From Bacteroidaceae bacterium (GTDB lineage: Bacteria > Bacteroidota > Bacteroidia > Bacteroidales > Bacteroidaceae), in assembly GCA_017448965.1 (NCBI GenBank), contig JAFSKK010000011.1, forward strand, positions 1 to 64,000: a stretch of 64,000 nucleotides of DNA, read 5' to 3'. Each line of letters begins with the position of its first letter. The first letter of the stretch is position 1. Under the pieces are notes generated by a model. The model saw only the letters and a list, made by a program, of their open reading frames with translations. It was not told where the DNA came from and searched no databases. This document shows positions 1 to 64,000 of the stretch, piece by piece. A program made the position numbers and the translations under genes.

Positions 1-138
1 ATCTCTACAGGGAAACTGGAAGGGATAAACAACAAAATCAAAACAATGAAGAGACAAGCATGTGGATACAGAGACGAGAAGTTCTTTGAACTCAAAATCC
101 TTTCTCTACACGATAAGACCTATGCATTTGTCGGATGA
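1..138 (+). CDS. ISL3-family transposase, C-terminal fragment
   Basis: The window opens inside a reading frame that ends at a TGA at 136-138. The 45 visible residues include GKLEGINNKIKTMKRQACGY and YRDEKFFELKIL. This is the conserved C-terminal end of the DDE domain of ISL3-type transposases, in which the last catalytic Glu sits in the (L)EGxNxKIK motif. The rest of the gene lies before base 1, so whether the element is intact cannot be judged. It borders a strip of degraded toxin-antitoxin-like genes, which fits an accessory region. Family assignment is from motif recognition. Confidence 0.75.
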   Translation: MSTGKLEGINNKIKTMKRQACGYRDEKFFELKILSLHDKTYAFVG

Positions 139-156
139 ACCAAATAAAAAGACGGA

Positions 157-504
157 ATGAACATAGAAGACTATCGTGAGTATTGCCTTTCCTTGGGCGA
201 AGACGTGGAAGAGAAGTTGCCTTTCACGGCTTTTCATCATGCCAGTGGCGTGTTGGTGTTCTACGTTCATGGCCACATGTTCTCATTCTTTGACTGCGAT
301 GATTTCAGTATCATTACGCTCAAATGCCAGCCAGAACGAATTGAAAAACTGAAAGCACAGTATAGTTTTATCGGTAAGCCGTACAATGAATCGCCCAAGT
401 ACTGGATTGGCATTGATGCAAACACTGCCCCTGATGAAATTCTACGTGAATTGACATGTAATTCATACGAGATAGTAAAAGCCAAATACAAGAAGCATGG
501 GTGA
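157..504 (+). CDS. MmcQ/YjbR-family protein
   Basis: This 115-aa protein has the full length typical of the MmcQ/YjbR fold (double-wing, CyaY-like). Recognisable features are the N-terminal helix with LxLGEDVEEKLPF, the core strands around HGHMFSFFDCDD, and the C-terminal YWIGID and SYEIVKAKY elements. The family is usually described as putative DNA-binding, but its biochemical role is not established. The stop lies inside the next gene (8-bp overlap), so the two are probably co-transcribed. There is no signal peptide, so it is cytoplasmic. Confidence 0.85.
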   Translation: MNIEDYREYCLSLGEDVEEKLPFTAFHHASGVLVFYVHGHMFSFFDCDDFSIITLKCQPERIEKLKAQYSFIGKPYNESPKYWIGIDANTAPDEILRELTCNSYEIVKAKYKKHG

Positions 505-1216
505 AATGTGGAATCTGTGGCACGGATGCCATAAGAAGAGCGAGGGCTGTCTGCACTGTTATGTGTATCGGCGCGATGCGGAGTTTGAGAAAGACTCCAA
601 TATCGTGACGAAGACCGCCAGTTTCAATCTCCCCATACGTCGAGACCGACAGGGGAACTGGAAGGTCCCATCCGGCTCGCTCATGTGGACATGCTTCACT
701 TCAGACTTCTTCATCGAGGAAGCCGACGCATGGCGCGAAGACGCATGGCTGATGATCCAGCGACGGAGTGACCTTCATTTCTTCATGATTACCAAAAGAC
801 CAGAGCGTATCGTCCAATGTCTGCCAGATGACTGGGGCGATGGCTATGAAAACGTCACCATCTGCTGTACGATGGAGAACCAACGGAGAGTAGACGAGCG
901 TCTGCCACTTTACCGTGAACTACCCATTCGCCATAAGTCCATCATCTGTGAACCATTGTTGGAGGCGATCGATTTTCATAACGAACTTGGCTCTTGGTGT
1001 GAGCAAGTGACAGTCGGTGGCGAGTCAGGACGTGATGCCCGTGTCTGTGATTATGACTGGGTGCTAAACATCCGTGAACAGTGCATCAAGTCAAATGTCG
1101 CGTTCCACTTCAAGCAGACTGGAGCACATTTCCGCAAGGATGGCAGACTGTATAACATACCAAGAAACCAGCAGATGGCACAAGCCCATCGCGCAGGAAT
1201 AGACTTCAAACAATGA
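497..1216 (+). CDS. DUF5131 / phage Gp37-Gp68-like protein
   Basis: This 239-aa protein has the hallmark of DUF5131 (phage Gp37/Gp68) near its start: C11, C18 and C21 in a C-x6-C-x2-CY arrangement (GCHKKSEGCLHCY), which resembles a radical-SAM-like or Fe-S Cys cluster. Further family motifs are FFMITKRPERI in the middle and GGESGRDARVCDYDW, then FHFKQTG near the C-terminus. The function of the family is unknown. The first ATG overlaps yjbR by 8 bp; a second ATG three codons later would give almost no overlap. It occurs on phages and other mobile DNA, which fits the transposase tail just upstream. Confidence 0.85.
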   Translation: MGEMWNLWHGCHKKSEGCLHCYVYRRDAEFEKDSNIVTKTASFNLPIRRDRQGNWKVPSGSLMWTCFTSDFFIEEADAWREDAWLMIQRRSDLHFFMITKRPERIVQCLPDDWGDGYENVTICCTMENQRRVDERLPLYRELPIRHKSIICEPLLEAIDFHNELGSWCEQVTVGGESGRDARVCDYDWVLNIREQCIKSNVAFHFKQTGAHFRKDGRLYNIPRNQQMAQAHRAGIDFKQ

Positions 1217-1280
1217 ATACCAAACAGATAACAGCAGCCAATGCTGATGAACTGATGGAGCAGCGAGAGCAGCGCCAAAC

Positions 1281-1982
1281 TTGCTTGGACTATGCCGAGT
1301 CGCGACAGAAGAAGACCGAAGGTCAAAAGATAAAACAACGTGTATTTCAACGGATGCTTACGATTTGGCAAATACCTTTAGAATATACACAGATGGTGAT
1401 TCTAAGACATATTTCAATGCCGACCAAATAGCTGTATCACACGGTTCGAGCACAGGTGTGGGAGTGGGGCTAGGTGGAATAGCAGGTGCTTTAGGCATTG
1501 GAGGAACATTAGGGACATTGGCAGGAGCTGTCACAGTTGGAGGCTCTACACAACATGGCGTGACAACCACATATCACCAACAGCGTATATTGGCAATTCC
1601 ACCTCATTCCACGAAAAATCTTTCAGAATACAAACAAGTACATGTTAAGAAGAAAGAATATAATACTATCTCCGATGCGGAAAGGTGGGGCTTTTATCTT
1701 CATCATCAGAGAGGTGTTGTGAAAAAAGGGGGATATGTTTCGTATACGGAAAAAACGACACCATATACGAATAGATATATTATAACATATTCAACATCGC
1801 AAGATTTCTCGAATTATTCGATGCTTCATGCTAAAGTCTATGCTCGTTACATTTTAGGGGAATACTATAACGAAAATTTCTTGTATCCAAAAGATATGTT
1901 TAAAGTTTTACAAAAGTTCATCCCTGATTTCTGGACTAATCCTGGAGTGTTAGTGGGTGAATGTCACTCTTTGAGTAAATAG
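1281..1982 (+). CDS. Hypothetical Gly-rich protein, probably frameshifted at its 5' end
   Basis: The frame open to 1982 encodes about 230 residues with a striking Gly/Ala/Val stretch (around residues 55-90, including GVGVGLGGIAGALGIGGTLG) followed by a Tyr- and Lys-rich region. No ATG lies in this frame before the late SMLHAK; the frame opens at a TTG at 1281. A different frame starts with ATG at 1213, overlapping the DUF5131 stop as ATGA, and runs to 1431 (MNTKQITAANADELMEQREQ...). Both frames are open over 1281-1431 and share two A4 runs at 1325-1328 and 1332-1335. The simplest reading is one gene, 1213-1982, broken or shifted there. The Gly-rich segment could be membrane-inserting. No family recognised. 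Confidence 0.5.
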   Translation: MLGLCRVATEEDRRSKDKTTCISTDAYDLANTFRIYTDGDSKTYFNADQIAVSHGSSTGVGVGLGGIAGALGIGGTLGTLAGAVTVGGSTQHGVTTTYHQQRILAIPPHSTKNLSEYKQVHVKKKEYNTISDAERWGFYLHHQRGVVKKGGYVSYTEKTTPYTNRYIITYSTSQDFSNYSMLHAKVYARYILGEYYNENFLYPKDMFKVLQKFIPDFWTNPGVLVGECHSLSK

Positions 1983-2018
1983 TAATGTTTTGTGTCAAGT
2001 GCAAGAAAACATATAACA

Positions 2019-2049
2019 AAAGGGCAACCGAACGCATCGGCTGCCCTTT
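2019..2049. terminator. Hairpin, likely terminator; repeated at 2486-2520
   Basis: AAAGGGCA and TGCCCTTT arms close a GC-rich stem with inner ACCGA/TCGG pairing. The hairpin sits between the ends of the convergent Gly-rich gene (plus) and the PIN remnant (minus), so it can serve as a bidirectional terminator. Nearly the same hairpin recurs at 2486-2520. Confidence 0.6.
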
Positions 2050-2051
2050 GT

Positions 2052-2182
2052 TTATATTTGTAATTTCTCGAGAAATTCCGAATACTTAAGCATAGGTATT
2101 CCTGCATGGGAACCCAAATCTGTAAGGTCTTTATCTCCACTGATGATGAAATCCACAGGTTGGTGTCAAACAATACCTTCAT
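2052..2182 (-). pseudogene. PIN-domain toxin remnant with internal deletion
   Basis: The minus strand starts at 2182 with MKVLFDTNLWI, the first strand and first catalytic Asp of a PIN-domain toxin. The conserved C-terminal end then follows in another frame: VDFIISGDKDLTDLGSHAGI through KYSEFLEKLQI and a TAA at 2052-2054. The roughly 90 middle residues of a normal ~130-140-aa PIN protein (family often annotated as PIN toxin of a toxin-antitoxin pair) are missing. In the first frame the fragment reads on as a meaningless 72-aa peptide to 1964. The start codon overlaps the stop of the upstream antitoxin-like gene (ATGA), the usual coupling in such pairs. The toxin is therefore dead while its partner looks intact. 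Confidence 0.75.
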
Positions 2183-2370
2183 GCTCCGTATCTTACTGCA
2201 TTAACCTCTGCTGCTATCTCTTCATCGGTCATGACCGGAGATTTAGGGCACGACAGGATAAAGCGCTCAACAGAAGAACGGCGTGTGCGTACCTGCCACC
2301 CCATTCTTGAAGCAAGAGCCTCCATGAAGCTTCTGTCTTTCACGGGAACTGATAATACAAATTCTTCCAT
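2179..2370 (-). CDS. Small antitoxin-like protein partner of PIN toxin remnant
   Basis: From ATG 2370 this gives 63 residues beginning MEEFVLSVPVKDRSFMEAL and ending with the acidic/Ala segment TDEEIAAEVNAVRYGA. Size, charge and the 4-bp overlap with the PIN remnant match the upstream antitoxin of PIN modules in Bacteroidales; the family itself is unnamed to me. A longer reading to 2415 exists but would run into the inverted repeat at 2402-2456, so the start at 2370 is preferred. With its toxin deleted, the gene may persist as an orphan antitoxin. Confidence 0.65.
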   Translation of the reverse strand: MEEFVLSVPVKDRSFMEALASRMGWQVRTRRSSVERFILSCPKSPVMTDEEIAAEVNAVRYGA

Positions 2371-2401
2371 AGTGCATAAACTTTTCCACAAAGGTATGAA
2401 A

Positions 2402-2456
2402 ATTGCACGATACATTTAGCAGTTTTGTCGGAAAATTGCTAAATGCATCGTGCAAT
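2402..2456. promoter_or_regulatory. 20-bp inverted repeat upstream of the antitoxin-like gene
   Basis: Left arm 2402-2421 and right arm 2437-2456 (TGCTAAATGCATCGTGCAAT) match as inverted repeats at 19 of 20 positions. Pairing extends four more A-T pairs inward past one mismatch. It starts 32 bp upstream of the antitoxin-like ATG. An operator for autoregulation is plausible; a small MITE-like element is the alternative. Confidence 0.55.
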
Positions 2457-2485
2457 CATTTGTTTTTTGTTTGATAAGAGTCAAA

Positions 2486-2520
2486 ATCAAGGGCAACCGA
2501 ACGCATTGGCTGCCCTTGAT
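2486..2520. terminator. Second copy of the GGGCAACCGAACGCAT hairpin
   Basis: ATCAAGGGCA and TGCCCTTGAT arms enclose a stem-loop sharing GGGCAACCGAACGCAT and GGCTGCCC with the hairpin at 2019-2049. It is followed on the plus side by TATTATATAATAATG. Two almost identical hairpins therefore bracket the PIN/antitoxin locus. Confidence 0.5.
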
Positions 2521-2657
2521 TATTATATAATAATGTGTGTCTGTCCAACATTATCCTTCACAACACTCATATACAGAAGGTTTGTGTATAGATTTCTTTG
2601 AAACCTTTATCTATCAAGAATGGCTTGTTGGTTTTGAATGATTGTTGAATAGCCATC

Positions 2658-2909
2658 TTAGCACACAACACCCTTATGGAGTTGCTCAATGGGGAAAATC
2701 AAATCCCAGTCTTCGCCCCAAACTATATTCCCGTCTTCGAGTTGGAAGGTGTTGAAGAGGCGCTCATCCAAGTATTTGTTATACTGTGGATGGGGGTGAC
2801 GCCGGATGAAGTCACCAATGTTCACCACTTTAGAGGTATTGTCGTTGAAGAACAAGTTCACCGACAAGTTCCCTGCAGGTTCTGCTTTCAAAATGTACAA
2901 AGCTCTCAT
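2658..2909 (-). CDS. DUF2442 domain protein
   Basis: This 83-aa protein follows the DUF2442 pattern: an N-terminal strand ending in AEPAGNLSVNLFFNDNTSKVVNI, a central LDERLFNTFQLEDGNIVWGE, and WDLIFPIEQLH at the end. DUF2442 proteins are usually encoded next to DUF4160 proteins and the pair is regarded as toxin-antitoxin-like, although the function is unproven. Here the DUF4160 partner ends three bases before this ATG, so both are translated from one message. The partner is interrupted by a stop; this gene looks intact. Confidence 0.75.
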   Translation of the reverse strand: MRALYILKAEPAGNLSVNLFFNDNTSKVVNIGDFIRRHPHPQYNKYLDERLFNTFQLEDGNIVWGEDWDLIFPIEQLHKGVVC

Positions 2910-2912
2910 CTC

Positions 2913-3254
2913 TTACAACTTTTTATTGATTCGTGTGGTTTTCACCTCACGTTTGTAAACAAAGAAATCCACCCATTTAGCGACAATATCTTGTCAATAC
3001 ACTTGAATAAAAGCAATTGCAGTTGAAGCATCTTTTGATACAAGTGGATCAACCTCTGGCTTTTCCCTTCTTCTGATCTCTATCAACTTTCCGTCTTCCA
3101 TAATCAGTTCAAAAACACTTTCACAACCTCCATGCTTCACATGCACATGGATGGGTTCATGCTCATTCGAAAATAAATAGAAGATAAAGCCGAAGTATTC
3201 AAAGATTTTTGGTATAATAGATGGTTTATTAATATCTCGTTGCAAATTAATCAC
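2913..3254 (-). pseudogene. DUF4160 protein interrupted by an in-frame TGA
   Basis: The frame begins at 3254 and shows the DUF4160 signature: IPKIFEYFGFIFYLFSNEHE, then PIHVHVKHGG, then a charged IEIRRREK segment. Translation meets TGA at 2994-2996 after AFIQVY. The same frame continues without another stop for 27 codons as QDIVAKWVDFFVYKREVKTT and on to a TAA at 2913-2915, just before the DUF2442 start. This is the expected conserved C-terminus, so the family's ~113-aa length is restored if the TGA is read through. One point mutation has therefore created a premature stop, giving an 86-aa product at most. A sequencing error is the other explanation. Confidence 0.75.
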
Positions 3255-3318
3255 TTTTTTTCATTATCCTCCAAATTTTCTGTAAACTTTTTTGACAACT
3301 TACGAAAGGAAAAAAGAA

Positions 3319-3348
3319 AAGCGTAAACAAATCTCTTCGTTTACGCTT
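3319..3348 (-). terminator. Terminator of the oad operon
   Basis: AAGCGTAAAC (3319-3328) and GTTTACGCTT (3339-3348) form a perfect 10-bp stem. Read on the minus strand it is followed by TTTTCTTTTTTCC, as expected for an intrinsic terminator downstream of oadB. Confidence 0.8.
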
Positions 3349-3375
3349 ACTTTGTATAAGTAAATAATGTGTGTC

Positions 3376-4638
3376 TTACAAAGTCATGTTCTGCAGGAAA
3401 GAGATGAGCACACCGGCTGCTACGGCAGAACCAATCACGCCAGAGACGTTGGAGGACATGCAGTAGTTGAGCACGTGGTTCTTGGGGTCGTACTTGGTGG
3501 AAATCTCGTTGCAGACACGAGAGGCCATAGGTACGGCTGAAAGACCTGTTGCGCCGATGAGCGGGTTGATTTTCTTCTTGGAGAAGAGGTTTGTGATTTT
3601 CACCATGCAGATACCAGATGCGATAGAAAGACCGAAGGCGAAGAAACCACCCACTACGATACCGATGGTTGTCCAGTTGAGGAATGCCTGTACGGTCATC
3701 GTTGCACCCACGCAAAGACCGAGGAAGACGGTTGCTGTGTTCATGATGGAGTTCGAGATGGTGTCGAAGAGACGACCTGTGTCTGAACCGATTTCCTTCA
3801 AGAGGTTACCGAACATGAGCATACCGATGAGCGAAACGGCTGATGGAACAAGCAATGCCACGATGGTGGTCACGGCGATAGGGAAGATAATCTTGATGAC
3901 CTTCTCGTTCTTCATCTTATTTGTAGGAGGGAAGAGTTTGTCCTGTTCCTTCATGTTGATGCGCAGTTCCTTTTCTGAGCAAGTCAACTTCACCACGAGT
4001 GGAATAATCACAGGCACGAGTGCCATATAAGAGTATGCCGCGATGGCGATAGGAGCCAAGAGGTGAGGAGCCAGCTTGATGGTTGTGAAGATAGCCGTAG
4101 GGCCATCAGCACCACCGATGATGCCGAGCGAAGCAGCCTCCTTGATGTTGAACTGACCAGAAGCAACCGCAATGATGAGCACTGCGAAGATACCCATCTG
4201 TGCAGCGGCACCGAAGATGGAGAGGCGAAGGTTGCGGAGCATAGGGCCGAAGTCGGTCAATGCGCCCACACCCATGAAAATCACTGGTGGCAGGAAACCT
4301 GTCTTGATGAGCATGTAGTAGAGGAAGTTCATCAAGCCGAGGTCGTGCGCAATCTGGGGAAGCGACATCTCCCAGATGTTTTCTGCGAGCACTTTACCTT
4401 CTGCATTGACGATGCGTCCAGCTTCGTCTGCCTGATACACACCCATGTCACCGCCTGGGAAGTTGGCAATGAGCACACCGAAGGCGATAGGGATGAGGAG
4501 CAGCGGCTCGAAGTGCTTGACAATGCCGAGGTACAGGAGCACGAAGGCAAGCAAGTACATGACAAGATACGTACCATTGGCGGCGATGATGTCGCTGAAC
4601 GCCGTCATCTGGTATATGTTATTGAGTATTTCTTCCAT
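3376..4638 (-). CDS. oadB: Sodium-pumping oxaloacetate decarboxylase, beta subunit
   Basis: This 420-aa integral membrane protein matches the beta subunit of Na+-translocating biotin-dependent decarboxylases (OadB/GcdB/MmdB). The conserved blocks include FGPMLRNLRLSIFGAAAQMG, GGADGPTAIF with its essential Asp, and the C-terminal SGVIGSAVAAGVL. It takes the carboxyl group from carboxybiotin on the alpha subunit and couples its release to Na+ export. It is the last gene of the operon (gamma-alpha-beta), with 145 bp before it, and is followed by a strong terminator. The exact substrate (oxaloacetate or methylmalonyl-CoA) depends on the alpha subunit, which is of the carboxyltransferase/oxaloacetate type. 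Confidence 0.92.
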   Translation of the reverse strand: MEEILNNIYQMTAFSDIIAANGTYLVMYLLAFVLLYLGIVKHFEPLLLIPIAFGVLIANFPGGDMGVYQADEAGRIVNAEGKVLAENIWEMSLPQIAHDLGLMNFLYYMLIKTGFLPPVIFMGVGALTDFGPMLRNLRLSIFGAAAQMGIFAVLIIAVASGQFNIKEAASLGIIGGADGPTAIFTTIKLAPHLLAPIAIAAYSYMALVPVIIPLVVKLTCSEKELRINMKEQDKLFPPTNKMKNEKVIKIIFPIAVTTIVALLVPSAVSLIGMLMFGNLLKEIGSDTGRLFDTISNSIMNTATVFLGLCVGATMTVQAFLNWTTIGIVVGGFFAFGLSIASGICMVKITNLFSKKKINPLIGATGLSAVPMASRVCNEISTKYDPKNHVLNYCMSSNVSGVIGSAVAAGVLISFLQNMTL

Positions 4639-4644
4639 AATTTT

Positions 4645-4764
4645 ATTTACTATTTTACAATTTACAATTTACTATTTTTTTCAATTTAGTTATTTCGCAA
4701 TTTATCCATCCAAATGTTCAATTGTCAAATTGTCCGATAGACAAATAAATTGTAAATAGTAAAT
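4645..4764. repeat. AT-rich imperfect inverted repeat in the oadA-oadB spacer
   Basis: ATTTACTATTTTACAA at 4645-4660 and TTGTAAATAGTAAAT at 4750-4764 are inverted repeats, apart from one extra T, separated by about 89 bp of AT-rich DNA with further ATTTAC and CAATTT words. In the operon transcript they could pair and set the relative expression of oadA and oadB. Confidence 0.45.
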
Positions 4765-4783
4765 CGTCAAATCGTAAATGTTT

Positions 4784-6634
4784 TTAAGCCATTTTCATGA
4801 TTGGGTCATCTTCTTCTACTGAGTCGCCAGAGTTGACGAGGATGGCGGTGATGGTGCCAGCCTTGTCGGCACGGATGGCGTTGAAGGTCTTCATGGCCTC
4901 AATGTAACCGAGGGTGTCGCCTGCCTGTACGGTGTCGCCCACCTTCACAGGAGTTTCAGCGTTGTCCTTCACGAGGTAGAACTTACCCTCCAATGGTGCC
5001 ACGATGTCTTCGCCTTCACCTGCTGGAGCAGCTGCTGCGGGTGCTGCACCTGCTGCTGGAGCGGCAGGAGTGGCATCGCCGTAAGCAATCTCCACCTTGT
5101 AGTTCACGCCGTTCACCTGAACAGTCACGCTCTTAGGACCTTCGGCACCTGCTGCTGGAGCATTCTTGGCAGCCTTGCGTTTGGCGAGGTCGGCCTCGAA
5201 GTCAGCCTTAGCCTTGCCGCTCTTGTAGGCGCGATACTGCTCTGGGTGCATAGCGAGTTCGAAGAGTTCCTCGTCGTCCTCGCCGAGTTCCCAACCGTTC
5301 TGCTTCATTTCCTCGCGGAATTCGTCGAGTTTGTCGGGGAAGTAAGATTGTGGGTCTTGTGTCTCGAACTCACGACCCTGCTCCTTGGCCATCTCAATGA
5401 GCTCAGGAGCTACAGGACCAGGCAGCTGGCCTGCCTTGCCGAGAATCATGTCCCAGATGGTGTCGGCAATCATGCTCCAGCGAGCCTTGCCCTTTTCCAT
5501 CTGCATCACGTTCATCAGCGCGAGGTTCTTTACATACTGAGAGAATGGAGTCACGAGGCATGGATAACCAACCTTTGGCCACACGTAAGCCACTTCGTCG
5601 AAGAGTTTGATGAGGAGGTCGTCGGTAGTCAGTTCTGGCTGACCGTTCTTCACCTTCCACTTGTTGAGCGACTTGAGGTTGTCCTCGAGGTCGGTCATCA
5701 GCGAACCCATCATACCGCCTGGAAGACCAGGCTTCACGAGCAGCGAGTTGTTGATGTGGTTGAGATCGGGGATGTAGTAGCCGAGGAAGTCGTCACACAT
5801 CTCCTGAATCTGGGTGCGCACCTCCATGTAGGCAGCCATATTGATTTCCTTCACCTTGAAGCCTGCATCCTTCAGCATCTCCTGCACGGCGATGATGTCA
5901 GCGTGGCCAGTACCCCAAGAGAGAGGAGACATACCTGTGTCGATATAGTCACAACCAGCGTTGCAGACCTCAAGGATGCTTGCCATGTTGAAGCCAGGAC
6001 CTGCGTGAGAGTGGTACTGGATGACAATGTCATTCTTCAGGCTCTTGATGCCTTCCACGATCTTGCCGAGCGATACGGGACGGCCGATGCCTGCCATATC
6101 CTTCAAGCAGATTTCGTCGGCACCAGCATCGATGAACTGCTTGGCCAGGTTCACGTAGTATTCCACCGTGTGGATAGGAGAGTAGGTGATGCAGAGGGCT
6201 GCCTGAGCAATCATGCCTGCCTCCTTCGAATACTTGATGGAAGGAATCACGTTGCGTGGGTCGTTCAAACCGCAGAAGATGCGGGTGATGTCGGTGCCCT
6301 GTGCCTTCTTCACCTTGTAGAAGAGTTTGCGCACATCCTTTGGCACCGGGCTCATGCGGAGACCGTTCAGAGCGCGGTCGAGCATGTGTGTCTGGATGCC
6401 AGCCTCATGGAAAGGCTTTGTCCATTCACGCACGGACTTGTTTGGGTTTTCTCCGTAGAGGAGGTTCACCTGCTCAAAACCACCACCGTTTGTTTCAACA
6501 CGGTCGAAACATCCCATCTTGATGATGGCTGGAGCCACTTTAACGAGCTGGTCAACACGAGGCTGATACTTGCCAGCACTCTGCCACATGTCGCGGAAGA
6601 CCAGTGAGAACTTAACTTCTTTTGCTTTTGCCAT
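4784..6634 (-). CDS. oadA: Oxaloacetate decarboxylase alpha subunit with biotin carrier domain
   Basis: This is a 616-aa protein in three parts: an N-terminal carboxyltransferase TIM barrel (start KFSLVFRDMWQSAGKY; metal/substrate motifs around CLKDMAG and YHSHAGPGFN), a conserved PYC_OADA-type region, and, after an Ala/Pro-rich flexible linker, a biotinyl domain with EAMKT, whose Lys is biotinylated. It transfers CO2 from oxaloacetate to biotin, working with the membrane beta and gamma subunits. Without a biotin carboxylase domain it cannot be a complete pyruvate carboxylase. In Prevotella-like fermenters this complex links oxaloacetate/pyruvate balance to the sodium gradient. Confidence 0.93.
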   Translation of the reverse strand: MAKAKEVKFSLVFRDMWQSAGKYQPRVDQLVKVAPAIIKMGCFDRVETNGGGFEQVNLLYGENPNKSVREWTKPFHEAGIQTHMLDRALNGLRMSPVPKDVRKLFYKVKKAQGTDITRIFCGLNDPRNVIPSIKYSKEAGMIAQAALCITYSPIHTVEYYVNLAKQFIDAGADEICLKDMAGIGRPVSLGKIVEGIKSLKNDIVIQYHSHAGPGFNMASILEVCNAGCDYIDTGMSPLSWGTGHADIIAVQEMLKDAGFKVKEINMAAYMEVRTQIQEMCDDFLGYYIPDLNHINNSLLVKPGLPGGMMGSLMTDLEDNLKSLNKWKVKNGQPELTTDDLLIKLFDEVAYVWPKVGYPCLVTPFSQYVKNLALMNVMQMEKGKARWSMIADTIWDMILGKAGQLPGPVAPELIEMAKEQGREFETQDPQSYFPDKLDEFREEMKQNGWELGEDDEELFELAMHPEQYRAYKSGKAKADFEADLAKRKAAKNAPAAGAEGPKSVTVQVNGVNYKVEIAYGDATPAAPAAGAAPAAAAPAGEGEDIVAPLEGKFYLVKDNAETPVKVGDTVQAGDTLGYIEAMKTFNAIRADKAGTITAILVNSGDSVEEDDPIMKMA

Positions 6635-6666
6635 ATTCTTTTTATCCTTAAATATACTTCAATGTT

Positions 6667-6942
6667 TTAATTCTTCAATTTTTCAATTTTAGCCACGCGA
6701 CCCTTGCCGCCTGTGATTTGGCTGATGGCAGCGTCAATCACCGCCTTCGTGTTCGCGTCGATAGTGTCAATAGCCTTGGCTGCAGGAGCCACCTTCTTTG
6801 CCACTGTCTCTTCTGGAGCCCATTTGTTCACTGCCCAGATGAGCAACTTGCCGAGATAGATCACGATGAGCAGCACAAGGAACACAGTGACCATACCGAC
6901 AACAAGGAGCTGTAAAGCCCCATAAATGTCATTTGTAATCAT
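6667..6942 (-). CDS. oadG: Oxaloacetate decarboxylase gamma subunit (OadG)
   Basis: This 91-aa protein has one N-terminal membrane helix (LLVVGMVTVFLVLLIVIYLG), then a charged, Ala-rich cytoplasmic tail, the standard OadG layout. The gamma subunit anchors the alpha subunit to the beta subunit and helps assemble the pump. It is the first gene of the operon and sits 32 bp ahead of oadA. A TATCTTTG box on the minus strand at 6989-6982 provides the likely promoter. Confidence 0.88.
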   Translation of the reverse strand: MITNDIYGALQLLVVGMVTVFLVLLIVIYLGKLLIWAVNKWAPEETVAKKVAPAAKAIDTIDANTKAVIDAAISQITGGKGRVAKIEKLKN

Positions 6943-6981
6943 ATTCTGAAAAATTTAATCTTTCTACGTTAAAAAACGGTG

Positions 6982-6989
6982 CAAAGATA
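6982..6989 (-). promoter_or_regulatory. -7 box of oad operon promoter
   Basis: CAAAGATA on the plus strand reads TATCTTTG on the minus strand, a match to the Bacteroidetes TAnnTTTG -7 element, 40 bp upstream of the oadG start. Confidence 0.6.
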
Positions 6990-7138
6990 AGAAAAAAAAA
7001 TCACATATTCTCATTATATACCAACCTTTTTTTCAAATGGACATCAAAAGCCCTCTTCAAGGATTCAAATGGCCTCTTTTCTTGTCCAGTTTTCGTTGGT
7101 TCATGGTGCACTAAGGTGCAGCTTACCCATCACACTAC

Positions 7139-7456
7139 TTGATTCCTTTGCAAGAAAAACATAAAACACTTGACAAAGTCGAAAATATTTTGATTGTGAA
7201 CGCAGTGAGTTCACAATCTTCGCTGGCGCAAATTTTCCAATCATTGGCGGGAAAAGCTCCTATCCGGCTTTCCTGGATTCACTATCGCATCATTCTGCTG
7301 GAGAGCAACAAGGAGGCTCGCGACTGGTATGAGCAGGAAGCGGCACGCGAAATGTGGAGCACTCGTACTTCTGCCTTAGGCCCGTGGGCTTTACGGCGTT
7401 GCCCTCGTGAGCCTTACGGGTGTAAGCTCACGGGGGCTACGGCGTTCGAGGTATAG
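7139..7456 (+). pseudogene. Fragment of a YhcG/DUF1016-type PDDEXK nuclease
   Basis: Between about 7200 and 7378 the frame encodes SLAGKAPIRLSWIHYRIILL, then a segment with EARDWYEQEAAREMWSTRT. This is the conserved N-terminal DUF1016 motif (LSWxHY...WYxxEA...WSxR) of YhcG-type nucleases. Family members run to 330-370 aa with a C-terminal PDDEXK domain; here similarity stops abruptly and the frame runs into a GC-rich hairpin and then into antisense of the next gene. It is a truncated relic, probably of a restriction or transposon-linked nuclease, and the left boundary of an unusual island. Confidence 0.6.
7401..7436. terminator. GC-rich hairpin at the 3' end of the 1216-aa gene
   Basis: GCCCTCGTGAGC...TTAC and GTAAGC...TCACGGGGGC pair with one mismatch and one bulge. 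The stem lies immediately after the stop codon of the minus-strand gene that ends at 7437. There is no T-run, so a transcript-end hairpin or recombination scar are both possible. Confidence 0.5.
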
Positions 7457-10400
7457 GGGGTGGGGAAAGCTTGGGGCTGCCGATACGTCTCATCGTCTCT
7501 CCAAGGTCGGTGGCGAGGCTCTCGAAGGTGTAGCCTTGGGATTGGAGGCGCGCTTGCAGTTCGGAGATGTTGATGTTCTCCTTGTCGACGAGGCGGCAGT
7601 GTTCGATGGCATGGCGCAGCTTGTCGCTGACCAGCAGGCCACCATTCACGTCCTTGCGGGCAATGTCCATCGGGATGACGAAGTTGTCACCGTCCTTGGC
7701 GGTCATGTAAGCCCCCTCCTTCAGGTCGTTGATGGCGCTGCGCTGCATTTCCATCTTCTCGATGGGATCGCTGAGGGTCTCAGCCAGTTTGAGCTTCTCC
7801 CCCGCACTTTCAAACCGTTCCTGGCTCTTCCATATGATGGCATCGCTCACCTTGTTGGGGTTCTGCAGGGACTCACCGTGCCGTTTGGGATCCATCAGGC
7901 GGCCTACATCGTCGGGACCGAAACTCTCCTGATGGTGCAGCACGTCCTCGATGACCGTGTGATCCACCTTCTTGCCGAACTTGTCGGCGGCTGCCTGACT
8001 GTGGGCTTCGTAGCCCAAAGCCTCTTTGTGGAGCGTGCGCCTGTAGAGTTGTTCCGTGGCCGACTGCTTGAAATAGACTTTCTCGCCCTTCGCGTTCAGG
8101 TAGTAGTAGGTGACGTCGCGGTCCATCGTCATGGTGTCTCCCGTCAGCAGCTGGGTGGTTTTCGAAGTGGAGACATTTTCTGTCTTGATCTGGTCGGGAC
8201 GAAGACCGTTCCGCAGTGCCAGTTCGCTGATGACAGCCTTGTCAACCTTGGCGTTGATGCCGTACCACTCGCGGTTGAACTCCGCCTTCACCATGGTGTA
8301 CTCAGGCGCGTCGAGCTGACGGAGCATGTGCTTGGCGGTCGGGTCGGCCTGCAGCTCAATGCAGAGCCTGCGTTTGAGGGCGAGGTTCTCGGGTGTAGGG
8401 TTCTCGTTGCACATCTCGATGGCGGCATGGAGGTCCTCGATGTTGCGGACGGCACGTGCATCGGTATATTTCTCAGCCTCCGTCTTCGGCACCTTGACAC
8501 GGGAGTCGGCGGCTTTGACATCAGCGGCAGCCTTGGCCTGTAGCTGGTTGCTTTCGTTGATGGCTTCCCTGGTGATGCGTCCTTTCTTTGCGGAGGAGTA
8601 TTGTCCCTTGGTGGGTTTCGCAGGCGTCTTCGGCTTGATGTCGCCTGGCTTGACAAGGGTGCTGGCGCTGACTTTGGGGTTGTACTTCGCTCGCAGTCCG
8701 CTGAAGCCCACGTGAAGTCCTATGCTGACACCTGTCATCAGAATCTGCATCTTGCCCATCTCCTTCGCCATCACCCACAGGTTTTTGGTCAGTTCCTCAT
8801 TGCCCGACTCGATGTAGATGTCGGTCAGCGTGGTGCCCAGCGCTGCCAGACTGAGTGCGTCGTAGGCGCGGAAGTAGGCTTCGGAGGCTCCGTAGGTCCA
8901 GAAGCCGACAGCGATGCGGCCCACAAGGACGGCTGTGCCATATTTCTCGTTGAACTTGTTAGTGGCATTCACGATGGGACGGGCATACTGCTCGAAGGTC
9001 AGTCGGGCACACTCCAGCAGATCGTCGCACAGACTGAGCGGGACGGTTTCGTTGAAGGTGTAGGCGGCCCTGTCGGTCAGCATGTGGTTGTACATCACCC
9101 CCACGAAATGCAGCGAAGCCTGGTCGAATCCGTAGCGGACCTCGTAGCCGTAGATCAGGTTGTCGATGTACTTGACGATGGGCATCAGACGGTTCGTCAG
9201 ACCCTGACGCTCGATGCTTTCGAGGAGTGCATTGAGCTTGGCCTTGGTCTCCTCGTCGGCCTTGATGGCGGCAGCCCATTCGGCATCGCTCTGGAAGGTG
9301 CGCCAAGGCTGGGAACAGAGCAGGACTTGCGTCTCGCAGCTGTATTTCCGGTTCTCCACCGTGGCTTCGAAAGTGATGACGGCATCGAGACGGGAAGGGG
9401 CGTCGAGCACACCCTCCATGCAGCGCAGCACACAGGAGGCGGTGTAGTTGCCCTTCGTGTCGGTGAAGTCGGGGAACAGGCCAATGCCCTGCACCTGGCG
9501 GTCATCAACTTCGTTGACGGCCTTGATGGAGAAGGCATGGGGCACGACGGCACTGATGACGACACGGTGCGCGTCCTCGTCGTAGTCGTAAAGGAGCAGC
9601 TGACCAGCGTTCTCGGCAGGGACGAAGAGTTTGCCGTTGCGCTTGTTGCCGACCAGACATTTCTTGTGCTTCTGCGGGTTGTACTCCTCGGTGTAGCACT
9701 TTACGTGGTTGTCCTGATCCTTCAGTTTGAATGCCAAACCCATGTAGTAGCGAACCAGCGGGAAGCGGGTGTCCATCACTCGTCCGCTTGGGGTCTTGGC
9801 CGTCAGCAGGATGTCGAAGTTGATGAAGTTGCCAGCCTTCCCGTTGTCCATCTTCGGGTCTTGCTTGCGGTCTATGATGAGGACCTCATGCACTTGCTTC
9901 TCTGCGTTCCACACCACCTTGGCACTGTAGAAGTCGGTGGGTTTGCCCGTTGTGTCAACCACCTTGGCGTCGACGGGAGCGGCATCGGGGAGACCGACCG
10001 CCACAAAGGGCAGACGAGTCGTCTTGTCGTAGTGGGCGGGCAGCGTGAGGTTGTCCTGACCGAAGAGGAACTTGCCCACCTCTATCTGGAAGTGGAGGTT
10101 GTTGGTGAAGCTGCCGCCAGCGTTGCCTATGTAGAAGCGGACGATGCCCTCTTCAGGGACGGGCTGACCAGGGGGCAGCTCGGGAGCGGAAATCCAAGCC
10201 GACTGCCATTCGCCTGCCATACCGCTAGGTTGCACCTGCATATATTGGTCGCCCGCACTGATCTGAATCATCTGCGTAAGTGCCATGTCGGTGTGTTCAT
10301 CGCCGCCAGGTGGAATGCGAACGATTCGGGCAAAGACCTGACGGGGCTTTTCGCCCACCAGCAGGGAATTGCCGAACTCCTTATAGATGCGAAGCTCGAT

Positions 10401-11087
10401 GCGGTCTAACGGGTTGTAGTCCTTTTTCTTACCGCCATTCTTCGTCGCCACATATCCCAGCATAGCCACCACGACACTGAGGGGAATCGTCCACGGCCAC
10501 TCGCCCTCGAAACCCGGGGCATCGTCATCGATAACGATGTGGGAATCCTTGGGCTCAGGAGCATCTTTCGAAACATCCAGTTCGATATGGGCGTCTATCA
10601 TTACCGTAAAGCTGCCTGTGGAATGGCCGGCGTCAATGCCTGATAAATTATGGAAGAACATGTTAATATACACGACAGATACATCATCAGGCACTGTGTA
10701 GGTCACTGTTGCCGAGGGCATCCCTCCCGACAAATCCTGATGCTTGTCTTTTACATCGTTCACATTAATTGATGCTTTATAACCGTCACTATTCCCATTT
10801 GCCCGAATTCCACGAACAGTGACCGTGATGGTTTGTCCAGGTCGGACGGCACCCTTGAATTTATGGTCATAGCCGGTGCCAGCATAGAAGCCCTCAGGGT
10901 CTACGAGCACTGGTTCCAAATCTACTCCGAAGACACTAAACTCGGCAGTGATCGTCACACCACCAAGTCGGGGGTCGTATTCGGTGTACTCTTCTTGAAG
11001 AGAATAGGCTGGCAATGAAATCCAGAGCAGAAATGTCAGGCTCAGAATCCTACAGGTTGACCATATATGATTGCCTCGATGTTTCAT
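7437..11087 (-). CDS. 1216-aa membrane-anchored protein of unknown function
   Basis: I do not recognise the family. The N-terminus has a signal peptide (hydrophobic residues about 13-28, ending PAYS). A beta-rich region of about 160 residues follows, resembling a lectin- or C2-like fold in composition. A single membrane helix at about 197-215 (PWTIPLSVVVAMLGYVAT) is followed by a basic GGKKK stop-transfer signal, which would put about 1000 residues on the cytoplasmic side. That part has beta-domain-like stretches to about 600, an alpha-rich section with two hydrophobic helices near 750-840, a Lys/Ala-rich coiled region, and a charged C-terminal 250 residues with MDRDVTYYYLNAKGEKVYF and KKVDHTVIEDVLHHQESFG. 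The size, modular layout and variable-looking C-terminus recall polymorphic toxins, but no known toxin motif or immunity gene is visible. It lies 56 bp downstream of the zinc-ribbon gene on the same strand. Confidence 0.75.
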   Translation of the reverse strand: MKHRGNHIWSTCRILSLTFLLWISLPAYSLQEEYTEYDPRLGGVTITAEFSVFGVDLEPVLVDPEGFYAGTGYDHKFKGAVRPGQTITVTVRGIRANGNSDGYKASINVNDVKDKHQDLSGGMPSATVTYTVPDDVSVVYINMFFHNLSGIDAGHSTGSFTVMIDAHIELDVSKDAPEPKDSHIVIDDDAPGFEGEWPWTIPLSVVVAMLGYVATKNGGKKKDYNPLDRIELRIYKEFGNSLLVGEKPRQVFARIVRIPPGGDEHTDMALTQMIQISAGDQYMQVQPSGMAGEWQSAWISAPELPPGQPVPEEGIVRFYIGNAGGSFTNNLHFQIEVGKFLFGQDNLTLPAHYDKTTRLPFVAVGLPDAAPVDAKVVDTTGKPTDFYSAKVVWNAEKQVHEVLIIDRKQDPKMDNGKAGNFINFDILLTAKTPSGRVMDTRFPLVRYYMGLAFKLKDQDNHVKCYTEEYNPQKHKKCLVGNKRNGKLFVPAENAGQLLLYDYDEDAHRVVISAVVPHAFSIKAVNEVDDRQVQGIGLFPDFTDTKGNYTASCVLRCMEGVLDAPSRLDAVITFEATVENRKYSCETQVLLCSQPWRTFQSDAEWAAAIKADEETKAKLNALLESIERQGLTNRLMPIVKYIDNLIYGYEVRYGFDQASLHFVGVMYNHMLTDRAAYTFNETVPLSLCDDLLECARLTFEQYARPIVNATNKFNEKYGTAVLVGRIAVGFWTYGASEAYFRAYDALSLAALGTTLTDIYIESGNEELTKNLWVMAKEMGKMQILMTGVSIGLHVGFSGLRAKYNPKVSASTLVKPGDIKPKTPAKPTKGQYSSAKKGRITREAINESNQLQAKAAADVKAADSRVKVPKTEAEKYTDARAVRNIEDLHAAIEMCNENPTPENLALKRRLCIELQADPTAKHMLRQLDAPEYTMVKAEFNREWYGINAKVDKAVISELALRNGLRPDQIKTENVSTSKTTQLLTGDTMTMDRDVTYYYLNAKGEKVYFKQSATEQLYRRTLHKEALGYEAHSQAAADKFGKKVDHTVIEDVLHHQESFGPDDVGRLMDPKRHGESLQNPNKVSDAIIWKSQERFESAGEKLKLAETLSDPIEKMEMQRSAINDLKEGAYMTAKDGDNFVIPMDIARKDVNGGLLVSDKLRHAIEHCRLVDKENINISELQARLQSQGYTFESLATDLGETMRRIGSPKLSPPPIPRTP

Positions 11088-11143
11088 GGGAGCTCTCTTT
11101 TGATATAAGATTTTTCTAGTAGTACAATTATCTGATTGTTAGG

Positions 11144-11734
11144 CTAAGAGAAGATTTTGCTAATCAGACGGAAGAAGTACAAGATAATGGTGAAGGCGGT
11201 GGTGAGCACCGGCAGGAGGAACCATGCGTATGCGAGCTTGTTCGCGGGGGTGAAGAAGTTCTTGATGCTTGTCAGCAATGAGGTGGGGGAGGCTGGCCTC
11301 AGTGCTGGCATGTTCCAACAGGATGCCATCCATGAACCCGGCTGATTGCTGGCTGGAATGTCGAAAACCCGGGCTAAAGAGTTGTATGCACTGGCCGCCC
11401 GAGCCGCTTGGGGCATAAATGGCGGCGGTGTCTGCATGGCAGCTTGAGGTTGTAGAGGCACAAAGGGTGGCGGTGCCTGCATGGCTGCCTGAGGCGGTTG
11501 GGGCACAAAGGGAGGTGGTGCCTGCATGGCTGCCTGAGGTGCTTGGGGCACAAAAGGAGGTGGTGTCTGCATGGCAGCTTCGGGTGCCTTGGGGGCAGCT
11601 GGTGGACACACTGGTGGTGCAGCTGGTGGTGCAGCAGGTGGTGTGACCATCTTTTCGGGTACTTTCTTTCCACACTTGGTACAGAACTTCAGGCCGGGCG
11701 TTAAAGGTTGCCCACATTGGGTACAGAATGCCAT
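11144..11734 (-). CDS. Zinc-ribbon, proline-repeat membrane protein
   Basis: This 196-aa protein begins with a zinc ribbon (C4, C7, C18, C21: FCTQCGQPL and FCTKCGKKV). A Pro/Ala linker and four exact-length 15-residue repeats of AAMQxPPPFVPQxPQ type (residues 53-112) follow. The C-terminus carries one membrane helix (about 168-190) with a short basic tail. It has no signal peptide, so it is likely tail-anchored with the ribbon and repeat arm in the cytoplasm. Such Zn-ribbon/TM proteins often act as adaptors; here the partner is presumably the large downstream gene. It has its own TATCTTTG promoter box at 11797-11790. The PPPF repeats could bind an SH3-, WW- or EVH1-like partner, which is inference only. 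Confidence 0.75.
   Translation of the reverse strand: MAFCTQCGQPLTPGLKFCTKCGKKVPEKMVTPPAAPPAAPPVCPPAAPKAPEAAMQTPPPFVPQAPQAAMQAPPPFVPQPPQAAMQAPPPFVPLQPQAAMQTPPPFMPQAARAASAYNSLARVFDIPASNQPGSWMASCWNMPALRPASPTSLLTSIKNFFTPANKLAYAWFLLPVLTTAFTIILYFFRLISKIFS
11399..11578 (-). repeat. Four in-frame 45-bp repeats in the zinc-ribbon gene
   Basis: Four tandem 45-bp units encode AAMQTPPPFVPQAPQ, AAMQAPPPFVPQPPQ, AAMQAPPPFVPLQPQ and AAMQTPPPFMPQAAR. Unit length is constant, so copy number can change without frameshift. Confidence 0.85.
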
Positions 11735-11789
11735 ACGCTAGGTTGTTTGGGTTTTCTTTTTGTTTGAAGTGGTAGACTTCTTGAGATGG

Positions 11790-11797
11790 CAAAGATA
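11790..11797 (-). promoter_or_regulatory. -7 box upstream of the zinc-ribbon gene
   Basis: CAAAGATA on the plus strand is TATCTTTG on the minus strand, 56 bp before the zinc-ribbon ATG. It fits the TAnnTTTG consensus and suggests a transcript of the zinc-ribbon and 1216-aa genes separate from the upstream lipoprotein. Confidence 0.55.
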
Positions 11798-11915
11798 CGA
11801 AAAAAGTCTCACATATTTAATAACATGCAAGACCTTTTTTGTGATATATAAGACCTTTTTCCCAAATAGAAAGAAAAAGCGGCCTTTGGAGACAATTTTT
11901 CACCAGACCTTTTGG

Positions 11916-13586
11916 TTACTTATAGTAGTAGTGGTAAATGTTGAAAGAATAGCTGTCTGAATATTCCTGTACTCTTATTCCACACAGGTTGTTGTTCGTA
12001 TCACGGCCACTATGGATTTCTGTATATGCGCCAGGGTTCTCATCTTTTATTAATGAAGCGTTCATATTGTATTTGAAGTCTTGGACGATGTTGCTGAGGA
12101 TGTTCTTGTAGCCGTCTGGAGCATCTGTTTTCTTGATGGAGAAATTATATGAAACTTGATTGAAATTGCTGGAGCCGCTATAGTCCTCAAATTCAAAACT
12201 GGAAAATTTCATCCCTTGATACGTCAATTCCCCGAGAGAAGAATTATCCCATGTCGATACAGTAAATGTCTTATATTGTGGATAATCAGTCGATATAATA
12301 TAAGTGCTTTTAATCGCATTTTTGACCTCGTAGTACGATGCAGTCTTCAGGTTGACGTTGAAGATGCCCAGTGGTTTCTCCAGATAATTCTTGAGTGCAG
12401 TCAATGCTTCGCGGCTTTGGGCTTGTGCAACAAGCACTTCTGCCGAAACCTGCCCTTCAGAATCGGTGAACCTCAGCGTCGTGTATCGCGTACCTGTGGT
12501 GTAGGTGGAGGCTCTGACGGTAACAGCAACATTGCCGCTGCCGCTGGAGGGTGTGCATGTCACCCAGGGGTCGTCTGCTTCAACTGTCCATGATGTGTTG
12601 GACGAGACGTTGATTTTCTCTCCCGAACCGTAGGCAGACACGAAGATGTTGGCTGGCTCCACATTCACCCGGATGGGTTCTCCCCATTGAAGAACTGAGA
12701 GGGTGGCCGTGGAATTTCCCGACGTGAAGGTGATGACCCCTTCGCGTGGAGCCGTGATTTCAGACACTTCAGCGGTGACGATGACCGTTTTGTTGCCGCT
12801 GCCATAAGAGGGCGAGAATCGAATCCATTCAGCGTCGGTCGTCACGTCCCATTCGGCCGAACAATGGAGCAAGACCGTCGCGTCGCCACCACTATATGGG
12901 AAAGAGAGGGACGACAGTTGCGTTTCGCCCGTGCCCTTGCAGTTTCTGCATTGGCCGCTGCCGACACACGAGAGGCAATGTCCGTCGCCACCACATGTGG
13001 GGCACATGGGGTTGCCGTGACATGTTGAACAGCTTCCGTCTCCACAAGGGCAAATTCCTGTTCCGTCGCAGTACCAACAGATTTTGTCTGTATTGCCATT
13101 CACGCAATACTTGCATTTTCCAGAACCGCCACAGGTGTTACACTTGTAGGACGAGCTAATCGTCCATCCCCGACCGTCGCAGGTGGAGCAATGCCCTGGC
13201 CATCTGGTGCAATGCGAGCAGTTCTCAAGTCTGTCGCCACCACACGAGCTGCATTTTCTTGTGCCTCTGCATTCCTGACATCTGCCCGTTGAGCCACAAT
13301 CCTTGCAATACTTGCCTGTGCCGCCACAGCGTCCGCATCCCTTTCCTGTGCCATTGCATTGAGGACAATCCTTCTCGCCGTCACAGTCGCCGCATATCCT
13401 CATCAACTGCAACGTGCCGTCCTCTGGAGTTTCGGGCTTACCAGAAATGGAATCATTGCCAGAACCCTGATAGGCAGGGGGACTGATTGCGCCATCGTCA
13501 TCGCCTCCGCAGGCAGAGAGCGTGAACGTCATGACACACACCAAGAGTGCCATGAGTAAGAACAAGTAATTGCTACGGTTTTTCAT
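11916..13586 (-). CDS. Lipoprotein with a long CxxC zinc-knuckle array and two BACON domains
   Basis: From ATG 13586 the product is 556 aa. A lipoprotein signal (LSAC, lipidated C26) is followed by GGDDDG, an acidic pattern like the Bacteroidetes lipoprotein surface-export signal. Residues 65-216 hold fifteen CxxC pairs plus one CPC, many as CxxCxGxG (for example CGRCGGTGKYCKDCGSTG), the zinc-finger motif of DnaJ. Two BACON domains follow, at about 222-302 and 305-395, each with the typical W-x-V and S/G-rich endings. A C-terminal ~160-residue domain is unrecognised. DnaJ-type knuckles are normally cytoplasmic, so an array this long on a surface lipoprotein is unusual. BACON domains commonly bind glycans or mucin. 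A longer reading to 13670 would mask the lipobox. Confidence 0.85.
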   Translation of the reverse strand: MKNRSNYLFLLMALLVCVMTFTLSACGGDDDGAISPPAYQGSGNDSISGKPETPEDGTLQLMRICGDCDGEKDCPQCNGTGKGCGRCGGTGKYCKDCGSTGRCQECRGTRKCSSCGGDRLENCSHCTRWPGHCSTCDGRGWTISSSYKCNTCGGSGKCKYCVNGNTDKICWYCDGTGICPCGDGSCSTCHGNPMCPTCGGDGHCLSCVGSGQCRNCKGTGETQLSSLSFPYSGGDATVLLHCSAEWDVTTDAEWIRFSPSYGSGNKTVIVTAEVSEITAPREGVITFTSGNSTATLSVLQWGEPIRVNVEPANIFVSAYGSGEKINVSSNTSWTVEADDPWVTCTPSSGSGNVAVTVRASTYTTGTRYTTLRFTDSEGQVSAEVLVAQAQSREALTALKNYLEKPLGIFNVNLKTASYYEVKNAIKSTYIISTDYPQYKTFTVSTWDNSSLGELTYQGMKFSSFEFEDYSGSSNFNQVSYNFSIKKTDAPDGYKNILSNIVQDFKYNMNASLIKDENPGAYTEIHSGRDTNNNLCGIRVQEYSDSYSFNIYHYYYK

Positions 13587-13740
13587 ACGCTTATGTTTTA
13601 GGTTGATACTAATTTTCTTCTTTGACGGGAATACGGTGGCAAAAATACAAGAATTTCTCTTCAATTCCAAAAAAAATGAGGAAATATTCGATTTTGTGTC
13701 GTTTTTTCTTGGGAAGCGCGTATTTCATGTCCACTTTTGC

Positions 13741-13901
13741 CCTTTATCCACATCCGCAATAGCCTTATGCTTATATCAGCAAATGTCTTATGCTTATATC
13801 CGCAAATGCCTTATGCTTATATCCGCAATAACCTTAGTGTAATAACCTCCAGTGACTCAGTGTAAGTTCCTCCTCCGGGTTAGTGTAAGTACAAAAATAA
13901 A
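13741..13901. repeat. 23-bp-period degenerate tandem array
   Basis: Seven units begin exactly 23 bp apart (13741, 13764, 13787, 13810, 13833, 13856, 13879). The middle three are nearly identical (CTTATGCTTATATCCGC...); the later ones share a different core (TTAGTGTAA). It lies in the 595-bp gap between the divergent Cys-rich lipoprotein and PTS genes. No coding function is apparent. Confidence 0.75.
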
Positions 13902-13912
13902 TCGCTTCTTAT

Positions 13913-13985
13913 GATTGATAAACCGTAAGAAGCGATTGATGAGCCGAAAGAACCGATTGATAAATCGTAAGAAGCGATTGATGGG
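13913..13985. repeat. 21-bp tandem array with flanking 12-bp inverted repeat
   Basis: Units start at 13913, 13934 and 13955 (GATTGATAAACCGTAAGAAG type), with a partial fourth at 13976. AATCGCTTCTTA at 13900-13911 is a perfect inverted copy of TAAGAAGCGATT at 13926-13937. The array lies beside the 23-bp-period array in the same divergent intergenic region. Confidence 0.75.
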
Positions 13986-14145
13986 ATGGGGGAGAAACGG
14001 ACGAAACGGAGATGAGGCTTCTGAATCGTTTGTTTCTGGTGCAAAGATACAAAAAAAGAAGCGCTTTTTCAAGTGTTTTTGTCGAGAAACTGCCCCGAAC
14101 GGCAAAAAAACATTCCACTTTCTTTCCCGTTCTGGAAAGTTTGTG

Positions 14146-14153
14146 TACCTTTG
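14146..14153 (+). promoter_or_regulatory. -7 box for the PTS IIC-kduI pair
   Basis: TACCTTTG lies 28 bp before the PTS IIC start and matches TAnnTTTG. A clear TTTG -33 element is not evident; TTTC words lie at about the right distance. Confidence 0.5.
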
Positions 14154-14181
14154 TCAAAATTTCAATCATTAACTAACTAAT

Positions 14182-15615
14182 ATGGAACAAGTTTTTACTT
14201 ACATCATCCAATTGGGGGCATCCGTCATGATGCCGATTCTCTTCACCATCATTGGTTTGTGCATTGGCATGAAGTTCGGCAAGTCGCTGAAGAGCGGTCT
14301 TTATGTGGGTGTCGGCTTTGTGGGTCTTGGCATTGTGACAGCGCTGTTGACCACCAACTTCAACACACCGCTTGACGACATCTCCAAGATTTTCGACCTC
14401 GACCTGAAGGTGTTCGACATGGGTTGGCCAGCCGCTGCCGCTGTGGCTTACAATACGGCTGTGGGTGCGCTGATCATCCCTATCTGTCTGGGCATCAACT
14501 TCCTGCTCCTTGTCACCAAGTGCACACGTACGGTGAACATCGACTTGTGGAACTATTGGCATTTCGCTTTCATTGGTGCTGTGGCTTACTTTGTGATGGA
14601 TCAGAGCATGCTGTGGGGCTATTTTGCCGCCATCGTTTGCTACATCATCACGCTGGTGATGGCCGACCTGACGGCAAAGAAATTCCAAGGCTATTATGAG
14701 AAAATGGACGGCATCTCCATTCCGCAGCCTTTCGTGCAGAGTTTTACACCTTTTGCCATCGGCATCAATTGGCTGCTCGACCGCATCCCGGGTTTCTCCA
14801 AGTTGGACATTGATGCGGAAGGCATGAAGAAGAAGTTCGGTGTACTGGGCGAACCTATCGTGTTGGGTGTGATTGTTGGTGCTTTGATTGGTGCCTTTGC
14901 CCACTTCGACCATTTCTCCAACTTCAGCGCTTATGCAGCTGGTTTTGAAACGACTACTGACGCTGTGATGAGCATTGTCAAATCCGTGCTCTTCTTAGGT
15001 GTGACAATGGGTGCTGTGATGGAGCTGATTCCCCGCATCACCAAACTTTTCATCGATGGTTTGATGCCCATTTCAGAGAAGACACAGGAAGTGGTGAAGA
15101 AGAAATTCAAGGGCAAGAAGGTATACATCGGTATGTCGCCAGCCTTGGTGATTGGTCATCCCACCACATTGGTTGTGTCGCTCCTGCTCATTCCTGTCAC
15201 CCTCATCCTGGCTATTGTGCTGCCTGGCAACCAGTTCTTGCCGTTGGCCTCTTTGGCAGGTATGTTCTATGTGTTTGTGATGGTGCTGCCTTACACGAAA
15301 GGAAATGTGGTCAAGACCTTCATCGTCGGACTTGTGGCATTGACCATCGGCCTCTATTTCGTCACCGATATGGCAGGTTGGTTCACGCAGGCAGCCAACG
15401 CTGTGTTTGAACAGACGGGCGATAAGACGGCCAAGATTCCAGATGGATTCCAGGCAGGTGCTCTCGACTTTGCCTCTTCACTCTTCGGATGGACCATTTA
15501 CAAAGCCGTAGAGAGCCTCCAGTGGATTGGCATGGGTGTGCTGACTCTCATCACCGTTGCGATGGTGGTGTGGAACCGCATGCGCATCGTGAAGGAAGAG
15601 AAAAATCAAAACTAA
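14182..15615 (+). CDS. PTS galactitol-type EIIC permease homologue (GatC family)
   Basis: This 477-aa polytopic membrane protein has the EIIC-GAT layout: start VFTYIIQLGASVMMPILFTI, then LKSGLYVGVGFVGLGI, and GMSPALVIGHPTTLVVSLLL in the substrate region. In proteobacteria GatC works with EIIA and EIIB components and EI/HPr. None is encoded here, and Bacteroidetes generally lack a complete sugar PTS. The gene is followed after 13 bp by kduI, so the pair may serve uptake and conversion of a uronate or related sugar, with the permease working without phosphotransfer. That role is inference. Confidence 0.8.
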   Translation: MEQVFTYIIQLGASVMMPILFTIIGLCIGMKFGKSLKSGLYVGVGFVGLGIVTALLTTNFNTPLDDISKIFDLDLKVFDMGWPAAAAVAYNTAVGALIIPICLGINFLLLVTKCTRTVNIDLWNYWHFAFIGAVAYFVMDQSMLWGYFAAIVCYIITLVMADLTAKKFQGYYEKMDGISIPQPFVQSFTPFAIGINWLLDRIPGFSKLDIDAEGMKKKFGVLGEPIVLGVIVGALIGAFAHFDHFSNFSAYAAGFETTTDAVMSIVKSVLFLGVTMGAVMELIPRITKLFIDGLMPISEKTQEVVKKKFKGKKVYIGMSPALVIGHPTTLVVSLLLIPVTLILAIVLPGNQFLPLASLAGMFYVFVMVLPYTKGNVVKTFIVGLVALTIGLYFVTDMAGWFTQAANAVFEQTGDKTAKIPDGFQAGALDFASSLFGWTIYKAVESLQWIGMGVLTLITVAMVVWNRMRIVKEEKNQN

Positions 15616-15628
15616 ACAATAACTATCT

Positions 15629-16603
15629 ATGAAGAAGAGCTTTTTAAGTTTTGCCCTTTTGATGGGCGCTCTGGGCATGAATGCTCAGATGAATGTACAC
15701 TTTCAGAAGGCTTGCCATCCTGACGATGTGAAGCACTACGACACACAAACCCTTCGCGACCGTTTCGTGATGGAGAAGGTGATGGCACCTGACGAAATCA
15801 ATCTTACCTATTCGATGTACGACCGTTTCATCTTCGGTGGCGCTATGCCTGTCACCAAGGACTTGAAACTGGAAACGTTCCCAGAACTTCGTGCTCCTTA
15901 CTTCCTCCACAACCGCGAAATCGGCATTGTCAACACGGCTGGCGAGGGCGTGGTGATTGTGGATGGTGTGGAATATCCGCTGGGTGAGAAGGAAGCCCTC
16001 TACATCGGTCGTGGTAATCTCGGAAAAGACAAGAACGGCAAGGGAATCGAATCCAATCAGGAAGTGATTTTCCGTTCGAAAGACCCGCAGAAACCTGCCA
16101 AGTTCTACATCAATTCCGCCACCGCTCACAAGCACTACAAAACGCAGTGGGTGACACTCGACGGTCGCAAGAACGGGAAAGTGCAGTCGTTGAAGGCTAC
16201 TGTGATGCGTAACCTTGGTTCGCTCGAAGAATCGAACCGCCGCACCATCTATCAACTCATCGTCAACACCTCTCTCGAAGAAGGCCCTTGCCAGTTGCAG
16301 TTAGGTCTTACGCAGTTGGAGCCGGGTTCTGTGTGGAACACTATGCCACCTCACACACATGGTCGCCGCATCGAGGCATACTACTACTTCAACTTGCCTG
16401 AAGGACAAACCGTCAGCCACATCATGGGTGAACCACAGGAAAGCCGCGTCGTATGGCTTCACAACGAGCAGGCTATTATGTCGCCAGAGTGGTCCATTCA
16501 TGCTGCCTCAGCCACCTACTACTACACCTTCATTTGGGGTATGGCTGGCGAGAACCTCGACTACAACGACAAAGATGTCATCAAGGTGAGCGATATCAAG
16601 TAA
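15629..16603 (+). CDS. kduI: KduI-family isomerase (5-keto-4-deoxyuronate isomerase) with signal peptide
   Basis: This 324-aa protein matches KduI (4-deoxy-L-threo-5-hexosulose-uronate ketol-isomerase), a cupin-type zinc enzyme of pectin and glycosaminoglycan breakdown. The metal motif is visible in [16 protein letters not shown] (two His and Glu), with the last His in [12 protein letters not shown]. Ordinary KduI is about 278-280 aa and cytoplasmic. Here the first ~20 residues ([20 protein letters not shown]) form a clean signal peptide, so the product should be exported. It forms an operon with the EIIC-like permease and ends at a strong terminator. Confidence 0.88.
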
Positions 16604-16627
16604 ACGGGCATAGGCCTATAAAAAGAA

Positions 16628-16670
16628 ATCGGCGATTGGTAAAATCCACAAAGGAAAGCCAATCGCCGAT
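16628..16670. terminator. Bidirectional terminator between kduI and Rid-family gene
   Basis: ATCGGCGATTGG (16628-16639) and CCAATCGCCGAT (16659-16670) form a perfect 12-bp stem, followed on the plus strand by ATTTTG. It lies between convergent genes. Confidence 0.75.
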
Positions 16671-16694
16671 ATTTTGTTGGTATGTGTATTTGAA

Positions 16695-17834
16695 TCAGAA
16701 ATCGCGGAAATCTGCATTTTGTGCCTTCTTCACAGCCATGCACTCCATCTCGATGAGCCAAGTGGGACGGCAAACGGGTGCAAGCGTGATGACTGTGGGA
16801 ATGTGTGGGAACTTCTCGTCGAACATCTGCTTCACCACCTGGAAATCAGCGCAGTCACGCAGGTACACCACAATCTGCATCACATCGTCGTAAGTCATTC
16901 CGCCCTCAGCCAGCAATGTTTCCACATTTTCCCACATGCGGAACGTCTGCTTTTGTACGTTGCCCACATGCAACACCTCGCCATGATTGTTGATGGAAGC
17001 GGTACCAGAGATGTACACATGGTTGCGGTCACCATACTGCATGAGTGTTCCGCGCTCGAACGTGACACCATACTCGTAAGTCTTGTTGAGATGGGTGGGT
17101 GCGTAGAGATAGCGCTGTTGCGCAGGGTCGAAGCCCGTCAATGCATAGCAGCCCATTTGCACGAGAGCCTTGGGGTCAGCAGGAGTGCCGCCGATGCCTG
17201 TGGAGGCGATGAAATGGGTGTCGGGCGTGAGTCCTTGTTCCGCAAAACATTCACGACGTGACTTGACAAGGCCATTGTATTGTGTGTCCACATCGCGCAC
17301 AAAGAACCAAGTGCGGATGCAGTTGGCTTCCAATGTGGCGTTGAAGAGTTTGAGCGTGTCGATGTAGGTGAAGAGCGTCTTCCAAGTCTGCATATAGGAA
17401 GTGTCGGCCGTGGTGTTCATCAGCCCCATCGTCCAGATGTGCTGATAGCCATTGTGGCTGATGACTGTGGAACCATTCATCTGGCTCACGGCAGTGCCAC
17501 GTTGCAAATAGAACCACACCGCCACTTTCGACCCGTCGAGTGGTGGTTGCTGAATGTAGGAGACCGTGCAATCATGATTCTCCTTGAAGTAAGGTGCCTG
17601 ATTGGTGGCATCGCTTAGAAAGTAGCGTTTGAAAACCACCTTTGCTCCCTCTGTCACATCCAACTTCATCAAAGCCTCTTCGCCCTTGTTCAGACGAGCC
17701 AACTGCTCCTCGAACATGTCGTTGCGATGCTCCACATGCAAGATGGCGTGCAATTCATCCACTTCGCCTGCAGCAAAGCGGGTCAACTCGATTTGAACGC
17801 CTATTTCTTCTATGTTTATTGACTTGTAATCCAT
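16695..17834 (-). CDS. Rid (YjgF/YER057c/UK114) family protein, long two-domain form
   Basis: Starting at ATG 17834 the product is 379 aa. The C-terminal ~130 residues show the Rid fold with VYISGTASINNHGEVLHVGN, MTYDDVMQIVVYLRD and PTVITLAPVCRPTWLIEMEC. The N-terminal half is a second, diverged domain. Size and arrangement are like FkbO/Hyg5-type chorismate-acting proteins and their uncharacterised Bacteroidetes relatives, but the activity cannot be fixed. The Arg in CRPTW, near the ligand site of RidA deaminases, is present. A TACCTTTG box on the minus strand (17851-17844) lies only 9 bp before this ATG, implying a very short leader. Confidence 0.75.
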   Translation of the reverse strand: MDYKSINIEEIGVQIELTRFAAGEVDELHAILHVEHRNDMFEEQLARLNKGEEALMKLDVTEGAKVVFKRYFLSDATNQAPYFKENHDCTVSYIQQPPLDGSKVAVWFYLQRGTAVSQMNGSTVISHNGYQHIWTMGLMNTTADTSYMQTWKTLFTYIDTLKLFNATLEANCIRTWFFVRDVDTQYNGLVKSRRECFAEQGLTPDTHFIASTGIGGTPADPKALVQMGCYALTGFDPAQQRYLYAPTHLNKTYEYGVTFERGTLMQYGDRNHVYISGTASINNHGEVLHVGNVQKQTFRMWENVETLLAEGGMTYDDVMQIVVYLRDCADFQVVKQMFDEKFPHIPTVITLAPVCRPTWLIEMECMAVKKAQNADFRDF

Positions 17835-17843
17835 AATCGGGCA

Positions 17844-17851
17844 CAAAGGTA
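17844..17851 (-). promoter_or_regulatory. -7 box of the Rid-family gene
   Basis: CAAAGGTA on plus is TACCTTTG on minus. It lies 9 bp upstream of the ATG at 17834 and argues against the four-residue longer start at 17846. Confidence 0.5.
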
Positions 17852-17891
17852 CGAAAAAGTTAGGAGTTAGAAGTGAGAAGTTGGGAGATTT

Positions 17892-20021
17892 TTATGAGTT
17901 TGCGTAACTGTGGATGCCTCCAAGGAAGAAATTCACCCCAAAGTAGGTGATAATGACCGCTAAAAACGCGAACACCATGTACAGATGAAAATGCTGCGGT
18001 TTTCTCAACCAAGGGAATGACGCGCTGTGCATGGCAAACGCATAGATGAGCATGGTGATGAGCGCCCACACCTCTTTAGGGTCCCATCCCCAGTAGCGTC
18101 CCCAACTCACATTTGCCCAGATGGCACCAATGAAGATGCCTGCCGTGAGGAGGAACAGGGCGGGGTAGAGGAACAACTCCGAAAGCAGGTGCATCTCTTC
18201 TGCCTTTTTGCGGACAATGAGCCCATAGACACCACAGGCGAAGATGATGCTGAAAAGTCCGTATGCCATCATGATGCAACTCACATGGATGCTGAGCAGT
18301 GGCGACGACAGCACAGGCATGATGTTGCTGATTTTGGGATCCATCTGTCCGAGGTGGCTGACCAGCAGCATGAAGCCAGCCAGCAGAAGGCCGAACGTGA
18401 GGATGATGTGGAACTTGCGGTAAACCAGAAGGGAGGCGAGCATAATCATCCATGCCATGAGCACCATGGTTTCATAGCCGTTGGTCATGGGAATGTAGCC
18501 GCTGATGATCCATCGCAGAGCAAGGCAGAACGTGAGTGAAAGGAACGAAAGGGCGAGCACCGACAAACACAGCCGCTGCATCCATTTCCGTTGCCAAAGA
18601 CTGAACAACGCGAAGGTGAGGCACACCATGAACAGAATGGTGGCGAACGGAATGCTGTTGTAGATGTGCTCTGCTTTCAGACGTGCAGCAGAGGGCATAT
18701 CCTTTCCGCCAAAGGTGTGCTGATATTTCCCCATCTTCTGTAGCATCTCATCTGCATCGGCAGTATTCCCCTCCTGCACCAGCATGCCAAGCAATGGCAA
18801 GGCATGTTGAATGTACGCCTTTCTATCTTCTTCCATCGTGTTCGGAAGACTGTCGGTTGGCGCATACCATTTGCCCTCGAAGGGAAACATCCTGAGCCGT
18901 TCCCCTTTCGACATCTGCATGATGAGTATCAGTTTGTCGTCAATCTTCATCACTTCCTCGTGGAATTTGTCGTTACTTCCCATGTAATAATTCTGTATGT
19001 GAGGACCAAGGATATATCCTCCGTCGTCGAACATGGAAGCCAAAGAGACGTATTCCGCAAGATGGAGACGTTGACGCACCTCTCCCGACTTGATGCGGAT
19101 GATGGGTTCTTGGCTCCACTCCTCACGATAGAAGATGAAACCGCACAGCACCTGCTCGGCTGTGTAGCCGTTGTAGGAAGATTTGCCGTAGAGTTTTCGG
19201 GTAAAGTCGAGTGCCAGCGTCTGCACAGGACAAATGCGGTCGTTGTAGTTGATGCACAGATGCCCGAACTGCTCCGCCTGCTGTTCGGAGAGCGTGTTGA
19301 GCGCCTGAGCCTGCATGGGCAACAGCAGCACCAGAGCCGCCATGCTTGCCTTTCGGAGCAGTTGACGGAAACGTCCCTTGGGGTCGACAAGCACCAGCAA
19401 CATGGAGAGGAACAGCATGGCGTATCCGATGTAGGTGACCACGATGCCCCACGGGTCGCTGTTGAGGGCGAGTGTGCTGCCTTCCATATCTTCATCGTAA
19501 CCACTTTGATAGATACGGATGCCGTGGGAGGAATAGATATTGTTCATCGAGACGAAGGCGTTCTCCTTGCCTTCAGACGAAGAAAGTGTGAAGTGCGTCT
19601 CATAGTCGGCAGCAGCTTCCGTACCCTTGTGGTATTGGATGCAGAAAGAGTCAAGTTGAAGCGTGAAGGGCAGTTCCTTCACCATGTGGATTTCTCCATT
19701 CTCCACCATGCAGGAATTGACGGGTTGTCCCTTGCGAAGATGGACAATTCCCTGCCATGCCGTCAAGTGTGTGAGCAAGGCACCTATCAGGATAACGACG
19801 AATGCCCCATGCAGCAGCAAGACGCTGAATCGTCTGATTTTCCGTTGGATGATGTAAGCAACACCTCCGACGGCCAGCAATGCCCAAATGGCACAAAACC
19901 ACCATGAGCCGTACACAGCATTGAGCACGTAGGGAGTGCCCTGTGTCTTCTCAACGATAGTAGCCATAGCCATCACAAGGATGACTATAGCATAGAGCGT
20001 GAATGTTATCTTTTTCAACAT
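17892..20021 (-). CDS. ccsA: CcsBA-type cytochrome c haem lyase (ResB-CcsA fusion)
   Basis: This 709-aa polytopic protein has an N-terminal ResB/CcsB-like part (membrane helices in the first ~75 residues and one at about 200, with a large periplasmic loop between helices), and a C-terminal CcsA part with the haem-handling motif WGRYWGWDPKEVWALI and conserved periplasmic His. It exports haem and attaches it to CxxCH motifs of c-type cytochromes. It is the last gene of the porin-imelysin-DHOR operon, so its substrate is probably the di-haem protein encoded just upstream, 111 bp away. A fused single-chain form is normal for Bacteroidetes. Confidence 0.9.
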   Translation of the reverse strand: MLKKITFTLYAIVILVMAMATIVEKTQGTPYVLNAVYGSWWFCAIWALLAVGGVAYIIQRKIRRFSVLLLHGAFVVILIGALLTHLTAWQGIVHLRKGQPVNSCMVENGEIHMVKELPFTLQLDSFCIQYHKGTEAAADYETHFTLSSSEGKENAFVSMNNIYSSHGIRIYQSGYDEDMEGSTLALNSDPWGIVVTYIGYAMLFLSMLLVLVDPKGRFRQLLRKASMAALVLLLPMQAQALNTLSEQQAEQFGHLCINYNDRICPVQTLALDFTRKLYGKSSYNGYTAEQVLCGFIFYREEWSQEPIIRIKSGEVRQRLHLAEYVSLASMFDDGGYILGPHIQNYYMGSNDKFHEEVMKIDDKLILIMQMSKGERLRMFPFEGKWYAPTDSLPNTMEEDRKAYIQHALPLLGMLVQEGNTADADEMLQKMGKYQHTFGGKDMPSAARLKAEHIYNSIPFATILFMVCLTFALFSLWQRKWMQRLCLSVLALSFLSLTFCLALRWIISGYIPMTNGYETMVLMAWMIMLASLLVYRKFHIILTFGLLLAGFMLLVSHLGQMDPKISNIMPVLSSPLLSIHVSCIMMAYGLFSIIFACGVYGLIVRKKAEEMHLLSELFLYPALFLLTAGIFIGAIWANVSWGRYWGWDPKEVWALITMLIYAFAMHSASFPWLRKPQHFHLYMVFAFLAVIITYFGVNFFLGGIHSYANS

Positions 20022-20132
20022 TACGTTGGATTCTCTTTATGATATATGTAACGTTTGAACGCCCTTGATATTGTGTCGGAAAGGCGTTATTGATTCCCTT
20101 GGGATGTCTGTTACAGAGAATAATTTGTGGCG

Positions 20133-21881
20133 TTAGATGGAACGGAGGAACTTTACCACCGCATCGCGGTCTTCTTTCGAGAGGTTGTAGAACCGCAGAG
20201 CAGAGGCGTAAGCATCCGACTGCTTGCTGTAGGCATGCCACATAATGGCTTCAATCTCGTTGCGGGCACGACAGTCGTGCAGACGGTCTTCAGCGCCTGT
20301 CAGACGAAGTGACAAACCACGTCCCCAAAGTGGAGTGGTGCGGCACCAGCCTGTTCGAATGTCGTTCTCCATATAGAGACGATGCTGCACCATGTCGGTG
20401 TAGGGCCAAATGGTTTGATAAGCGAACTTCGGCAGAATGTTGTTCGGATTCAAACCTTTGGATTCTGCGTATGCCTTGATGCTGTTGTCCACCCAATAGT
20501 TGTCCTCTCTGGTTTGCCAAGATGGACGGTGACAAGTGGCACAACCAATCTGATTAAACACTTTCTTGCCTCGTTGTACGGTAGCATCATCCAGATCGCG
20601 GGCAGCAGGGACCGCAAGACCACGATGCCACACCATGAAGTCGTAGTAGTCCTTGTCGTTCATCTCTGGTTCGCCAAAAGCAGCGGTGTAGTTGTCACCT
20701 CCTTTGGCTGCGGTGTTCATGCTCAGCAAGTTGAGCACTTTCTGCGAGATTCCTTCATCGCTGTCGGCATAATAAGGATGAACCAAAGAGGAAGCATCAG
20801 CACCGTTCTGGCGAATGTAACTGATGACTTCAGGGTCTTCGCTCATTGCTTGTGCCCAAGCCACTGTTGAGTAGAGGTAGCGACGGTCGGAACGGGTCAC
20901 GTTGGTGATGTTCCAGATGGCATTGGCACCTGCACCGTCTTGCAGCGATGCGCGAGTCATGGCATAAGTGAATTTCTTCACCGCCTTCGTTCCGTCAGCT
21001 AACGTGTAGTAGGCGCTGGCCGCCCAGTCGTTGTTGTTCGCATCCCACATGGCAGGGTTGAGTGACACATAAGGTGCCTCTGCGGCATATTGTGCCTTCA
21101 TGTCCTCGGTGCTGATGGCATCGAGCAAGCCTGTTCCGTAGATGCCGATGGTGGATTCGAGACGCACCTCGTAGTTTGTCGGTTTCGGGTTGGTGTTGAA
21201 GGCTGTGACAGGGATGTTGACCTCTGGGTAGATGAGTTCAAACGGCTCATTGTCTGGAAAATGCAAGGGAAGTCCGCTGGGCATGGTTCCCTCCACCTTC
21301 TTCCATTCGATGCTGATTTGTTTTTCGTCCACAGGGGCCTTGAAGGGTTCCATCGCTTTGGTTTGAGGCATGCCCGTCACCTCTGCGATGTAACTGGACG
21401 GAGCGACCGTGTAGCGCACACCATCATCCGTGTAGGCCTCGTTGGGGTGATAAATCACCAGCAGATAGCCGTTGCCGATGGTGTTGGCTTTGTACTCCGT
21501 CTGACGTTTTCCATGACCGTAGGAAGGATGGCAGTGGATACAACTGCTGCGCACCCATGCAGGACCCAGACCTTTGCGGGGTTCGTCGGAGTAGGTGTAG
21601 AGGTGCTCAAAGAAGTCCTCTCCTTTATTGAAACTCGTCTCCAGACCTAACGATGCTGCACCTGGTGCAACAGCCGAGTAACTGGCTTTCTCTGTTGTGC
21701 CCAGTTCTCCTCCTGGATACCATTCGGCAGCCGTGAAGACATCGTTGGCCTTGCCGAATGGGTTGTCTTCTTCTTCCAGTTCTCCCAAGGAGTTGGAACT
21801 GTTCTCGTCGTTACAGGCGACGAGGACAGTGCAACCCATCAGGAGCAGAAGGGATAGATTGTGTGATAATTTGTGAACCAT
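20133..21881 (-). CDS. Di-haem oxidoreductase (DHOR) family lipoprotein
   Basis: This 582-aa protein has a lipobox (VLVAC, C23) and two c-type haem motifs, CIHCH at residues 114-118 and CATCH near residue 455, as in the DHOR family related to bacterial cytochrome c peroxidases. The C-terminus has GRGLSLRL and AEDRLHDCRARNEIEAIMWH, conserved in DHOR. Its partners (imelysin upstream, CcsBA downstream) match loci thought to act in iron acquisition, in which the haem protein may provide redox chemistry for iron at the cell surface. That role is inference. The acidic run ELEEED after the Cys may help surface sorting. Confidence 0.88.
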   Translation of the reverse strand: MVHKLSHNLSLLLLMGCTVLVACNDENSSNSLGELEEEDNPFGKANDVFTAAEWYPGGELGTTEKASYSAVAPGAASLGLETSFNKGEDFFEHLYTYSDEPRKGLGPAWVRSSCIHCHPSYGHGKRQTEYKANTIGNGYLLVIYHPNEAYTDDGVRYTVAPSSYIAEVTGMPQTKAMEPFKAPVDEKQISIEWKKVEGTMPSGLPLHFPDNEPFELIYPEVNIPVTAFNTNPKPTNYEVRLESTIGIYGTGLLDAISTEDMKAQYAAEAPYVSLNPAMWDANNNDWAASAYYTLADGTKAVKKFTYAMTRASLQDGAGANAIWNITNVTRSDRRYLYSTVAWAQAMSEDPEVISYIRQNGADASSLVHPYYADSDEGISQKVLNLLSMNTAAKGGDNYTAAFGEPEMNDKDYYDFMVWHRGLAVPAARDLDDATVQRGKKVFNQIGCATCHRPSWQTREDNYWVDNSIKAYAESKGLNPNNILPKFAYQTIWPYTDMVQHRLYMENDIRTGWCRTTPLWGRGLSLRLTGAEDRLHDCRARNEIEAIMWHAYSKQSDAYASALRFYNLSKEDRDAVVKFLRSI

Positions 21882-21898
21882 AAAATTAGATTTATTGA

Positions 21899-23179
21899 TT
21901 ATTCCTCAGGAAGTTCATCAGCCGTGCGGTCATCATCCTCGTATGGCAGGTTCCAGATGGTGCTGCAATACTTTACGAATGGAGCCGGCATGCTGCCAAT
22001 CTTGTTGATGGCATCGTTGAAGAGATTGACCACCGATGTGCTGGTGGCAGATTGGTTGGTGTTGTTGAAGAAGTTGTAGAAACTGGGCACATTGCTGTCG
22101 GCCGAGCCTGTGGTGGTGCCGTACCACACATTTCGAATGGAGCGGATGTTGTCTTGGAAGTCGCTGATGGAGTTGTAACTGTAGGGTGACTCCACATAGA
22201 AGATGTAGCCGGCAGAGAAGGGGTTGGCAATCTTGGCGGTTCCCACCTCGTTGCCAATGGCAACAGCAGAACCCTCGTCATCGGAGAGCACCTGTGCGAT
22301 GGCGTCTTTGAGCGAAGTGAACGTGCTGACAGTTTCGCCAGCCTTTTTCATGTTCTCACCGAAACTGAGGTTCTTGCTGGTCGTGTATTCCAAACCGGCA
22401 TCTTTCACCACTTGTACACGTTCGGCATTGTTGGCAGTTTCGCCTTCCCATGCCACCTGCAACTGGAAGGTGCGCTCTTTCAGCAATTTGCACACTTGCT
22501 GTGCATAAAGCAGTTCTTTCGCGCCACTCACGTTGGTGAAACCTTTGTAGGTGTCGTTGCCACGGAACTCTGCCACTTGACGGGGCTGACCGTTGCGGAA
22601 GAGGATGAACTCGAGGGCGTGGAAACCCAGAATGGATGCATCGTCAAGCATGTCCTCATTCATGGAGCCAGAGTTGAAATAGTTGAGCAGGAGTGAGCGG
22701 TTGAGAGGCCAAGAGTCGATGGTTGGGTCGATGTCGAAATCGGAAGCGGCGCCACCCAGGAATGCCTCACTTTGTTCCCAGTTCTTGCGAGCCTTCTTAA
22801 ACAAGTCGCAGGCCTTATTGATGTCTGCCTGTGTGATGCTGTTGACATCCAGACCGTTGAGCGTCTCTTCCAAGTCTTCTGTATCGTCGGCAAGGTTCGT
22901 GTAGGTAGGCACAATCACATTGTCCACCAAATTGGAAAGGACTGATTTCAGATACGTCTGCTGTGCCTCGTTGAGCGATGCTGAAGCAATTTTTGTGTTG
23001 GCGTTTTCAAGACCTGTCACAAGTGAATTGCAGGCACTGATGGCATTCTGTCCGTAAGACTTGTCGCTGTACTTGTCGATGCCACCACCGTTGTTGTCGT
23101 CGTCGCTACAAGAGACCGTCGTAAGTGCTACGGCTGCCATCATGGCAATGCCGAGCATTGATTTGATTTTCATGTTCAT
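21899..23179 (-). CDS. Imelysin family lipoprotein
   Basis: This 426-aa lipoprotein has lipobox TVSC (C24) followed by SDDD. It carries the imelysin signature GFHALEFILF with H187 and E190 of the HxxE motif, plus paired helical halves. Imelysins (peptidase family M75, but generally not proteolytic) are cell-surface or periplasmic proteins of iron uptake, such as EfeO and IrpA. It lies 17 bp ahead of the DHOR gene and 55 bp after the porin gene, so the three form one transcript. Confidence 0.9.
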   Translation of the reverse strand: MNMKIKSMLGIAMMAAVALTTVSCSDDDNNGGGIDKYSDKSYGQNAISACNSLVTGLENANTKIASASLNEAQQTYLKSVLSNLVDNVIVPTYTNLADDTEDLEETLNGLDVNSITQADINKACDLFKKARKNWEQSEAFLGGAASDFDIDPTIDSWPLNRSLLLNYFNSGSMNEDMLDDASILGFHALEFILFRNGQPRQVAEFRGNDTYKGFTNVSGAKELLYAQQVCKLLKERTFQLQVAWEGETANNAERVQVVKDAGLEYTTSKNLSFGENMKKAGETVSTFTSLKDAIAQVLSDDEGSAVAIGNEVGTAKIANPFSAGYIFYVESPYSYNSISDFQDNIRSIRNVWYGTTTGSADSNVPSFYNFFNNTNQSATSTSVVNLFNDAINKIGSMPAPFVKYCSTIWNLPYEDDDRTADELPEE

Positions 23180-23234
23180 TGTTTTGATTTGTTTTGGTTA
23201 TTATTTGATAGAATGAATGATTTTTCAGATTGTC

Positions 23235-24551
23235 CTACAGGAACCATCCCTGATAGGCGATGCCAAGGTTGAGGCTTGGCTCGTTGTTGTATTGGCTCTT
23301 GAGGAAGCGATGGGAGTAATCGGCCTTCACCACCACACCTTTCACGGGGTGGTAGTTGAAGCCCACCGCCATGCGCTTCACATTATTATAATTATACTGC
23401 TTCATGTTGCTCGAAGCACAGGCGTTGTAGTGTTCGAAGCGTCCGAACAGATAGAGTTGCTGCCCGTCGGCACGCAGTTTCTGGATTTGCGAAAACAGGT
23501 CATATCCCGCCTCGATGCCATACGCAAACGCGTTTTGGCTCACAGGCGTGGAGTGGTGGTAAGGCGATTTTTTGTTGATGCGGTTGTAGATGTAGTTCAA
23601 CTGTTTCGCGTCACCGATGTATCCGTAGTCGGCCTGACCGCGCACAATCCAGTTGTGGGCATTGTAGGTGAAGTCGAAACTTCCTATTGCCACAGCGCCT
23701 TTGTACTCGCTGTCCACACCATTCTTGTTGCGTGGATAACTGTTGCCGATGCTGTGCCCGTAGTATCCGCTCAGGCCCAACCGCAAACCGCGAATGGAAT
23801 AGTTGTCCACTCGGAGCGATGTGCCGTATTTTGTCGCAATCTCAAACTCCAGCGGACTCACGGGGCCTTTGTGAATCCATCCTGTTGTGGTGAAGTTGTC
23901 GGCATTCAAGCCTGCCAGCAACTGCACTTCATAGCGCCAGTCGCCAGCACGTCCCCAGAAGTCGATACCTGTCTGATGCCATGTGGAAGGAAGAATCGTG
24001 TTCTCTCCCTCAGGACGGTAAACCGTGAAGAAATTCAATGGCTCGTGGTGCGCATTGTTCAGTCCTACAGGCACCACCAGATGTCCGACGCGGATGTTGG
24101 CGTAGTCGGCAAAGGTCTTCTGAATCCAGAACTGCTCCAGTTCCACCTCACCGCCTTTCTCCGTCTCCGATTCCCATTCGCCACCTTCCTCGTCTTCCTT
24201 TTCGTAAGCACCTCCAGTGCCGCCATGCTCAAACTCAATCTCAGTGCTCAGCGACCATCCCTTGCCAAAGTCGTAGCCGACATAGATGACCGCATGTGGA
24301 ATGTCAAAACGTCCGTGGCTGGGGTCATTCTTATGTTCGTCGGCCAGGCTGTAGCGACTCACGTTGTCGCTGTAGAAATTTCTCGACAGAGCCACTTCTC
24401 CATATCCTCCGATGTGGAAACGCGAGAGTGTCCTTTCGAGTTTGCCCACTCTCGATGTGTCGTTCATGCTTGTTTGTGCCGATGCGTTCACGGTTATCAT
24501 GCCCAGAGTGAGCATACAAACCACATTTTTTGCTGTACCTAAAAATTCCAT
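23235..24551 (-). CDS. Outer-membrane porin-like beta-barrel protein
   Basis: This 438-aa protein has a signal peptide ending NASAQ and a series of alternating aromatic strands, ending in a terminal aromatic-hydrophobic YQGWFL typical of outer-membrane barrels. Internal features such as FHIGGYGEVALSRNFY and IRVGHLVVPVGLNN resemble phosphate-selective-porin O/P-like barrels of Bacteroidetes. It heads the operon with the imelysin, DHOR and CcsBA genes, so it may admit an iron species or organic ligand. Start at 24551 is supported by a TACCTTTG box at 24628-24621. Confidence 0.8.
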   Translation of the reverse strand: MEFLGTAKNVVCMLTLGMITVNASAQTSMNDTSRVGKLERTLSRFHIGGYGEVALSRNFYSDNVSRYSLADEHKNDPSHGRFDIPHAVIYVGYDFGKGWSLSTEIEFEHGGTGGAYEKEDEEGGEWESETEKGGEVELEQFWIQKTFADYANIRVGHLVVPVGLNNAHHEPLNFFTVYRPEGENTILPSTWHQTGIDFWGRAGDWRYEVQLLAGLNADNFTTTGWIHKGPVSPLEFEIATKYGTSLRVDNYSIRGLRLGLSGYYGHSIGNSYPRNKNGVDSEYKGAVAIGSFDFTYNAHNWIVRGQADYGYIGDAKQLNYIYNRINKKSPYHHSTPVSQNAFAYGIEAGYDLFSQIQKLRADGQQLYLFGRFEHYNACASSNMKQYNYNNVKRMAVGFNYHPVKGVVVKADYSHRFLKSQYNNEPSLNLGIAYQGWFL

Positions 24552-24620
24552 TATCCTTTGTTTTATACCATTATTCTTTGTTTTTATACAATGAAATTAC
24601 TGTCTCTCAAAATTCAAGTG

Positions 24621-24628
24621 CAAAGGTA
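24621..24628 (-). promoter_or_regulatory. -7 box of the porin-imelysin-DHOR-ccs operon
   Basis: CAAAGGTA on plus reads TACCTTTG on minus, 70 bp before the porin ATG. Confidence 0.6.
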
Positions 24629-24791
24629 CTAACAAACAATAATGGCAGCAATACCCAATTCTTGTATAAATGAACAGCTGAATGAGTATTCTCAGCAGGT
24701 GAATACTGCATTTGGGTGAGAAGATACTCACGCAGGAACGTCGGATACTTAATTTTGGGTATTCATTCTTCTCAGCGTCACACGCTCATTG

Positions 24792-24810
24792 GCTACATGC
24801 CCCATGTAGC
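24792..24810. repeat. Short perfect hairpin beside the dyad array
   Basis: GCTACATG (24792-24799) and CATGTAGC (24803-24810) with a CCC loop. It is 17 bp from the first dyad of the neighbouring array. Confidence 0.6.
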
Positions 24811-24827
24811 TTATTCGACACTTCCAC

Positions 24828-24912
24828 TGTTACAGATGTAACACTGGCACTGTTACATCTGTAACACTGACGGTGTTACACTTGTAACACTGGCGCTGTA
24901 ACAATTGTTACA
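24828..24912. repeat. Four 16-bp dyads at an exact 23-bp period
   Basis: Perfect arms TGTTACA/TGTAACA occur at 24828-24843, 24851-24866 and 24874-24889. The fourth dyad at 24897-24912 has the half-sites swapped (TGTAACAATTGTTACA). Spacers are 7 bp (CTGGCAC, CTGACGG, CTGGCGC). The array lies 26 bp past the end of the feo operon and about 200 bp upstream of the porin operon promoter. It looks like a cooperative binding array for a dimeric regulator, possibly iron- or redox-linked; a set of RNA hairpins is the alternative. Confidence 0.85.
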
Positions 24913-24937
24913 TATAAAGGATGGGAAATGAAGAAAT

Positions 24938-25108
24938 TCAGTCCTCGTGGCAATGACATTGGCAGTCGCCGGTGTGAGGACAACCATGTTGGCAGGAACC
25001 GCAGTTGCATCCACGGCTCTTACCCGTTGCTTGTCTGTAAATATGTCTGACAAGAAAAAAGAAGGCACAGGCGAGGATGAGGTAAACGATGATGTCTTGC
25101 AGTTCCAT
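24938..25108 (-). CDS. FeoB-associated Cys-rich membrane protein
   Basis: From ATG 25108 the product is 56 aa. One N-terminal membrane helix (DIIVYLILACAFFFLVRHIY) is followed by a basic stretch and a Cys/His-rich tail: CNCGSCQHGCPHTGDCQCHC. This is the standard form of the small FeoB-associated Cys-rich proteins encoded after feoB in Bacteroidetes, thought to help iron(II) transport. The gene starts 10 bp after the feoB stop and is the last of the operon. Confidence 0.88.
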   Translation of the reverse strand: MELQDIIVYLILACAFFFLVRHIYRQATGKSRGCNCGSCQHGCPHTGDCQCHCHED

Positions 25109-25118
25109 GATGAAAGCT

Positions 25119-27434
25119 TTAAAAGAGATGACCAATTTGAAAGACAGCCACAGAGGTGAGCCAAGCCAACAGGGTGGTGTAGAGGGCGGTGAAGACAGCC
25201 CATTTCCATTTGCCCGATTCACCTTTGATGCTAATGCAGGTTGGAATGCAAGGCATGTAGAGAAGGACAAAAATCATGAAACTGAATGCCACCAGAGGCG
25301 TCATTCCGCTGGTGGTGATGTCGCCATGATAGAGCACGGCCATGGTGCTCGCTACAATCTCCTTGGCACCCACACCTGCTATGAGAGCCACACCTTCCTT
25401 CCATTGGAGTCCGCAAGGCTGAATGACGGGTTCTATGGCTTTGCCTATCTGTCCGATATAACTGAGTTCCATCTGCTGCTCCTCGGGCAGTTCTGCATGG
25501 CGAGGGAAGTAGCTGAGTGCCCACACCACGATGCTGGCGAGCAGGATGGTGGTGCCCATCTTCTTGAGGTATTGCTTGCCTTTCTCGCAGGTGTGGCGCG
25601 ACACGCTTTTGGCCGATGGCATACGGTAGGGGGGCAACTCCATGACGAAGGGGCTGCTTTCTCCCCTCACGATGAAGCGGCTGAAAAGTTTTGCCATCAG
25701 GATGCTGAACACGATGCCGACCAGATACATACAGAAGAGAATGAGTGCCGAGTTCTTGGGGAAGAAAGCACCAATGATGATGATGTAAACGGGCAGTCGT
25801 GCCGAACAGGACATGAGGGGGATGATGAGCATGGTGATGAGACGCGACTTGCGGTCTTCGATGGTGCGTGTGGCCATGATGGCGGGAATGTTGCACCCGA
25901 AGCCCATAATCATGGGAATGAATGACTTGCCGTGCAGCCCCATGCGGTGCATGATCTTGTCCATGATGAAGGCAGCACGCGCCATATAGCCGCTGTCTTC
26001 CATCCATGAGATGAAGGCATAGAGAATCATGATGTTAGGCAGAAAAACAATCACTCCGCCCACACCGCTGATGATGCCATCGACGATGAGGTCTTTCAGC
26101 GCACCGTCGGCCATCCATGCACCGACCTGCTCGCCCAGCCATCCAATAGCGGCATCTATCCAATCCATCGGGTATTGCCCGATGTTGAAGGTGCAGAAGA
26201 ACATGAGGTACATGAGCAGGAGAAAAATGGGGTAGCCCCATATCTGATGGGTGACCACAGCATCGATGCGCTTGGTCATGAGGCGTTTGTAGCGGTGCAC
26301 TTTCTGGAAGGTCTCCTTCATGGCACCCTGCACAAAGCCATACTTGGCATCGGTGATGGCCGACTCGCTGTCTTCGTCTATCTCGTTGAGGATGGCTTTC
26401 TGGCACGCATCCCGTTCGGCAAGGATGTCGGTGGCGTTGTCGAGTTTGCGCACAATGCCTTCCACCTGCCGGTCGTTTTCTAAAAGTTTGATGGCGAGGA
26501 AACGGGCGGAATAGTTGTGATGGGGCTCAGGATTGAGACGAATGAGTGCCTCAACCTTGGCAATATTCTCTTCGAGCAACACTCCATGATTGACGTGTAT
26601 ATGCCTGGCTATCTTTTGTTTACCTTCTGCAATCTGGATGATTTGACGAAAGAGCTCCTTGACTCCTTCGCCAGTCTTTCCGACAGTGGGAACGATGGGT
26701 ACTCCGAGGAGGGTGCCGAGTTGCTGCATGTCGAGTTGGTTGCCGCTCTCGCGCAGTTCGTCGTACATGTTGAGCGCCATAATCATGGGCACGTCCATGT
26801 CGATGAGTTGGGTGGTGAGGTAGAGGTTGCGCTCGAGGTTGCTGGCATCGACCACATTGATGATGATGTCAGGATGCTGCTCGATGATGTATTTGCGCAC
26901 ATAGAGTTCCTCGGGCGTATAAGCTGAAAGGGAATAAGTGCCAGGGAGATCGACAAGATGGAAGTGATAACCCTCAAAGTTGAAGTGTCCAACCTTGGCA
27001 TCAACGGTTACGCCAGAGTAGTTGCCGACGCGCTCGTGTGCTCCGCTGGCAATGTTGAAAAGAGAGGTTTTGCCGCAGTTGGGATTGCCGACAAAGACCA
27101 CGTTGAGTTCGTGCTCTTTCTCTTTGGCCAAGCGGAGAATAAGGTCTTCGCAATCGTTGGCTGGTATGCCTTGAAGGTCGGGATGATGGGCTTTCCACGC
27201 TTTGGCTTCTTCCTCGCTGACCACTTCGACGAGTTCTGCCTCAGCACGGCGAAGGCTAACCTCATAATCCATGATTTTATATTTAACGGGGTCGTGCAGA
27301 GGGGCATTGAGCAACACCTCCACGCTCTTGCCTTTGATGAAGCCCATCTCCACGATGCGTTTGCGAAAACCGCCGTGCCCCATCACTCTCACGATGATAC
27401 CTTTTTCTCCCGTCTTTAACGCTGAAAGTTTCAT
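25119..27434 (-). CDS. feoB: FeoA-FeoB fusion, ferrous iron transporter
   Basis: From ATG 27434 the product is 771 aa. Residues 1-75 are a FeoA SH3-like domain (KLSALKTGEKGIIVRVMGHG). The FeoB G domain follows, with P-loop GNPNCGKT at 116-123 and DLPGTYSL as the G3 motif, then the helical insulation domain and polytopic FeoB core with the two Gate motifs (region around CNIPAIMATRTI and CSARLPVYIIII). It imports Fe2+ across the inner membrane. The FeoA-FeoB fusion is common in Bacteroidales. A longer open frame to 27551 would overlap the promoter box at 27460-27453, so the 27434 start is chosen. Confidence 0.95.
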   Translation of the reverse strand: MKLSALKTGEKGIIVRVMGHGGFRKRIVEMGFIKGKSVEVLLNAPLHDPVKYKIMDYEVSLRRAEAELVEVVSEEEAKAWKAHHPDLQGIPANDCEDLILRLAKEKEHELNVVFVGNPNCGKTSLFNIASGAHERVGNYSGVTVDAKVGHFNFEGYHFHLVDLPGTYSLSAYTPEELYVRKYIIEQHPDIIINVVDASNLERNLYLTTQLIDMDVPMIMALNMYDELRESGNQLDMQQLGTLLGVPIVPTVGKTGEGVKELFRQIIQIAEGKQKIARHIHVNHGVLLEENIAKVEALIRLNPEPHHNYSARFLAIKLLENDRQVEGIVRKLDNATDILAERDACQKAILNEIDEDSESAITDAKYGFVQGAMKETFQKVHRYKRLMTKRIDAVVTHQIWGYPIFLLLMYLMFFCTFNIGQYPMDWIDAAIGWLGEQVGAWMADGALKDLIVDGIISGVGGVIVFLPNIMILYAFISWMEDSGYMARAAFIMDKIMHRMGLHGKSFIPMIMGFGCNIPAIMATRTIEDRKSRLITMLIIPLMSCSARLPVYIIIIGAFFPKNSALILFCMYLVGIVFSILMAKLFSRFIVRGESSPFVMELPPYRMPSAKSVSRHTCEKGKQYLKKMGTTILLASIVVWALSYFPRHAELPEEQQMELSYIGQIGKAIEPVIQPCGLQWKEGVALIAGVGAKEIVASTMAVLYHGDITTSGMTPLVAFSFMIFVLLYMPCIPTCISIKGESGKWKWAVFTALYTTLLAWLTSVAVFQIGHLF

Positions 27435-27452
27435 GCCGTTGTAATTTGGGTG

Positions 27453-27460
27453 CAAAGTTA
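27453..27460 (-). promoter_or_regulatory. -7 box of feoAB
   Basis: CAAAGTTA on plus reads TAACTTTG on minus, 18 bp before the feoAB ATG. It is divergent to the regulator promoter at 27560-27567. Confidence 0.6.
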
Positions 27461-27559
27461 CGTCGTTTTGCCGTGCTGTACAATACTCAAAAGTTGGTAA
27501 TTTGTACATTATATATAAATAAAAGCCCTTTTTTCGCCTTCTATGTCGCATTTTTTCTT

Positions 27560-27567
27560 TAACTTTG
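27560..27567 (+). promoter_or_regulatory. -7 box of the hemerythrin-LuxR gene
   Basis: TAACTTTG lies 19 bp before the ATG at 27587. Together with the feoAB box it defines a compact divergent promoter region of about 150 bp. Confidence 0.6.
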
Positions 27568-27586
27568 CACCTAATTTGTTAGAATT

Positions 27587-28540
27587 ATGGCTGGTCAGTA
27601 CAAATCGACAGACAAATTGAGTTATGTGATTGCCAACGATTATCGCCTCTTGCAGGTGATGAGCCGTTTTGGCATTTCCTTGGGCTTTGGCGAGAAGACC
27701 ATCACGGCGGTGTGTCGCCAGTGTGGGGTGGATGCTGATACGTTCTTGACCATCATCAACTATGTGAAGGATGGGGCAGAAAATCGTCCGCAACATGTGG
27801 AGCAAGTGAAGGTGGATTCCGTGTTGGGCTACTTGAAGCGCTCCCACTCGTATTTTCTCGGCTATCTCTTTCCGAACATTCGGTTTCATTTGTTGAATGC
27901 CATCGATTGTTCGGTGCAGAATGAAATCGCCTTTTTGGTGCTGAAGTTCTTTGATGAGTATGTGGAGGAAGTGCGCAGCCACATGGAGTATGAGGAGACG
28001 ACGGTGTATGCTTACGTGCAGCGGTTGTTGAATGGCGAGTTTGTGTCTATCGACAACAGTCATTTGCTTTCACGCCACCACGAGGCGATAGAAAGCAAGT
28101 TGAAGGAGTTGAAGAACCTCTTCATGCAGTATTATCCGCAGACGGAAATCAACGAGAAACTGAATGCAGTCATCGTGTCCATCTATCAGGCAGAGGAGGA
28201 GGTGAGCATCCACAGTATGGTGGAGGACAACATCTTTGTGCCTGCTGTTCGCAGGTTGGAACATCAAACAAGGATGAAACAGCCAGATGAGGATGTGCCA
28301 CAAAGTAGTTCGCCCAATGCTAACGAGGAACAGTTGTCGGAACGCGAGAAAGAGATTGTGGTGTGTGTGGCGAAAGGAATGTCGAACAAGGAGATTGCTG
28401 ATGTGCTTTGCCTCTCTGTGAACACGGTGACGACGCATCGCCGCAATATTGCGCGGAAACTGCAAATCCACTCACCAGCAGGCATTACAATTTATGCGAT
28501 TGTGAACAAATTGGTGACATTAGACGAAGTGAATATATAA
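27587..28540 (+). CDS. Hemerythrin/RIC-like sensor fused to LuxR-type HTH
   Basis: This 317-aa protein has three parts. Residues 1-60 resemble the DUF542 N-terminal domain of RIC/ScdA (YtfE) proteins, including CRQCGV. Residues about 80-225 form a hemerythrin-like helical bundle with candidate di-iron ligands H87, H132/E136 (RSHMEYEE), H164/H165 and H209/E213 (EEEVSIHSMVEDNIF). Residues 248-312 are a GerE/LuxR HTH (LSEREKEIVVCVAKGMSNKE). It is probably a cytoplasmic one-component regulator sensing NO, oxygen or iron through the di-iron site. Divergent placement from feoAB suggests control of iron uptake or of its own gene. This class occurs in Bacteroidales but its ligand is not established as far as I know. 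Confidence 0.82.
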   Translation: MAGQYKSTDKLSYVIANDYRLLQVMSRFGISLGFGEKTITAVCRQCGVDADTFLTIINYVKDGAENRPQHVEQVKVDSVLGYLKRSHSYFLGYLFPNIRFHLLNAIDCSVQNEIAFLVLKFFDEYVEEVRSHMEYEETTVYAYVQRLLNGEFVSIDNSHLLSRHHEAIESKLKELKNLFMQYYPQTEINEKLNAVIVSIYQAEEEVSIHSMVEDNIFVPAVRRLEHQTRMKQPDEDVPQSSSPNANEEQLSEREKEIVVCVAKGMSNKEIADVLCLSVNTVTTHRRNIARKLQIHSPAGITIYAIVNKLVTLDEVNI

Positions 28541-28558
28541 ATTATCAAACATTATTAT

Positions 28559-29668
28559 ATGGAAAGAAAAGTTGCTCTTATTACAGGTATCACCGGCCAA
28601 GACGGTTCTTACCTTTCTGAATTCCTCCTGGCAAAAGGCTATGAGGTGCATGGTACCATTCGTCGTTCATCGGTGGATTATCGTGAACGTATCGCCCATC
28701 TGGAGGGTACTCCTAACTTCCACTTGCATTATGCTGACCTTGGCGACTCGATGTCTATGCTACAGGTGGTCAGCAAGGTGCAGCCAACAGAAATTTACAA
28801 CCTCGCTGCTCAGTCGCACGTGCAGGTAAGTTTCGACTCTCCTGAGTTCACGGCCGATGTCGATGCTGTAGGTGTGCTCCGTGTGCTGGAGGCCGTTCGT
28901 TTGTGTGGATTGACTGACAAGTGCCGCATCTACCAAGCTTCCACTTCTGAATTGTATGGTAAGGTGGAGGAGGTTCCGCAGAATGAAAAGACTCCTTTCC
29001 ATCCTTATTCTCCATACGCAGTTGCCAAACTCTATGGCTTCTGGATTGTAAAGGAATATCGTGAGGCCTACAACATGTACTGCTGTTCAGGCATCCTGTT
29101 CAACCACGAGAGTGAACGTCGTGGCGAGACTTTCGTGACTCGCAAGATTACTCTCGCCGCCGCACGTATTGCTCAAGGTAAGCAGGAGAAACTCTATCTT
29201 GGCAATCTCTCTTCACTCCGCGACTGGGGTTATGCTAAGGACTATGTGGAGTGTATGTGGCTCATCCTTCAGCAGGAGAAGCCCGAAGACTTCGTGATTG
29301 CTACGGGTGTGCAGCACTCTGTACGTGAGTTTGCCTACTATGCATTCAAGGCTGCTGGCATCGAACTGAAGTTTGAGGGTGAAGGCATGGACGAGAAAGG
29401 TGTCTGCATTGCAGGTCCAGAGAACTTGATTGGCAAAACACTCGTTGAAGTTTCTGCTGATTTCTATCGTCCTACAGATGTGGTGAACCTTTGGGGTGAC
29501 CCCACCAAGGCAAAGGAGAAACTGGGTTGGAATCCTCAGACAACATCTTTCGAACAACTCGTTTCCATTATGGTGAAGCATGATATGGAGAAGGTGGCTG
29601 CCGACCATGTGGCATCGGTGATGCGCACCAACCTTGCTGAATACCTCGAGAAAGGACTTGTGAAGTAA
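28559..29668 (+). CDS. gmd: GDP-mannose 4,6-dehydratase
   Basis: This 369-aa extended short-chain dehydrogenase has an NADP site ([17 protein letters not shown]), a catalytic Thr/Ser-Glu region ([15 protein letters not shown]) and the YxxxK motif in [11 protein letters not shown]. It converts GDP-mannose to GDP-4-keto-6-deoxy-mannose, the first step to GDP-L-fucose. The next gene, 37 bp on, encodes the second step. GDP-fucose feeds surface glycans and the O-glycosylation of Bacteroidetes exported proteins. Confidence 0.96.
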
Positions 29669-29705
29669 AACAACGAATCGAACGAATAGGACGAATATCT
29701 CGAAT

Positions 29706-30902
29706 ATGACACTCGATAAGAATTCAAAGATCTTTGTGGCAGGTCATCATGGACTGGTGGGCTCTGCCATCTGGAATAACCTGAAGGCGCGTGGTTACGA
29801 GAATTTGGTGGGCAAGTCTCATGCAGAGTTGGATTTGCTCGACCCTGTTGCAGTCAAAAAATTCTTCGATGAGGAACAGCCTGATGCGGTTGTGTTGGCT
29901 GCCGCTCATGTGGGGGGTATCATGGCAAACCTACAATACCGTGCCGACTTCATCTATCAGAACCTGCAGATTCAGCAGAATGTGATTGGCGAGGCATGGA
30001 AGCACGGAGTGAAGAAACTCCTCTTTCTCGGCTCCACCTGCATTTATCCAGGCGAAGCACCTCAGCCAATGCCTGAAGATTGCTTGCTCACCTCTCCACT
30101 CGAATACACGAACGAACCATACGCCATCGCCAAGATTGCTGGGTTGAAGATGTGTGAGTCGTTCAACCTTCAATATGGCACCAACTACATCGCTGTGATG
30201 CCTACGAATCTGTATGGTCCTAACGACAATTTCCACCTCGAGAACTCTCATGTGCTTCCAGCCATGATTCGTAAGATTTATCTGGCAAAATGCCTGAACG
30301 AGGGTGATTGGGAGGCTGTTCGCAAAGACTTGGGGCTTCGTCCCGTATCGATGAAAGTTCCTAAGATGGTGGATGGACAAGGTGCTCCAGAAGAGAATGC
30401 ATCGAAAGCCACACAAACCATTATGGCGACAGCGATGAGCGACGAATACACCATCCTTCAGGTGTTGCGTCATTATGGCATCACTCCAGAAGCCGTCACG
30501 CTATGGGGAACAGGTGCACCTATGCGTGAGTTCCTCTGGAGCGAGGAGATGGCTGATGCTTCAGTGCATTGCCTCTTGAATGTGGACTTCCAGGATGTGA
30601 TTGAGAAGAGCAACTTCGTTGTGAACCGTGATGGCATCAAGGAAATCCGCAACTGTCACATCAATGTGGGTACTGGAAAGGAAATCTCCATCAAGGAAGT
30701 GGCAGAGAAAATCATGCAGGAGATTGGTTTCAAGGGTGAACTCCGTTGGGATGCTTCGAAGCCCGATGGAACGCTGAAGAAACTGACTGATGTGGAGAAG
30801 CTGCATCGTCTTGGATGGCATCACACCATCGAGATAGATGAGGGCATTCATCGTCTGTATGAATGGTATCTGAAAGGCATTTGTATTAACCACAAACAGT
30901 GA
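29706..30902 (+). CDS. fcl: GDP-L-fucose synthase
   Basis: This 398-aa protein has a nucleotide-binding start (IFVAGHHGLVGSAIWNNL), conserved CIYP and the YAIAKIAG catalytic Tyr-Lys pair, as in GDP-4-keto-6-deoxy-mannose epimerase/reductase. It completes GDP-L-fucose synthesis with gmd. It is about 70-80 residues longer than E. coli Fcl (~320 aa); the extra length includes an insertion around residues 195-245, a common Bacteroidetes feature. Its stop overlaps the GTG start of the next gene. Confidence 0.95.
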   Translation: MTLDKNSKIFVAGHHGLVGSAIWNNLKARGYENLVGKSHAELDLLDPVAVKKFFDEEQPDAVVLAAAHVGGIMANLQYRADFIYQNLQIQQNVIGEAWKHGVKKLLFLGSTCIYPGEAPQPMPEDCLLTSPLEYTNEPYAIAKIAGLKMCESFNLQYGTNYIAVMPTNLYGPNDNFHLENSHVLPAMIRKIYLAKCLNEGDWEAVRKDLGLRPVSMKVPKMVDGQGAPEENASKATQTIMATAMSDEYTILQVLRHYGITPEAVTLWGTGAPMREFLWSEEMADASVHCLLNVDFQDVIEKSNFVVNRDGIKEIRNCHINVGTGKEISIKEVAEKIMQEIGFKGELRWDASKPDGTLKKLTDVEKLHRLGWHHTIEIDEGIHRLYEWYLKGICINHKQ

Positions 30903-31669
30903 TTAGCAAAAACAAAATCAAATATATCCGTTCGCTGGAGATGAAGAAGCATCGTAAGGCGAACGGTGTGTTTGTAGCTGAAGGCTACAAACTGGTTGGT
31001 GATTTGCTGAATCATTTCGAATGCGTGTATGTTGCAGCTACCTCTGACTGGCTTTCAACACATGAAGGATGGTTCAATGCGCAGCGTGAAAAGGACTTGG
31101 AAGTAGATGAAGTGACGGATGAAGAACTCCGTAAAATCAGTTTTCAGGAGACTCCGCAACAGGTGTTGGCCATTTTCAGACAGCCCGACGAATCGGTGGA
31201 GGCTTCAGTTGTGATGAAAACCCAACTCTGCTTGGCTCTTGACGATGTGCAAAATCCTGGAAATCTGGGCACGATTGTGCGTTTGGCAGATTGGTTTGGC
31301 ATCGAACACATCTTTTGTTCTCGTGGATGTGCTGACATCTATAATTCCAAAACTGTACAGGCAACGATGGGTGCAATGGCTCGTGTGCAGGTTCACTATG
31401 TGGATTTGCTAGAAGTGCTGAGCAGTTTGGATCAAAACACTCCTGTTTATGGAACTTTTCTTGATGGAGAGAATCTCTATAATAAGGAACTGGAGAACAG
31501 GGGTGTTATTGTGATGGGAAATGAAGGTAAAGGCGTATCCAAGGATGTGGAGATGTTTGTTACCGAACGGCTCTACATCCCAAATTATCCTACAGGACGG
31601 GAAACTTCAGAGTCTTTGAATGTGGCCATCGCCACAGCTATCGTATGTGCTGAGTTCCGCAGGAGATAG
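30899..31669 (+). CDS. SpoU/TrmH-family RNA 2'-O-methyltransferase
   Basis: This 256-aa protein starts at GTG overlapping the fcl stop. The N-terminal substrate-binding domain (KHRKANGVFVAEGYKLV) is followed by the SPOUT knot domain with motifs LALDDVQNPGNLGTIVRLAD, VIMGNEGKGVSKDV and IPNYPTGRETSESLNVAIA. It methylates 2'-OH of a ribose in 23S rRNA or tRNA with SAM; the exact target is not predictable. Its translation appears coupled to fcl though the function is unrelated. Confidence 0.9.
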   Translation: MISKNKIKYIRSLEMKKHRKANGVFVAEGYKLVGDLLNHFECVYVAATSDWLSTHEGWFNAQREKDLEVDEVTDEELRKISFQETPQQVLAIFRQPDESVEASVVMKTQLCLALDDVQNPGNLGTIVRLADWFGIEHIFCSRGCADIYNSKTVQATMGAMARVQVHYVDLLEVLSSLDQNTPVYGTFLDGENLYNKELENRGVIVMGNEGKGVSKDVEMFVTERLYIPNYPTGRETSESLNVAIATAIVCAEFRRR

Positions 31670-31855
31670 CACTTCCTGTGTATGATAAGCCTCTTTTCCT
31701 CGGATGATGATAGTACCACCAAGCCATTCGGTCATGGGTAGTTCGTTGGTAAGGGGATAATGATTCATCACCAAATGTTCAAAGAGTTCTACAACGTAAT
31801 TGTTGTGGAACTCTTTTTCGTTGATAAATACTCTTGATGCAGCCACTCGTCTCAT
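31607..31855 (-). CDS. Small conserved hypothetical protein (82 aa)
   Basis: This 82-aa product starts MRRVAASRVFINEKEFHNNY and contains ELPMTEWLGGTIIIRG. The last 21 codons overlap the 3' end of the convergent trmH-like gene. It lies 19 bp after the DUF4296 gene on the same strand and so probably ends the ileS-lspA-DUF4296 operon. It has no signal peptide or domain I can name. The well-ordered N-terminal sequence and operon position favour a real gene. Confidence 0.6.
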   Translation of the reverse strand: MRRVAASRVFINEKEFHNNYVVELFEHLVMNHYPLTNELPMTEWLGGTIIIRGKEAYHTQEVLSPAELSTYDSCGDGHIQRL

Positions 31856-31874
31856 ATCTCATACCTCCTACATC

Positions 31875-32837
31875 TTACCTTTTCCTTCTTCTCGGCCCAA
31901 TGGAATTTGGAGTACGCACAGAGGGTGCTTTCTGAATCTTGATTTGTTCTCCAGATTTGTTCTGTTGGCGAAGTTCTTCTGGCGAGAGACGACGTTTCAC
32001 CTCTTGGAAGGCTGAATCCTCTTTTATCGTATCTTCCGGTAAACTGTCGGTTGGCTCTTCCACTATTTCTTTGGGCTTCTCGTGCATACGAACCAATGAT
32101 ATGTCGTCAATCAAACAGAGATTTCGGATGGTTTTCTTCCCTTGATAATAGAAAAATCCGGTAATGTTCTTGATGTCCTTGGTGGCATCAGTTTGCAAGG
32201 TGAGTTGTTGTGTGCCATTGGATGTAATGACACGTGAAACCCCTGCTGTTTTTCCGTCCGTGTAACAGACACCTAATCCGACACTCAGCATCATGTCGTA
32301 AGTGGACATATCTTCCCTGATAAACACGGGAGTGAGGGTCAAAATGAACTGGTCATTTCTTCGGAAACTGGTATCAGCATGGATGGTGAAACTTTCGTGG
32401 TTCAGTAAATCTTTGCTATGCAGGGCAAGTGTACGGGCAGAACTCCAAAGGTTCGTTGTGTCACCTCCCGTTGCATAAATCGCCATCATGTCGTTATTGC
32501 CGTTCACAATCTGAACTTCTTCGTTGATGGATGTATAACGCTCTTTCAGATGAGTGTAGATTTTATACAAATCTTTGGGATGGCGATTGTAATAAACGAT
32601 AGATGAATCAAACTGCTCTTCGGTGATGCCATGCTTCGCATATACAGAATTGATATAGTCTTGTGCCTTCTCCATCCGTTCTTCCGATGTCGGAAGTTGG
32701 TCAATAACGCCTTGCATCAAATGGTAGTCATACAGCACATCCTCCATTTTGCCGCGTGAAAGCACGTCTTTCGGACGGTCATCGCATGCCACAAAAAGGA
32801 ACATGATGAAAACGGGGATGGCAAAACGGAAACTCAT
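31875..32837 (-). CDS. DUF4296 lipoprotein
   Basis: This 320-aa protein has a lipobox (LFVAC, C18) followed by DDRP. The DUF4296 block begins at VLSRGKMEDVLYDYHLMQGV and covers about residues 24-110. A beta-rich middle follows, then a Pro/Glu/Arg-rich tail ending RRRKR. DUF4296 proteins are found almost only in Bacteroidetes, typically next to lspA as here, and their role is unknown. It lies 15 bp after the lspA stop. Confidence 0.85.
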   Translation of the reverse strand: MSFRFAIPVFIMFLFVACDDRPKDVLSRGKMEDVLYDYHLMQGVIDQLPTSEERMEKAQDYINSVYAKHGITEEQFDSSIVYYNRHPKDLYKIYTHLKERYTSINEEVQIVNGNNDMMAIYATGGDTTNLWSSARTLALHSKDLLNHESFTIHADTSFRRNDQFILTLTPVFIREDMSTYDMMLSVGLGVCYTDGKTAGVSRVITSNGTQQLTLQTDATKDIKNITGFFYYQGKKTIRNLCLIDDISLVRMHEKPKEIVEEPTDSLPEDTIKEDSAFQEVKRRLSPEELRQQNKSGEQIKIQKAPSVRTPNSIGPRRRKR

Positions 32838-32852
32838 GGCTACTTCAATCTT

Positions 32853-33476
32853 TCAATTCTTCTTGATCTGATATTGGCTGATTAACTTGTGATAGAACAG
32901 CAACAATGCCACGATGCCACACGAGATGGCTGCGTCAGCAAAGTTAAAGATAGGGGAGAAGAACACACAATGCTGCCCCGAATAGACCGGCATCCAATCA
33001 GGCATATCCCATTCAATCAGAGGGAAGTAGAACATATCGACCACCTTGCCATAGAGGAACTCACCATATCCTTCTCCCCAAGGCTGAAAATCTGCCACCT
33101 GCGGATAAGGAGGATTGTTGAAAATAAGTCCGTAGAAAAGACAATCGATGATGTTGCCTGCCGCACCTGCTGCGATGAGAGTGAGACAGACAATGTATCC
33201 TATGGGTCGTCTGCGTCGAATTTCTTTGAAAATGAACCAGCCAATCAGACAGACAGCCACGATGCGGAAGAGGGTGAGGAAGAGTTTTCCGCCCCACAGT
33301 TCCCATCCGAAAGCCATACCGTTGTTTTCCACAAACAGGAGGCTGAACCAACTGGTGATTTCGATGCGTTCACCCAAATACATGCCCGTCTTGACACTGA
33401 CCTTGATGATTTGGTCAATGACAAGAACGGCCATGAATAGGACGATGGAAAGAATATGCTTGTTCTTTCTGTTCAT
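32853..33476 (-). CDS. lspA: Lipoprotein signal peptidase (signal peptidase II)
   Basis: The start is taken at ATG 33476 (MNRKNKHILS) rather than a TTG two codons earlier; the product is 207 aa with four membrane helices. Catalytic Asp motifs are GAAGNIIDCLFYG and FNFADAAIS. It cleaves prolipoproteins before the lipidated Cys and so serves the many lipoproteins in this window. It starts 6 bp after the ileS stop. It is longer than E. coli LspA (164 aa) because of an insertion between the two Asp motifs, as in other Bacteroidales. Confidence 0.93.
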   Translation of the reverse strand: MNRKNKHILSIVLFMAVLVIDQIIKVSVKTGMYLGERIEITSWFSLLFVENNGMAFGWELWGGKLFLTLFRIVAVCLIGWFIFKEIRRRRPIGYIVCLTLIAAGAAGNIIDCLFYGLIFNNPPYPQVADFQPWGEGYGEFLYGKVVDMFYFPLIEWDMPDWMPVYSGQHCVFFSPIFNFADAAISCGIVALLLFYHKLISQYQIKKN

Positions 33477-33482
33477 CTGCAA

Positions 33483-36400
33483 TTAGTCTTTCTGAACAGT
33501 GATGACAGCCTTGAAGTCGTCGAAGTCAATCGCTTCACCTTTAGGATTGCCTAACTCGATGGAGTTGGCAAGCACCTGTGCAGCGATGTTGTCCTTGAAG
33601 GATGCAAGCACTTCTGCAGTTTCTGGCGTGTCGGTGATAACCACCTTGATGCGGTCGGTAATCTCGAAGCCCTGCGACTTGCGGAGACCCTGAATCTGCT
33701 TGATGACTTTGCGGGCATTGCCTTCTGTCTTCAATGCAGGTGTGATAGTGATGTCAAGAGCCACCGTCGTGGTACCTTCGTTGGCAACGCTCCATCCCGG
33801 GATGTCTTGCGACATGATATCGACATCAGCCAATTCAATGACAGCATCCTGGCCTTCGGTCTGCAACGTCACTTGTCCGTTGGCTTCGAGTTCGGCAATC
33901 TGTGCCTGCGACATCTCTGCCACCGCATTGCTCACTGCCTTCATCATCTTGCCGAACTTCTTGCCCATCACACGGAAGTTACACTTCACGTTCTTCACGA
34001 GCATCTTGCCGTCCATCAATTGGAGTTCCTTCACGTTCAACTCTTTCATGATGATGTCCTTCATGCGCTCGATGCGACCGCTGAACACTGTATCTGTGTC
34101 AGGAATAGCAATCGACTGCAATGCCTGAATCACAGGAATCTTCACCTTCTTGCGAATGGAGAGTCCCATCGAAGTGACCTTCATAGCCGCCTCCATCGCT
34201 GCCTCCAACTCGGAGTCGATGTAAGCCTCGTTGAAGGTTGGGAATTTCGCCAGATGCACGCTCTTCGCCGTGTCCTTGCCTGTTGCAGCGTTCAGGTCGC
34301 GGAAGAGTTGGTCGGCATAGAACGGAGCCACAGGAGCAATCAAGCGGCTCAGTGTGTCGAGACAAGTATAGAGGGTCTGATAAGCCGAGAGCTTGTCGGC
34401 AGTCATCTCGCCACCCCAGAAACGAGGCTTATTGAGACGGATGTACCAGTTGGAGAGATTGTCGATGACGAACGACTGAATGAGACGACCAGCAGGGGTC
34501 GGGTCGTAGTCATCGAGGTATGTCTGCACATTCTTAACTAATGTATTCAGCTCAGACAGCAACCAGCGGTCGAAGTCAGGACGATCGGCATAGGCAATAT
34601 CAGCCTCCTTATATTCGAAGCCATCCACATTCGCATACATCGTGAAGAATGAGTAAGCCTGTTGCAACTTGATGAAGAACTGGCTCGTCACTTCCTTCAC
34701 ACCCTCGGGGTCGAACGAGAGGTTGTCCCATGGTGAGGAGTTGGTAATCATGTACCAACGAACCGCATCAGCACCATACGTTCCGATGCACTCGAATGGG
34801 TTGATTACGTTGCCCAGACGCTTCGACATCTTAATGCCGTTCTTATCAAGCACAAGACCATTGGAAATCACCGCCTTGTAAGCCACCGAGTCGAACACCA
34901 TCGTGGCGATGGCATGCAGGGTGAAGAACCAACCACGTGTCTGGTCCACTCCTTCGGCAATGAAGTCGGCAGGGTAGGCGATACCCTTATCAATCAAGTC
35001 CTTGTTCTCAAATGGATAATGAACTTGAGCGTAAGGCATAGCACCCGAATCAAACCACACGTCAATGAGATCGAGTTCGCGGGTCAGCACATTGCCCTTG
35101 TCGGAAACGAGTTTGATATCATCTACGTATGGACGGTGCAAATCAATCTTGTCGTAGTTCTCCTGACTCATATCACCAGGCGCAAAGCCCTTGTCCTTCA
35201 ATGGGTTTGATGCCATCACACCTGCTTTCACTGACTTCTCTATCTCGTTGTAGAGTTCCTCTACAGAACCGATGCACACTTCTTCACGGGTGTCACGATT
35301 GCGCCAAATAGGCAGAGGGGTTCCCCAGTAGCGAGAACGGGATAGGTTCCAGTCGTTGAGGTTCTCGAGCCACTTGCCGAAGCGACCTGTACCTGTCGAT
35401 TCTGGCTTCCACTGGATGGTCTTGTTCAACTCAAACATGCGGTCTTTCTTCGCCGTCGATTTGATGAACCAAGAGTCGAGAGGGTAGTAGAGCACGGGCT
35501 TGTCGGTGCGCCAGCAGTGAGGATAATTGTGGACGTGCTTCTCAATCTTGAAGGCTGTTCCTTCTTCTTTCATCTCCAAGCAGAGCACCACGTTCAAGTC
35601 CATATCCTTGTTGGCAGCCTTCTCATCGTATTTGCCACCCTGATTGTATTTCGGGTCGTAAGCGTTCTTGACAAAGTCGCCACTATGCTTCCAATAACTT
35701 TCATTGACACAGAGACTTACGAACTCCTCGTTCATGTCGTCCTTTACGAAATACTTACCTGTGAAGTCCACCATTGGACGGGTGTCACCAGCCTTGTCGA
35801 TGATGAAGAGCGATGGAATGCCAGCATCCTTTGCCACCTTGGCGTCGTCGGCACCAAACGTTGGAGCGATGTGTACGATACCTGTACCATCCTCCGTGGT
35901 CACATAGTCGCCGGGGATGACACGGAAGGCTTCGTCTTCCTTCACCACCACCTTGTTGTTCTCCAATGCACAAGGTTTCACCCAAGGCATCAACTGCTCG
36001 TAGTGCAAGCCCACAAGGTCGGTACCCCTGCCTTTCCACAAAATCTCAAGCGGCTTCTCGTTGCCTTCCTCGTCTTTCTCTGCCTGGAAATAAGCCGACA
36101 GACGCGCCTCTGCCATGATGTAGATGGCCTCCTCGTCGCTGTATGGGTTCTTTCCCTTGACAGCTACATAGTCAATCTTAGGACCTACACAAAGCGCTGT
36201 ATTAGATGGAAGTGTCCATGGCGTGGTTGTCCAAGCAAGGATGTAGGTCGGAGTATTCTGATTATTCAGTGTACTCGGAGCTTCTTTGAGGAGGAACTGC
36301 GCCGTCACTGTCGTGTCTTTCACATCGCGGTAGCAACCAGGTTGGTTCAACTCATGTGAGGAAAGACCCGTACCTGCTGCTGGCGAATACGGCTGGATGG

Positions 36401-36929
36401 TGTACCCCTTATAAAGCAACCCCTTCTGGTAGAGTTGCTTCAGAAGATACCACAGGGTCTCGATGTACTTGTTGTCATAGGTGATATAAGGGTGCTCCAA
36501 ATCCACCCAGTAGCCCATCTTGTCGGTGAGTTCTGTCCACTCGTTGGTGTACATCATCACGTTCTTGCGGCAGGCATCGTTGTAGTCATCCACACTGATC
36601 CTCTTGCCGATGTCCTCCTTCGTGATGCCCAACGACTTCTCCACACTCAGTTCTACAGGCAGACCGTGGGTGTCCCAACCAGCCTTGCGCTTCACCTGGA
36701 AGCCCTGCATCGTCTTATAGCGTAGGAAAGTATCTTTGATTGTTCTGCCCATCACATGGTGGATGCCCGGATGTCCGTTGGCAGATGGTGGTCCTTCAAA
36801 AAAGATGAATTGAGGACAGCCTTCGCGTTCCTCAATGCTCTTGTGGAACATATCCTCAGCGTTCCACTGTTCCAAAACCTCTTTATTCACATCAGAGAGG
36901 TTCAGCTTTGCTCGTTCTGTAAACTTCAT
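33483..36929 (-). CDS. ileS: Isoleucyl-tRNA synthetase
   Basis: From ATG 36929 (MKFTERAKLNL) the product is 1148 aa. The class I signature motifs are HPGIHH (HIGH) and KMSKRLGN (KMSKS). An editing CP1 domain, the anticodon-binding region and a DUF5915-like C-terminal extension are present. It charges tRNA-Ile with isoleucine and edits valine. The extended, eukaryote-like form without a C-terminal zinc finger is typical of Bacteroidetes and associated with low mupirocin sensitivity in related enzymes. It is followed at once by lspA. Confidence 0.96.
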   Translation of the reverse strand: MKFTERAKLNLSDVNKEVLEQWNAEDMFHKSIEEREGCPQFIFFEGPPSANGHPGIHHVMGRTIKDTFLRYKTMQGFQVKRKAGWDTHGLPVELSVEKSLGITKEDIGKRISVDDYNDACRKNVMMYTNEWTELTDKMGYWVDLEHPYITYDNKYIETLWYLLKQLYQKGLLYKGYTIQPYSPAAGTGLSSHELNQPGCYRDVKDTTVTAQFLLKEAPSTLNNQNTPTYILAWTTTPWTLPSNTALCVGPKIDYVAVKGKNPYSDEEAIYIMAEARLSAYFQAEKDEEGNEKPLEILWKGRGTDLVGLHYEQLMPWVKPCALENNKVVVKEDEAFRVIPGDYVTTEDGTGIVHIAPTFGADDAKVAKDAGIPSLFIIDKAGDTRPMVDFTGKYFVKDDMNEEFVSLCVNESYWKHSGDFVKNAYDPKYNQGGKYDEKAANKDMDLNVVLCLEMKEEGTAFKIEKHVHNYPHCWRTDKPVLYYPLDSWFIKSTAKKDRMFELNKTIQWKPESTGTGRFGKWLENLNDWNLSRSRYWGTPLPIWRNRDTREEVCIGSVEELYNEIEKSVKAGVMASNPLKDKGFAPGDMSQENYDKIDLHRPYVDDIKLVSDKGNVLTRELDLIDVWFDSGAMPYAQVHYPFENKDLIDKGIAYPADFIAEGVDQTRGWFFTLHAIATMVFDSVAYKAVISNGLVLDKNGIKMSKRLGNVINPFECIGTYGADAVRWYMITNSSPWDNLSFDPEGVKEVTSQFFIKLQQAYSFFTMYANVDGFEYKEADIAYADRPDFDRWLLSELNTLVKNVQTYLDDYDPTPAGRLIQSFVIDNLSNWYIRLNKPRFWGGEMTADKLSAYQTLYTCLDTLSRLIAPVAPFYADQLFRDLNAATGKDTAKSVHLAKFPTFNEAYIDSELEAAMEAAMKVTSMGLSIRKKVKIPVIQALQSIAIPDTDTVFSGRIERMKDIIMKELNVKELQLMDGKMLVKNVKCNFRVMGKKFGKMMKAVSNAVAEMSQAQIAELEANGQVTLQTEGQDAVIELADVDIMSQDIPGWSVANEGTTTVALDITITPALKTEGNARKVIKQIQGLRKSQGFEITDRIKVVITDTPETAEVLASFKDNIAAQVLANSIELGNPKGEAIDFDDFKAVITVQKD

Positions 36930-36955
36930 TATATGAAAAGTTGAAAGTGATAAGT

Positions 36956-37032
36956 GAAAAGTGAACAATTTGCTGCCGCACTTGCAATCTACCTACAGAT
37001 AATCTCATGCGGTAGCAAATTTTTCACTTTTC
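36956..37032. repeat. 25-bp imperfect inverted repeat between pyrI and ileS
   Basis: Left arm 36956-36980 (GAAAAGTGAAC...TGCCGCA) and right arm 37008-37032 match as inverted repeats at 22 of 25 positions around a 27-bp loop. It may end pyrBI transcription or form a leader structure for ileS. Confidence 0.6.
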
Positions 37033-37043
37033 ATTTTTCGTTT

Positions 37044-37493
37044 TTACTTTAATTTTATATCTTTCAGTTTTTGTTCCTTGCCACAATATCTGCACTTCAG
37101 CGTCTCCATGTCCTTGCGGTAGAAGACCGTCTTCATCGGCTCATTGTTCGTGATGCAAACGGGGTTGGCGCATTTCACGATGTTGGTCAACTTTTCAGGC
37201 AGCGTCACCTCACGCTTCTCCGTCACTTCGTAGTTGCGGATGACCGTCAGTCGGATGTTGGGACAGAGCACTGCCAACTTGCTGATTTCAGCTTCAGAGA
37301 AGAACTTGCCAGCAATCTTGATGATGCCTTTCTTCCCCATGATTTGGCTTTCGAGGTTGTTGCCGATAAGCACTGGCTCAGTACACAGTTCCAGTTGAAG
37401 CAGTTGAGCCACTGTGAAAAGTTTATCTGTTGGTATGTGGTCGATCACTGAGCCGTTCTCCAGCGCAGCCACCAGTTTCTGTTGCTTTTCCAT
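37044..37493 (-). CDS. pyrI: Aspartate carbamoyltransferase regulatory subunit
   Basis: This 149-aa protein has the nucleotide-binding N-domain (GSVIDHIPTDKLFTVAQLLQ) and the zinc domain with four Cys in CANPVC and CRYCGKE. It binds CTP/ATP to set ATCase activity. The gene starts 2 bp after the pyrB stop, so the subunits are made together. Confidence 0.96.
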   Translation of the reverse strand: MEKQQKLVAALENGSVIDHIPTDKLFTVAQLLQLELCTEPVLIGNNLESQIMGKKGIIKIAGKFFSEAEISKLAVLCPNIRLTVIRNYEVTEKREVTLPEKLTNIVKCANPVCITNNEPMKTVFYRKDMETLKCRYCGKEQKLKDIKLK

Positions 37494-37495
37494 GA

Positions 37496-38440
37496 TTAGT
37501 CGATGATTGTGTTGTCGTTCTTAATTTGGTCGAGTGTGATGCCCAGCACATCACAAATCAGTGCCTCACGTGCATACAAGCCATTCTGTGCCTGCTCAAA
37601 GTAGTAAGCGTGCTTGCTCTCGTCCACATCATATTCAATCTCGTTCACACGGGGCAGCGGGTGCAGAATCTTCATGTTCTCCTTGCACTTGCCCAGCATG
37701 TTCGCTTTCAGGATGTAGGCATCCTTCACACGTTCATACTCCATCAAATCTGTGAAACGTTCCCGTTGCACTCTCGTCATGTAGAGAATGTCGGCATCAG
37801 CAATAGTGTCCTCCGTAAAGTCCTGCTGCTCGATGTATTTGATTGCGTTCTGTTGGCAGTAGAGTTTATATTCCTCTGGCATCTCCAACTCCTTTGGCGC
37901 AATGAAATGGAACGTGGGGTTGTATTTTCTCATCGACATCAGCAGAGAGTGTACCGTGCGGCCATACTTCAAGTCGCCCACCATGTAGATGTTCAGGTTT
38001 TCCAGGGTTCCCTGTGTCTTATAGATGGAATAGAGGTCAAGCATTGTCTGCGAAGGGTGCAGATTCGAACCGTCGCCTGCATTGATGATGGGGATGTTGG
38101 TCACCTCGCTGGCATAGAGGGCTGCACCCTCCAACTTGTGACGCATCACAATCACGTCAGCATAGTTGCTCACCATCTTAATCGTGTCCTTCAGCGTCTC
38201 GCCCTTCGACGAACTCGTCACCTTGGGGTCTGTGAAGCCAATCACACGGGCACCCAAACGGTTGGCTGCCGTTTCAAAAGAAAGTCTCGTGCGGGTGCTT
38301 GGCTCGAAGAACAGCGTGGCGACTACCTTGCCCTTCAGAATCTGGCGGTTGGGATGAGCCTCAAACTCAGTCGCCATGTCGAGCAGATACTGAATTTTCT
38401 CCTTTCCGTAGTCAGCAATCGAAACAATGCTTCTATTCAT
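37496..38440 (-). CDS. pyrB: Aspartate carbamoyltransferase catalytic subunit
   Basis: This 314-aa protein has the carbamoyl-phosphate motif [12 protein letters not shown] and aspartate-side HPLPRVNEI. It makes N-carbamoyl-aspartate, the committed step of pyrimidine synthesis. With pyrI it forms the class of regulated ATCase seen in E. coli. A TACCTTTG box at 38518-38511 on the minus strand lies 70 bp upstream. Confidence 0.96.
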
Positions 38441-38510
38441 ATAAATTCTTCAGTTTAGTTGTTCAAGTTCTAAAATCCGGCCAGTGCATGGTTGCAGGCC
38501 AAAAATCATG

Positions 38511-38518
38511 CAAAGGTA
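38511..38518 (-). promoter_or_regulatory. -7 box of pyrBI
   Basis: CAAAGGTA on plus is TACCTTTG on minus, with the ATG of pyrB 70 bp downstream. Confidence 0.6.
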
Positions 38519-38593
38519 CGAAAATATTTGTGATAACTCACAATCGAGGATGCTAATATATATAAAAATGGTGATAAATGAGAGAATGTTGTG

Positions 38594-38621
38594 TTTGTTC
38601 TTACAAAATATTGTAACTTTG
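38594..38621 (+). promoter_or_regulatory. Promoter of glnN (TTTG - 16 bp - TAACTTTG)
   Basis: TTTG at 38594-38597 and TAACTTTG at 38614-38621 match the Bacteroidetes -33/-7 pair. The glnN ATG follows 22 bp later. Confidence 0.65.
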
Positions 38622-38643
38622 CAGCCAAAATTGCAAAGAAATT

Positions 38644-40833
38644 ATGGCTGCAAGACTAAGATTCAAGGTTGTGGACGAGGCGTTCAAACGTGCTCCCGTC
38701 TTTGTGGAACAACCCAAAGAACGCCCCAGTGAGTATTTTGGCAAATACGTTTTCAACAAGCAGAAGATGTATAAGTATTTGCCAGCGAACGTGTATAATA
38801 AAATGTGTGATGTGATAGACAATGGCGCTCCTTTCGACCGTGCCATTGCTGATGCTGTGGCTCAAGGCATCAAGACCTGGGCTATCGAGAATGGCGTCAC
38901 ACACTATACGCACTGGTTCCAGCCTCTCACCGAAGGTACGGCTCAGAAGCATGACGGCTTTGTGGAGCACGACTGGAAAGGCGGTATGGTGGAAGAATTT
39001 GAGGGGAAACTGCTTGTGCAGCAAGAACCTGACGCGTCGAGTTTCCCATCAGGTGGTATCCGCTCCACCTTCGAGGCACGTGGTTATTCCGCGTGGGATC
39101 CCACATCACCTGTGTTCATCATTGGCGATACGCTGATGATTCCCACCATCTTCATCTCTTACACAGGTGAGGCTCTCGACTACAAAGTGCCCCTCAAGAA
39201 GGCTCTCCATGCAGTCGATAAGGCAGCTACGGCAGTGGCACAATATTTTTATCCTGAAGTGAAGAAGGTGATTTCCAACCTGGGTTGGGAACAAGAATAC
39301 TTCCTCGTGGACGAGTCGCTCTATGCTGCTCGTCCTGACCTCGTGATGACAGGTCGCACCCTGATGGGACATGACTCTGCCAAGAACCAGCAGATGGACG
39401 ATCATTACTTTGGTTCCATCCCTGCGCGTGTGGAGGAATTTATGAAGGACATCGAGATTCAGGCGCTCGAATTGGGCATTCCCTGCAAGACGCGCCACAA
39501 CGAGGTGGCACCCAACCAGTTTGAGTTGGCGCCCATTTTCGAGGAGACCAACCTTGCTGTCGATCATAATATGCTGATGATGGCCATCATGAAGCGTGTG
39601 GCTCGCAAACACGGATTCCGTTGCCTCCTGCACGAGAAACCTTTCAAAGGTGTGAATGGTTCAGGAAAGCACAACAACTGGTCGTTGGCCACTGACACAG
39701 GCGTGTTGCTCCATGCACCGGGCAAGACAACACTGGACAACCTGCGTTTCGTCACGTTCACAGTTGAGACCCTCAAGGCCGTTTACGACCACAATGGGTT
39801 GATCAAAGCATCTATCATGAGTGCTACCAATGCTCATCGTCTGGGTGCTAACGAGGCTCCTCCTGCCATCATCTCTTCCTTCCTCGGAAAGACCGTCACC
39901 GACCTGCTCGAACATGTGGAAAAGGCTGATGATGACTCCCTCTCGATGGCTGGAAAAACAGCTTTCAAACTTGATTTACCTTCGCTTCCGGAACTCCTCA
40001 TCGACAACACCGACCGCAACCGCACCTCTCCTTTTGCCTTCACGGGCAATCGCTTCGAGTTCCGTGCGGTAGGTAGCGAGGCCAATTGCGCTTCTGCCAT
40101 GCTTACGCTCAACAGCGCTGTGGCTGAAGCACTTATCCATTTCAAGGAGAGAGTGGATGCCCTCATTGAGAAAGGTGAAGCCAAGGAAGCAGCCATCTTG
40201 AAGGTGGTGCGCGAAGACATCAAGCACATCAAGCCTATCATCTTCAACGGCAACGGCTACAGCGAAGAATGGAAGGCTGAAGCAGCACAACGTGGACTTG
40301 ATTGTGAAACATCCGCTCCGTTGGTGTTCGACAACTATCTGACCGACAGCTCCGTCAAGATGTTTGAAACCGCCCATGTGATGACACGCTTCGAACTGGA
40401 AGCCCGCAACGAAATCAAGTGGGAGACCTACACCAAGAAGATACAGATAGAGTCGCGCATCTTTGGCGACCTCTGTCTCAACCATATCATCCCTGTGGTC
40501 ACCAAATATCAAACGGTGCTCATCGACAATGTTCACAAAGTGCAGGGCATCTTTCCTGCCGACAAGGCTAAGAAGATATCGGAAGAGAATCTCTATCTGA
40601 TAGAGAAAATATCTGATCACGAGAGCTTCATCATCGAAAACGTGGAAAAGATGGTGAATGCACGCAAGGTCGCCAATCGCATCGAGTCGGAGCGCGAGAA
40701 AGCCATCGCCTACCACGACACAGTGGCGCCCCTCATTGAGGAAATCCGCTATCATGTGGACAAACTCGAAACCATCGTTGACGATGAAGCATGGCCGTTG
40801 CCGAAATACCGCGAACTGCTGTTCATCCGATAA
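38644..40833 (+). CDS. glnN: Glutamine synthetase type III
   Basis: This 729-aa protein has the length and motifs of GSIII: EHDWKGGMVEEFEGKLLVQQ, FPSGGIRSTF, the ATP/Glu-binding block VNGSGKHNNWSL and NRTSPFAFTGNRFEFRAVGS. It assimilates ammonia into glutamine and is the main form in Bacteroidetes. It is a monocistronic gene between a good promoter and a terminator. The 3' end of gltD at the window's far end is the other half of the GS-GOGAT route. Confidence 0.95.
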   Translation: MAARLRFKVVDEAFKRAPVFVEQPKERPSEYFGKYVFNKQKMYKYLPANVYNKMCDVIDNGAPFDRAIADAVAQGIKTWAIENGVTHYTHWFQPLTEGTAQKHDGFVEHDWKGGMVEEFEGKLLVQQEPDASSFPSGGIRSTFEARGYSAWDPTSPVFIIGDTLMIPTIFISYTGEALDYKVPLKKALHAVDKAATAVAQYFYPEVKKVISNLGWEQEYFLVDESLYAARPDLVMTGRTLMGHDSAKNQQMDDHYFGSIPARVEEFMKDIEIQALELGIPCKTRHNEVAPNQFELAPIFEETNLAVDHNMLMMAIMKRVARKHGFRCLLHEKPFKGVNGSGKHNNWSLATDTGVLLHAPGKTTLDNLRFVTFTVETLKAVYDHNGLIKASIMSATNAHRLGANEAPPAIISSFLGKTVTDLLEHVEKADDDSLSMAGKTAFKLDLPSLPELLIDNTDRNRTSPFAFTGNRFEFRAVGSEANCASAMLTLNSAVAEALIHFKERVDALIEKGEAKEAAILKVVREDIKHIKPIIFNGNGYSEEWKAEAAQRGLDCETSAPLVFDNYLTDSSVKMFETAHVMTRFELEARNEIKWETYTKKIQIESRIFGDLCLNHIIPVVTKYQTVLIDNVHKVQGIFPADKAKKISEENLYLIEKISDHESFIIENVEKMVNARKVANRIESEREKAIAYHDTVAPLIEEIRYHVDKLETIVDDEAWPLPKYRELLFIR

Positions 40834-40861
40834 CAACATTCGCTTCCTCCTTTCTTCCACA

Positions 40862-40967
40862 CGAGAAGTCGTTCATAAGTTTTGAACAATTATCCATAAG
40901 TTATGAATAATTATCCGTAACTTATGAACAATTATCCATAAGTTATGAACGACTTCTCGTTTTTTTC
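40862..40967. terminator. glnN terminator built from a 21-bp repeat array
   Basis: Outer arms CGAGAAGTCGTTCATAA (40862-40878) and TTATGAACGACTTCTCG (40943-40959) are perfect inverted repeats followed by eight T at 40960-40967. Between them lie three 21-bp units starting at 40879, 40900 and 40921 (GTTATGAATAATTATCC type). The structure acts as an intrinsic terminator of unusual length. Confidence 0.8.
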
Positions 40968-40977
40968 TCCTTTTCCC

Positions 40978-42390
40978 TTATAATTTGTAGCGTTCCATGA
41001 AGTAATTGGCTAGGTATTTGACGGCGAAGATGTCCGTCTCGTCCAGCCCTGTATCTGCCCATCCGCCTGCGGTCCACCAGCTGAAGGAGTTCTTGAAGTA
41101 GGTGTTCCAGCCTAAATAGCAGTAACGATTAGTGTCGTTGAACAGATAGAAATCATATTGTTGCTGTGGCACATTCATGGATATGCCACTGTAGTGGTCG
41201 GGGTCTTGTAGCGTGTTGTAGTAGGTGATAGGATCGTTGCTCAATCCCCAATGCTCGGAGGGAGTGAGTTTGTAGGGCACTGCTTTGTCGAGTAGGGGAC
41301 GCCACTGGGTATATTCTTCGGGTGTGAGCACTTTGTGCATGAGGCTACCCATATCGTAGCGGATGGGACCGGTTATGTAACATGAACCATCGTCCTCTGG
41401 TTCTGTGATGATATTTCTGTCGGAATACACTTGTGCATCTTTTTCCCCTTCGGGCATGGTGTCGGAGAAGTATTTGACGATGAGGGGGGCTGTGGCATCA
41501 GCCAGTGCTTGCAGTTCGCTGGTCTTCACAGCAGAGAAGGGGAAAGTGGGCACATCGGTCAGCCGCGAATAGAAATCCTTGTAGGTTTTCATGACACCCT
41601 CGATGTCGGCATTGCACAGGGCTTTTGCAGCAGTGGTGTAGGGTGCTCCATAGGCAGACGCCTCGGCGGGTGAGCCGATAACCCAGTCAGTCTGCTTGCG
41701 CAGTTCGTAGGCCACTTCTATGGTTTGCATGAAACAGGCATCCCAAAGGAGGTAATCAAGGTGAATGTCCAGTTTTTCGAGCACCCATTTCACGGATGAT
41801 ATGTTCATGTCATAGTCCCCATCCTCGCTATCATCGTTCAGACCGTTGTCAATGCCAAAAGCTCGTCTGTTGGTGCGTTGCTCTTGCATTTCTTCCAAGA
41901 GTTCCTTCTGCAATCTTGCATACTGTTGTTTCTGTGTTTCCAAAGTTGGCATCCATCCGTCGCCGTGCGACCAGAGCACAAGAGAGTAGTGCTCGGCTGG
42001 GGCGTACTCCACCATTTCGTGCAACACTTGGAGCATCACGGTGGAGTCGGCACTGTTTTGGTCTTGCTTCCATGTCTTGAGAACTTTCGACTTCTTTTTG
42101 TTGTAGAGCGTGATGCTGGGCATGTCCACTCCGTCGTTGTAAACAATCACATTGCAGTCTTGCGGTATGCTTCCCGCTCTTGAAGCATAGAGAATCTCTT
42201 CGATGTCGTAGTCGACCACGTTGTTGAGGTCGTTTTCCGATATTAAGTAGACAAGTACGGTGCGGCGCATTGTCCCGTCCTCTTCTCCTCCGGAGGATGT
42301 TTCGCCATCGTCGCTGGAACATGCGGTAAAGATTCCACCCAACAGCAAAAGGGGCAGCAACAACCAAATTCTGGTCAAATTTTTTTTCAT
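40978..42390 (-). CDS. Clostripain-family (C11) cysteine peptidase lipoprotein
   Basis: This 470-aa protein has a lipobox (FTAC, about C24) followed by SSDDGE. The C11/clostripain catalytic His is in YSLVLWSHGDGW and the Cys in LLWDACFMQ. It is probably a surface Arg/Lys-directed protease. The tail end of the active-site region and C-terminal jelly-roll-like part look complete. Some such lipoproteins in gut Bacteroidetes activate toxins or process proteins, but no target is evident here. Confidence 0.88.
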   Translation of the reverse strand: MKKNLTRIWLLLPLLLLGGIFTACSSDDGETSSGGEEDGTMRRTVLVYLISENDLNNVVDYDIEEILYASRAGSIPQDCNVIVYNDGVDMPSITLYNKKKSKVLKTWKQDQNSADSTVMLQVLHEMVEYAPAEHYSLVLWSHGDGWMPTLETQKQQYARLQKELLEEMQEQRTNRRAFGIDNGLNDDSEDGDYDMNISSVKWVLEKLDIHLDYLLWDACFMQTIEVAYELRKQTDWVIGSPAEASAYGAPYTTAAKALCNADIEGVMKTYKDFYSRLTDVPTFPFSAVKTSELQALADATAPLIVKYFSDTMPEGEKDAQVYSDRNIITEPEDDGSCYITGPIRYDMGSLMHKVLTPEEYTQWRPLLDKAVPYKLTPSEHWGLSNDPITYYNTLQDPDHYSGISMNVPQQQYDFYLFNDTNRYCYLGWNTYFKNSFSWWTAGGWADTGLDETDIFAVKYLANYFMERYKL

Positions 42391-42419
42391 GTCAAGAATC
42401 GCATTATCAGATTATTGTA

Positions 42420-43277
42420 CTATTTCTCCGTGTTCTCATCTTTAGGTTGCAACCCCTTCAGATAGCGATACACATCCCAGATGCTTTCTCCGCCCCAGCG
42501 CATGGGTGGATAGTTGTTGCAACTGAAGGATGCATCAGCAAACTTGACGGACACGGATGAAGAGGGTGCGTCGAGCAAGAGCATGGGTTCGTCGTAGTAT
42601 TGAGGCATCTTGTACACTTCTCCCTTGATGAGCATCTGGCGGACGGTATCCACTTGTGCCTGCGTGAGGGTGATGGTGTCCACACGCTCGAAGTCTTTGG
42701 TGTCGAGAATGACGGTATAAGTGCCGTTTTTTTGCCTTTCGAGGATGGATTGCAGCGGTGGACGATGCACCATGCCTCCTCCCTGGTGGAAGTAGAAGTA
42801 GGTGAGATCGCCCTTGGGGACGGTGAACACTTCTTGTTCCTTTCTCTTGAGGACAGGATAGGCTTCCATCACCAGACGGTTGTACATGGCTTCGTTCTGA
42901 TGGGCTTTGGCAAAGAGTTGTTTGGCCTTCGTTGTATCCTTGAAATAACGGGCGAGGCTCTGCTCGGCCTTTTTTGTGCCAGGCTTTGCGTATATCTGAC
43001 TTTCCAGTTGGAGAATGCGTTCGTTGTTCTTGTGCCACTCTTCCGACATGTCGAGCACGGTGGTGATGTCGTCCACACAGCGGCCACCAATGGTGCTGAG
43101 GTAGTAGTTAAGCCTGCTTTCGTCCTCCAGCCAAATGATGTAGGTGCATGTGAAGCGCCAATCTGTCTCCATCGATTTGGCTGTTGCCTCAAGTTCTGCT
43201 TCGGAGAGTTTCTTCTGGGCATAAATGCTGGGGCATAATGTGGCCATCATGATGACGGCAAAGAGTATTTTTTTCAT
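42420..43277 (-). CDS. Exported protein of unknown family
   Basis: From ATG 43277 the product is 285 aa with a signal peptide (ILFAVIMMATLCPSIYAQ). The body is alpha-rich to about residue 130, then beta-rich with VPKGDLTYFYFHQGGGM and a late MRWGGESIWDVYRYL. I see no named domain. A longer start at 43316 would hide the signal peptide. It lies 29 bp upstream of the clostripain-type gene on the same strand and may share its transcript, perhaps as a partner or substrate. Confidence 0.65.
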   Translation of the reverse strand: MKKILFAVIMMATLCPSIYAQKKLSEAELEATAKSMETDWRFTCTYIIWLEDESRLNYYLSTIGGRCVDDITTVLDMSEEWHKNNERILQLESQIYAKPGTKKAEQSLARYFKDTTKAKQLFAKAHQNEAMYNRLVMEAYPVLKRKEQEVFTVPKGDLTYFYFHQGGGMVHRPPLQSILERQKNGTYTVILDTKDFERVDTITLTQAQVDTVRQMLIKGEVYKMPQYYDEPMLLLDAPSSSVSVKFADASFSCNNYPPMRWGGESIWDVYRYLKGLQPKDENTEK

Positions 43278-43350
43278 GATGCAAAATTTTAGGTGAGTAT
43301 AGAAATTGTTGGGCAAAGGTAATCGAAAAGAAAGGAAACCACAAAAAATA

Positions 43351-43397
43351 ATCGCTAAAAATGTCCTTTTATATGAAGAAGGAACATTTTTAGCGAT
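43351..43397 (-). terminator. Terminator of the yidC-POT operon
   Basis: ATCGCTAAAAATGTCC (43351-43366) pairs with GGAACATTTTTAGCGAT (43381-43397), with one bulged base. On the minus strand it is followed by TATTTTTTGTGG. It lies 24 bp past the POT stop. Confidence 0.75.
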
Positions 43398-43420
43398 AAA
43401 TGGAAGTGCTGCGTTTCGAA

Positions 43421-45043
43421 TTATTTCACACCCTGCATCATTTTTTTCAGCAATGGGCAGAGGCAGAAGAGGAGAAGTGCTGCTGCACCTGCCATGATGG
43501 CAAAGAGCATGAAGAACTGGTCGAGTGTGCTAATCTCGAAGCCAAGGAATGAATGAGCGGGTTGTCCCTCGACAGGCAGCAATGCCGCTAATTTTCCAGC
43601 AAGGATGTTGGAGGCTGCATTCGACATGAACCATACGCCCATGAGCAACGATGCCAAGTGGGCAGGGGAGAGTTTGGTCACCATCGAAAGGCCGATGGGA
43701 GAGAGGGAAAGTTCGCCCAGCGTGTGGATGAAATAGAGGGCCAAAAGCCAAAACATTGACACTTTGATGCCTGGAGCCAAATCTTTCGTGGCAAAAGCGA
43801 TGACAAGATAGCCGATGGCGAGCAGCAAAAGACCGATGGCCTGTTTCACGGGCGAATCTGGCTCCATGTTGCGCTTGCCAAGGAATTGCCAGAGGGCTGC
43901 CATCACAGGGGCGAAAATCACCACACAGACAGCATTGACGGATTGGAACCACGTGGTCTTCACCTCGAACGAACCGATGTTTCGATCAACCTGACGGTCG
44001 GCAAACAGCGTGAGAGACGAGCCTGCCTGCTCAAATGCCGACCAGAAGAAAATGACGAACAGAGCAATGATGTAGATGACCCCAATGCGCATTTTTTCAG
44101 CCTTTGTCAGCGTGCGGTCAGTGATGATGAACACAGGAAGACCGATGGATATGGCATAGATGGCACCTGAGATGTAGTCGTTGAAAGACTCTGCACCCTG
44201 CACAAAGAGCACAAACAGGGCAATGGCACCCAGGAGGCATCCCCACAAACGGAGAGGTGAGTTTTTCCGAACGGCTTGTGCTGTGGTTTCTTCCTTTTGT
44301 GCAGCCGCCTCAGCAGCATCTTTCTCAGCGCGCAACTCGCTCTCCTTAGGTGGCAGACCGATACCCTTACCGTCGGGGGTGACCAAGTATTTGTTCTTTA
44401 GCGTCCAGAAGACTGCCACTGACAGCAACATGGCGATGCAGGCACAGAGGAATCCCCACTTGAAAGGCGCGAGATTGTTCCATGAACCCTCGCCAAGAGT
44501 ACCGCACGCAATAGGTGCGATTGTGGCTCCCACATTGATGCCCATATAGAAAATGGTGAATGCGGCATCTCTGCGCTTGTCCTCTTTGGTGTAGAGGTCG
44601 CCCACCATGGTGGAAATATTTGGTTTGAAGAAACCATTTCCAAAAATGAGTGCTGCCAATCCGCAGAACATCAGCGTAAGGGCAAGGGTGTTATCTACAG
44701 ACGCATCGATGCCGCCTCCCTTGGTGGGGTCGGAGAAGATGCTTTGCTGTACAAAACATGCGCTGAGGAACATTAGGAACTGTCCCACGGCCATCATCAA
44801 TCCACCAGCAATGATGCTACGACGGTTACCCCAATAGCGGTCCGCAATGTATCCGCCCAGCAGTGGTGTAAGGTAAACAAGACCTGTGTATGAGCCATAG
44901 AGTTGAGAGGCCATGCCCTCATTGAAAAATGCCGCTACCAAGTAGAGCACAAAGAGCGCTCTCATGCCATAGTAACTGAAACGCTCCGCCATCTCTGTCA
45001 CGAAGAGCAGGTAGAGCCCCTTTGGATGTCCTTTTTGTTCCAT
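43421..45043 (-). CDS. POT-family proton-coupled oligopeptide transporter
   Basis: This 540-aa protein with 12-14 membrane helices carries the PTR2 motifs ERFSYYGMRALFVLYL near the start and GNGFFKPNISTMVGDLY in helix 5, plus EQAGSSLTLFAD. It takes up di- and tripeptides with protons. It begins 9 bp after the yidC stop and ends at a strong terminator. Peptide uptake fits an asaccharolytic or protein-using gut Bacteroidales lifestyle. Confidence 0.93.
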   Translation of the reverse strand: MEQKGHPKGLYLLFVTEMAERFSYYGMRALFVLYLVAAFFNEGMASQLYGSYTGLVYLTPLLGGYIADRYWGNRRSIIAGGLMMAVGQFLMFLSACFVQQSIFSDPTKGGGIDASVDNTLALTLMFCGLAALIFGNGFFKPNISTMVGDLYTKEDKRRDAAFTIFYMGINVGATIAPIACGTLGEGSWNNLAPFKWGFLCACIAMLLSVAVFWTLKNKYLVTPDGKGIGLPPKESELRAEKDAAEAAAQKEETTAQAVRKNSPLRLWGCLLGAIALFVLFVQGAESFNDYISGAIYAISIGLPVFIITDRTLTKAEKMRIGVIYIIALFVIFFWSAFEQAGSSLTLFADRQVDRNIGSFEVKTTWFQSVNAVCVVIFAPVMAALWQFLGKRNMEPDSPVKQAIGLLLLAIGYLVIAFATKDLAPGIKVSMFWLLALYFIHTLGELSLSPIGLSMVTKLSPAHLASLLMGVWFMSNAASNILAGKLAALLPVEGQPAHSFLGFEISTLDQFFMLFAIMAGAAALLLFCLCPLLKKMMQGVK

Positions 45044-45052
45044 GATATGAGG

Positions 45053-46942
45053 TTATTTATGATTGTTTCTTTCTTGTTGTTGCTTCAGAATCTCCAACTG
45101 CTTTTCTTGCATCGCTTGCAGACGTCCCATAATGCTGGAAGTCTTCTTCTTGTCGCCAACATTGGCCTTACGCTCAGCATGGCGCTTCTCCAGTTTGCGA
45201 AGCAATTCGGCATCGTCAGTCGTCTTGCGGAGGAACCACATCATGATGATGCTCACGAGACCTGAAATGAAGTAGTACCAGTTGAGACCTGCGCTGTAAC
45301 TGTTGAATGAGAAGAAGAAGATGACAGGCATCAGATAAGTCATCCACTTCATCATGCTCATCTGTTGCTGTTGTTCCTCAGTCATAGCATATTGCTGCTG
45401 ACGCTGTGTGATGATGGAGTTGAACACGGTGGACAAACACCAGAGAATACAGAAGAGCGAGAGGTGGTCGCCAATGCCCCAGATGTTGAAACCCCAGTTG
45501 ATGACATCGTCATAGGTGGAGAGGTCGTCTGCCCAAAGGAAGGACTGGCCACGCATTTCAATATAGTTAGGAATGAAATTGAAGAGCGCAATCCAGATAG
45601 GCATCTGAATGACCATAGGCAGACAGCCACCCATTGGGCTTACACCATATTCGCTGTAGAGTTTCATCACCTCTTGCTGTTTCAGCATGGCATCCTCCTT
45701 CTTCGGGTACTTAGCGCTAATTTCATCCATCTTTGGACGCAACACACGCATGTTGGCCGATGCAATGTAGGATTTTTTCATCAGTGGGAACACGAGGAAC
45801 TTCACGATGAGCGTGAGCAGCACGAGCACAATGCCCATGTTCAAACCGAGGCTCGTGAGGAAGTCGAACGCATAGAGGAATATAAAACGGTTAATCCATT
45901 TGATGACGGGCCAACCCATATAAACGAGAGACTGGAGGTCAAGGTCATCGCCCGATGCCAGCAGCTCTTCATTCTCCTTCAGCGTGGAGAACTTGTTGGG
46001 GCCAAGGTAGAGATGGAAACTGGTGGGTTTGATGCCCTTCGGATCGAAATCTGCCTCAAATGCCGTCTTGTAAGTCTTCAAATAGCCAGAGCCTTTCTCC
46101 AACTGCTCCGACGACATCTTGCTGACTGAAACAGGTTGTTCGGCGATAAGTATCTGACTGAAGAATTGGGTTTTATAGGTAATCCATTTAAGTTTTTCTT
46201 CAAATTCATCTTCCTCTTCATCTCCACCACTGACGGAGAGCTCGTGAGTGTCGCCATCCACATCGCGATAAGTGACGGTAGAGTAGCGTGTCTCGAAGTC
46301 ATAACCCTTCTCCTGTTGCTTCATGTCTTCTTTCCATTCAATCTGCATGGAGTTAGTCTTCGATGGGAAGAAACCCTCCAATCCTGTCGCCTTCACATCC
46401 ATGTCGAGCATATAGGCGTTGGGCTTGAGCGAATAGACGATGTCGAACGAGCCACCCGCAACGGGCAAATGCATGGTCACACCTGTCTTGGAGACCTCTG
46501 TTGGTGTGAAGAATAGTTCGTCAGTCACGATGTTGGCGGTCTTGCCATCCACCATGAATTTCATGTTCTGGTCTTTTCCGTCGAAGAGCACGACATTGCC
46601 TCCTTCGCGGCTTTTGTAGGTGCTGTCCTTCAGCTCAACTTTCTGCAACTGGCCGCCTTTCGTGGTGAGTGTCACCTTGAGCAGTTCGTTTTCGATGACG
46701 ACGGAGCTCGCCTTGCCTTGTCTTGCCTCAAAGAGAGGATTGAGCGTGTCAGCAGCCTCTTCCGCCTTCTGCTTCAGTTCTTTCTGCTGTGCCTTCAACT
46801 GCTTCTGTGCCTCTACTTGGGCAATGGAATCCAGCACCGCCTGTTCTTCCATCTGAGTGCGGCGTGCATAGTTTTCATAGGCCATAAAGCCGAAAACGAC
46901 CACCGCCATCAGGATGAACGCTGTGAGTGTGTTTTTGTTCAT
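45053..46942 (-). CDS. yidC: Membrane protein insertase YidC
   Basis: This 629-aa protein has an N-terminal membrane anchor (LTAFILMAVVVFGFMAYENY), a large periplasmic beta-sandwich domain, and the conserved C-terminal five-helix core with MGGCLPMVIQMPIWIALFNF. The cytoplasmic tail is Lys/Gln-rich. It inserts and folds inner-membrane proteins with or without SecYEG. The genome neighbourhood differs from the frequent pyrG-yidC order; here it is followed by the peptide transporter. Confidence 0.95.
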   Translation of the reverse strand: MNKNTLTAFILMAVVVFGFMAYENYARRTQMEEQAVLDSIAQVEAQKQLKAQQKELKQKAEEAADTLNPLFEARQGKASSVVIENELLKVTLTTKGGQLQKVELKDSTYKSREGGNVVLFDGKDQNMKFMVDGKTANIVTDELFFTPTEVSKTGVTMHLPVAGGSFDIVYSLKPNAYMLDMDVKATGLEGFFPSKTNSMQIEWKEDMKQQEKGYDFETRYSTVTYRDVDGDTHELSVSGGDEEEDEFEEKLKWITYKTQFFSQILIAEQPVSVSKMSSEQLEKGSGYLKTYKTAFEADFDPKGIKPTSFHLYLGPNKFSTLKENEELLASGDDLDLQSLVYMGWPVIKWINRFIFLYAFDFLTSLGLNMGIVLVLLTLIVKFLVFPLMKKSYIASANMRVLRPKMDEISAKYPKKEDAMLKQQEVMKLYSEYGVSPMGGCLPMVIQMPIWIALFNFIPNYIEMRGQSFLWADDLSTYDDVINWGFNIWGIGDHLSLFCILWCLSTVFNSIITQRQQQYAMTEEQQQQMSMMKWMTYLMPVIFFFSFNSYSAGLNWYYFISGLVSIIMMWFLRKTTDDAELLRKLEKRHAERKANVGDKKKTSSIMGRLQAMQEKQLEILKQQQERNNHK

Positions 46943-46992
46943 TTTTTATCTTATCGTTTTGTTTTAATTCTTAAAAGATACAAAAAATCGTG

Positions 46993-47000
46993 CAAAGATA
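46993..47000 (-). promoter_or_regulatory. -7 box of yidC
   Basis: CAAAGATA on plus is TATCTTTG on minus, 50 bp before the yidC ATG. It is divergent to the TATCTTTG at 47045-47052. Confidence 0.55.
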
Positions 47001-47044
47001 GTGAATTTTTCGGAAACGGGATGGAGGAATGGACAATTATTCAT

Positions 47045-47052
47045 TATCTTTG
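47045..47052 (+). promoter_or_regulatory. -7 box of the DUF1573 gene
   Basis: TATCTTTG ends 28 bp upstream of the ATG at 47081. It is one of two divergent boxes in this spacer. Confidence 0.55.
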
Positions 47053-47080
47053 CATCAAATTAACAAAAAGAAACGACAAT

Positions 47081-47500
47081 ATGAAGACAAAATTATTGAT
47101 GCTGATAGCGGTTTTGACGTTGGCTGTCAGTGCGCAGGCACAAAAGTACGCTCAGATAAAGTTTGAAAAGACCACCATTGATATGGGAACATTTTCAATG
47201 GATTCGCCCGTGCGCAAGTGCGTGTTCAAATTTACAAACGTGGGAGATGCCAAATTGGTCATCACCTCTGTTCAGGTGTCATGTGGCTGCACTGTGGCCG
47301 ACTATCCGAAGGACTTCATTGCCCCTGGTGCATCAGGCGAAATATCTGTTACTTATAACGGACAGGGAAAGATGCCTGGTAAGTTCAATAAAAACATCCG
47401 TGTGTACTCCAACAGCAAGGAAGAAATGACCCGACTTTTCATTAAAGGTGACATGACGGATGTGCCCACCAGCAAGAAAGACCATCCAGCCAACCCCTGA
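47081..47500 (+). CDS. DUF1573 exported protein
   Basis: The ATG at 47081 gives 139 aa with a signal peptide (LLMLIAVLTLAVSAQAQ). The DUF1573 block is KTTIDMGTFSMDSPVRKCVF, then TSVQVSCGCTVADYPK and PGASGEISVTYNGQGKMPGK. The fold is Ig-like (ASPM/SPD-2/hydin-like); members are usually periplasmic with unknown role. A much longer upstream extension in frame would run antisense to yidC and is not used. The promoter box at 47045-47052 supports this start. Confidence 0.88.
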   Translation: MKTKLLMLIAVLTLAVSAQAQKYAQIKFEKTTIDMGTFSMDSPVRKCVFKFTNVGDAKLVITSVQVSCGCTVADYPKDFIAPGASGEISVTYNGQGKMPGKFNKNIRVYSNSKEEMTRLFIKGDMTDVPTSKKDHPANP

Positions 47501-47558
47501 TATTTCAAGAGGCACGGATGCTTTTTTTCTCCAAAGTTGAAAAAAAACTCTTTTTTAT

Positions 47559-47589
47559 TTTGCCGTGTTCAAATTTTGTGCTACCTTTG
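47559..47589 (+). promoter_or_regulatory. Promoter of the tRNA-Ser/Glu cluster
   Basis: TTTG at 47559-47562, a 19-bp spacer and TACCTTTG at 47582-47589 form an excellent Bacteroidetes promoter 77 bp before tRNA-Ser. Confidence 0.75.
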
Positions 47590-47665
47590 CACTCGCAATT
47601 GACAAGGGGTGCCTTTAGCAAAGGAAAAACACGCGTTGTCAAAGCAGTTCAGAACGCACGGTTCA

Positions 47666-47752
47666 GGAAGGATGGGTGAGTGGCTGAAACCACCAGTTTG
47701 CTAAACTGACGTACGGGTTACCGTACCGGGGGTTCGAATCCCCCTCCTTCCG
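47666..47752 (+). tRNA. tRNA-Ser (GCT)
   Basis: An 87-nt class II tRNA with acceptor GGAAGGA/TCCTTCC, anticodon GCT in the TTGCTAA loop, a long variable arm (GTACGGGTTACCGTAC) and T-loop GGTTCGAATCC. Decodes AGC/AGU. Confidence 0.95.
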
Positions 47753-47768
47753 CAACCACTTCTGAAAA

Positions 47769-47840
47769 GGCGCTTTCGTCTAGCGGCTAGGACACATGCC
47801 TCTCACGCATGGAACACGAGTTCGATTCTCGTAGGCGCTA
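47769..47840 (+). tRNA. tRNA-Glu (CTC), copy 1
   Basis: A 72-nt cloverleaf with anticodon stem CATGC/GCATG and loop CTCTCAC, so anticodon CTC. The acceptor GGCGCTT/AGGCGCT has two G-U wobbles. T-stem ACGAG/CTCGT. Confidence 0.93.
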
Positions 47841-47874
47841 CAATCTGAAATCAAAGTTTCAACCAAGAGAATAG

Positions 47875-47946
47875 GGCGCTTTCGTCTAGCGGCTAGGACA
47901 CATGCCTCTCACGCATGGAACACGGGTTCGATTCCCGTAGGCGCTA
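47875..47946 (+). tRNA. tRNA-Glu (CTC), copy 2
   Basis: Identical to copy 1 except in the T-stem, which is ACGGG/CCCGT: one base pair changed on both sides (A-U to G-C), so pairing is kept. It lies 34 bp after copy 1. Confidence 0.93.
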
Positions 47947-47955
47947 CAAATTATC

Positions 47956-47997
47956 AAAAAAAGAGCATAACATCAACAATGATGCTATGCTCTTTTT
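47956..47997 (+). terminator. Terminator of the tRNA cluster
   Basis: AAAAAAGAGCATA (left) and TATGCTCTTTTT (right) with an inner CATC/GATG pair form a strong stem followed by CTTTTTG. Confidence 0.8.
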
Positions 47998-48041
47998 CTT
48001 TTTGTAAAATGTTTTTCGATACTGTAGTCCCATAGTTTTAA

Positions 48042-48077
48042 TCCCTTCCACTTACTCTTCGTGTTAAGTGGAAGGGA
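48042..48077. repeat. Perfect 13-bp stem-loop in the intergenic region
   Basis: TCCCTTCCACTTA (48042-48054) and TAAGTGGAAGGGA (48065-48077) with a 10-nt loop. There is no T-run on either strand. It may end the minus-strand transcript from 48184 or be part of a small RNA. Confidence 0.55.
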
Positions 48078-48183
48078 CTCATTATAGTACCTGTCGGCTG
48101 TAAATTTACACCACCATGGTGCCCAAAGTTTGGCTACTGGCTACCACAGAAGAATACAATTAAAGAAACTATAGATTGAAATA

Positions 48184-48492
48184 CTAATCGTAATATTCAA
48201 TCTGCAGCTCGTCGCTTACGACATACACATCGTGTGCGTCCTTGCCATAAAGATAGACGATGCGAAGCCCACGATAGGCAGCAGGCACTTTCAGCGTATC
48301 GAGTAGGTGCCAGCGAGGTGGCCCAAAATCATACGAAGCCCGGTCAAGTATGAGGCTGTTGCTTGTCCAGTCAAACTGGTAATATCCACCGCCCAGGCAC
48401 ACATCCTTGCTAATCAGCAAATCCTTATGCAGATTGACCACGCCCATACGGAAGTAGCCTTCCTTTGTGATAATGAATTTCGGTAGAAGCAT
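48184..48492 (-). CDS. Hypothetical protein after the ADP-ribosylglycohydrolase
   Basis: Using ATG 48492 (MLLPKFIITKEGYF) the product is 102 aa. It is beta-rich, with CLGGGYYQFDWTSNSLILDR and LRIVYLYGKDAHDVYVV. The longer start at 48525 would overlap the upstream gene. No signal peptide or known domain. The 7-bp spacing suggests translation with the ADP-ribosylglycohydrolase; whether it assists or inhibits that enzyme is unknown. Confidence 0.65.
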   Translation of the reverse strand: MLLPKFIITKEGYFRMGVVNLHKDLLISKDVCLGGGYYQFDWTSNSLILDRASYDFGPPRWHLLDTLKVPAAYRGLRIVYLYGKDAHDVYVVSDELQIEYYD

Positions 48493-48499
48493 ATTATTA

Positions 48500-49309
48500 C
48501 TACTTGTATCGGTATTGATTTTCAAATTCTTTCACGATAGCAAGTAATGCTGGTGGCAATGATTGCTTTCCAAAAGTTCTAATATCATTAGGAATGCCAA
48601 AAAGAGCTTCAGCTATTGCCCCAGAAATACAACCAATTGTATCAGAATCTCCTCCAATGCTGATTGCGTTGCGAACGGCATCTTCAAAACTCTTCGCGTC
48701 AAGTGCACATGTAATAGCTTGGGGTACACTTCCTTGACAGGTACCTCCAGATATCATTCCATCCAACCCTTGCCATGAGTATCGAGGACGTATTTCATCT
48801 ACGCTCAATGACAAGTCATATCCGAAATCACTTTGAATCCTATCTTTTATCTCAGATGGAGATTTGTCATTACGTGCAAGGAAAATACAAAGAGAGACAG
48901 CTTGCGCACCCTTGATTCCTTCTGGATGATTGTGGGTGCCTTCAGCTGAAATCTTAGCGGCATCCAATGTCGCTTCCTCTGTATCAAACGCCCAACCAAC
49001 TGGGCCAACACGCATAGCTGAGCCATTACCGCAACTGTTATATGGTTGCATAACACCACGACGCGAACGATGTACCCACTCCACAAACATTGTACCATAG
49101 CTCCCCATTGGATATGGATAGTCTGTAGCATACTTGAGATAATAATACCCTACGTTTCCACCATGCAACAGCCAATCTGCTGTAGCAATCGTAAGAATAC
49201 TATCGTCAGTATATTCCATTCTTTCATCAAAGAAGGGAAATTCTTTAGATTTGATATTTTCAAACTCATATATTGAGCCAACTATGTCTCCAATAATAGC
49301 ACCTAGCAT
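48500..49309 (-). CDS. ADP-ribosylglycohydrolase family protein
   Basis: This 269-aa protein has the two Mg-binding blocks of the family: GAIIGDIVGSIYEF with EYTDDSILTIATADWLL, and GGDSDTIGCISGAIAEALFG. The GNGSAMRVGPVG segment is also conserved. It removes ADP-ribose from protein or nucleic acid, or cleaves a related small molecule. It lies between a small hypothetical gene and a small membrane protein gene on the same strand. No ADP-ribosyltransferase is encoded nearby, so it may be a general detoxifier or part of a defence island with the TIR operon 8 kb away; the latter is speculation. Confidence 0.92.
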   Translation of the reverse strand: MLGAIIGDIVGSIYEFENIKSKEFPFFDERMEYTDDSILTIATADWLLHGGNVGYYYLKYATDYPYPMGSYGTMFVEWVHRSRRGVMQPYNSCGNGSAMRVGPVGWAFDTEEATLDAAKISAEGTHNHPEGIKGAQAVSLCIFLARNDKSPSEIKDRIQSDFGYDLSLSVDEIRPRYSWQGLDGMISGGTCQGSVPQAITCALDAKSFEDAVRNAISIGGDSDTIGCISGAIAEALFGIPNDIRTFGKQSLPPALLAIVKEFENQYRYK

Positions 49310-49324
49310 ATTGATTATATGATT

Positions 49325-49618
49325 TTATTCTTTAGATTTTTCTGTATCGCTTTTCTTTTTATCCTCTGTACTTTTATAGACATCATGGGTGAGTCCGAAG
49401 ATGAAACCTGCGGCGGCGAAGAGGATGAAACAAAGCCAACTCTCGAAGATCAAACCGAGGACTATCCCAAGTATTGTGCCGACAACAGCAATCTTGCTGC
49501 CTGTAGTTATTTTTTCATCAGAACTTCCAGACGAGTATTTCGGGGAAGAATTATTCTCTTCCTCCTCCATCGCATCATTGATGGCCATGAATGCCAAGAA
49601 ATCTCGGATGTTAAACAT
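49325..49618 (-). CDS. Small membrane protein of unknown function
   Basis: This 97-aa protein has an acidic N-terminal part (NDAMEEEENNSS), two hydrophobic helices (about 42-60 and 62-80: IAVVGTILGIVLGLIFESW and FILFAAAGFIFGL) and a Lys/Glu-rich tail. It lies 15 bp ahead of the ADP-ribosylglycohydrolase gene on the same strand. Start ATG at 49618. No recognised family. Confidence 0.65.
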   Translation of the reverse strand: MFNIRDFLAFMAINDAMEEEENNSSPKYSSGSSDEKITTGSKIAVVGTILGIVLGLIFESWLCFILFAAAGFIFGLTHDVYKSTEDKKKSDTEKSKE

Positions 49619-49820
49619 GTGCTATTTTGATTGTGTTATACAAATTCGTCATACATCGGCTGTTCCCTCGCATTGGGTGTGCTCTCTGGGTAGATGCATT
49701 TGCAAAAATACGAAAGATTTTTGAACCGAACAACTATTCTTGGAAAAATGTTGTTTTCTGGATGGTGCATCTGTTGGCATGATGAAAGAACTGCGCAGAC
49801 GAGTGTGGCGTTTTCTCCAT

Positions 49821-49997
49821 ATTGAAACTTCCACAGCCTCCTTTTCGATGCTTCCACTGCCTCGGAAACGGTGTGACTCACACCGCCACCCTCGGTCTGA
49901 GTCAGACCGACCCCCTCGGTGTGATTCACACCGATTTTGGGGTAGTGGAGGTGTCGTGTCGGTGGTTCTTCAACAGGGTAACATGCGGCAGTGGAAG
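49821..49997. repeat. Nested inverted-repeat region containing a 24-bp-period dyad array
   Basis: Three 17-bp palindromes, CGGTGTGACTCACACCG (49869-49885), CGGTCTGAGTCAGACCG (49893-49909) and CGGTGTGATTCACACCG (49917-49933), start exactly 24 bp apart. Upstream, CTTCCAC units recur 23 bp apart at 49828 and 49851. CTTCCACTGCC (49851-49861) has a perfect inverted copy at 49987-49997, so the array could sit in the loop of a larger hairpin. The 578-bp gap around it, 49619-50196, holds no convincing gene. Confidence 0.8.
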
Positions 49998-50113
49998 TGG
50001 AGAAGGTTCAACGCGTATTTAGTTACGTGTGTCCATATATGAAAAAACATATAAAATATGTCTCCACACTTCATTTTTCCTGATTTCACAAAGGTCTATT
50101 CAAAAATTAGTTG

Positions 50114-50121
50114 TACCTTTG
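50114..50121 (+). promoter_or_regulatory. -7 box upstream of the exported 135-aa gene and uvrD
   Basis: TACCTTTG, 75 bp before the ATG at 50197. It probably serves both following plus-strand genes. Confidence 0.55.
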
Positions 50122-50196
50122 TGTCGAAAATTGAGGAGAGATGGAAGTGGGGGCGAAGCGGTAACTTCCGAAGTTAAATAGAAAATACTGTTGGAC

Positions 50197-50604
50197 ATGA
50201 AAAAGATGCTTTTTACACTTTGTATGATGCTTGCTGCCGCATCGGGTTGGGCACAGGAACAGTTCCAAGGAATGTGGCAATGTGAGGACTTGAGGGCTAC
50301 GATGGTCATCAATCTGGCTGAGAAGAATATCACCCTGAAGGATTTTGAGGGGGAGGAAACCTATGGTTATGTGAAGGGGAATTTCAACGGCACGTGGGTG
50401 ATTCTGAAAGTGAAGAAGGTGGAGGAGAAGAAGGCGCTGGTGAGAATGGTGAGCGACATCGGCTACGATGCGCAGGATGTGGAGTTCCGCCTGACAGGAG
50501 AGGGTGTGATGGAGATGAGATTGGTGGGTGACCAGGTGATGAAGACCGTTGAGAACGGGAAGTATGTGAAGATGCCGAAGGTGGCTGTGTTTAAGAAAGA
50601 ATGA
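50197..50604 (+). CDS. Small exported protein of unknown function
   Basis: The ATG at 50197 (two codons after a TTG) gives 135 aa with a signal peptide (MLFTLCMMLAAASGWAQ). The mature part is a likely small beta-barrel with FQGMWQCEDLRATMVINL and GYVKGNFNGTWVILKVKK, similar in pattern to lipocalin-like domains but not assignable. It is separated by 16 bp from the helicase gene. Confidence 0.7.
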   Translation: MKKMLFTLCMMLAAASGWAQEQFQGMWQCEDLRATMVINLAEKNITLKDFEGEETYGYVKGNFNGTWVILKVKKVEEKKALVRMVSDIGYDAQDVEFRLTGEGVMEMRLVGDQVMKTVENGKYVKMPKVAVFKKE

Positions 50605-50620
50605 CGTTGAAACGTAAGGA

Positions 50621-52987
50621 ATGACAGATTATCTGGAGACTTTTAATCCTCCGCAACGGGCAGCGGTGGAATATTGCGAGGGACCATCGCTGGTGATTGC
50701 TGGTGCGGGTTCTGGCAAGACGAGGGTGCTGACCTATAAGATTGCCTATCTGATGGAGCACGGTTATCAGCCGTGGTCAATTTTGGCGTTGACATTCACC
50801 AACAAGGCGGCTGGCGAGATGAAAGACCGCATTGCAAAGATTGTGGGAGTGGATTATGCGAGGATGTTGTGGATGGGGACGTTCCACAGCATCTTTCTTC
50901 GTATTCTGCGGCAGGAACATGAAAGGATTGGCTTCTCGGCAAACTTCACCATTTACGATGCGGCTGATAGCAAGAGTCTGCTCAAGACCATCATCAAGGA
51001 GATGGATCTGGATGACAAATCGTATAAGCCAGGCACGGTGCAAGGAGCCATCTCGAACGCGAAGAACCACTTGGTGACAGCAGAGCAGTATCTTTCGAAT
51101 CCTGCAAACCGACAAGCTGATGCACGCCGCAGTATGGTGGCGTTGGGGCAGATATTCCAACGCTATTGCAACCGTTGCAAGCAGAGTGATGCGATGGATT
51201 TTGATGATATTTTGCTCTATACATATTTGTTGTTTGAACAACATCCTGAAGTGTTGGAGAAATGGGAACAACGTTTCAGGTATGTCTTGGTAGATGAGTA
51301 TCAAGACACGAACTTTGCCCAGCATCGCATTGTGTGGCAGTTGACCCGTCGCCATCAACATGTTTGTGTGGTGGGAGATGATGCACAAAGCATCTATAGT
51401 TTCCGTGGAGCAAACATTGACAACATCTTGACGTTCCAAAAGATATACGAAAGTGCCAAGTTGTTCAAGCTGGAGAGGAATTATCGTTCCACGCAGAATA
51501 TTGTGGAAGCGGCAAACAGTCTCATCAAAAAGAATAGCCACCAGATTCAGAAAGACATTTTCTCAGAGAATGACAAGGGTGAGAAACTGCATGTGTTGGA
51601 CACTCATTCAGATATCGAAGAGGCCAAGATGGTGGTGAATGCCATCCGAAGTGTGAAGCGGAGAGAAGGGTGTGAATATTCTGATTTTGCTATCCTCTAC
51701 AGAACTAACGCCCAAAGCCGTGTGTTTGAAGACACGCTTCGGAAGGAGGCGTTGCCATATCGCATCTATGGAGGACTTTCGTTCTATCAACGCAAGGAAA
51801 TCAAGGATGTCATTGCTTATTTCCGCTTGGCTGTGAATCCGAATGATGAGGAGGCTTTCAAGCGTGTCATCAATTATCCCGCGCGTGGTATCGGGCAGAC
51901 AACGGTGTCGAAGATTCTGGAGGTGGCAACAAGGAATGAGGTGAGCCTTTGGAGTGTCATCAACAACCCCGCACAATTTGAGTTGGGTGTGAATAAGGGA
52001 ACGTTGGCAAAGATTGATAGGTTCCGCGAGATGATAGACTCGTTCATTGAACAGGCACAGAAACTGCCTGCCAATCAGATGGGTGTCATGATTGTGAAGG
52101 AGAGCGGCATCACCACAGACATCTATCAGGACACAACGCCAGAGAACCTTTCCCGACAGGAGAATGTGGAGGAACTCATCAATGGTATGCAGGACTTTTG
52201 CGACATGCGCATGGAAGAGGGAAACGAGAATATCTCGTTGAACGATTATCTGTCGGAAGTGTCGCTGATGAGCGATGTGGACAGCGACAAAGGGGATGAT
52301 GAGCATAAGGTCACGCTCATGACGATTCACTCGGCCAAAGGTCTGGAATTTGGCACCGTGTTTGTAGTAGGTCTCGAAGAAGGCCTCTTTCCCAGCGACA
52401 TGGTGTCGGGCAATCCACGTGAGATGGAGGAGGAACGACGCCTTTTCTATGTTGCCATCACTCGTGCCAAGACACATTGCTATCTGTCGTATGCTCAATG
52501 CCGTTTCCGCTATGGTCAGATGGAGTTCTCGGCTCCCAGCCGCTTCCTGAAAGACATCGATCCCAAGTATCTGGACAGAAATCAGAGCATGTTCACTTCA
52601 AGGAAAATGGCAGATGACAACGTCGAACTGCCGTGGAAACGCAAGAGTCTTTTTGGAGACAACACCAAAGCAGGGGAGTCATTCGCTCAGCGTCCCTATC
52701 GACCAATCATACCTAAACCTGCTTCATCCCAACCACCGAAAAGCTCACCAGCTTTCACTCGTTACCCTCGTGAGCTTAGTGGAACAAAGCTCGTGGATGA
52801 AGCGTCGGTGCGCTCTACCTCAGTCGGCCTCGCTGTGGGCAAGCACATCATCCACAACCGCTTCGGACGTGGAGAAGTCCTCCGTGTGGAAGGAACAGGC
52901 GACAACACCAAAGCCACCGTCCAGTTCGAGAATGTCGGCACCAAACAGCTATTGTTGAAGTTCGCTAAGTTTGAAGTGTTGGACTGA
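50621..52987 (+). CDS. UvrD/PcrA-type superfamily 1 DNA helicase
   Basis: This 788-aa protein has all SF1A motifs: Walker A AGAGSGKTRVL, motif Ia LTFTNKAAGEMKDR, motif II DEYQDTNFAQHR, motif III GDDAQSIYSFRGA, motif IV YRSTQNI, motif V HSAKGLEFGTVFVVGLEEG and motif VI VAITRAKT. The C-terminal region is basic and Pro-rich with a final short Tudor-like fold, as in PcrA. It unwinds DNA 3' to 5' in repair and replication restart. It ends 7 bp from the convergent CHAT gene. Confidence 0.94.
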   Translation: MTDYLETFNPPQRAAVEYCEGPSLVIAGAGSGKTRVLTYKIAYLMEHGYQPWSILALTFTNKAAGEMKDRIAKIVGVDYARMLWMGTFHSIFLRILRQEHERIGFSANFTIYDAADSKSLLKTIIKEMDLDDKSYKPGTVQGAISNAKNHLVTAEQYLSNPANRQADARRSMVALGQIFQRYCNRCKQSDAMDFDDILLYTYLLFEQHPEVLEKWEQRFRYVLVDEYQDTNFAQHRIVWQLTRRHQHVCVVGDDAQSIYSFRGANIDNILTFQKIYESAKLFKLERNYRSTQNIVEAANSLIKKNSHQIQKDIFSENDKGEKLHVLDTHSDIEEAKMVVNAIRSVKRREGCEYSDFAILYRTNAQSRVFEDTLRKEALPYRIYGGLSFYQRKEIKDVIAYFRLAVNPNDEEAFKRVINYPARGIGQTTVSKILEVATRNEVSLWSVINNPAQFELGVNKGTLAKIDRFREMIDSFIEQAQKLPANQMGVMIVKESGITTDIYQDTTPENLSRQENVEELINGMQDFCDMRMEEGNENISLNDYLSEVSLMSDVDSDKGDDEHKVTLMTIHSAKGLEFGTVFVVGLEEGLFPSDMVSGNPREMEEERRLFYVAITRAKTHCYLSYAQCRFRYGQMEFSAPSRFLKDIDPKYLDRNQSMFTSRKMADDNVELPWKRKSLFGDNTKAGESFAQRPYRPIIPKPASSQPPKSSPAFTRYPRELSGTKLVDEASVRSTSVGLAVGKHIIHNRFGRGEVLRVEGTGDNTKATVQFENVGTKQLLLKFAKFEVLD

Positions 52988-52994
52988 GAGGTTC

Positions 52995-55124
52995 TCATTC
53001 CAATCCATCCAACAAAATGAAGGCTGCCCAATATTTGGGATCGTTCCAACCTTTTTCCTTGTGAGAACGAACCGATTGCTTGGCTGCTTCCAGTGCATCA
53101 TGTTTGTTCATCTTCTCTGCGATCCAATTTTTGTAAAATTCTGTCATCAGCAGACAGGTGGCTTCATCGTCCACTTTCCACAACGACATGAGGATGCTCT
53201 GGGCACCTGCCTTCTTGAAACCGCGTTGCAGGCCAAAGACACCTTCGCTGGTGATGTCGCCTTGTGCAGTTTCGCAGGCGCTGAGAGTAGTGAGATCAAG
53301 TCCGCGTAAGTCAAGTGTGGCTATTTCGGCAGCGGTCAGGATTCCGTCTTCGATGCCTTGTGGCAAAGTCATGCCTTGATACTTGTTGTCGGCTCCAGCG
53401 AAAAGGAGTCCACATCGAGACAACACATCGCTTGATGCAGATGATGCAGACGTTGGTGCGCTTTGATAGAAACCATGAGTCGCGACATGAATGAGGCGTT
53501 TGAATTGTCCGCTTAGATTCTTGAAGGAAGCTTCCGTGCCCTGGTCGGCCAATAGCGCTTCAGCATGCATTTCTTTGTGCGAAGCATTGTTGATGGTCTT
53601 CACGATGTTTTGTGCTTCGGTTTTGGTGCCAGCCAAATAGGGGATTCCATCGTTGATAGCACCACGGAGATTATAGGCATAACGTGTTTCGCCGCGCTGT
53701 TGCGGATACCGTGTGGCATCTTGTTTCATGCTCTCAATGCTGGTATCGTAGGCCAAACCTCCATACACGACAGCATCTTTACCTTCGACGGGTTCTGTGT
53801 TGAGCGCCAGCCAGCGGGTGGATGAAACGCGGTACATCTTGTAAACTTCTCCAATCAGACGACCGTCGGACAGTTGAAGTGATTCGATGGGCAGTTGGTA
53901 AAGAAGTCCTGATGGAGCAAAATAAATGCGTTGCACATTGCTGCCACCCATCTTGATGATAGGTTGCCAGATTCGTTCGGCCAGATTGCTGGGATTGCTT
54001 TCCAGTTCTTTCTTCTCTATGAGTGGCAAGAAATGCACATGATTCCATTGAGGCGACATGATGAGGGCTGCGTACATAGTGCTGTCCTTGCCCACACGAT
54101 AGTCGACGAACTCTATCGCGAGGTCTGTCGCCGTCAGTTTTGCGCGTACATCACCTTGGTGCACTTGCAGGAAATCCATGAATTGATGCAGGCCATTGGC
54201 CGATTCACCCAGTTCGCGCTCCAAGCGGTCGGCTTCCAATGTGGCGGCATTGGCTTGTGCTGGCGGCGTTTGGGCATCAGAGGCTCTTTTTCGCAATAGG
54301 CGGATTTTCTTATATTGTGCAGATAGTAGTGAATCATTGTCGATGGTTCGTTGCAAAGCACTTTCAGCAGTGAGGAGAAGACCCTTTGCCAGCAGTTGCT
54401 GGTCGAAGAGCGCATCGGTGAAGTCGCTGTCAAATTCCTGTAACTTATGAGCAAAAGCGTACATGATGGTAGTTGCACCCAAATTCTTGTTCCAATATGC
54501 TGTACGTTCCGTGGCTGTCAAATAAACAAAGTTGCGTTCCACGTTCTTCTGGATGATGTTGAATATGGCTTTGCGGTCGTTGAGGGCGACAGCCTTCTGG
54601 TTCAGAAATCCTGCTATGTTGGAACGATAGTTATAGGCATCCTGTGTTTCCGAATGGAGCGGACCATAGTAGTCAATGGCCGTTTCCACGCATTTATCGG
54701 CCGCCTGCATGGTCTCATCTTTCTTGTCCAAATAGTAATAAGCTTGTGACAGTTGCATCCATGCAATGGAAAGGTCGTCTTTTGCTGCATCGCCGGCTTG
54801 TTGCAGCAATGCAAGCGCGCGTTGTATATCCGTGACTGTTCTTTCGTATTGCTTCATGTGCGAATACCCATTGGCACGTGCACTATAATATGAAGCCAAA
54901 TCCTTGGACGGATACCCTGTCGTTTTCTCGCTGCGGTCAATTAGTTTGGTTAGCGTGTCAATCCCTTCGGAATACTTTTGGTTTTGTATAATATTTTTTA
55001 CTGCGCGTTCGTAAGACCTCACATCTGCCTTGTAGGCATTGAGGGCACTCTCATTGAGTTGTGCGGAGGCCATGAGGCTGATAGTGTATGCCACCATTAG
55101 CCATGCAAATCGTTTTTTCGTCAT
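52995..55124 (-). CDS. Exported TPR-CHAT peptidase
   Basis: This 709-aa protein has an N-terminal hydrophobic stretch and cleavage-like site (WLMVAYTISLMASAQ), so it is probably exported. TPR-type helical repeats cover about 30-330, and a CHAT (caspase HetF associated with TPRs) domain covers about 400-705. The catalytic dyad is H550 (HVATHGFY) and C617 (TLSACETA). CHAT domains are caspase-like cysteine proteases often used in prokaryotic conflict systems; a periplasmic or surface location is unusual for defence effectors. It is the last gene of the RyR-TIR-SUMF1 operon and starts 1 bp after the TPR lipoprotein gene. Confidence 0.88.
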   Translation of the reverse strand: MTKKRFAWLMVAYTISLMASAQLNESALNAYKADVRSYERAVKNIIQNQKYSEGIDTLTKLIDRSEKTTGYPSKDLASYYSARANGYSHMKQYERTVTDIQRALALLQQAGDAAKDDLSIAWMQLSQAYYYLDKKDETMQAADKCVETAIDYYGPLHSETQDAYNYRSNIAGFLNQKAVALNDRKAIFNIIQKNVERNFVYLTATERTAYWNKNLGATTIMYAFAHKLQEFDSDFTDALFDQQLLAKGLLLTAESALQRTIDNDSLLSAQYKKIRLLRKRASDAQTPPAQANAATLEADRLERELGESANGLHQFMDFLQVHQGDVRAKLTATDLAIEFVDYRVGKDSTMYAALIMSPQWNHVHFLPLIEKKELESNPSNLAERIWQPIIKMGGSNVQRIYFAPSGLLYQLPIESLQLSDGRLIGEVYKMYRVSSTRWLALNTEPVEGKDAVVYGGLAYDTSIESMKQDATRYPQQRGETRYAYNLRGAINDGIPYLAGTKTEAQNIVKTINNASHKEMHAEALLADQGTEASFKNLSGQFKRLIHVATHGFYQSAPTSASSASSDVLSRCGLLFAGADNKYQGMTLPQGIEDGILTAAEIATLDLRGLDLTTLSACETAQGDITSEGVFGLQRGFKKAGAQSILMSLWKVDDEATCLLMTEFYKNWIAEKMNKHDALEAAKQSVRSHKEKGWNDPKYWAAFILLDGLE

Positions 55125-55125
55125 A

Positions 55126-55953
55126 TCAATCGTTATTTTTTAATTCATCAGTTCGTTGTTGCCATAGTGCGGCTTTCTCAGCATCAGGAATGTCGCTTGT
55201 GTATAGGTTTGTCAGTTTCTGTGCCAATAGCTGTGCGTAGATTTGTGCATCTTTCGTAGGGTCTGCCTTGCAGAGATTATATCCTTTTTCGAGATGGGGT
55301 AATGCTAGTTGAAACCGCTCGGATTCCATCTCTATGCTCCCCAGCGTGTAGAGTGCCTTACCTTGCAGAAGATTACGCTCTGTATTGCCCTCACATTCGC
55401 TCACAATCTGCAATAATAACGACTCGGCTTCATCATTTTTCAGAAGAGAATGCAACATGTTGGCTCTTGATGTTTGTTCTCTTAGTCGTTTCTCTGGAGC
55501 TTTTGCCAAGTCGAAATATCGCTCGGCCTCCAGACTTAGTTCAATGGCCTGCTCCAAATCGCCATTTTCCATTCGGATGTTAAGCGACTGTACACTATGC
55601 CATTGACCCATCCATGAGTAAATCATATAATATGCCTTTCCCTCAGGCTTGGCGTTCGCGAGCGCTTTTTCCAAATGTTCTTTCGCGGTGGGAAAGTCTT
55701 TGTTATCCATCGCATTCACACCCATGTATAGGTAGTTAATGGCTACGAAATTTCTGACGGTGGGAATCAGAGAATCTCTTCCCGTTTCCTTCAGCAGAGT
55801 GATCGCCTTTTCGTAACACTCGCTCGACTTTGCATACTCCTTCTGTTTGAACAAGGTCTGTGCTTCAGCCATGAGTTCATCATAGCTTCCTGTTTGAGCC
55901 TGACATCCCAGCGTGGCAAGTATCAGAAATAAAATGGTTAATGTTCTTTTCAT
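55126..55953 (-). CDS. TPR-containing lipoprotein
   Basis: From ATG 55953 the product is 275 aa with a lipobox (LATLGC) then QAQ. The remainder is helical repeats: YDELMAEAQTLFKQKEYAKS, NAMDNKDFPTAKEHLEKALA and ALYTLGSIEMESERFQLALP are recognisable TPR units. It is likely an adaptor holding the CHAT protein or its substrate at the membrane. It lies directly ahead of the CHAT gene and 16 bp after the preceding gene. The extended frame to 56031 lacks a lipobox at the correct position and is not used. Confidence 0.82.
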   Translation of the reverse strand: MKRTLTILFLILATLGCQAQTGSYDELMAEAQTLFKQKEYAKSSECYEKAITLLKETGRDSLIPTVRNFVAINYLYMGVNAMDNKDFPTAKEHLEKALANAKPEGKAYYMIYSWMGQWHSVQSLNIRMENGDLEQAIELSLEAERYFDLAKAPEKRLREQTSRANMLHSLLKNDEAESLLLQIVSECEGNTERNLLQGKALYTLGSIEMESERFQLALPHLEKGYNLCKADPTKDAQIYAQLLAQKLTNLYTSDIPDAEKAALWQQRTDELKNND

Positions 55954-55969
55954 GATGCAGATGTTTTTT

Positions 55970-56617
55970 TTAATTGCTGATAACCACAACGCTGCAGTCC
56001 TTCTTTCCGCAGTTGATAATTTCCAGTTCAACAGTGTTTCGTTTGTCGGTTGGGAGTTCGAAAGAGGTCTTGCGGTGGGGTTGCCCTTTTTTCACGTCGC
56101 GAGTGTCGTCATAACGTTTGTTGAGCCCTGCGTCATTGGTGACGTGAATGCGCATCGTGACGAGGCCGCCCGCTTCGGCTACGACAGCAAGTTCTTGATG
56201 CCCTTTGGAACCGAAGGTGTATTTGGTGCTTTGACCAGCTTTGACAAAGCAAGTTTTGGTGAGGATGGAACCATTGGGAGTCTGACCACGGTGAATGCCT
56301 GAACGGCTCAGTTTGTCTGCATCCCGATAGACATCGATGCCTTCTGCAAGACTGTCGGCAAAGGTTTCGTTGAAGACAAGGTGGCCATTGAGGGATGCGA
56401 CAGAGTCATCTTGGCAGTTCAAGGTGCTGAAGTCAGCGGTTTGGCAGTTGCGTAGTGCTGCAGCTGACTGTCTGATGGCAGCCGTATCGTTGGTGGCCAC
56501 GGCGTCGCGCATGGCAATGCAGGCTTCGAACACAGCCTGAATGTCGCTGTCGCCTTTCTGGGCATAAACAGACAACGTGGTGAGAACTGCAAGGAACGGA
56601 AGAATCAGTCTTTTCAT
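55970..56617 (-). CDS. Exported protein of unknown family in the CHAT/TIR operon
   Basis: This 215-aa protein has a signal peptide (LILPFLAVLTTLSVYAQ). The N-terminal third is helical with C33, C58 and C68; the rest is beta-rich with a likely Ig- or C2-like fold (STKYTFGSKGHQELAVVAEA, TVELEIINCGKKDCSVVVIS). The two C-terminal Cys could form a disulfide. I recognise no family. Operon position places it with the TPR lipoprotein and the CHAT protease outside the cytoplasm, perhaps as sensor, inhibitor or substrate. Confidence 0.7.
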   Translation of the reverse strand: MKRLILPFLAVLTTLSVYAQKGDSDIQAVFEACIAMRDAVATNDTAAIRQSAAALRNCQTADFSTLNCQDDSVASLNGHLVFNETFADSLAEGIDVYRDADKLSRSGIHRGQTPNGSILTKTCFVKAGQSTKYTFGSKGHQELAVVAEAGGLVTMRIHVTNDAGLNKRYDDTRDVKKGQPHRKTSFELPTDKRNTVELEIINCGKKDCSVVVISN

Positions 56618-56678
56618 GTTGCCGAGATTTTACGGTTATACAGTTACGGGGTTTTGATAGCGTGTGAATAGAGATTGC

Positions 56679-57983
56679 TTAGGGCTGGGCTTTGCGGATG
56701 ACGAGGCGAAAACCGACCGTCTTTTCTTTGGCATCCGTGTTGAGACCTGCACGTGAAGAAATGGCGACCTCTTCAACAGGCGAATTATAGTGTCCGCCGC
56801 AGACGGTCCATTGTGCCCCGTCGGTTGCAGAGATGATGGGCGTATTGCACCATTCGGCCACGTTTCCACTCATGTCGTAGAGGTCAAGCATGTTGGGTGT
56901 CTTACCCTGTTGTCCATCACAGGGATGTGCGTGTCCGTTGGAGTTGAGGCGATACCATGCTACGGAATCGGCATTGTTGCTGCCAGCGTAAGTGGTCTGT
57001 TCTTGGTGCCATGCTCCATGCGCGGCATATTCCCACTCTTCGACCGAAGGAAGATCAAACTCAAGGTTGGTCATATTGCGCAGGGTGTCAAGGTAGGTCA
57101 TGTTGATCTCACCAAAAGACACTTCTGCCATGGGCATGTTTGCTTCAGCCTCGTCATACGTTTCACCCATAATTCCGTGCCACCAACCCACAGTACATTC
57201 GAACTGGCTCATCCACAGAGTGTCAGGTCTGACAGGCACCATGCGACTGAGCATATTGTCGAGAGTGACCATTTGTTCCATGGTAAGGTTGTTGCTGAGA
57301 TAGAGGCCGAAGTCGCTGTATTTCTTTTCCAGTTCTGTGCGCATGGACTCCATCTTTTGTTGTTCGTCAATCCTTTGCCAGAAAAGGTAACAAGTGCCCA
57401 GAACGATTAGCACGATAGCAATAACGCCAGTCACACTGAGCCATTTCATGAATCTGTTATGGGCATCCTGTTTTCGAAGCGACTCTTGTGCCGTGTCGAA
57501 ATCTTCGTCCTTGTGTTCTTGCGAACTGCGTTGTCCAAGTGTAGGAACCAAACGGTTCTTAATCATCAGGTCGATAGTGGCACCAAGCGCCTGTCCGAAA
57601 CTGATTTCCGAATGCTGATGTGAGCCGATGGCATCCTGAAGGTTTTGTGGCATGCCATCAGGAAAACCGTCAAACCCGTTGTCGGGGTTGATCGGGATTA
57701 TTTTCTTCTGCTGTTCAAGGGCAAGCGTTATCTCCTGACGTACCCAATCACCCTCATTAGCGCATCGCTGCATAGAGTTTTTAGACAGCACCAGCATGAA
57801 CACAGGGGCTTCCTTGATGGCCGCTTTGATTTTATCGCTGAAGATGCCATCGGTCAGTTCGTCATAGTCGAGAAAAACTCTGTAGCCGCGTTGGATAAGC
57901 ATCAGCTGCAGGATGCGGGCATATTGTGCGCCTCCTGTCCTTCGGTAACTGATGAATATATCGTATGGCTGTTGGTCTTTCAT
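56679..57983 (-). CDS. TIR-TM-SUMF1 (FGE-sulfatase domain) protein
   Basis: This 434-aa protein has three parts. Residues 6-140 are a TIR domain (YDIFISYRRTGG, VFLDYDELTDG, and WVRQEITLALE with candidate catalytic Glu E84). A single membrane helix spans about 180-203 (WLSVTGVIAIVLIVLGTCYL). Residues about 235-430 are a formylglycine-generating-enzyme/SUMF1 domain (LPSVEEWEYAAHG, LYDMSGNVAEWC, SRAGLN, GFRLVI). Topology predicts a cytoplasmic TIR and a periplasmic SUMF1 domain. TIRs can be NADases or scaffold signals; SUMF1 domains in such fusions are generally binding modules. Its ATG overlaps the RyR stop by 4 bp. Confidence 0.9.
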   Translation of the reverse strand: MKDQQPYDIFISYRRTGGAQYARILQLMLIQRGYRVFLDYDELTDGIFSDKIKAAIKEAPVFMLVLSKNSMQRCANEGDWVRQEITLALEQQKKIIPINPDNGFDGFPDGMPQNLQDAIGSHQHSEISFGQALGATIDLMIKNRLVPTLGQRSSQEHKDEDFDTAQESLRKQDAHNRFMKWLSVTGVIAIVLIVLGTCYLFWQRIDEQQKMESMRTELEKKYSDFGLYLSNNLTMEQMVTLDNMLSRMVPVRPDTLWMSQFECTVGWWHGIMGETYDEAEANMPMAEVSFGEINMTYLDTLRNMTNLEFDLPSVEEWEYAAHGAWHQEQTTYAGSNNADSVAWYRLNSNGHAHPCDGQQGKTPNMLDLYDMSGNVAEWCNTPIISATDGAQWTVCGGHYNSPVEEVAISSRAGLNTDAKEKTVGFRLVIRKAQP

Positions 57984-58624
57984 TTCTTCTCGATTTTGTA
58001 CCCCATTGCAAGGAGGTATTTGAGGGTGTTGGTTGCCATCAGGCGGTCATATTGTTTTTCGGTTTCGGGCAGTTCCGAGTAGGGCACCATGTCTGGGGTC
58101 TGCATCTTGTCGTCGTTGCGTTGTAGTCCATAACTCCAGCCTTCGCTTTGACGCTCCAATGCCCACACATTATGTGCATTGGACGCCATCATTTCTCCCA
58201 GTTTTTTCAAGTCGTCTGAAAGTTCTATATGCGACAAGTCGGCTGGGGTGGGGAGATAGGTCTTGCTGTCCACCTTGAATGCTGTGATGCAGTCGCTGCC
58301 ATCGGCAATCCATTGTTGCAGGAATGTGGGCAACGGGAATATTTCCGTTTCATCTGCGATAGGGTTGTAGAGCGTGATCTTGTCCGCTGGACGGTTCACC
58401 ATCACAATGACTGTGTAGATGAGTCCGTCGTTCACGGCTCCGAAGAACCTGCCGCTGATGATGGGCATAATCACTCCTCCCTTACCTACAGCCGAGAAGA
58501 TGGCTTGTGGATTGAAGTCGTAACGTTTATACACTCGCAAGCCTGCTTCTTCCAGCGTTGTGCCTGCCATTCTCCGTTGTTCCAATGCGAACTTGACGCA
58601 TTGTTCGTAATACTGGATGTTCAT
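57980..58624 (-). CDS. RyR-domain protein
   Basis: From ATG 58624 the product is 214 aa; a TTG nine codons earlier is less likely. The C-terminal ~65 residues are a RyR domain (the repeat first found in ryanodine receptors): HNVWALERQSEGWSYGLQRN, then MVPYSELPETEKQYDR and TLKYLLAMGYKIE. The N-terminal 140 residues form an alpha/beta module I do not recognise. Prokaryotic RyR domains have been linked by comparative genomics to conflict and nucleotide-signal systems. It heads the operon and overlaps the TIR gene by 4 bp. A TACCTTTG box lies 83 bp upstream. Confidence 0.82.
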   Translation of the reverse strand: MNIQYYEQCVKFALEQRRMAGTTLEEAGLRVYKRYDFNPQAIFSAVGKGGVIMPIISGRFFGAVNDGLIYTVIVMVNRPADKITLYNPIADETEIFPLPTFLQQWIADGSDCITAFKVDSKTYLPTPADLSHIELSDDLKKLGEMMASNAHNVWALERQSEGWSYGLQRNDDKMQTPDMVPYSELPETEKQYDRLMATNTLKYLLAMGYKIEKK

Positions 58625-58706
58625 GGTTATGTCTGATTTAATGATTGACAAAGCTATTCATTCTTCAAAGCGATAGAATGTTTAGTTTTAGGTGATTGTT
58701 GGGTGG

Positions 58707-58714
58707 CAAAGGTA
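58707..58714 (-). promoter_or_regulatory. -7 box of the RyR-TIR-CHAT operon
   Basis: CAAAGGTA on plus is TACCTTTG on minus, 83 bp before the RyR gene ATG. Confidence 0.55.
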
Positions 58715-58806
58715 CATCTTTTTTCTTATACAACAAAAAAAGGTGTGGATTTTTTGTTGTGTCAGGAAAATATTGTGCATGTGTGTGATGTGTAGAAATA
58801 ATTGTG

Positions 58807-58814
58807 TAACTTTG
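58807..58814 (+). promoter_or_regulatory. -7 box of nspC
   Basis: TAACTTTG ends 17 bp before the nspC ATG, divergent from the RyR operon promoter. Confidence 0.6.
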
Positions 58815-58831
58815 CAGATAAAATGTGAAAT

Positions 58832-60010
58832 ATGACTTTGTTAGAAGAGAATATCAATCAGATTCCGTCGCCTTGTTATGTGATGGAAGAGACGTTGCTG
58901 CGTCGGAATTTGTCACTCATCAGCAGTGTAGCCACTCGTGCCGACGTGGAAATCATCTTGGCATTTAAGGCTTTTGCTCTGTGGAAGAGTTTCCCCATCT
59001 TTCGTGAATACATCCACCACACCACTGCATCGTCGCTTTTCGAGGCACGATTGGCAAAGGAGGAGTTTGGCAGCAAGGCGCACACCTATTCACCCGCATA
59101 TACAGAAGAAGAATTTGAAGATATTGTGGGATGCTCCAGTCACATCACGTTCAATTCGCTGAGCCAGTATGAGCGTTTTGCCAAGCAAGTGCAGGGTAGG
59201 GCTTCCATCGGATTGCGAGTGAATCCAGAATACAGCGAGATTGAAACGGAACTATACAATCCCTGTGCACCAGGTTCCCGCTTTGGTGTTTTGGCTTCCG
59301 GCCTTCCAGAGCAGTTGCCAGATGATATTGAGGGGTTCCATATCCATTGCCACTGTGAATCGGGCAGCGATGTGTTTGAACGTACTTTGCAGCATATTGA
59401 GGAGAAGTTCGCCAAGTGGTTCTCTCAAATCAAGTGGATCAATTTTGGTGGAGGCCATCTGATGACACGGAAAGATTATGATGTGGAACTGCTCATCAAC
59501 ACGCTCAACGCTTTTCATGCACGTTATCCCCATCTGAAAGTGATTCTCGAACCAGGCAGCGCATTTGCTTGGCAGACGGGTCCCCTTGTTGCGAAGGTGG
59601 TTGATATTGTAGAAAACAGCGGCATCAAGACCGCCATCATCAATGCCAGTTTCACATGCCACATGCCCGATTGTCTGGAAATGCCTTATATGCCAGCCAT
59701 CCGAGGTGCTGAAATCGTCGAATCTGAAACAGGAGAACTTCAATCCTTCAATTTTTCAACTTTTCAATTCTCATATCGTATTGGTGGAAACTCTTGTCTT
59801 TCAGGCGATTTCTTGGGCATGTGGAAGTTTGACCACGAATTGCAGATAGGGGAGACCCTCATCTTCGAGGACATGATACATTACACGACCGTGAAGACCA
59901 CGATGTTCAACGGCATTGGTCATCCTTCCATTGGCATGTTACACAAAGACGGAACATTTGAATTGTTCCGTCAGTTCACTTACGAAGATTACCGTGACCG
60001 CATGTGCTGA
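58832..60010 (+). CDS. nspC: Carboxynorspermidine decarboxylase
   Basis: This 392-aa PLP enzyme of the alanine-racemase-fold decarboxylases carries the PLP Lys at K46 (ILAFKAFALW), phosphate/Gly loop INFGGGHLMT, HCHCESGSDVFERT, LEPGSAFAW and the catalytic-site IGGNSCLSGDF near the C-terminus. It makes norspermidine or spermidine in the alternative polyamine route of Bacteroidetes. The product is about a dozen residues longer than usual: a stretch LQSFNFSTFQFS before YRIGGNS is encoded by a TTCAAT-type low-complexity run (59742-59769) that elsewhere in the window is intergenic. Confidence 0.94.
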   Translation: MTLLEENINQIPSPCYVMEETLLRRNLSLISSVATRADVEIILAFKAFALWKSFPIFREYIHHTTASSLFEARLAKEEFGSKAHTYSPAYTEEEFEDIVGCSSHITFNSLSQYERFAKQVQGRASIGLRVNPEYSEIETELYNPCAPGSRFGVLASGLPEQLPDDIEGFHIHCHCESGSDVFERTLQHIEEKFAKWFSQIKWINFGGGHLMTRKDYDVELLINTLNAFHARYPHLKVILEPGSAFAWQTGPLVAKVVDIVENSGIKTAIINASFTCHMPDCLEMPYMPAIRGAEIVESETGELQSFNFSTFQFSYRIGGNSCLSGDFLGMWKFDHELQIGETLIFEDMIHYTTVKTTMFNGIGHPSIGMLHKDGTFELFRQFTYEDYRDRMC

Positions 60011-60014
60011 GTCC

Positions 60015-60041
60015 TAAGGAAACCTCCATCCTTATTTTTTT
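60015..60041 (+). terminator. nspC terminator
   Basis: TAAGGA (60015-60020) and TCCTTA (60029-60034) close an 8-nt loop, followed by TTTTTTT. It overlaps the stop of the convergent outer-membrane protein gene by two bases. Confidence 0.7.
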
Positions 60042-62988
60042 AGAAGCGTCCACCGCCTCCTCCGAAGCCTCCGCCACCGAAGCCTCCACGTCCGCCACCG
60101 CCTTCGGGTCTGCCTTCTGGACGTCCTTCACCACCGAAGTCTGGACGTTCGTTCATGAAGCTACGCATCTCACGGAGATTCTGTCGTGATGTTCTGTCTC
60201 CAAACAGATTGAAGCGGTAGATGAAGTGTGCCATCACGTAACTGTAGATGCTGTTCGTCTCGCGGTCCTGACGAGAGTATGCACTGATGGTACGGCTGAT
60301 GTTGCTGCGCTGATGCAAGAGGTCATACGCCTGCAACGAGATGGTGGCTTGCTTCTTCTGAAGGAATCGGTAACTGACCTGTGCGTTCCAAATGAGTTCG
60401 TTCGTGTTCATGTTGGCCGAAGAGTAACCGCGACGAGAACTCATGCGGATGTCGGTGGAGAATCCGAAACCATTCTCGAAGTTGCCTGTCGAAGAAAGGC
60501 CATAGTTGAAGTTGAATGTGTTTTGGTTGTTGGCAGCGGTTAATTTGCTGCTCGACTTCGACCAGGTGACACCTCCGTTGGCACGGATGTCGAAGTTGTT
60601 CAACCTCAGCGTGATGCTCATGTTTTCGCCCAGCGACGTTTGTTTCACGTCGTTTTTGTACGTTTCATGATTCTGGTAGATGTAGCCCACATTGTGGCGC
60701 AAAGACGCTGTGGTGTTGGTGTTCAGGGTCAGTTTTTCCCATCCCAGTGGCGTGTTGAAGCCAATGTTTCCATTGATGCCCCAGTTGCCGTTGATGTTCT
60801 CTGGACGTGTTGTTTGTCCACCCGTTTCAGGGTTATATTCCGTTCTGTTGCTGATGCTGTTCAATGTGTTGTTGAACGAGAAGCGTCCAAAGATGGATTG
60901 CTTCGTGGCTTCCAGGTAGTTGTTGTAGTCAAGGTTGATGTTGTTGGTGAACGACGGTTTCAGGTCTGGATTACCTTCACGGATGTTGAGCGGGTTGCTG
61001 TTATCGGTCAGATTGAAGAGATCCGTCATTTCAGGCTGACTGGTGTTGCCACGATAAGTGATACGCAAGGTGTGCTGTCTCGTGAAGCGGAAACGTGCAT
61101 TCAGTGTTGGCGAGATGCGCGAGATGTTACGGCTTGCGATGGTGTCGAGTCCTTGATACTGATACGACATTTGCTGATGCTGCTGCTCGATGCGTACACC
61201 GGCGCTGATGTTGAGCAACTGTGTGATATAACGGAACGAGATGTCCAGATTGTGTGTCTTGTTGATGTTCTCCGTGTAGCGGGAAAGGGAGTCGCTGAGG
61301 AACTCAAAGTAGTTAGGCGCCAACATGCCATATTGCCCATAGTTCTCCCACAATTCCTGTCCGATGGCATCCACCTTGGCAAAGTCATACGTCTGACCAT
61401 CGCTGTGGCGCTTCGAGTAGTTGTAACTGTAGTTGAGTTGCGCGAACAGATTCCGCATGATAGGCTCGGAGTAGGAGAGACCGAGGCTGTAGTTCTTGTT
61501 GCTGTTGGGAGTGTTGCGATGACGGTAAGTCAAGTCCGTCGAGTCATTACGCTGATGGTAGATGACGTTGGAGAAGTTGAAGTTCTTGTTCTTGTTGCTG
61601 CTGGTCGAACCATTCAACCTCAGGCTGATGTTGCGGCCATTGCTGCCTGTTACAGCACTGGGACCAAACCAGGGGCCACCACCCAGACGGCGGTTCAGCA
61701 TCAGGTTTCCACTCACGTTGTAGTTGTCACCGTTGCTCCAGTTGCTCGAAGTGTTCTCGTTGATTTTGATGTCATTGCTGATTTCATCCATCTGCGCCAA
61801 CGGGTCGCGGACGCCATTCTGGTAAGGGTCGTCGTTGAAGGTGGCCGATGAATTGCTTGATGAACTCTTCGAATCTCCTGTCGAGAAGCGTGGGCTAAAG
61901 ACCAGTGTGGTCAACGAGTCAATTTTCCATTCAGCCTTGAAATCTCCATTGATGTTTGCGTTTTTGTTTGTGTTTGTGTTGTGGCTATTGCTGAATGAAG
62001 CGTTGGTGGATACGAAGTTTTGTGTGCTGTTGTATGTTTGATTGTTGGTCTTGTTATAATTGTATCGTATATTTCCTCCGAACTCGAAGTTCTTCACATC
62101 GAAGACCAGTCGTCCTCCTAATTGCTTGTTGGTTGTGTTTCCGTTGTTGCCTGTGTTGTTCTGCGAGCCTATCACATTCGACTGGAATCCGTCGGAAAAG
62201 CGGTTCACCATCGCACGGCCCGAATACCGTTCATACGATCCGTATGCTGCATCAACGTTTCCGAACCATCCTTTTTGCATGCCCTTCTTGATGGTCAGGT
62301 CAATCACCGTCTCCTCCTCTCCATCATCAATGCCCGTGATGCGGCTGAAGTCCGATTGCTTGTCGTAGGTCTTCACCTTATCCACAATCTCGGCAGGCAG
62401 GTTCTTCATCGACATGTTCTGGTCGTTGCCGAAAAACTCTTTGCCACCCACCAGAATCTTCTTCACCGTCTTGCCGTTCACCTTCACCACGCCATCCTCT
62501 ATTGTCACGCCAGGCAGTTTTTTGATCAATTCCTCCAGCACACTTCCTTCTGGCACCTTGAACGCATCGGCATTGAAGATGAGCGTATCCTCCTTCACTT
62601 CCACCTCCTTCAGTTGTCCTGTCACCACGGCCTGCTTCAGTTCCACCGTGTTGGGGGTGAGCAATACCGTTCCGATAGTTTGTGTACCTCCGTTCTCGGA
62701 TCTCTTCACGTTGATGGAACGAAAGAAGTTGTGGTAACCGATGTAGGAAATCTTCAGGATGTAAGAGCCGTCCTTCACGTTCTTCACATTGAACGAGCCA
62801 TCTTTTGCTGTGGTTGCTCCTGTCACCATACGGGCCGTGTCCGCCGTCATCACCAACACCGTGCTCTGCACAAGCGTTTCGCCGTTTTCGCTATCAACCA
62901 CCTTGCCTTTCAGCGTCGATTGTGCGAAGGCGCCCATCGAGAGGCAGGCCAGTAGCAGTGTGAAAAGAAACTTTCGTGGAAATGTCAT
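60040..62988 (-). CDS. TonB-dependent-receptor-like outer-membrane barrel protein
   Basis: This 982-aa protein has a signal peptide (LLLACLSMGAFAQ), a CarboxypepD_reg-like domain at about 23-105 (LKGKVVDSENGETLVQSTVL), a plug-like region around VLEELIKKLPGVTIEDGVVK, and a long series of Asn-rich barrel strands as in OMP_b-brl_3 (DUF-type outer-membrane barrels). The tail is an unusual Gly-rich GGRGGFGGGGFGGGGGRF. There is no SusD partner next to it, so it is not a classic polysaccharide uptake pair; nutrient or iron import and a secretion-linked role are both possible. Confidence 0.85.
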   Translation of the reverse strand: MTFPRKFLFTLLLACLSMGAFAQSTLKGKVVDSENGETLVQSTVLVMTADTARMVTGATTAKDGSFNVKNVKDGSYILKISYIGYHNFFRSINVKRSENGGTQTIGTVLLTPNTVELKQAVVTGQLKEVEVKEDTLIFNADAFKVPEGSVLEELIKKLPGVTIEDGVVKVNGKTVKKILVGGKEFFGNDQNMSMKNLPAEIVDKVKTYDKQSDFSRITGIDDGEEETVIDLTIKKGMQKGWFGNVDAAYGSYERYSGRAMVNRFSDGFQSNVIGSQNNTGNNGNTTNKQLGGRLVFDVKNFEFGGNIRYNYNKTNNQTYNSTQNFVSTNASFSNSHNTNTNKNANINGDFKAEWKIDSLTTLVFSPRFSTGDSKSSSSNSSATFNDDPYQNGVRDPLAQMDEISNDIKINENTSSNWSNGDNYNVSGNLMLNRRLGGGPWFGPSAVTGSNGRNISLRLNGSTSSNKNKNFNFSNVIYHQRNDSTDLTYRHRNTPNSNKNYSLGLSYSEPIMRNLFAQLNYSYNYSKRHSDGQTYDFAKVDAIGQELWENYGQYGMLAPNYFEFLSDSLSRYTENINKTHNLDISFRYITQLLNISAGVRIEQQHQQMSYQYQGLDTIASRNISRISPTLNARFRFTRQHTLRITYRGNTSQPEMTDLFNLTDNSNPLNIREGNPDLKPSFTNNINLDYNNYLEATKQSIFGRFSFNNTLNSISNRTEYNPETGGQTTRPENINGNWGINGNIGFNTPLGWEKLTLNTNTTASLRHNVGYIYQNHETYKNDVKQTSLGENMSITLRLNNFDIRANGGVTWSKSSSKLTAANNQNTFNFNYGLSSTGNFENGFGFSTDIRMSSRRGYSSANMNTNELIWNAQVSYRFLQKKQATISLQAYDLLHQRSNISRTISAYSRQDRETNSIYSYVMAHFIYRFNLFGDRTSRQNLREMRSFMNERPDFGGEGRPEGRPEGGGGRGGFGGGGFGGGGGRF

Positions 62989-63086
62989 GTCGAGGATTGT
63001 TTTGTTTTTATACTTCGTATGACACGTCCACGACTCGAAGGTTTAATCACGATCGAAAAAAAAGTGACAAAAAATGTGCTACAAGG

Positions 63087-63125
63087 AAAAGGGGTTTCCA
63101 AACGTTATGCTTGGAAACCCCTTTT
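63087..63125. terminator. Bidirectional terminator beside the tRNA-Asp pair
   Basis: AAAAGGGGTTTCCAA (63087-63101) and TTGGAAACCCCTTTT (63111-63125) form a perfect 15-bp stem with T-runs on both strands. It ends the minus-strand tRNA-Asp transcript. Confidence 0.85.
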
Positions 63126-63131
63126 TTCGTG

Positions 63132-63205
63132 CGGTGCGTACGAGATTCGAACTCGTGACCCCATGCGTGACAGGCATGTATTCTAACCTACTGAACTAAC
63201 GCACC
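63132..63205 (-). tRNA. tRNA-Asp (GTC), copy 2
   Basis: A 74-nt minus-strand tRNA with acceptor GGTGCGT/ACGCACC, anticodon loop CTGTCAC (GTC), and T-arm CGAGTTCGAATCTCG. It is the promoter-distal of two tandem copies. Confidence 0.95.
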
Positions 63206-63269
63206 ATTCTGTATGTATGTTTTGATGATTTTGTGAAGAGGCCTCACATCAACCTTGGCCTTTAGGTAG

Positions 63270-63343
63270 CGGTGCGTACGAGACTCGAACTCGTGACCCC
63301 ATGCGTGACAGGCATGTATTCTAACCTACTGAACTAACGCACC
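63270..63343 (-). tRNA. tRNA-Asp (GTC), copy 1
   Basis: A 74-nt minus-strand tRNA identical to the other copy except one T-loop base (TTCGAGT rather than TTCGAAT). The two genes are 64 bp apart. Confidence 0.95.
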
Positions 63344-63460
63344 ATTTTTTCTGGTTTTGCAATGCTGGAAAACCTCCGTTCCCGTTTTGCGAGTGCAAAG
63401 GTAGCACAAAATTTATATACCACAAAATAAAACGGGGATTTTTTTCATCTTTCACAAAAA

Positions 63461-63494
63461 AAAGGGAACCTCACAGTGGTGTGGGGTTCCCTTT
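63461..63494 (-). terminator. gltD terminator
   Basis: AAAGGGAACC (63461-63470) and GGTTCCCTTT (63485-63494) form a perfect 10-bp stem, 33 bp past the gltD stop, followed on the minus strand by a T-run. Confidence 0.8.
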
Positions 63495-63527
63495 ATTATA
63501 TATAAATATGTGTAGTATGAGCAGTTT

Positions 63528-64000
63528 TTACTTTGCCTGTCCTTTCAGCATCGCATCGATGTTGGCAGCAGCCTTGCGACCGTCACCCATTGCGAGGATG
63601 ACTGTTGCACCACCACGCACGATGTCGCCACCGGCGAAGATGGTTGGGATGTTCGACTGCATCTGATCGTTCACGGCAATCGTGTTCTTGCGACCCAACT
63701 CAAGACCCTCTACAGACTTAGGCACGATTGGGTTTGGAGACACACCGACAGCCACCACAGCGAGGTTGATGTCGCGAGTGACAATCTGACCTTCCACAGG
63801 AACAGGAGAACGACGGCCAGAAGCATCAGGCTCGCCAAGTTCCATCACTTGCAGTTTCACCTGAGTCACATTGCCTTTCTCGTCAGCGAGGTACTCGATA
63901 GGGTTGTGGAGGGTGAGGAATTCGATGCCCTCTTCCTTAGCATGCTTCACCTCTTCGAGACGTGCAGGCATTTCAGCCTCGCTACGACGGTATGCGATGA
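63528..64000 (-). CDS. gltD: Glutamate synthase small subunit (GltD-type), 3' part
   Basis: The minus-strand frame is open to the window end. It begins with IAYRRSEAEMPARLEEVKHA, the conserved NADPH-dependent oxidoreductase segment of glutamate synthase small subunits, and ends with the FAD-binding motif IFAGGDIVRGGATVILAMGD. It supplies electrons from NAD(P)H to glutamate synthase; related sulfide dehydrogenase/NfnB-type subunits share these motifs and cannot be excluded from a third of the protein. The start lies beyond 64000. Confidence 0.85.
   Translation of the reverse strand, partial: IAYRRSEAEMPARLEEVKHAKEEGIEFLTLHNPIEYLADEKGNVTQVKLQVMELGEPDASGRRSPVPVEGQIVTRDINLAVVAVGVSPNPIVPKSVEGLELGRKNTIAVNDQMQSNIPTIFAGGDIVRGGATVILAMGDGRKAAANIDAMLKGQAK

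Follow-up and report, generated by a model that had tools for sequence, protein, structure and literature searches.

What might five adjacent genes accomplish together when they combine RyR, TIR, SUMF1, TPR and CHAT domains, apparently on both sides of the inner membrane? The question is raised by a 64,000-nucleotide stretch of DNA from a Bacteroidaceae bacterium (the window), in which five minus-strand ORFs occupy positions 52995-58624, spaced in order by a 4-bp overlap and gaps of 61, 16 and 1 bp. An earlier note on this DNA had described these ORFs and spacings, all of which were recovered, and had read the operon as a trans-envelope sensor-effector, a reading that the present analysis partly supports. 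The sequence TACCTTTG at 58714-58707 (minus strand), 5′ of the RyR gene, which we take to be a Bacteroidetes-type promoter box and so a putative promoter, lies where the note had placed it, and the sister locus L083 has it unchanged. Another TAnnTTTG occurs at 58656 and none inside the genes on the same strand; since a sequence of 5.8 kb should hold one or two such boxes by chance, the box is weak evidence on its own.

The five-gene block was inserted as a single unit. It extends from 52988 to 58831, with clean junctions read against pcrA (50621-52987) and nspC (58832-60010), both on the plus strand; among the 28 relatives whose nspC loci were compared, these two genes adjoin in 20, with gaps from -1 to 136 bp. 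The entire block, at 91-95% identity and between the same flanking genes, is present in one further genome, and thus the gene set is more than a chance assembly. PADLOC analysis of the block returned TIR-bearing models only, together with one JAB match at chance level.

The constant part of the set was delimited from loci carrying the third gene, EXP, collected by a pattern scan that is biased towards close relatives. All 13 of them have one layout: EXP is immediately preceded by a same-strand TIR-TM-SUMF1 gene and followed, as the next gene or the next but one, by a CHAT gene. EXP is present in 5 of 45 genomes of the genus, full-length TIR-SUMF1 being found in exactly the same five and adjoining EXP, and in 3 of 393 genomes of the order; core-bearing loci are labelled Prevotella, Prevotellaceae, Bacteroidaceae and Muribaculaceae. 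The conserved unit is therefore TIR-TM-SUMF1, EXP and an exported CHAT protease. Co-occurrence, proposed in the earlier note as a check, holds for this core and only narrowly for the full set, whose complete five-gene form was found in 2 of the 45 genus genomes, the window's own (G000) and G045, which are closely related. RyR is the non-constant part of the system: it adjoins the core run in three of the 13 EXP loci, upstream in the window and L083 and downstream in L086 (in a same-strand run, immediately after CHAT), stands elsewhere in the examined stretch in two (L089 and L094) and is missing from the one examined in each of the other eight. ECF-sigma-like and PrsW-like protease genes were observed at L089 and L094.

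The second gene (56679-57983, minus strand) encodes a 434-aa chain in which Pfam recognizes both TIR_2 (5e-13; 50.1 bits against a cut-off of 28) and FGE-sulfatase/SUMF1 (2.7e-15). The TIR spans residues ~7-110, one TM helix ~182-200 and a SUMF1/C-type-lectin-like domain ~250-430. Matches of the TIR among PDB sequences include SARM1/tir-1 chains (E values between 3e-18 and 5e-15), and residue E84, at what we take to be the catalytic-Glu position of TIR NADases, is invariant in 13/13 loci, including L089, L091 and L094, in which the TIR subtype is swapped. By these features the TIR of the window is a predicted SARM1-like NADase. A single TM helix was found in all 13 TIR-SUMF1 chains by hydropathy only, and on this topology the TIR is predicted to be cytoplasmic and the SUMF1 domain periplasmic. 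The predicted topology agrees with the earlier division of the proteins by the inner membrane, with RyR and TIR inside and SUMF1, EXP, TPR and CHAT outside.

The SUMF1 domain scores 57.2 bits against the FGE-sulfatase cut-off of 23.3 and covers profile positions 82-254 of 255, as expected for the FGE fold. The catalytic Cys pair of an FGE presumably lies near the C-terminus, after a GG motif; no Cys follows this motif in the SUMF1 domain of the window or in 12 of the 13 rows, L093 alone having two (GGC..EC, read without comparison to an FGE). A formylglycine-generating enzyme was rejected on this ground, and the domain is thus read as a binding fold. Assignment to GldK was likewise discarded (7.9e-10, 38.6 bits against a curated cut-off of 350). 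The same applied to Thoeris membership: among the five genes, pcrA and nspC no ThsA-type gene was found to provide an effector beside a ThsB, and the ThsB-like TIR matches were partial only. Finally, TIR-SUMF1 was considered as a DGR target and dismissed, the sole RVT_1 match in the genome (85.6% complete) being on a different contig (C42), and no stretch of L047 fitting the 3′ end of TIR-SUMF1 as a template repeat.

EXP (55970-56617, minus strand; 215 aa) is an exported protein that matched no Pfam family. It is built of helices at the N-terminus and a beta-sandwich at the C-terminus, and hydropathy identified an N-terminal hydrophobic stretch in 13/13 homologues. Across 12 loci (L094 left out), EXP distances correlated with those of SUMF1 (Mantel r 0.88, P 1e-4); the correlation with the TIR of the same chain was r 0.18 (P 0.19). 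Removal of the two swapped TIRs brought the values to 0.91 for EXP-SUMF1 and 0.70 for EXP-TIR, and hence the swaps supply much of the contrast. Judged from these sequence distances, EXP tracks the SUMF1 ectodomain while the TIR can be exchanged, a pattern that looks like a sensor outside joined to an interchangeable enzyme inside. Further systems of this type could be located by using EXP as a specific marker gene.

The last two genes encode a protein with a Pfam TPR match (55126-55953, minus strand; 275 aa) and a CHAT caspase-like protein (52995-55124, minus strand; 709 aa), both predicted to be exported. The CHAT domain scores 174.6 bits against a cut-off of 24 (Pfam, 4e-51), and its His/Cys dyad is kept in all 23 rows covering both positions; the residues singled out in the earlier note, H550 and C617 here and E84 in the TIR, were confirmed at their positions. 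The protein has the sequence hallmarks of a CHAT caspase-like protease, with predicted proteolytic activity. In the related genome G059, TPR and CHAT form one 974-aa protein, to whose residues 1-270 the TPR protein of the window is 53% identical, its CHAT being 63% identical; since genes 4 and 5 match two parts of one protein, the set may be regarded as four proteins, with one divided between two genes. The CHAT of the window is 28-43% identical to those of EXP loci other than L083, that is, further from them than from the CHAT of the G059 RyR module, and thus the CHAT partner is exchangeable. Remaining matches among EXP-locus CHATs were one weak partial at 22% and a 62-residue fragment at 77% in L087. 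RyR and the split TPR/CHAT match a second module that stands alone in G059, which suggests that the five-gene form arose by the joining of two modules found apart in that genome. In the earlier designation of gene 4 as a TPR lipoprotein the TPR holds, and a Cys is present in the window and its sister, while lipidation is doubtful: the Cys context varies (LATLGCQAQ in the window, LATMACQAQ in the sister), the hydrophobic stretch of all three exported genes ends in ..AQ, placing a cleavage site after the Cys, and the fused G059 homologue reads ..CTCHAQ, so that conventional removal of a signal peptide is no less likely.

The first gene (57980-58624, minus strand) encodes a 214-aa protein with a degenerate C39-like region (~1-120) followed by an RyR domain at 123-213 (Pfam PF02026, 3.2e-31; 107.8 bits against a cut-off of 27.4). 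Peptidase_C39_2 (cut-off 24) was matched in the relatives L098 (25.7 bits) and L050 (24.1), with four weaker, and gave no match in the RyR protein of the window, L048 or L096; in the alignment the N-terminus of the window lacks the C39 Cys segment and has Y at the His position. In 6 of 6 relatives tested with NCBIfam, the C39-like/RyR gene lies directly downstream of an ECF-sigma-like gene. A putative anti-sigma-like N-terminal segment is fused ahead of RyR in these relatives.

According to the available part of a 2026 preprint (PMC13232231), 6 of 8 RyR domains of phages tested bind 2′/3′cADPR, one hydrolyses them and the other homologues tested showed no hydrolysis; the ligand residues of RyDEP are H75, W78, H100 and D117, H100 being phosphate-binding. 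Residues H151, W154 and D193 of the window fit the spacing of this site (+3, +42), H151 and D193 being the equivalents of H75 and D117, and T176 stands at +25, as mapped by spacing without alignment to RyDEP. With three of the four residues kept, cADPR binding is possible for this putative ligand site; a RyDEP-type cADPR glycosidase is not claimed, T176 replacing H100. Of 45 genomes that carry RyR, 25 have a TIR gene no more than 5 kb from it (24 of 44 if the window's genome is excluded), against an expectation of 0.5. The count is per genome and leaves out matches under the family cut-off (two of RyR, six of TIR) and a duplicate entry for G000. Because the uniform null takes no account of clustering in islands or of kinship between genomes, its P value is not taken as evidence. 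As a restriction control of one family, Methylase_S was found within 15 kb of RyR in 0/45 genomes (13 of which have none at all), the nearest being at ~15.7 kb (G261). Together, the preprint and this linkage make RyR a likely binder of the TIR product.

We give about an even chance to trans-envelope TIR signalling, in which sensing outside would lead the TIR to make ADPR signals, to be read or removed by RyR. The C-type-lectin-like SUMF1 ectodomain and EXP would form a sensor complex outside the inner membrane, with the exported TPR-CHAT protease, or a target of that protease, determining its state; like the earlier note, we infer that proteolysis or a ligand outside triggers the TIR. The change would cross the single TM helix and cluster the cytoplasmic TIR, which would cleave NAD+ to ADPR-type products, and RyR inside would bind, possibly hydrolyse, the TIR product and so read, limit or end the signal. 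Defence or an envelope-damage response would be the most likely role. The reading rests on the order and conservation of the genes, on their catalytic residues and predicted topology, on the co-divergence of EXP with SUMF1, on the linkage of RyR to TIR and on insertion as one block. A bolder version, which we advance only tentatively, is a bacterial Toll-like receptor that departs from the type only in the order of its chain, with an outside C-type-lectin-like sensor and EXP, gating by the protease, and a TIR inside whose ADPR signal would be read by host RyR domains; RyR being placed in relatives behind the anti-sigma-like segment and beside the ECF-sigma-like gene, transcription might be controlled by the TIR signal.

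The same intact TIR glutamate could instead serve abortive infection, with the TIR depleting NAD+ and killing or stopping the cell on an envelope trigger, and RyR acting as a safety device that soaks up or hydrolyses stray cyclic ADPR and not as a signal reader. This alternative, somewhat unlikely in our view, accords with the block having no separate cytoplasmic effector gene, with the retention of H151 and D193, and with phage RyR domains acting as hydrolase or sponge in the available part of PMC13232231; against it, the other phage homologues tested there did not hydrolyse, and the position of C39-like/RyR behind an ECF-sigma-like gene looks like signal reading. The breadth of labels under which the core is kept, the ECF-sigma-like and PrsW-like genes at L089 and L094, and the lack of any EXP match among viral contigs, plasmids and phages would suit housekeeping envelope-stress or surface signalling, with SUMF1, EXP and CHAT keeping watch over the envelope of the cell itself and physiology being adjusted through the TIR product. 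We judge it unlikely, given the patchy presence of EXP, the insertion of the block between two housekeeping genes, the swapped modules, and the record of TIR and CHAT in conflict systems. Signalling in the reverse direction, an inside TIR/RyR sensing infection and the membrane chain activating CHAT outside as the effector, could draw on the predicted export of TPR and CHAT, on the kept catalytic residues and on the TPR-CHAT protease of Craspase (available part of PMC9729208), and is nonetheless highly improbable, because a CLec-like domain outside with an enzyme inside fits outside-in signalling better and EXP follows the ectodomain. That the genes share no function and came together by chance in a defence island, a view favoured by the restriction of the complete form to two closely related genomes, is already hard to hold for the core and scarcely credible overall, since core order is kept 13/13, the block is one unit at a clean junction and TPR and CHAT are fused in G059.

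If trans-envelope signalling is true, TIR signalling would extend across the bacterial envelope, and bacterial RyR domains would be partners of TIR enzymes, beyond their part as phage countermeasures. Protease, sensor and second messenger would be held in receptor-like fashion within one small, movable operon, and TIR-signal-controlled transcription, if true, would be a new output of TIR signalling.

Literature searches of incomplete coverage found no description joining a CHAT domain, SUMF1 and TIR (an earlier one being possible), no paper pairing TIR and CHAT domains in Bacteroidetes, none joining a prokaryotic RyR domain, TIR and CHAT, and bacterial RyR with TIR only in the 2026 preprint (PMC13232231); the part of PMC7159879 available mentions neither RyR nor CHAT. 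The block resembles Thoeris/TIR-cADPR anti-phage systems in its TIR with a conserved Glu, the Thoeris-type signals 2′/3′cADPR being ligands of phage RyR domains (PMC13232231, in part). It differs in having a membrane-anchored TIR with SUMF1 outside, exported CHAT and EXP, and no ThsA-type effector among the five genes. An RyR domain is common to the block and to RyDEP and phage RyR proteins, and its ligand site keeps the H, W and D, as placed by spacing; the RyR protein of the window differs in having T176 for H100, in its joined degenerate C39-like region and in being encoded by the host, together with a TIR in one operon. DGR-diversified CLec/FGE sensors, as far as covered by the available part of PMC10907252, likewise bring TIR, CHAT and CLec/FGE into putative conflict systems, and some DGR CLec targets are predicted to be periplasmic. 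The separate exported CHAT and EXP set the block apart from these, as does RyR, unmentioned in that part. Craspase (PMC9729208, in part) similarly joins TPR to a caspase-like CHAT; here TPR and CHAT are predicted to be exported, and no CRISPR partner lies among the five genes. GldK/PorK and other exported SUMF1-fold proteins also have this fold predicted outside the inner membrane, but in the window it is fused to a TIR. Animal Toll-like receptors are single-pass proteins with a recognition domain outside and a TIR inside. The TIR-TM-SUMF1 chain would be like them in working only, its order being reversed, with the TIR N-terminal, and its ectodomain unrelated.

Re-reading of the open reading frames and a profile search bore out the earlier note's description of the five ORFs, with their spacing and domains: RyR, TIR-TM-SUMF1, an exported protein of no named family (EXP), TPR and CHAT. 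That note was right to see a five-gene operon; the set is a rare form of a wider core composed of TIR-TM-SUMF1, EXP and CHAT. A pattern scan of genome contigs with EXP as bait returned 11 loci which, together with the window and a locus of genome G357 (L094, a distant EXP member at 30% identity), made up a core set of 13. Titles, where given, are those of Prevotella, Prevotellaceae, Bacteroidaceae, Muribaculaceae or Bacteroidales MAGs. The TIR-TM-SUMF1 gene lies directly upstream of EXP in all 13 loci, at a called distance of 11-93 bp; all 13 also have a CHAT gene downstream of EXP, on the same strand at position +1 or +2. EXP is found in 5 of 45 genus genomes, the same five that have full-length TIR-SUMF1 (the other 40 match this chain only in part, in SUMF1 or in TIR), and in 3 of 393 genomes of an order-wide draw. 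The core is thus rare and patchily distributed, and its genes are tightly linked. No name for it was found in the literature searched. One Muribaculaceae locus encodes a second TIR-TM protein between EXP and CHAT (L092:4848-6020).

The nspC gene is present in 44/45 genus genomes, and its neighbourhood was examined in loci of 30 genomes, including 28 other than the window's own (G000) and its five-gene sister (G045). The end of pcrA directly precedes nspC in 20 of these 28 relatives, with a gap of -1 to 136 bp (between 4 and 42 bp in 17 of the 20); in the remaining eight, pcrA was not seen in the flank examined, which is short in one (L144). The five genes of G000 and G045 are placed between pcrA and nspC, in antisense to both. 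The block is therefore one inserted unit with clear edges; in the window, the stop codons of CHAT and pcrA are 7 bp apart. The gap between RyR and nspC (58624-58831) contains divergent promoter-like boxes. In the window, nspC, the neighbour of pcrA in 20/28 relatives, has its own TAACTTTG.

Genome G059 carries TIR-SUMF1, EXP and CHAT on one contig (C8, L088) and, on another (C42, L043), a different TIR gene, then RyR and, 10 bp on, a fused TPR-CHAT gene. This RyR is 70% identical to that of the window, and the fused protein matches the window's TPR at 53% and CHAT at 63%. Apart from that of the sister locus (L083), the CHATs encoded at EXP loci are less similar to the window CHAT than is this fusion: their values are 28-43%, with one weak partial match at 22% and a 62-residue fragment at 77% (L087). 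On the simplest reading, the window operon would have formed by joining RyR and TPR-CHAT with TIR-SUMF1 and EXP, and such a merger would account for the rarity of the full set. In L087 (9671-13481) a frame change apparently splits the CHAT ORF close to its end: identity to the window CHAT is 77% over the final 62 residues and 38% in the part preceding them.

Simple hydropathy, used without a signal-peptide predictor, gave a single TM helix for TIR-SUMF1, at about residues 182-200, and a hydrophobic stretch at each N-terminus of EXP, TPR and CHAT. From these features, RyR and TIR are predicted to lie inside the inner membrane, and SUMF1, EXP, TPR and CHAT outside. Across 12 loci, EXP distances follow those of SUMF1 (r 0.88, Mantel P 1e-4), the correlation with TIR being 0.18 (P 0.19); omitting two loci with swapped TIRs gives 0.91 and 0.70, respectively. 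The pattern is consistent with EXP acting together with SUMF1, the outside domain; shared ancestry alone would yield part of the correlation.

Alignment showed TIR E84 to be invariant in 13/13 core loci, including L089, L091 and L094, whose TIRs are of a different subtype. The L089 and L091 TIRs are 34% identical to the window's, alongside 74% and 66% for EXP and 57% and 53% for SUMF1. The CHAT alignment took in every CHAT match in the 13 loci, beyond those adjoining EXP; the H/C pair is present in all 23 rows reaching that region, two of the 25 rows being fragments. In formylglycine-generating enzymes the catalytic Cys is placed after the GG motif. Of the 13 SUMF1 rows, 12, among them the window's, lack a Cys after this motif, and L093 has two; the window domain is therefore not expected to function as an enzyme of this type, and we infer a binding role. 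Elsewhere in the window's genome, a likely diversity-generating retroelement (L047, contig C42:17000-36000, at 8622-12100) comprises two SUMF1-like ORFs and the genome's sole RVT_1 match; a 60-bp stretch starting at 12002 matches the final part of the second ORF except at 5 positions, each of them a template A.

RyR domains occur in 9/45 genus and 37/393 order genomes. Of the 45 RyR-bearing genomes of the two surveys, 25 have an RyR and a TIR_2 gene no more than 5 kb apart and 26 no more than 10 kb apart (0.5 and 1.0 expected under random TIR placement). As a control, a second defence marker was used, the type I restriction specificity gene, which lies within 15 kb of RyR in 0/45. Three of the 13 core loci have RyR next to the core run (the window, L083 and L086) and two have it elsewhere in the stretch examined (L089, L094); in the other eight it was not seen there. 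According to a 2026 preprint (PMC13232231), a phage RyR protein cleaves 2'/3'cADPR, and 6 of 8 RyR homologues bind it. Mapped by spacing, window residues H151, W154 and D193 correspond to ligand residues H75, W78 and D117 of the phage protein; T176 occupies the H100 position, which is His in two of seven aligned relatives (L040, L050) and Thr in five. TIR-made ADPR nucleotides would thus be the likely ligand of the window RyR.

Some relatives encode 310-390-aa proteins that combine a C39-like region with RyR. An ECF-sigma-superfamily-like gene lies directly upstream in 6/6 tested (TIGR02937, E 4e-8 to 1e-10, all under the curated cut-off); two more long RyR frames are located at G281:C63 and G412:C16:37596. 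The pairs are at L096:2862-4569, L097:7291-8959, L098:6491-8036 and L050:4666-6396 and, with a PrsW-like intramembrane protease, at L089:3793-5981 and at L094:2874-4410 and 11181-11903. A seventh case, L048, gave a weak match in a Pfam search only. Two of the 13 core loci thus carry a PrsW-like gene, L089 (PF13367, 2.1e-38) and L094 (NF033739, 4.2e-41, below its cut-off). By eye, the N-termini of the C39-like/RyR proteins look like anti-sigma segments, and the pair is possibly a nucleotide-gated sigma system. This arrangement suggests that in some relatives transcription is the output of the TIR signal; none of the window's five genes is a sigma or PrsW gene.

The trans-envelope model put forward in the earlier note is reasonable and now better supported, with a likely role for RyR. 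As judged from sequence, the operon would be a variant of TIR-based signalling, with a predicted activity and every domain of a known kind.
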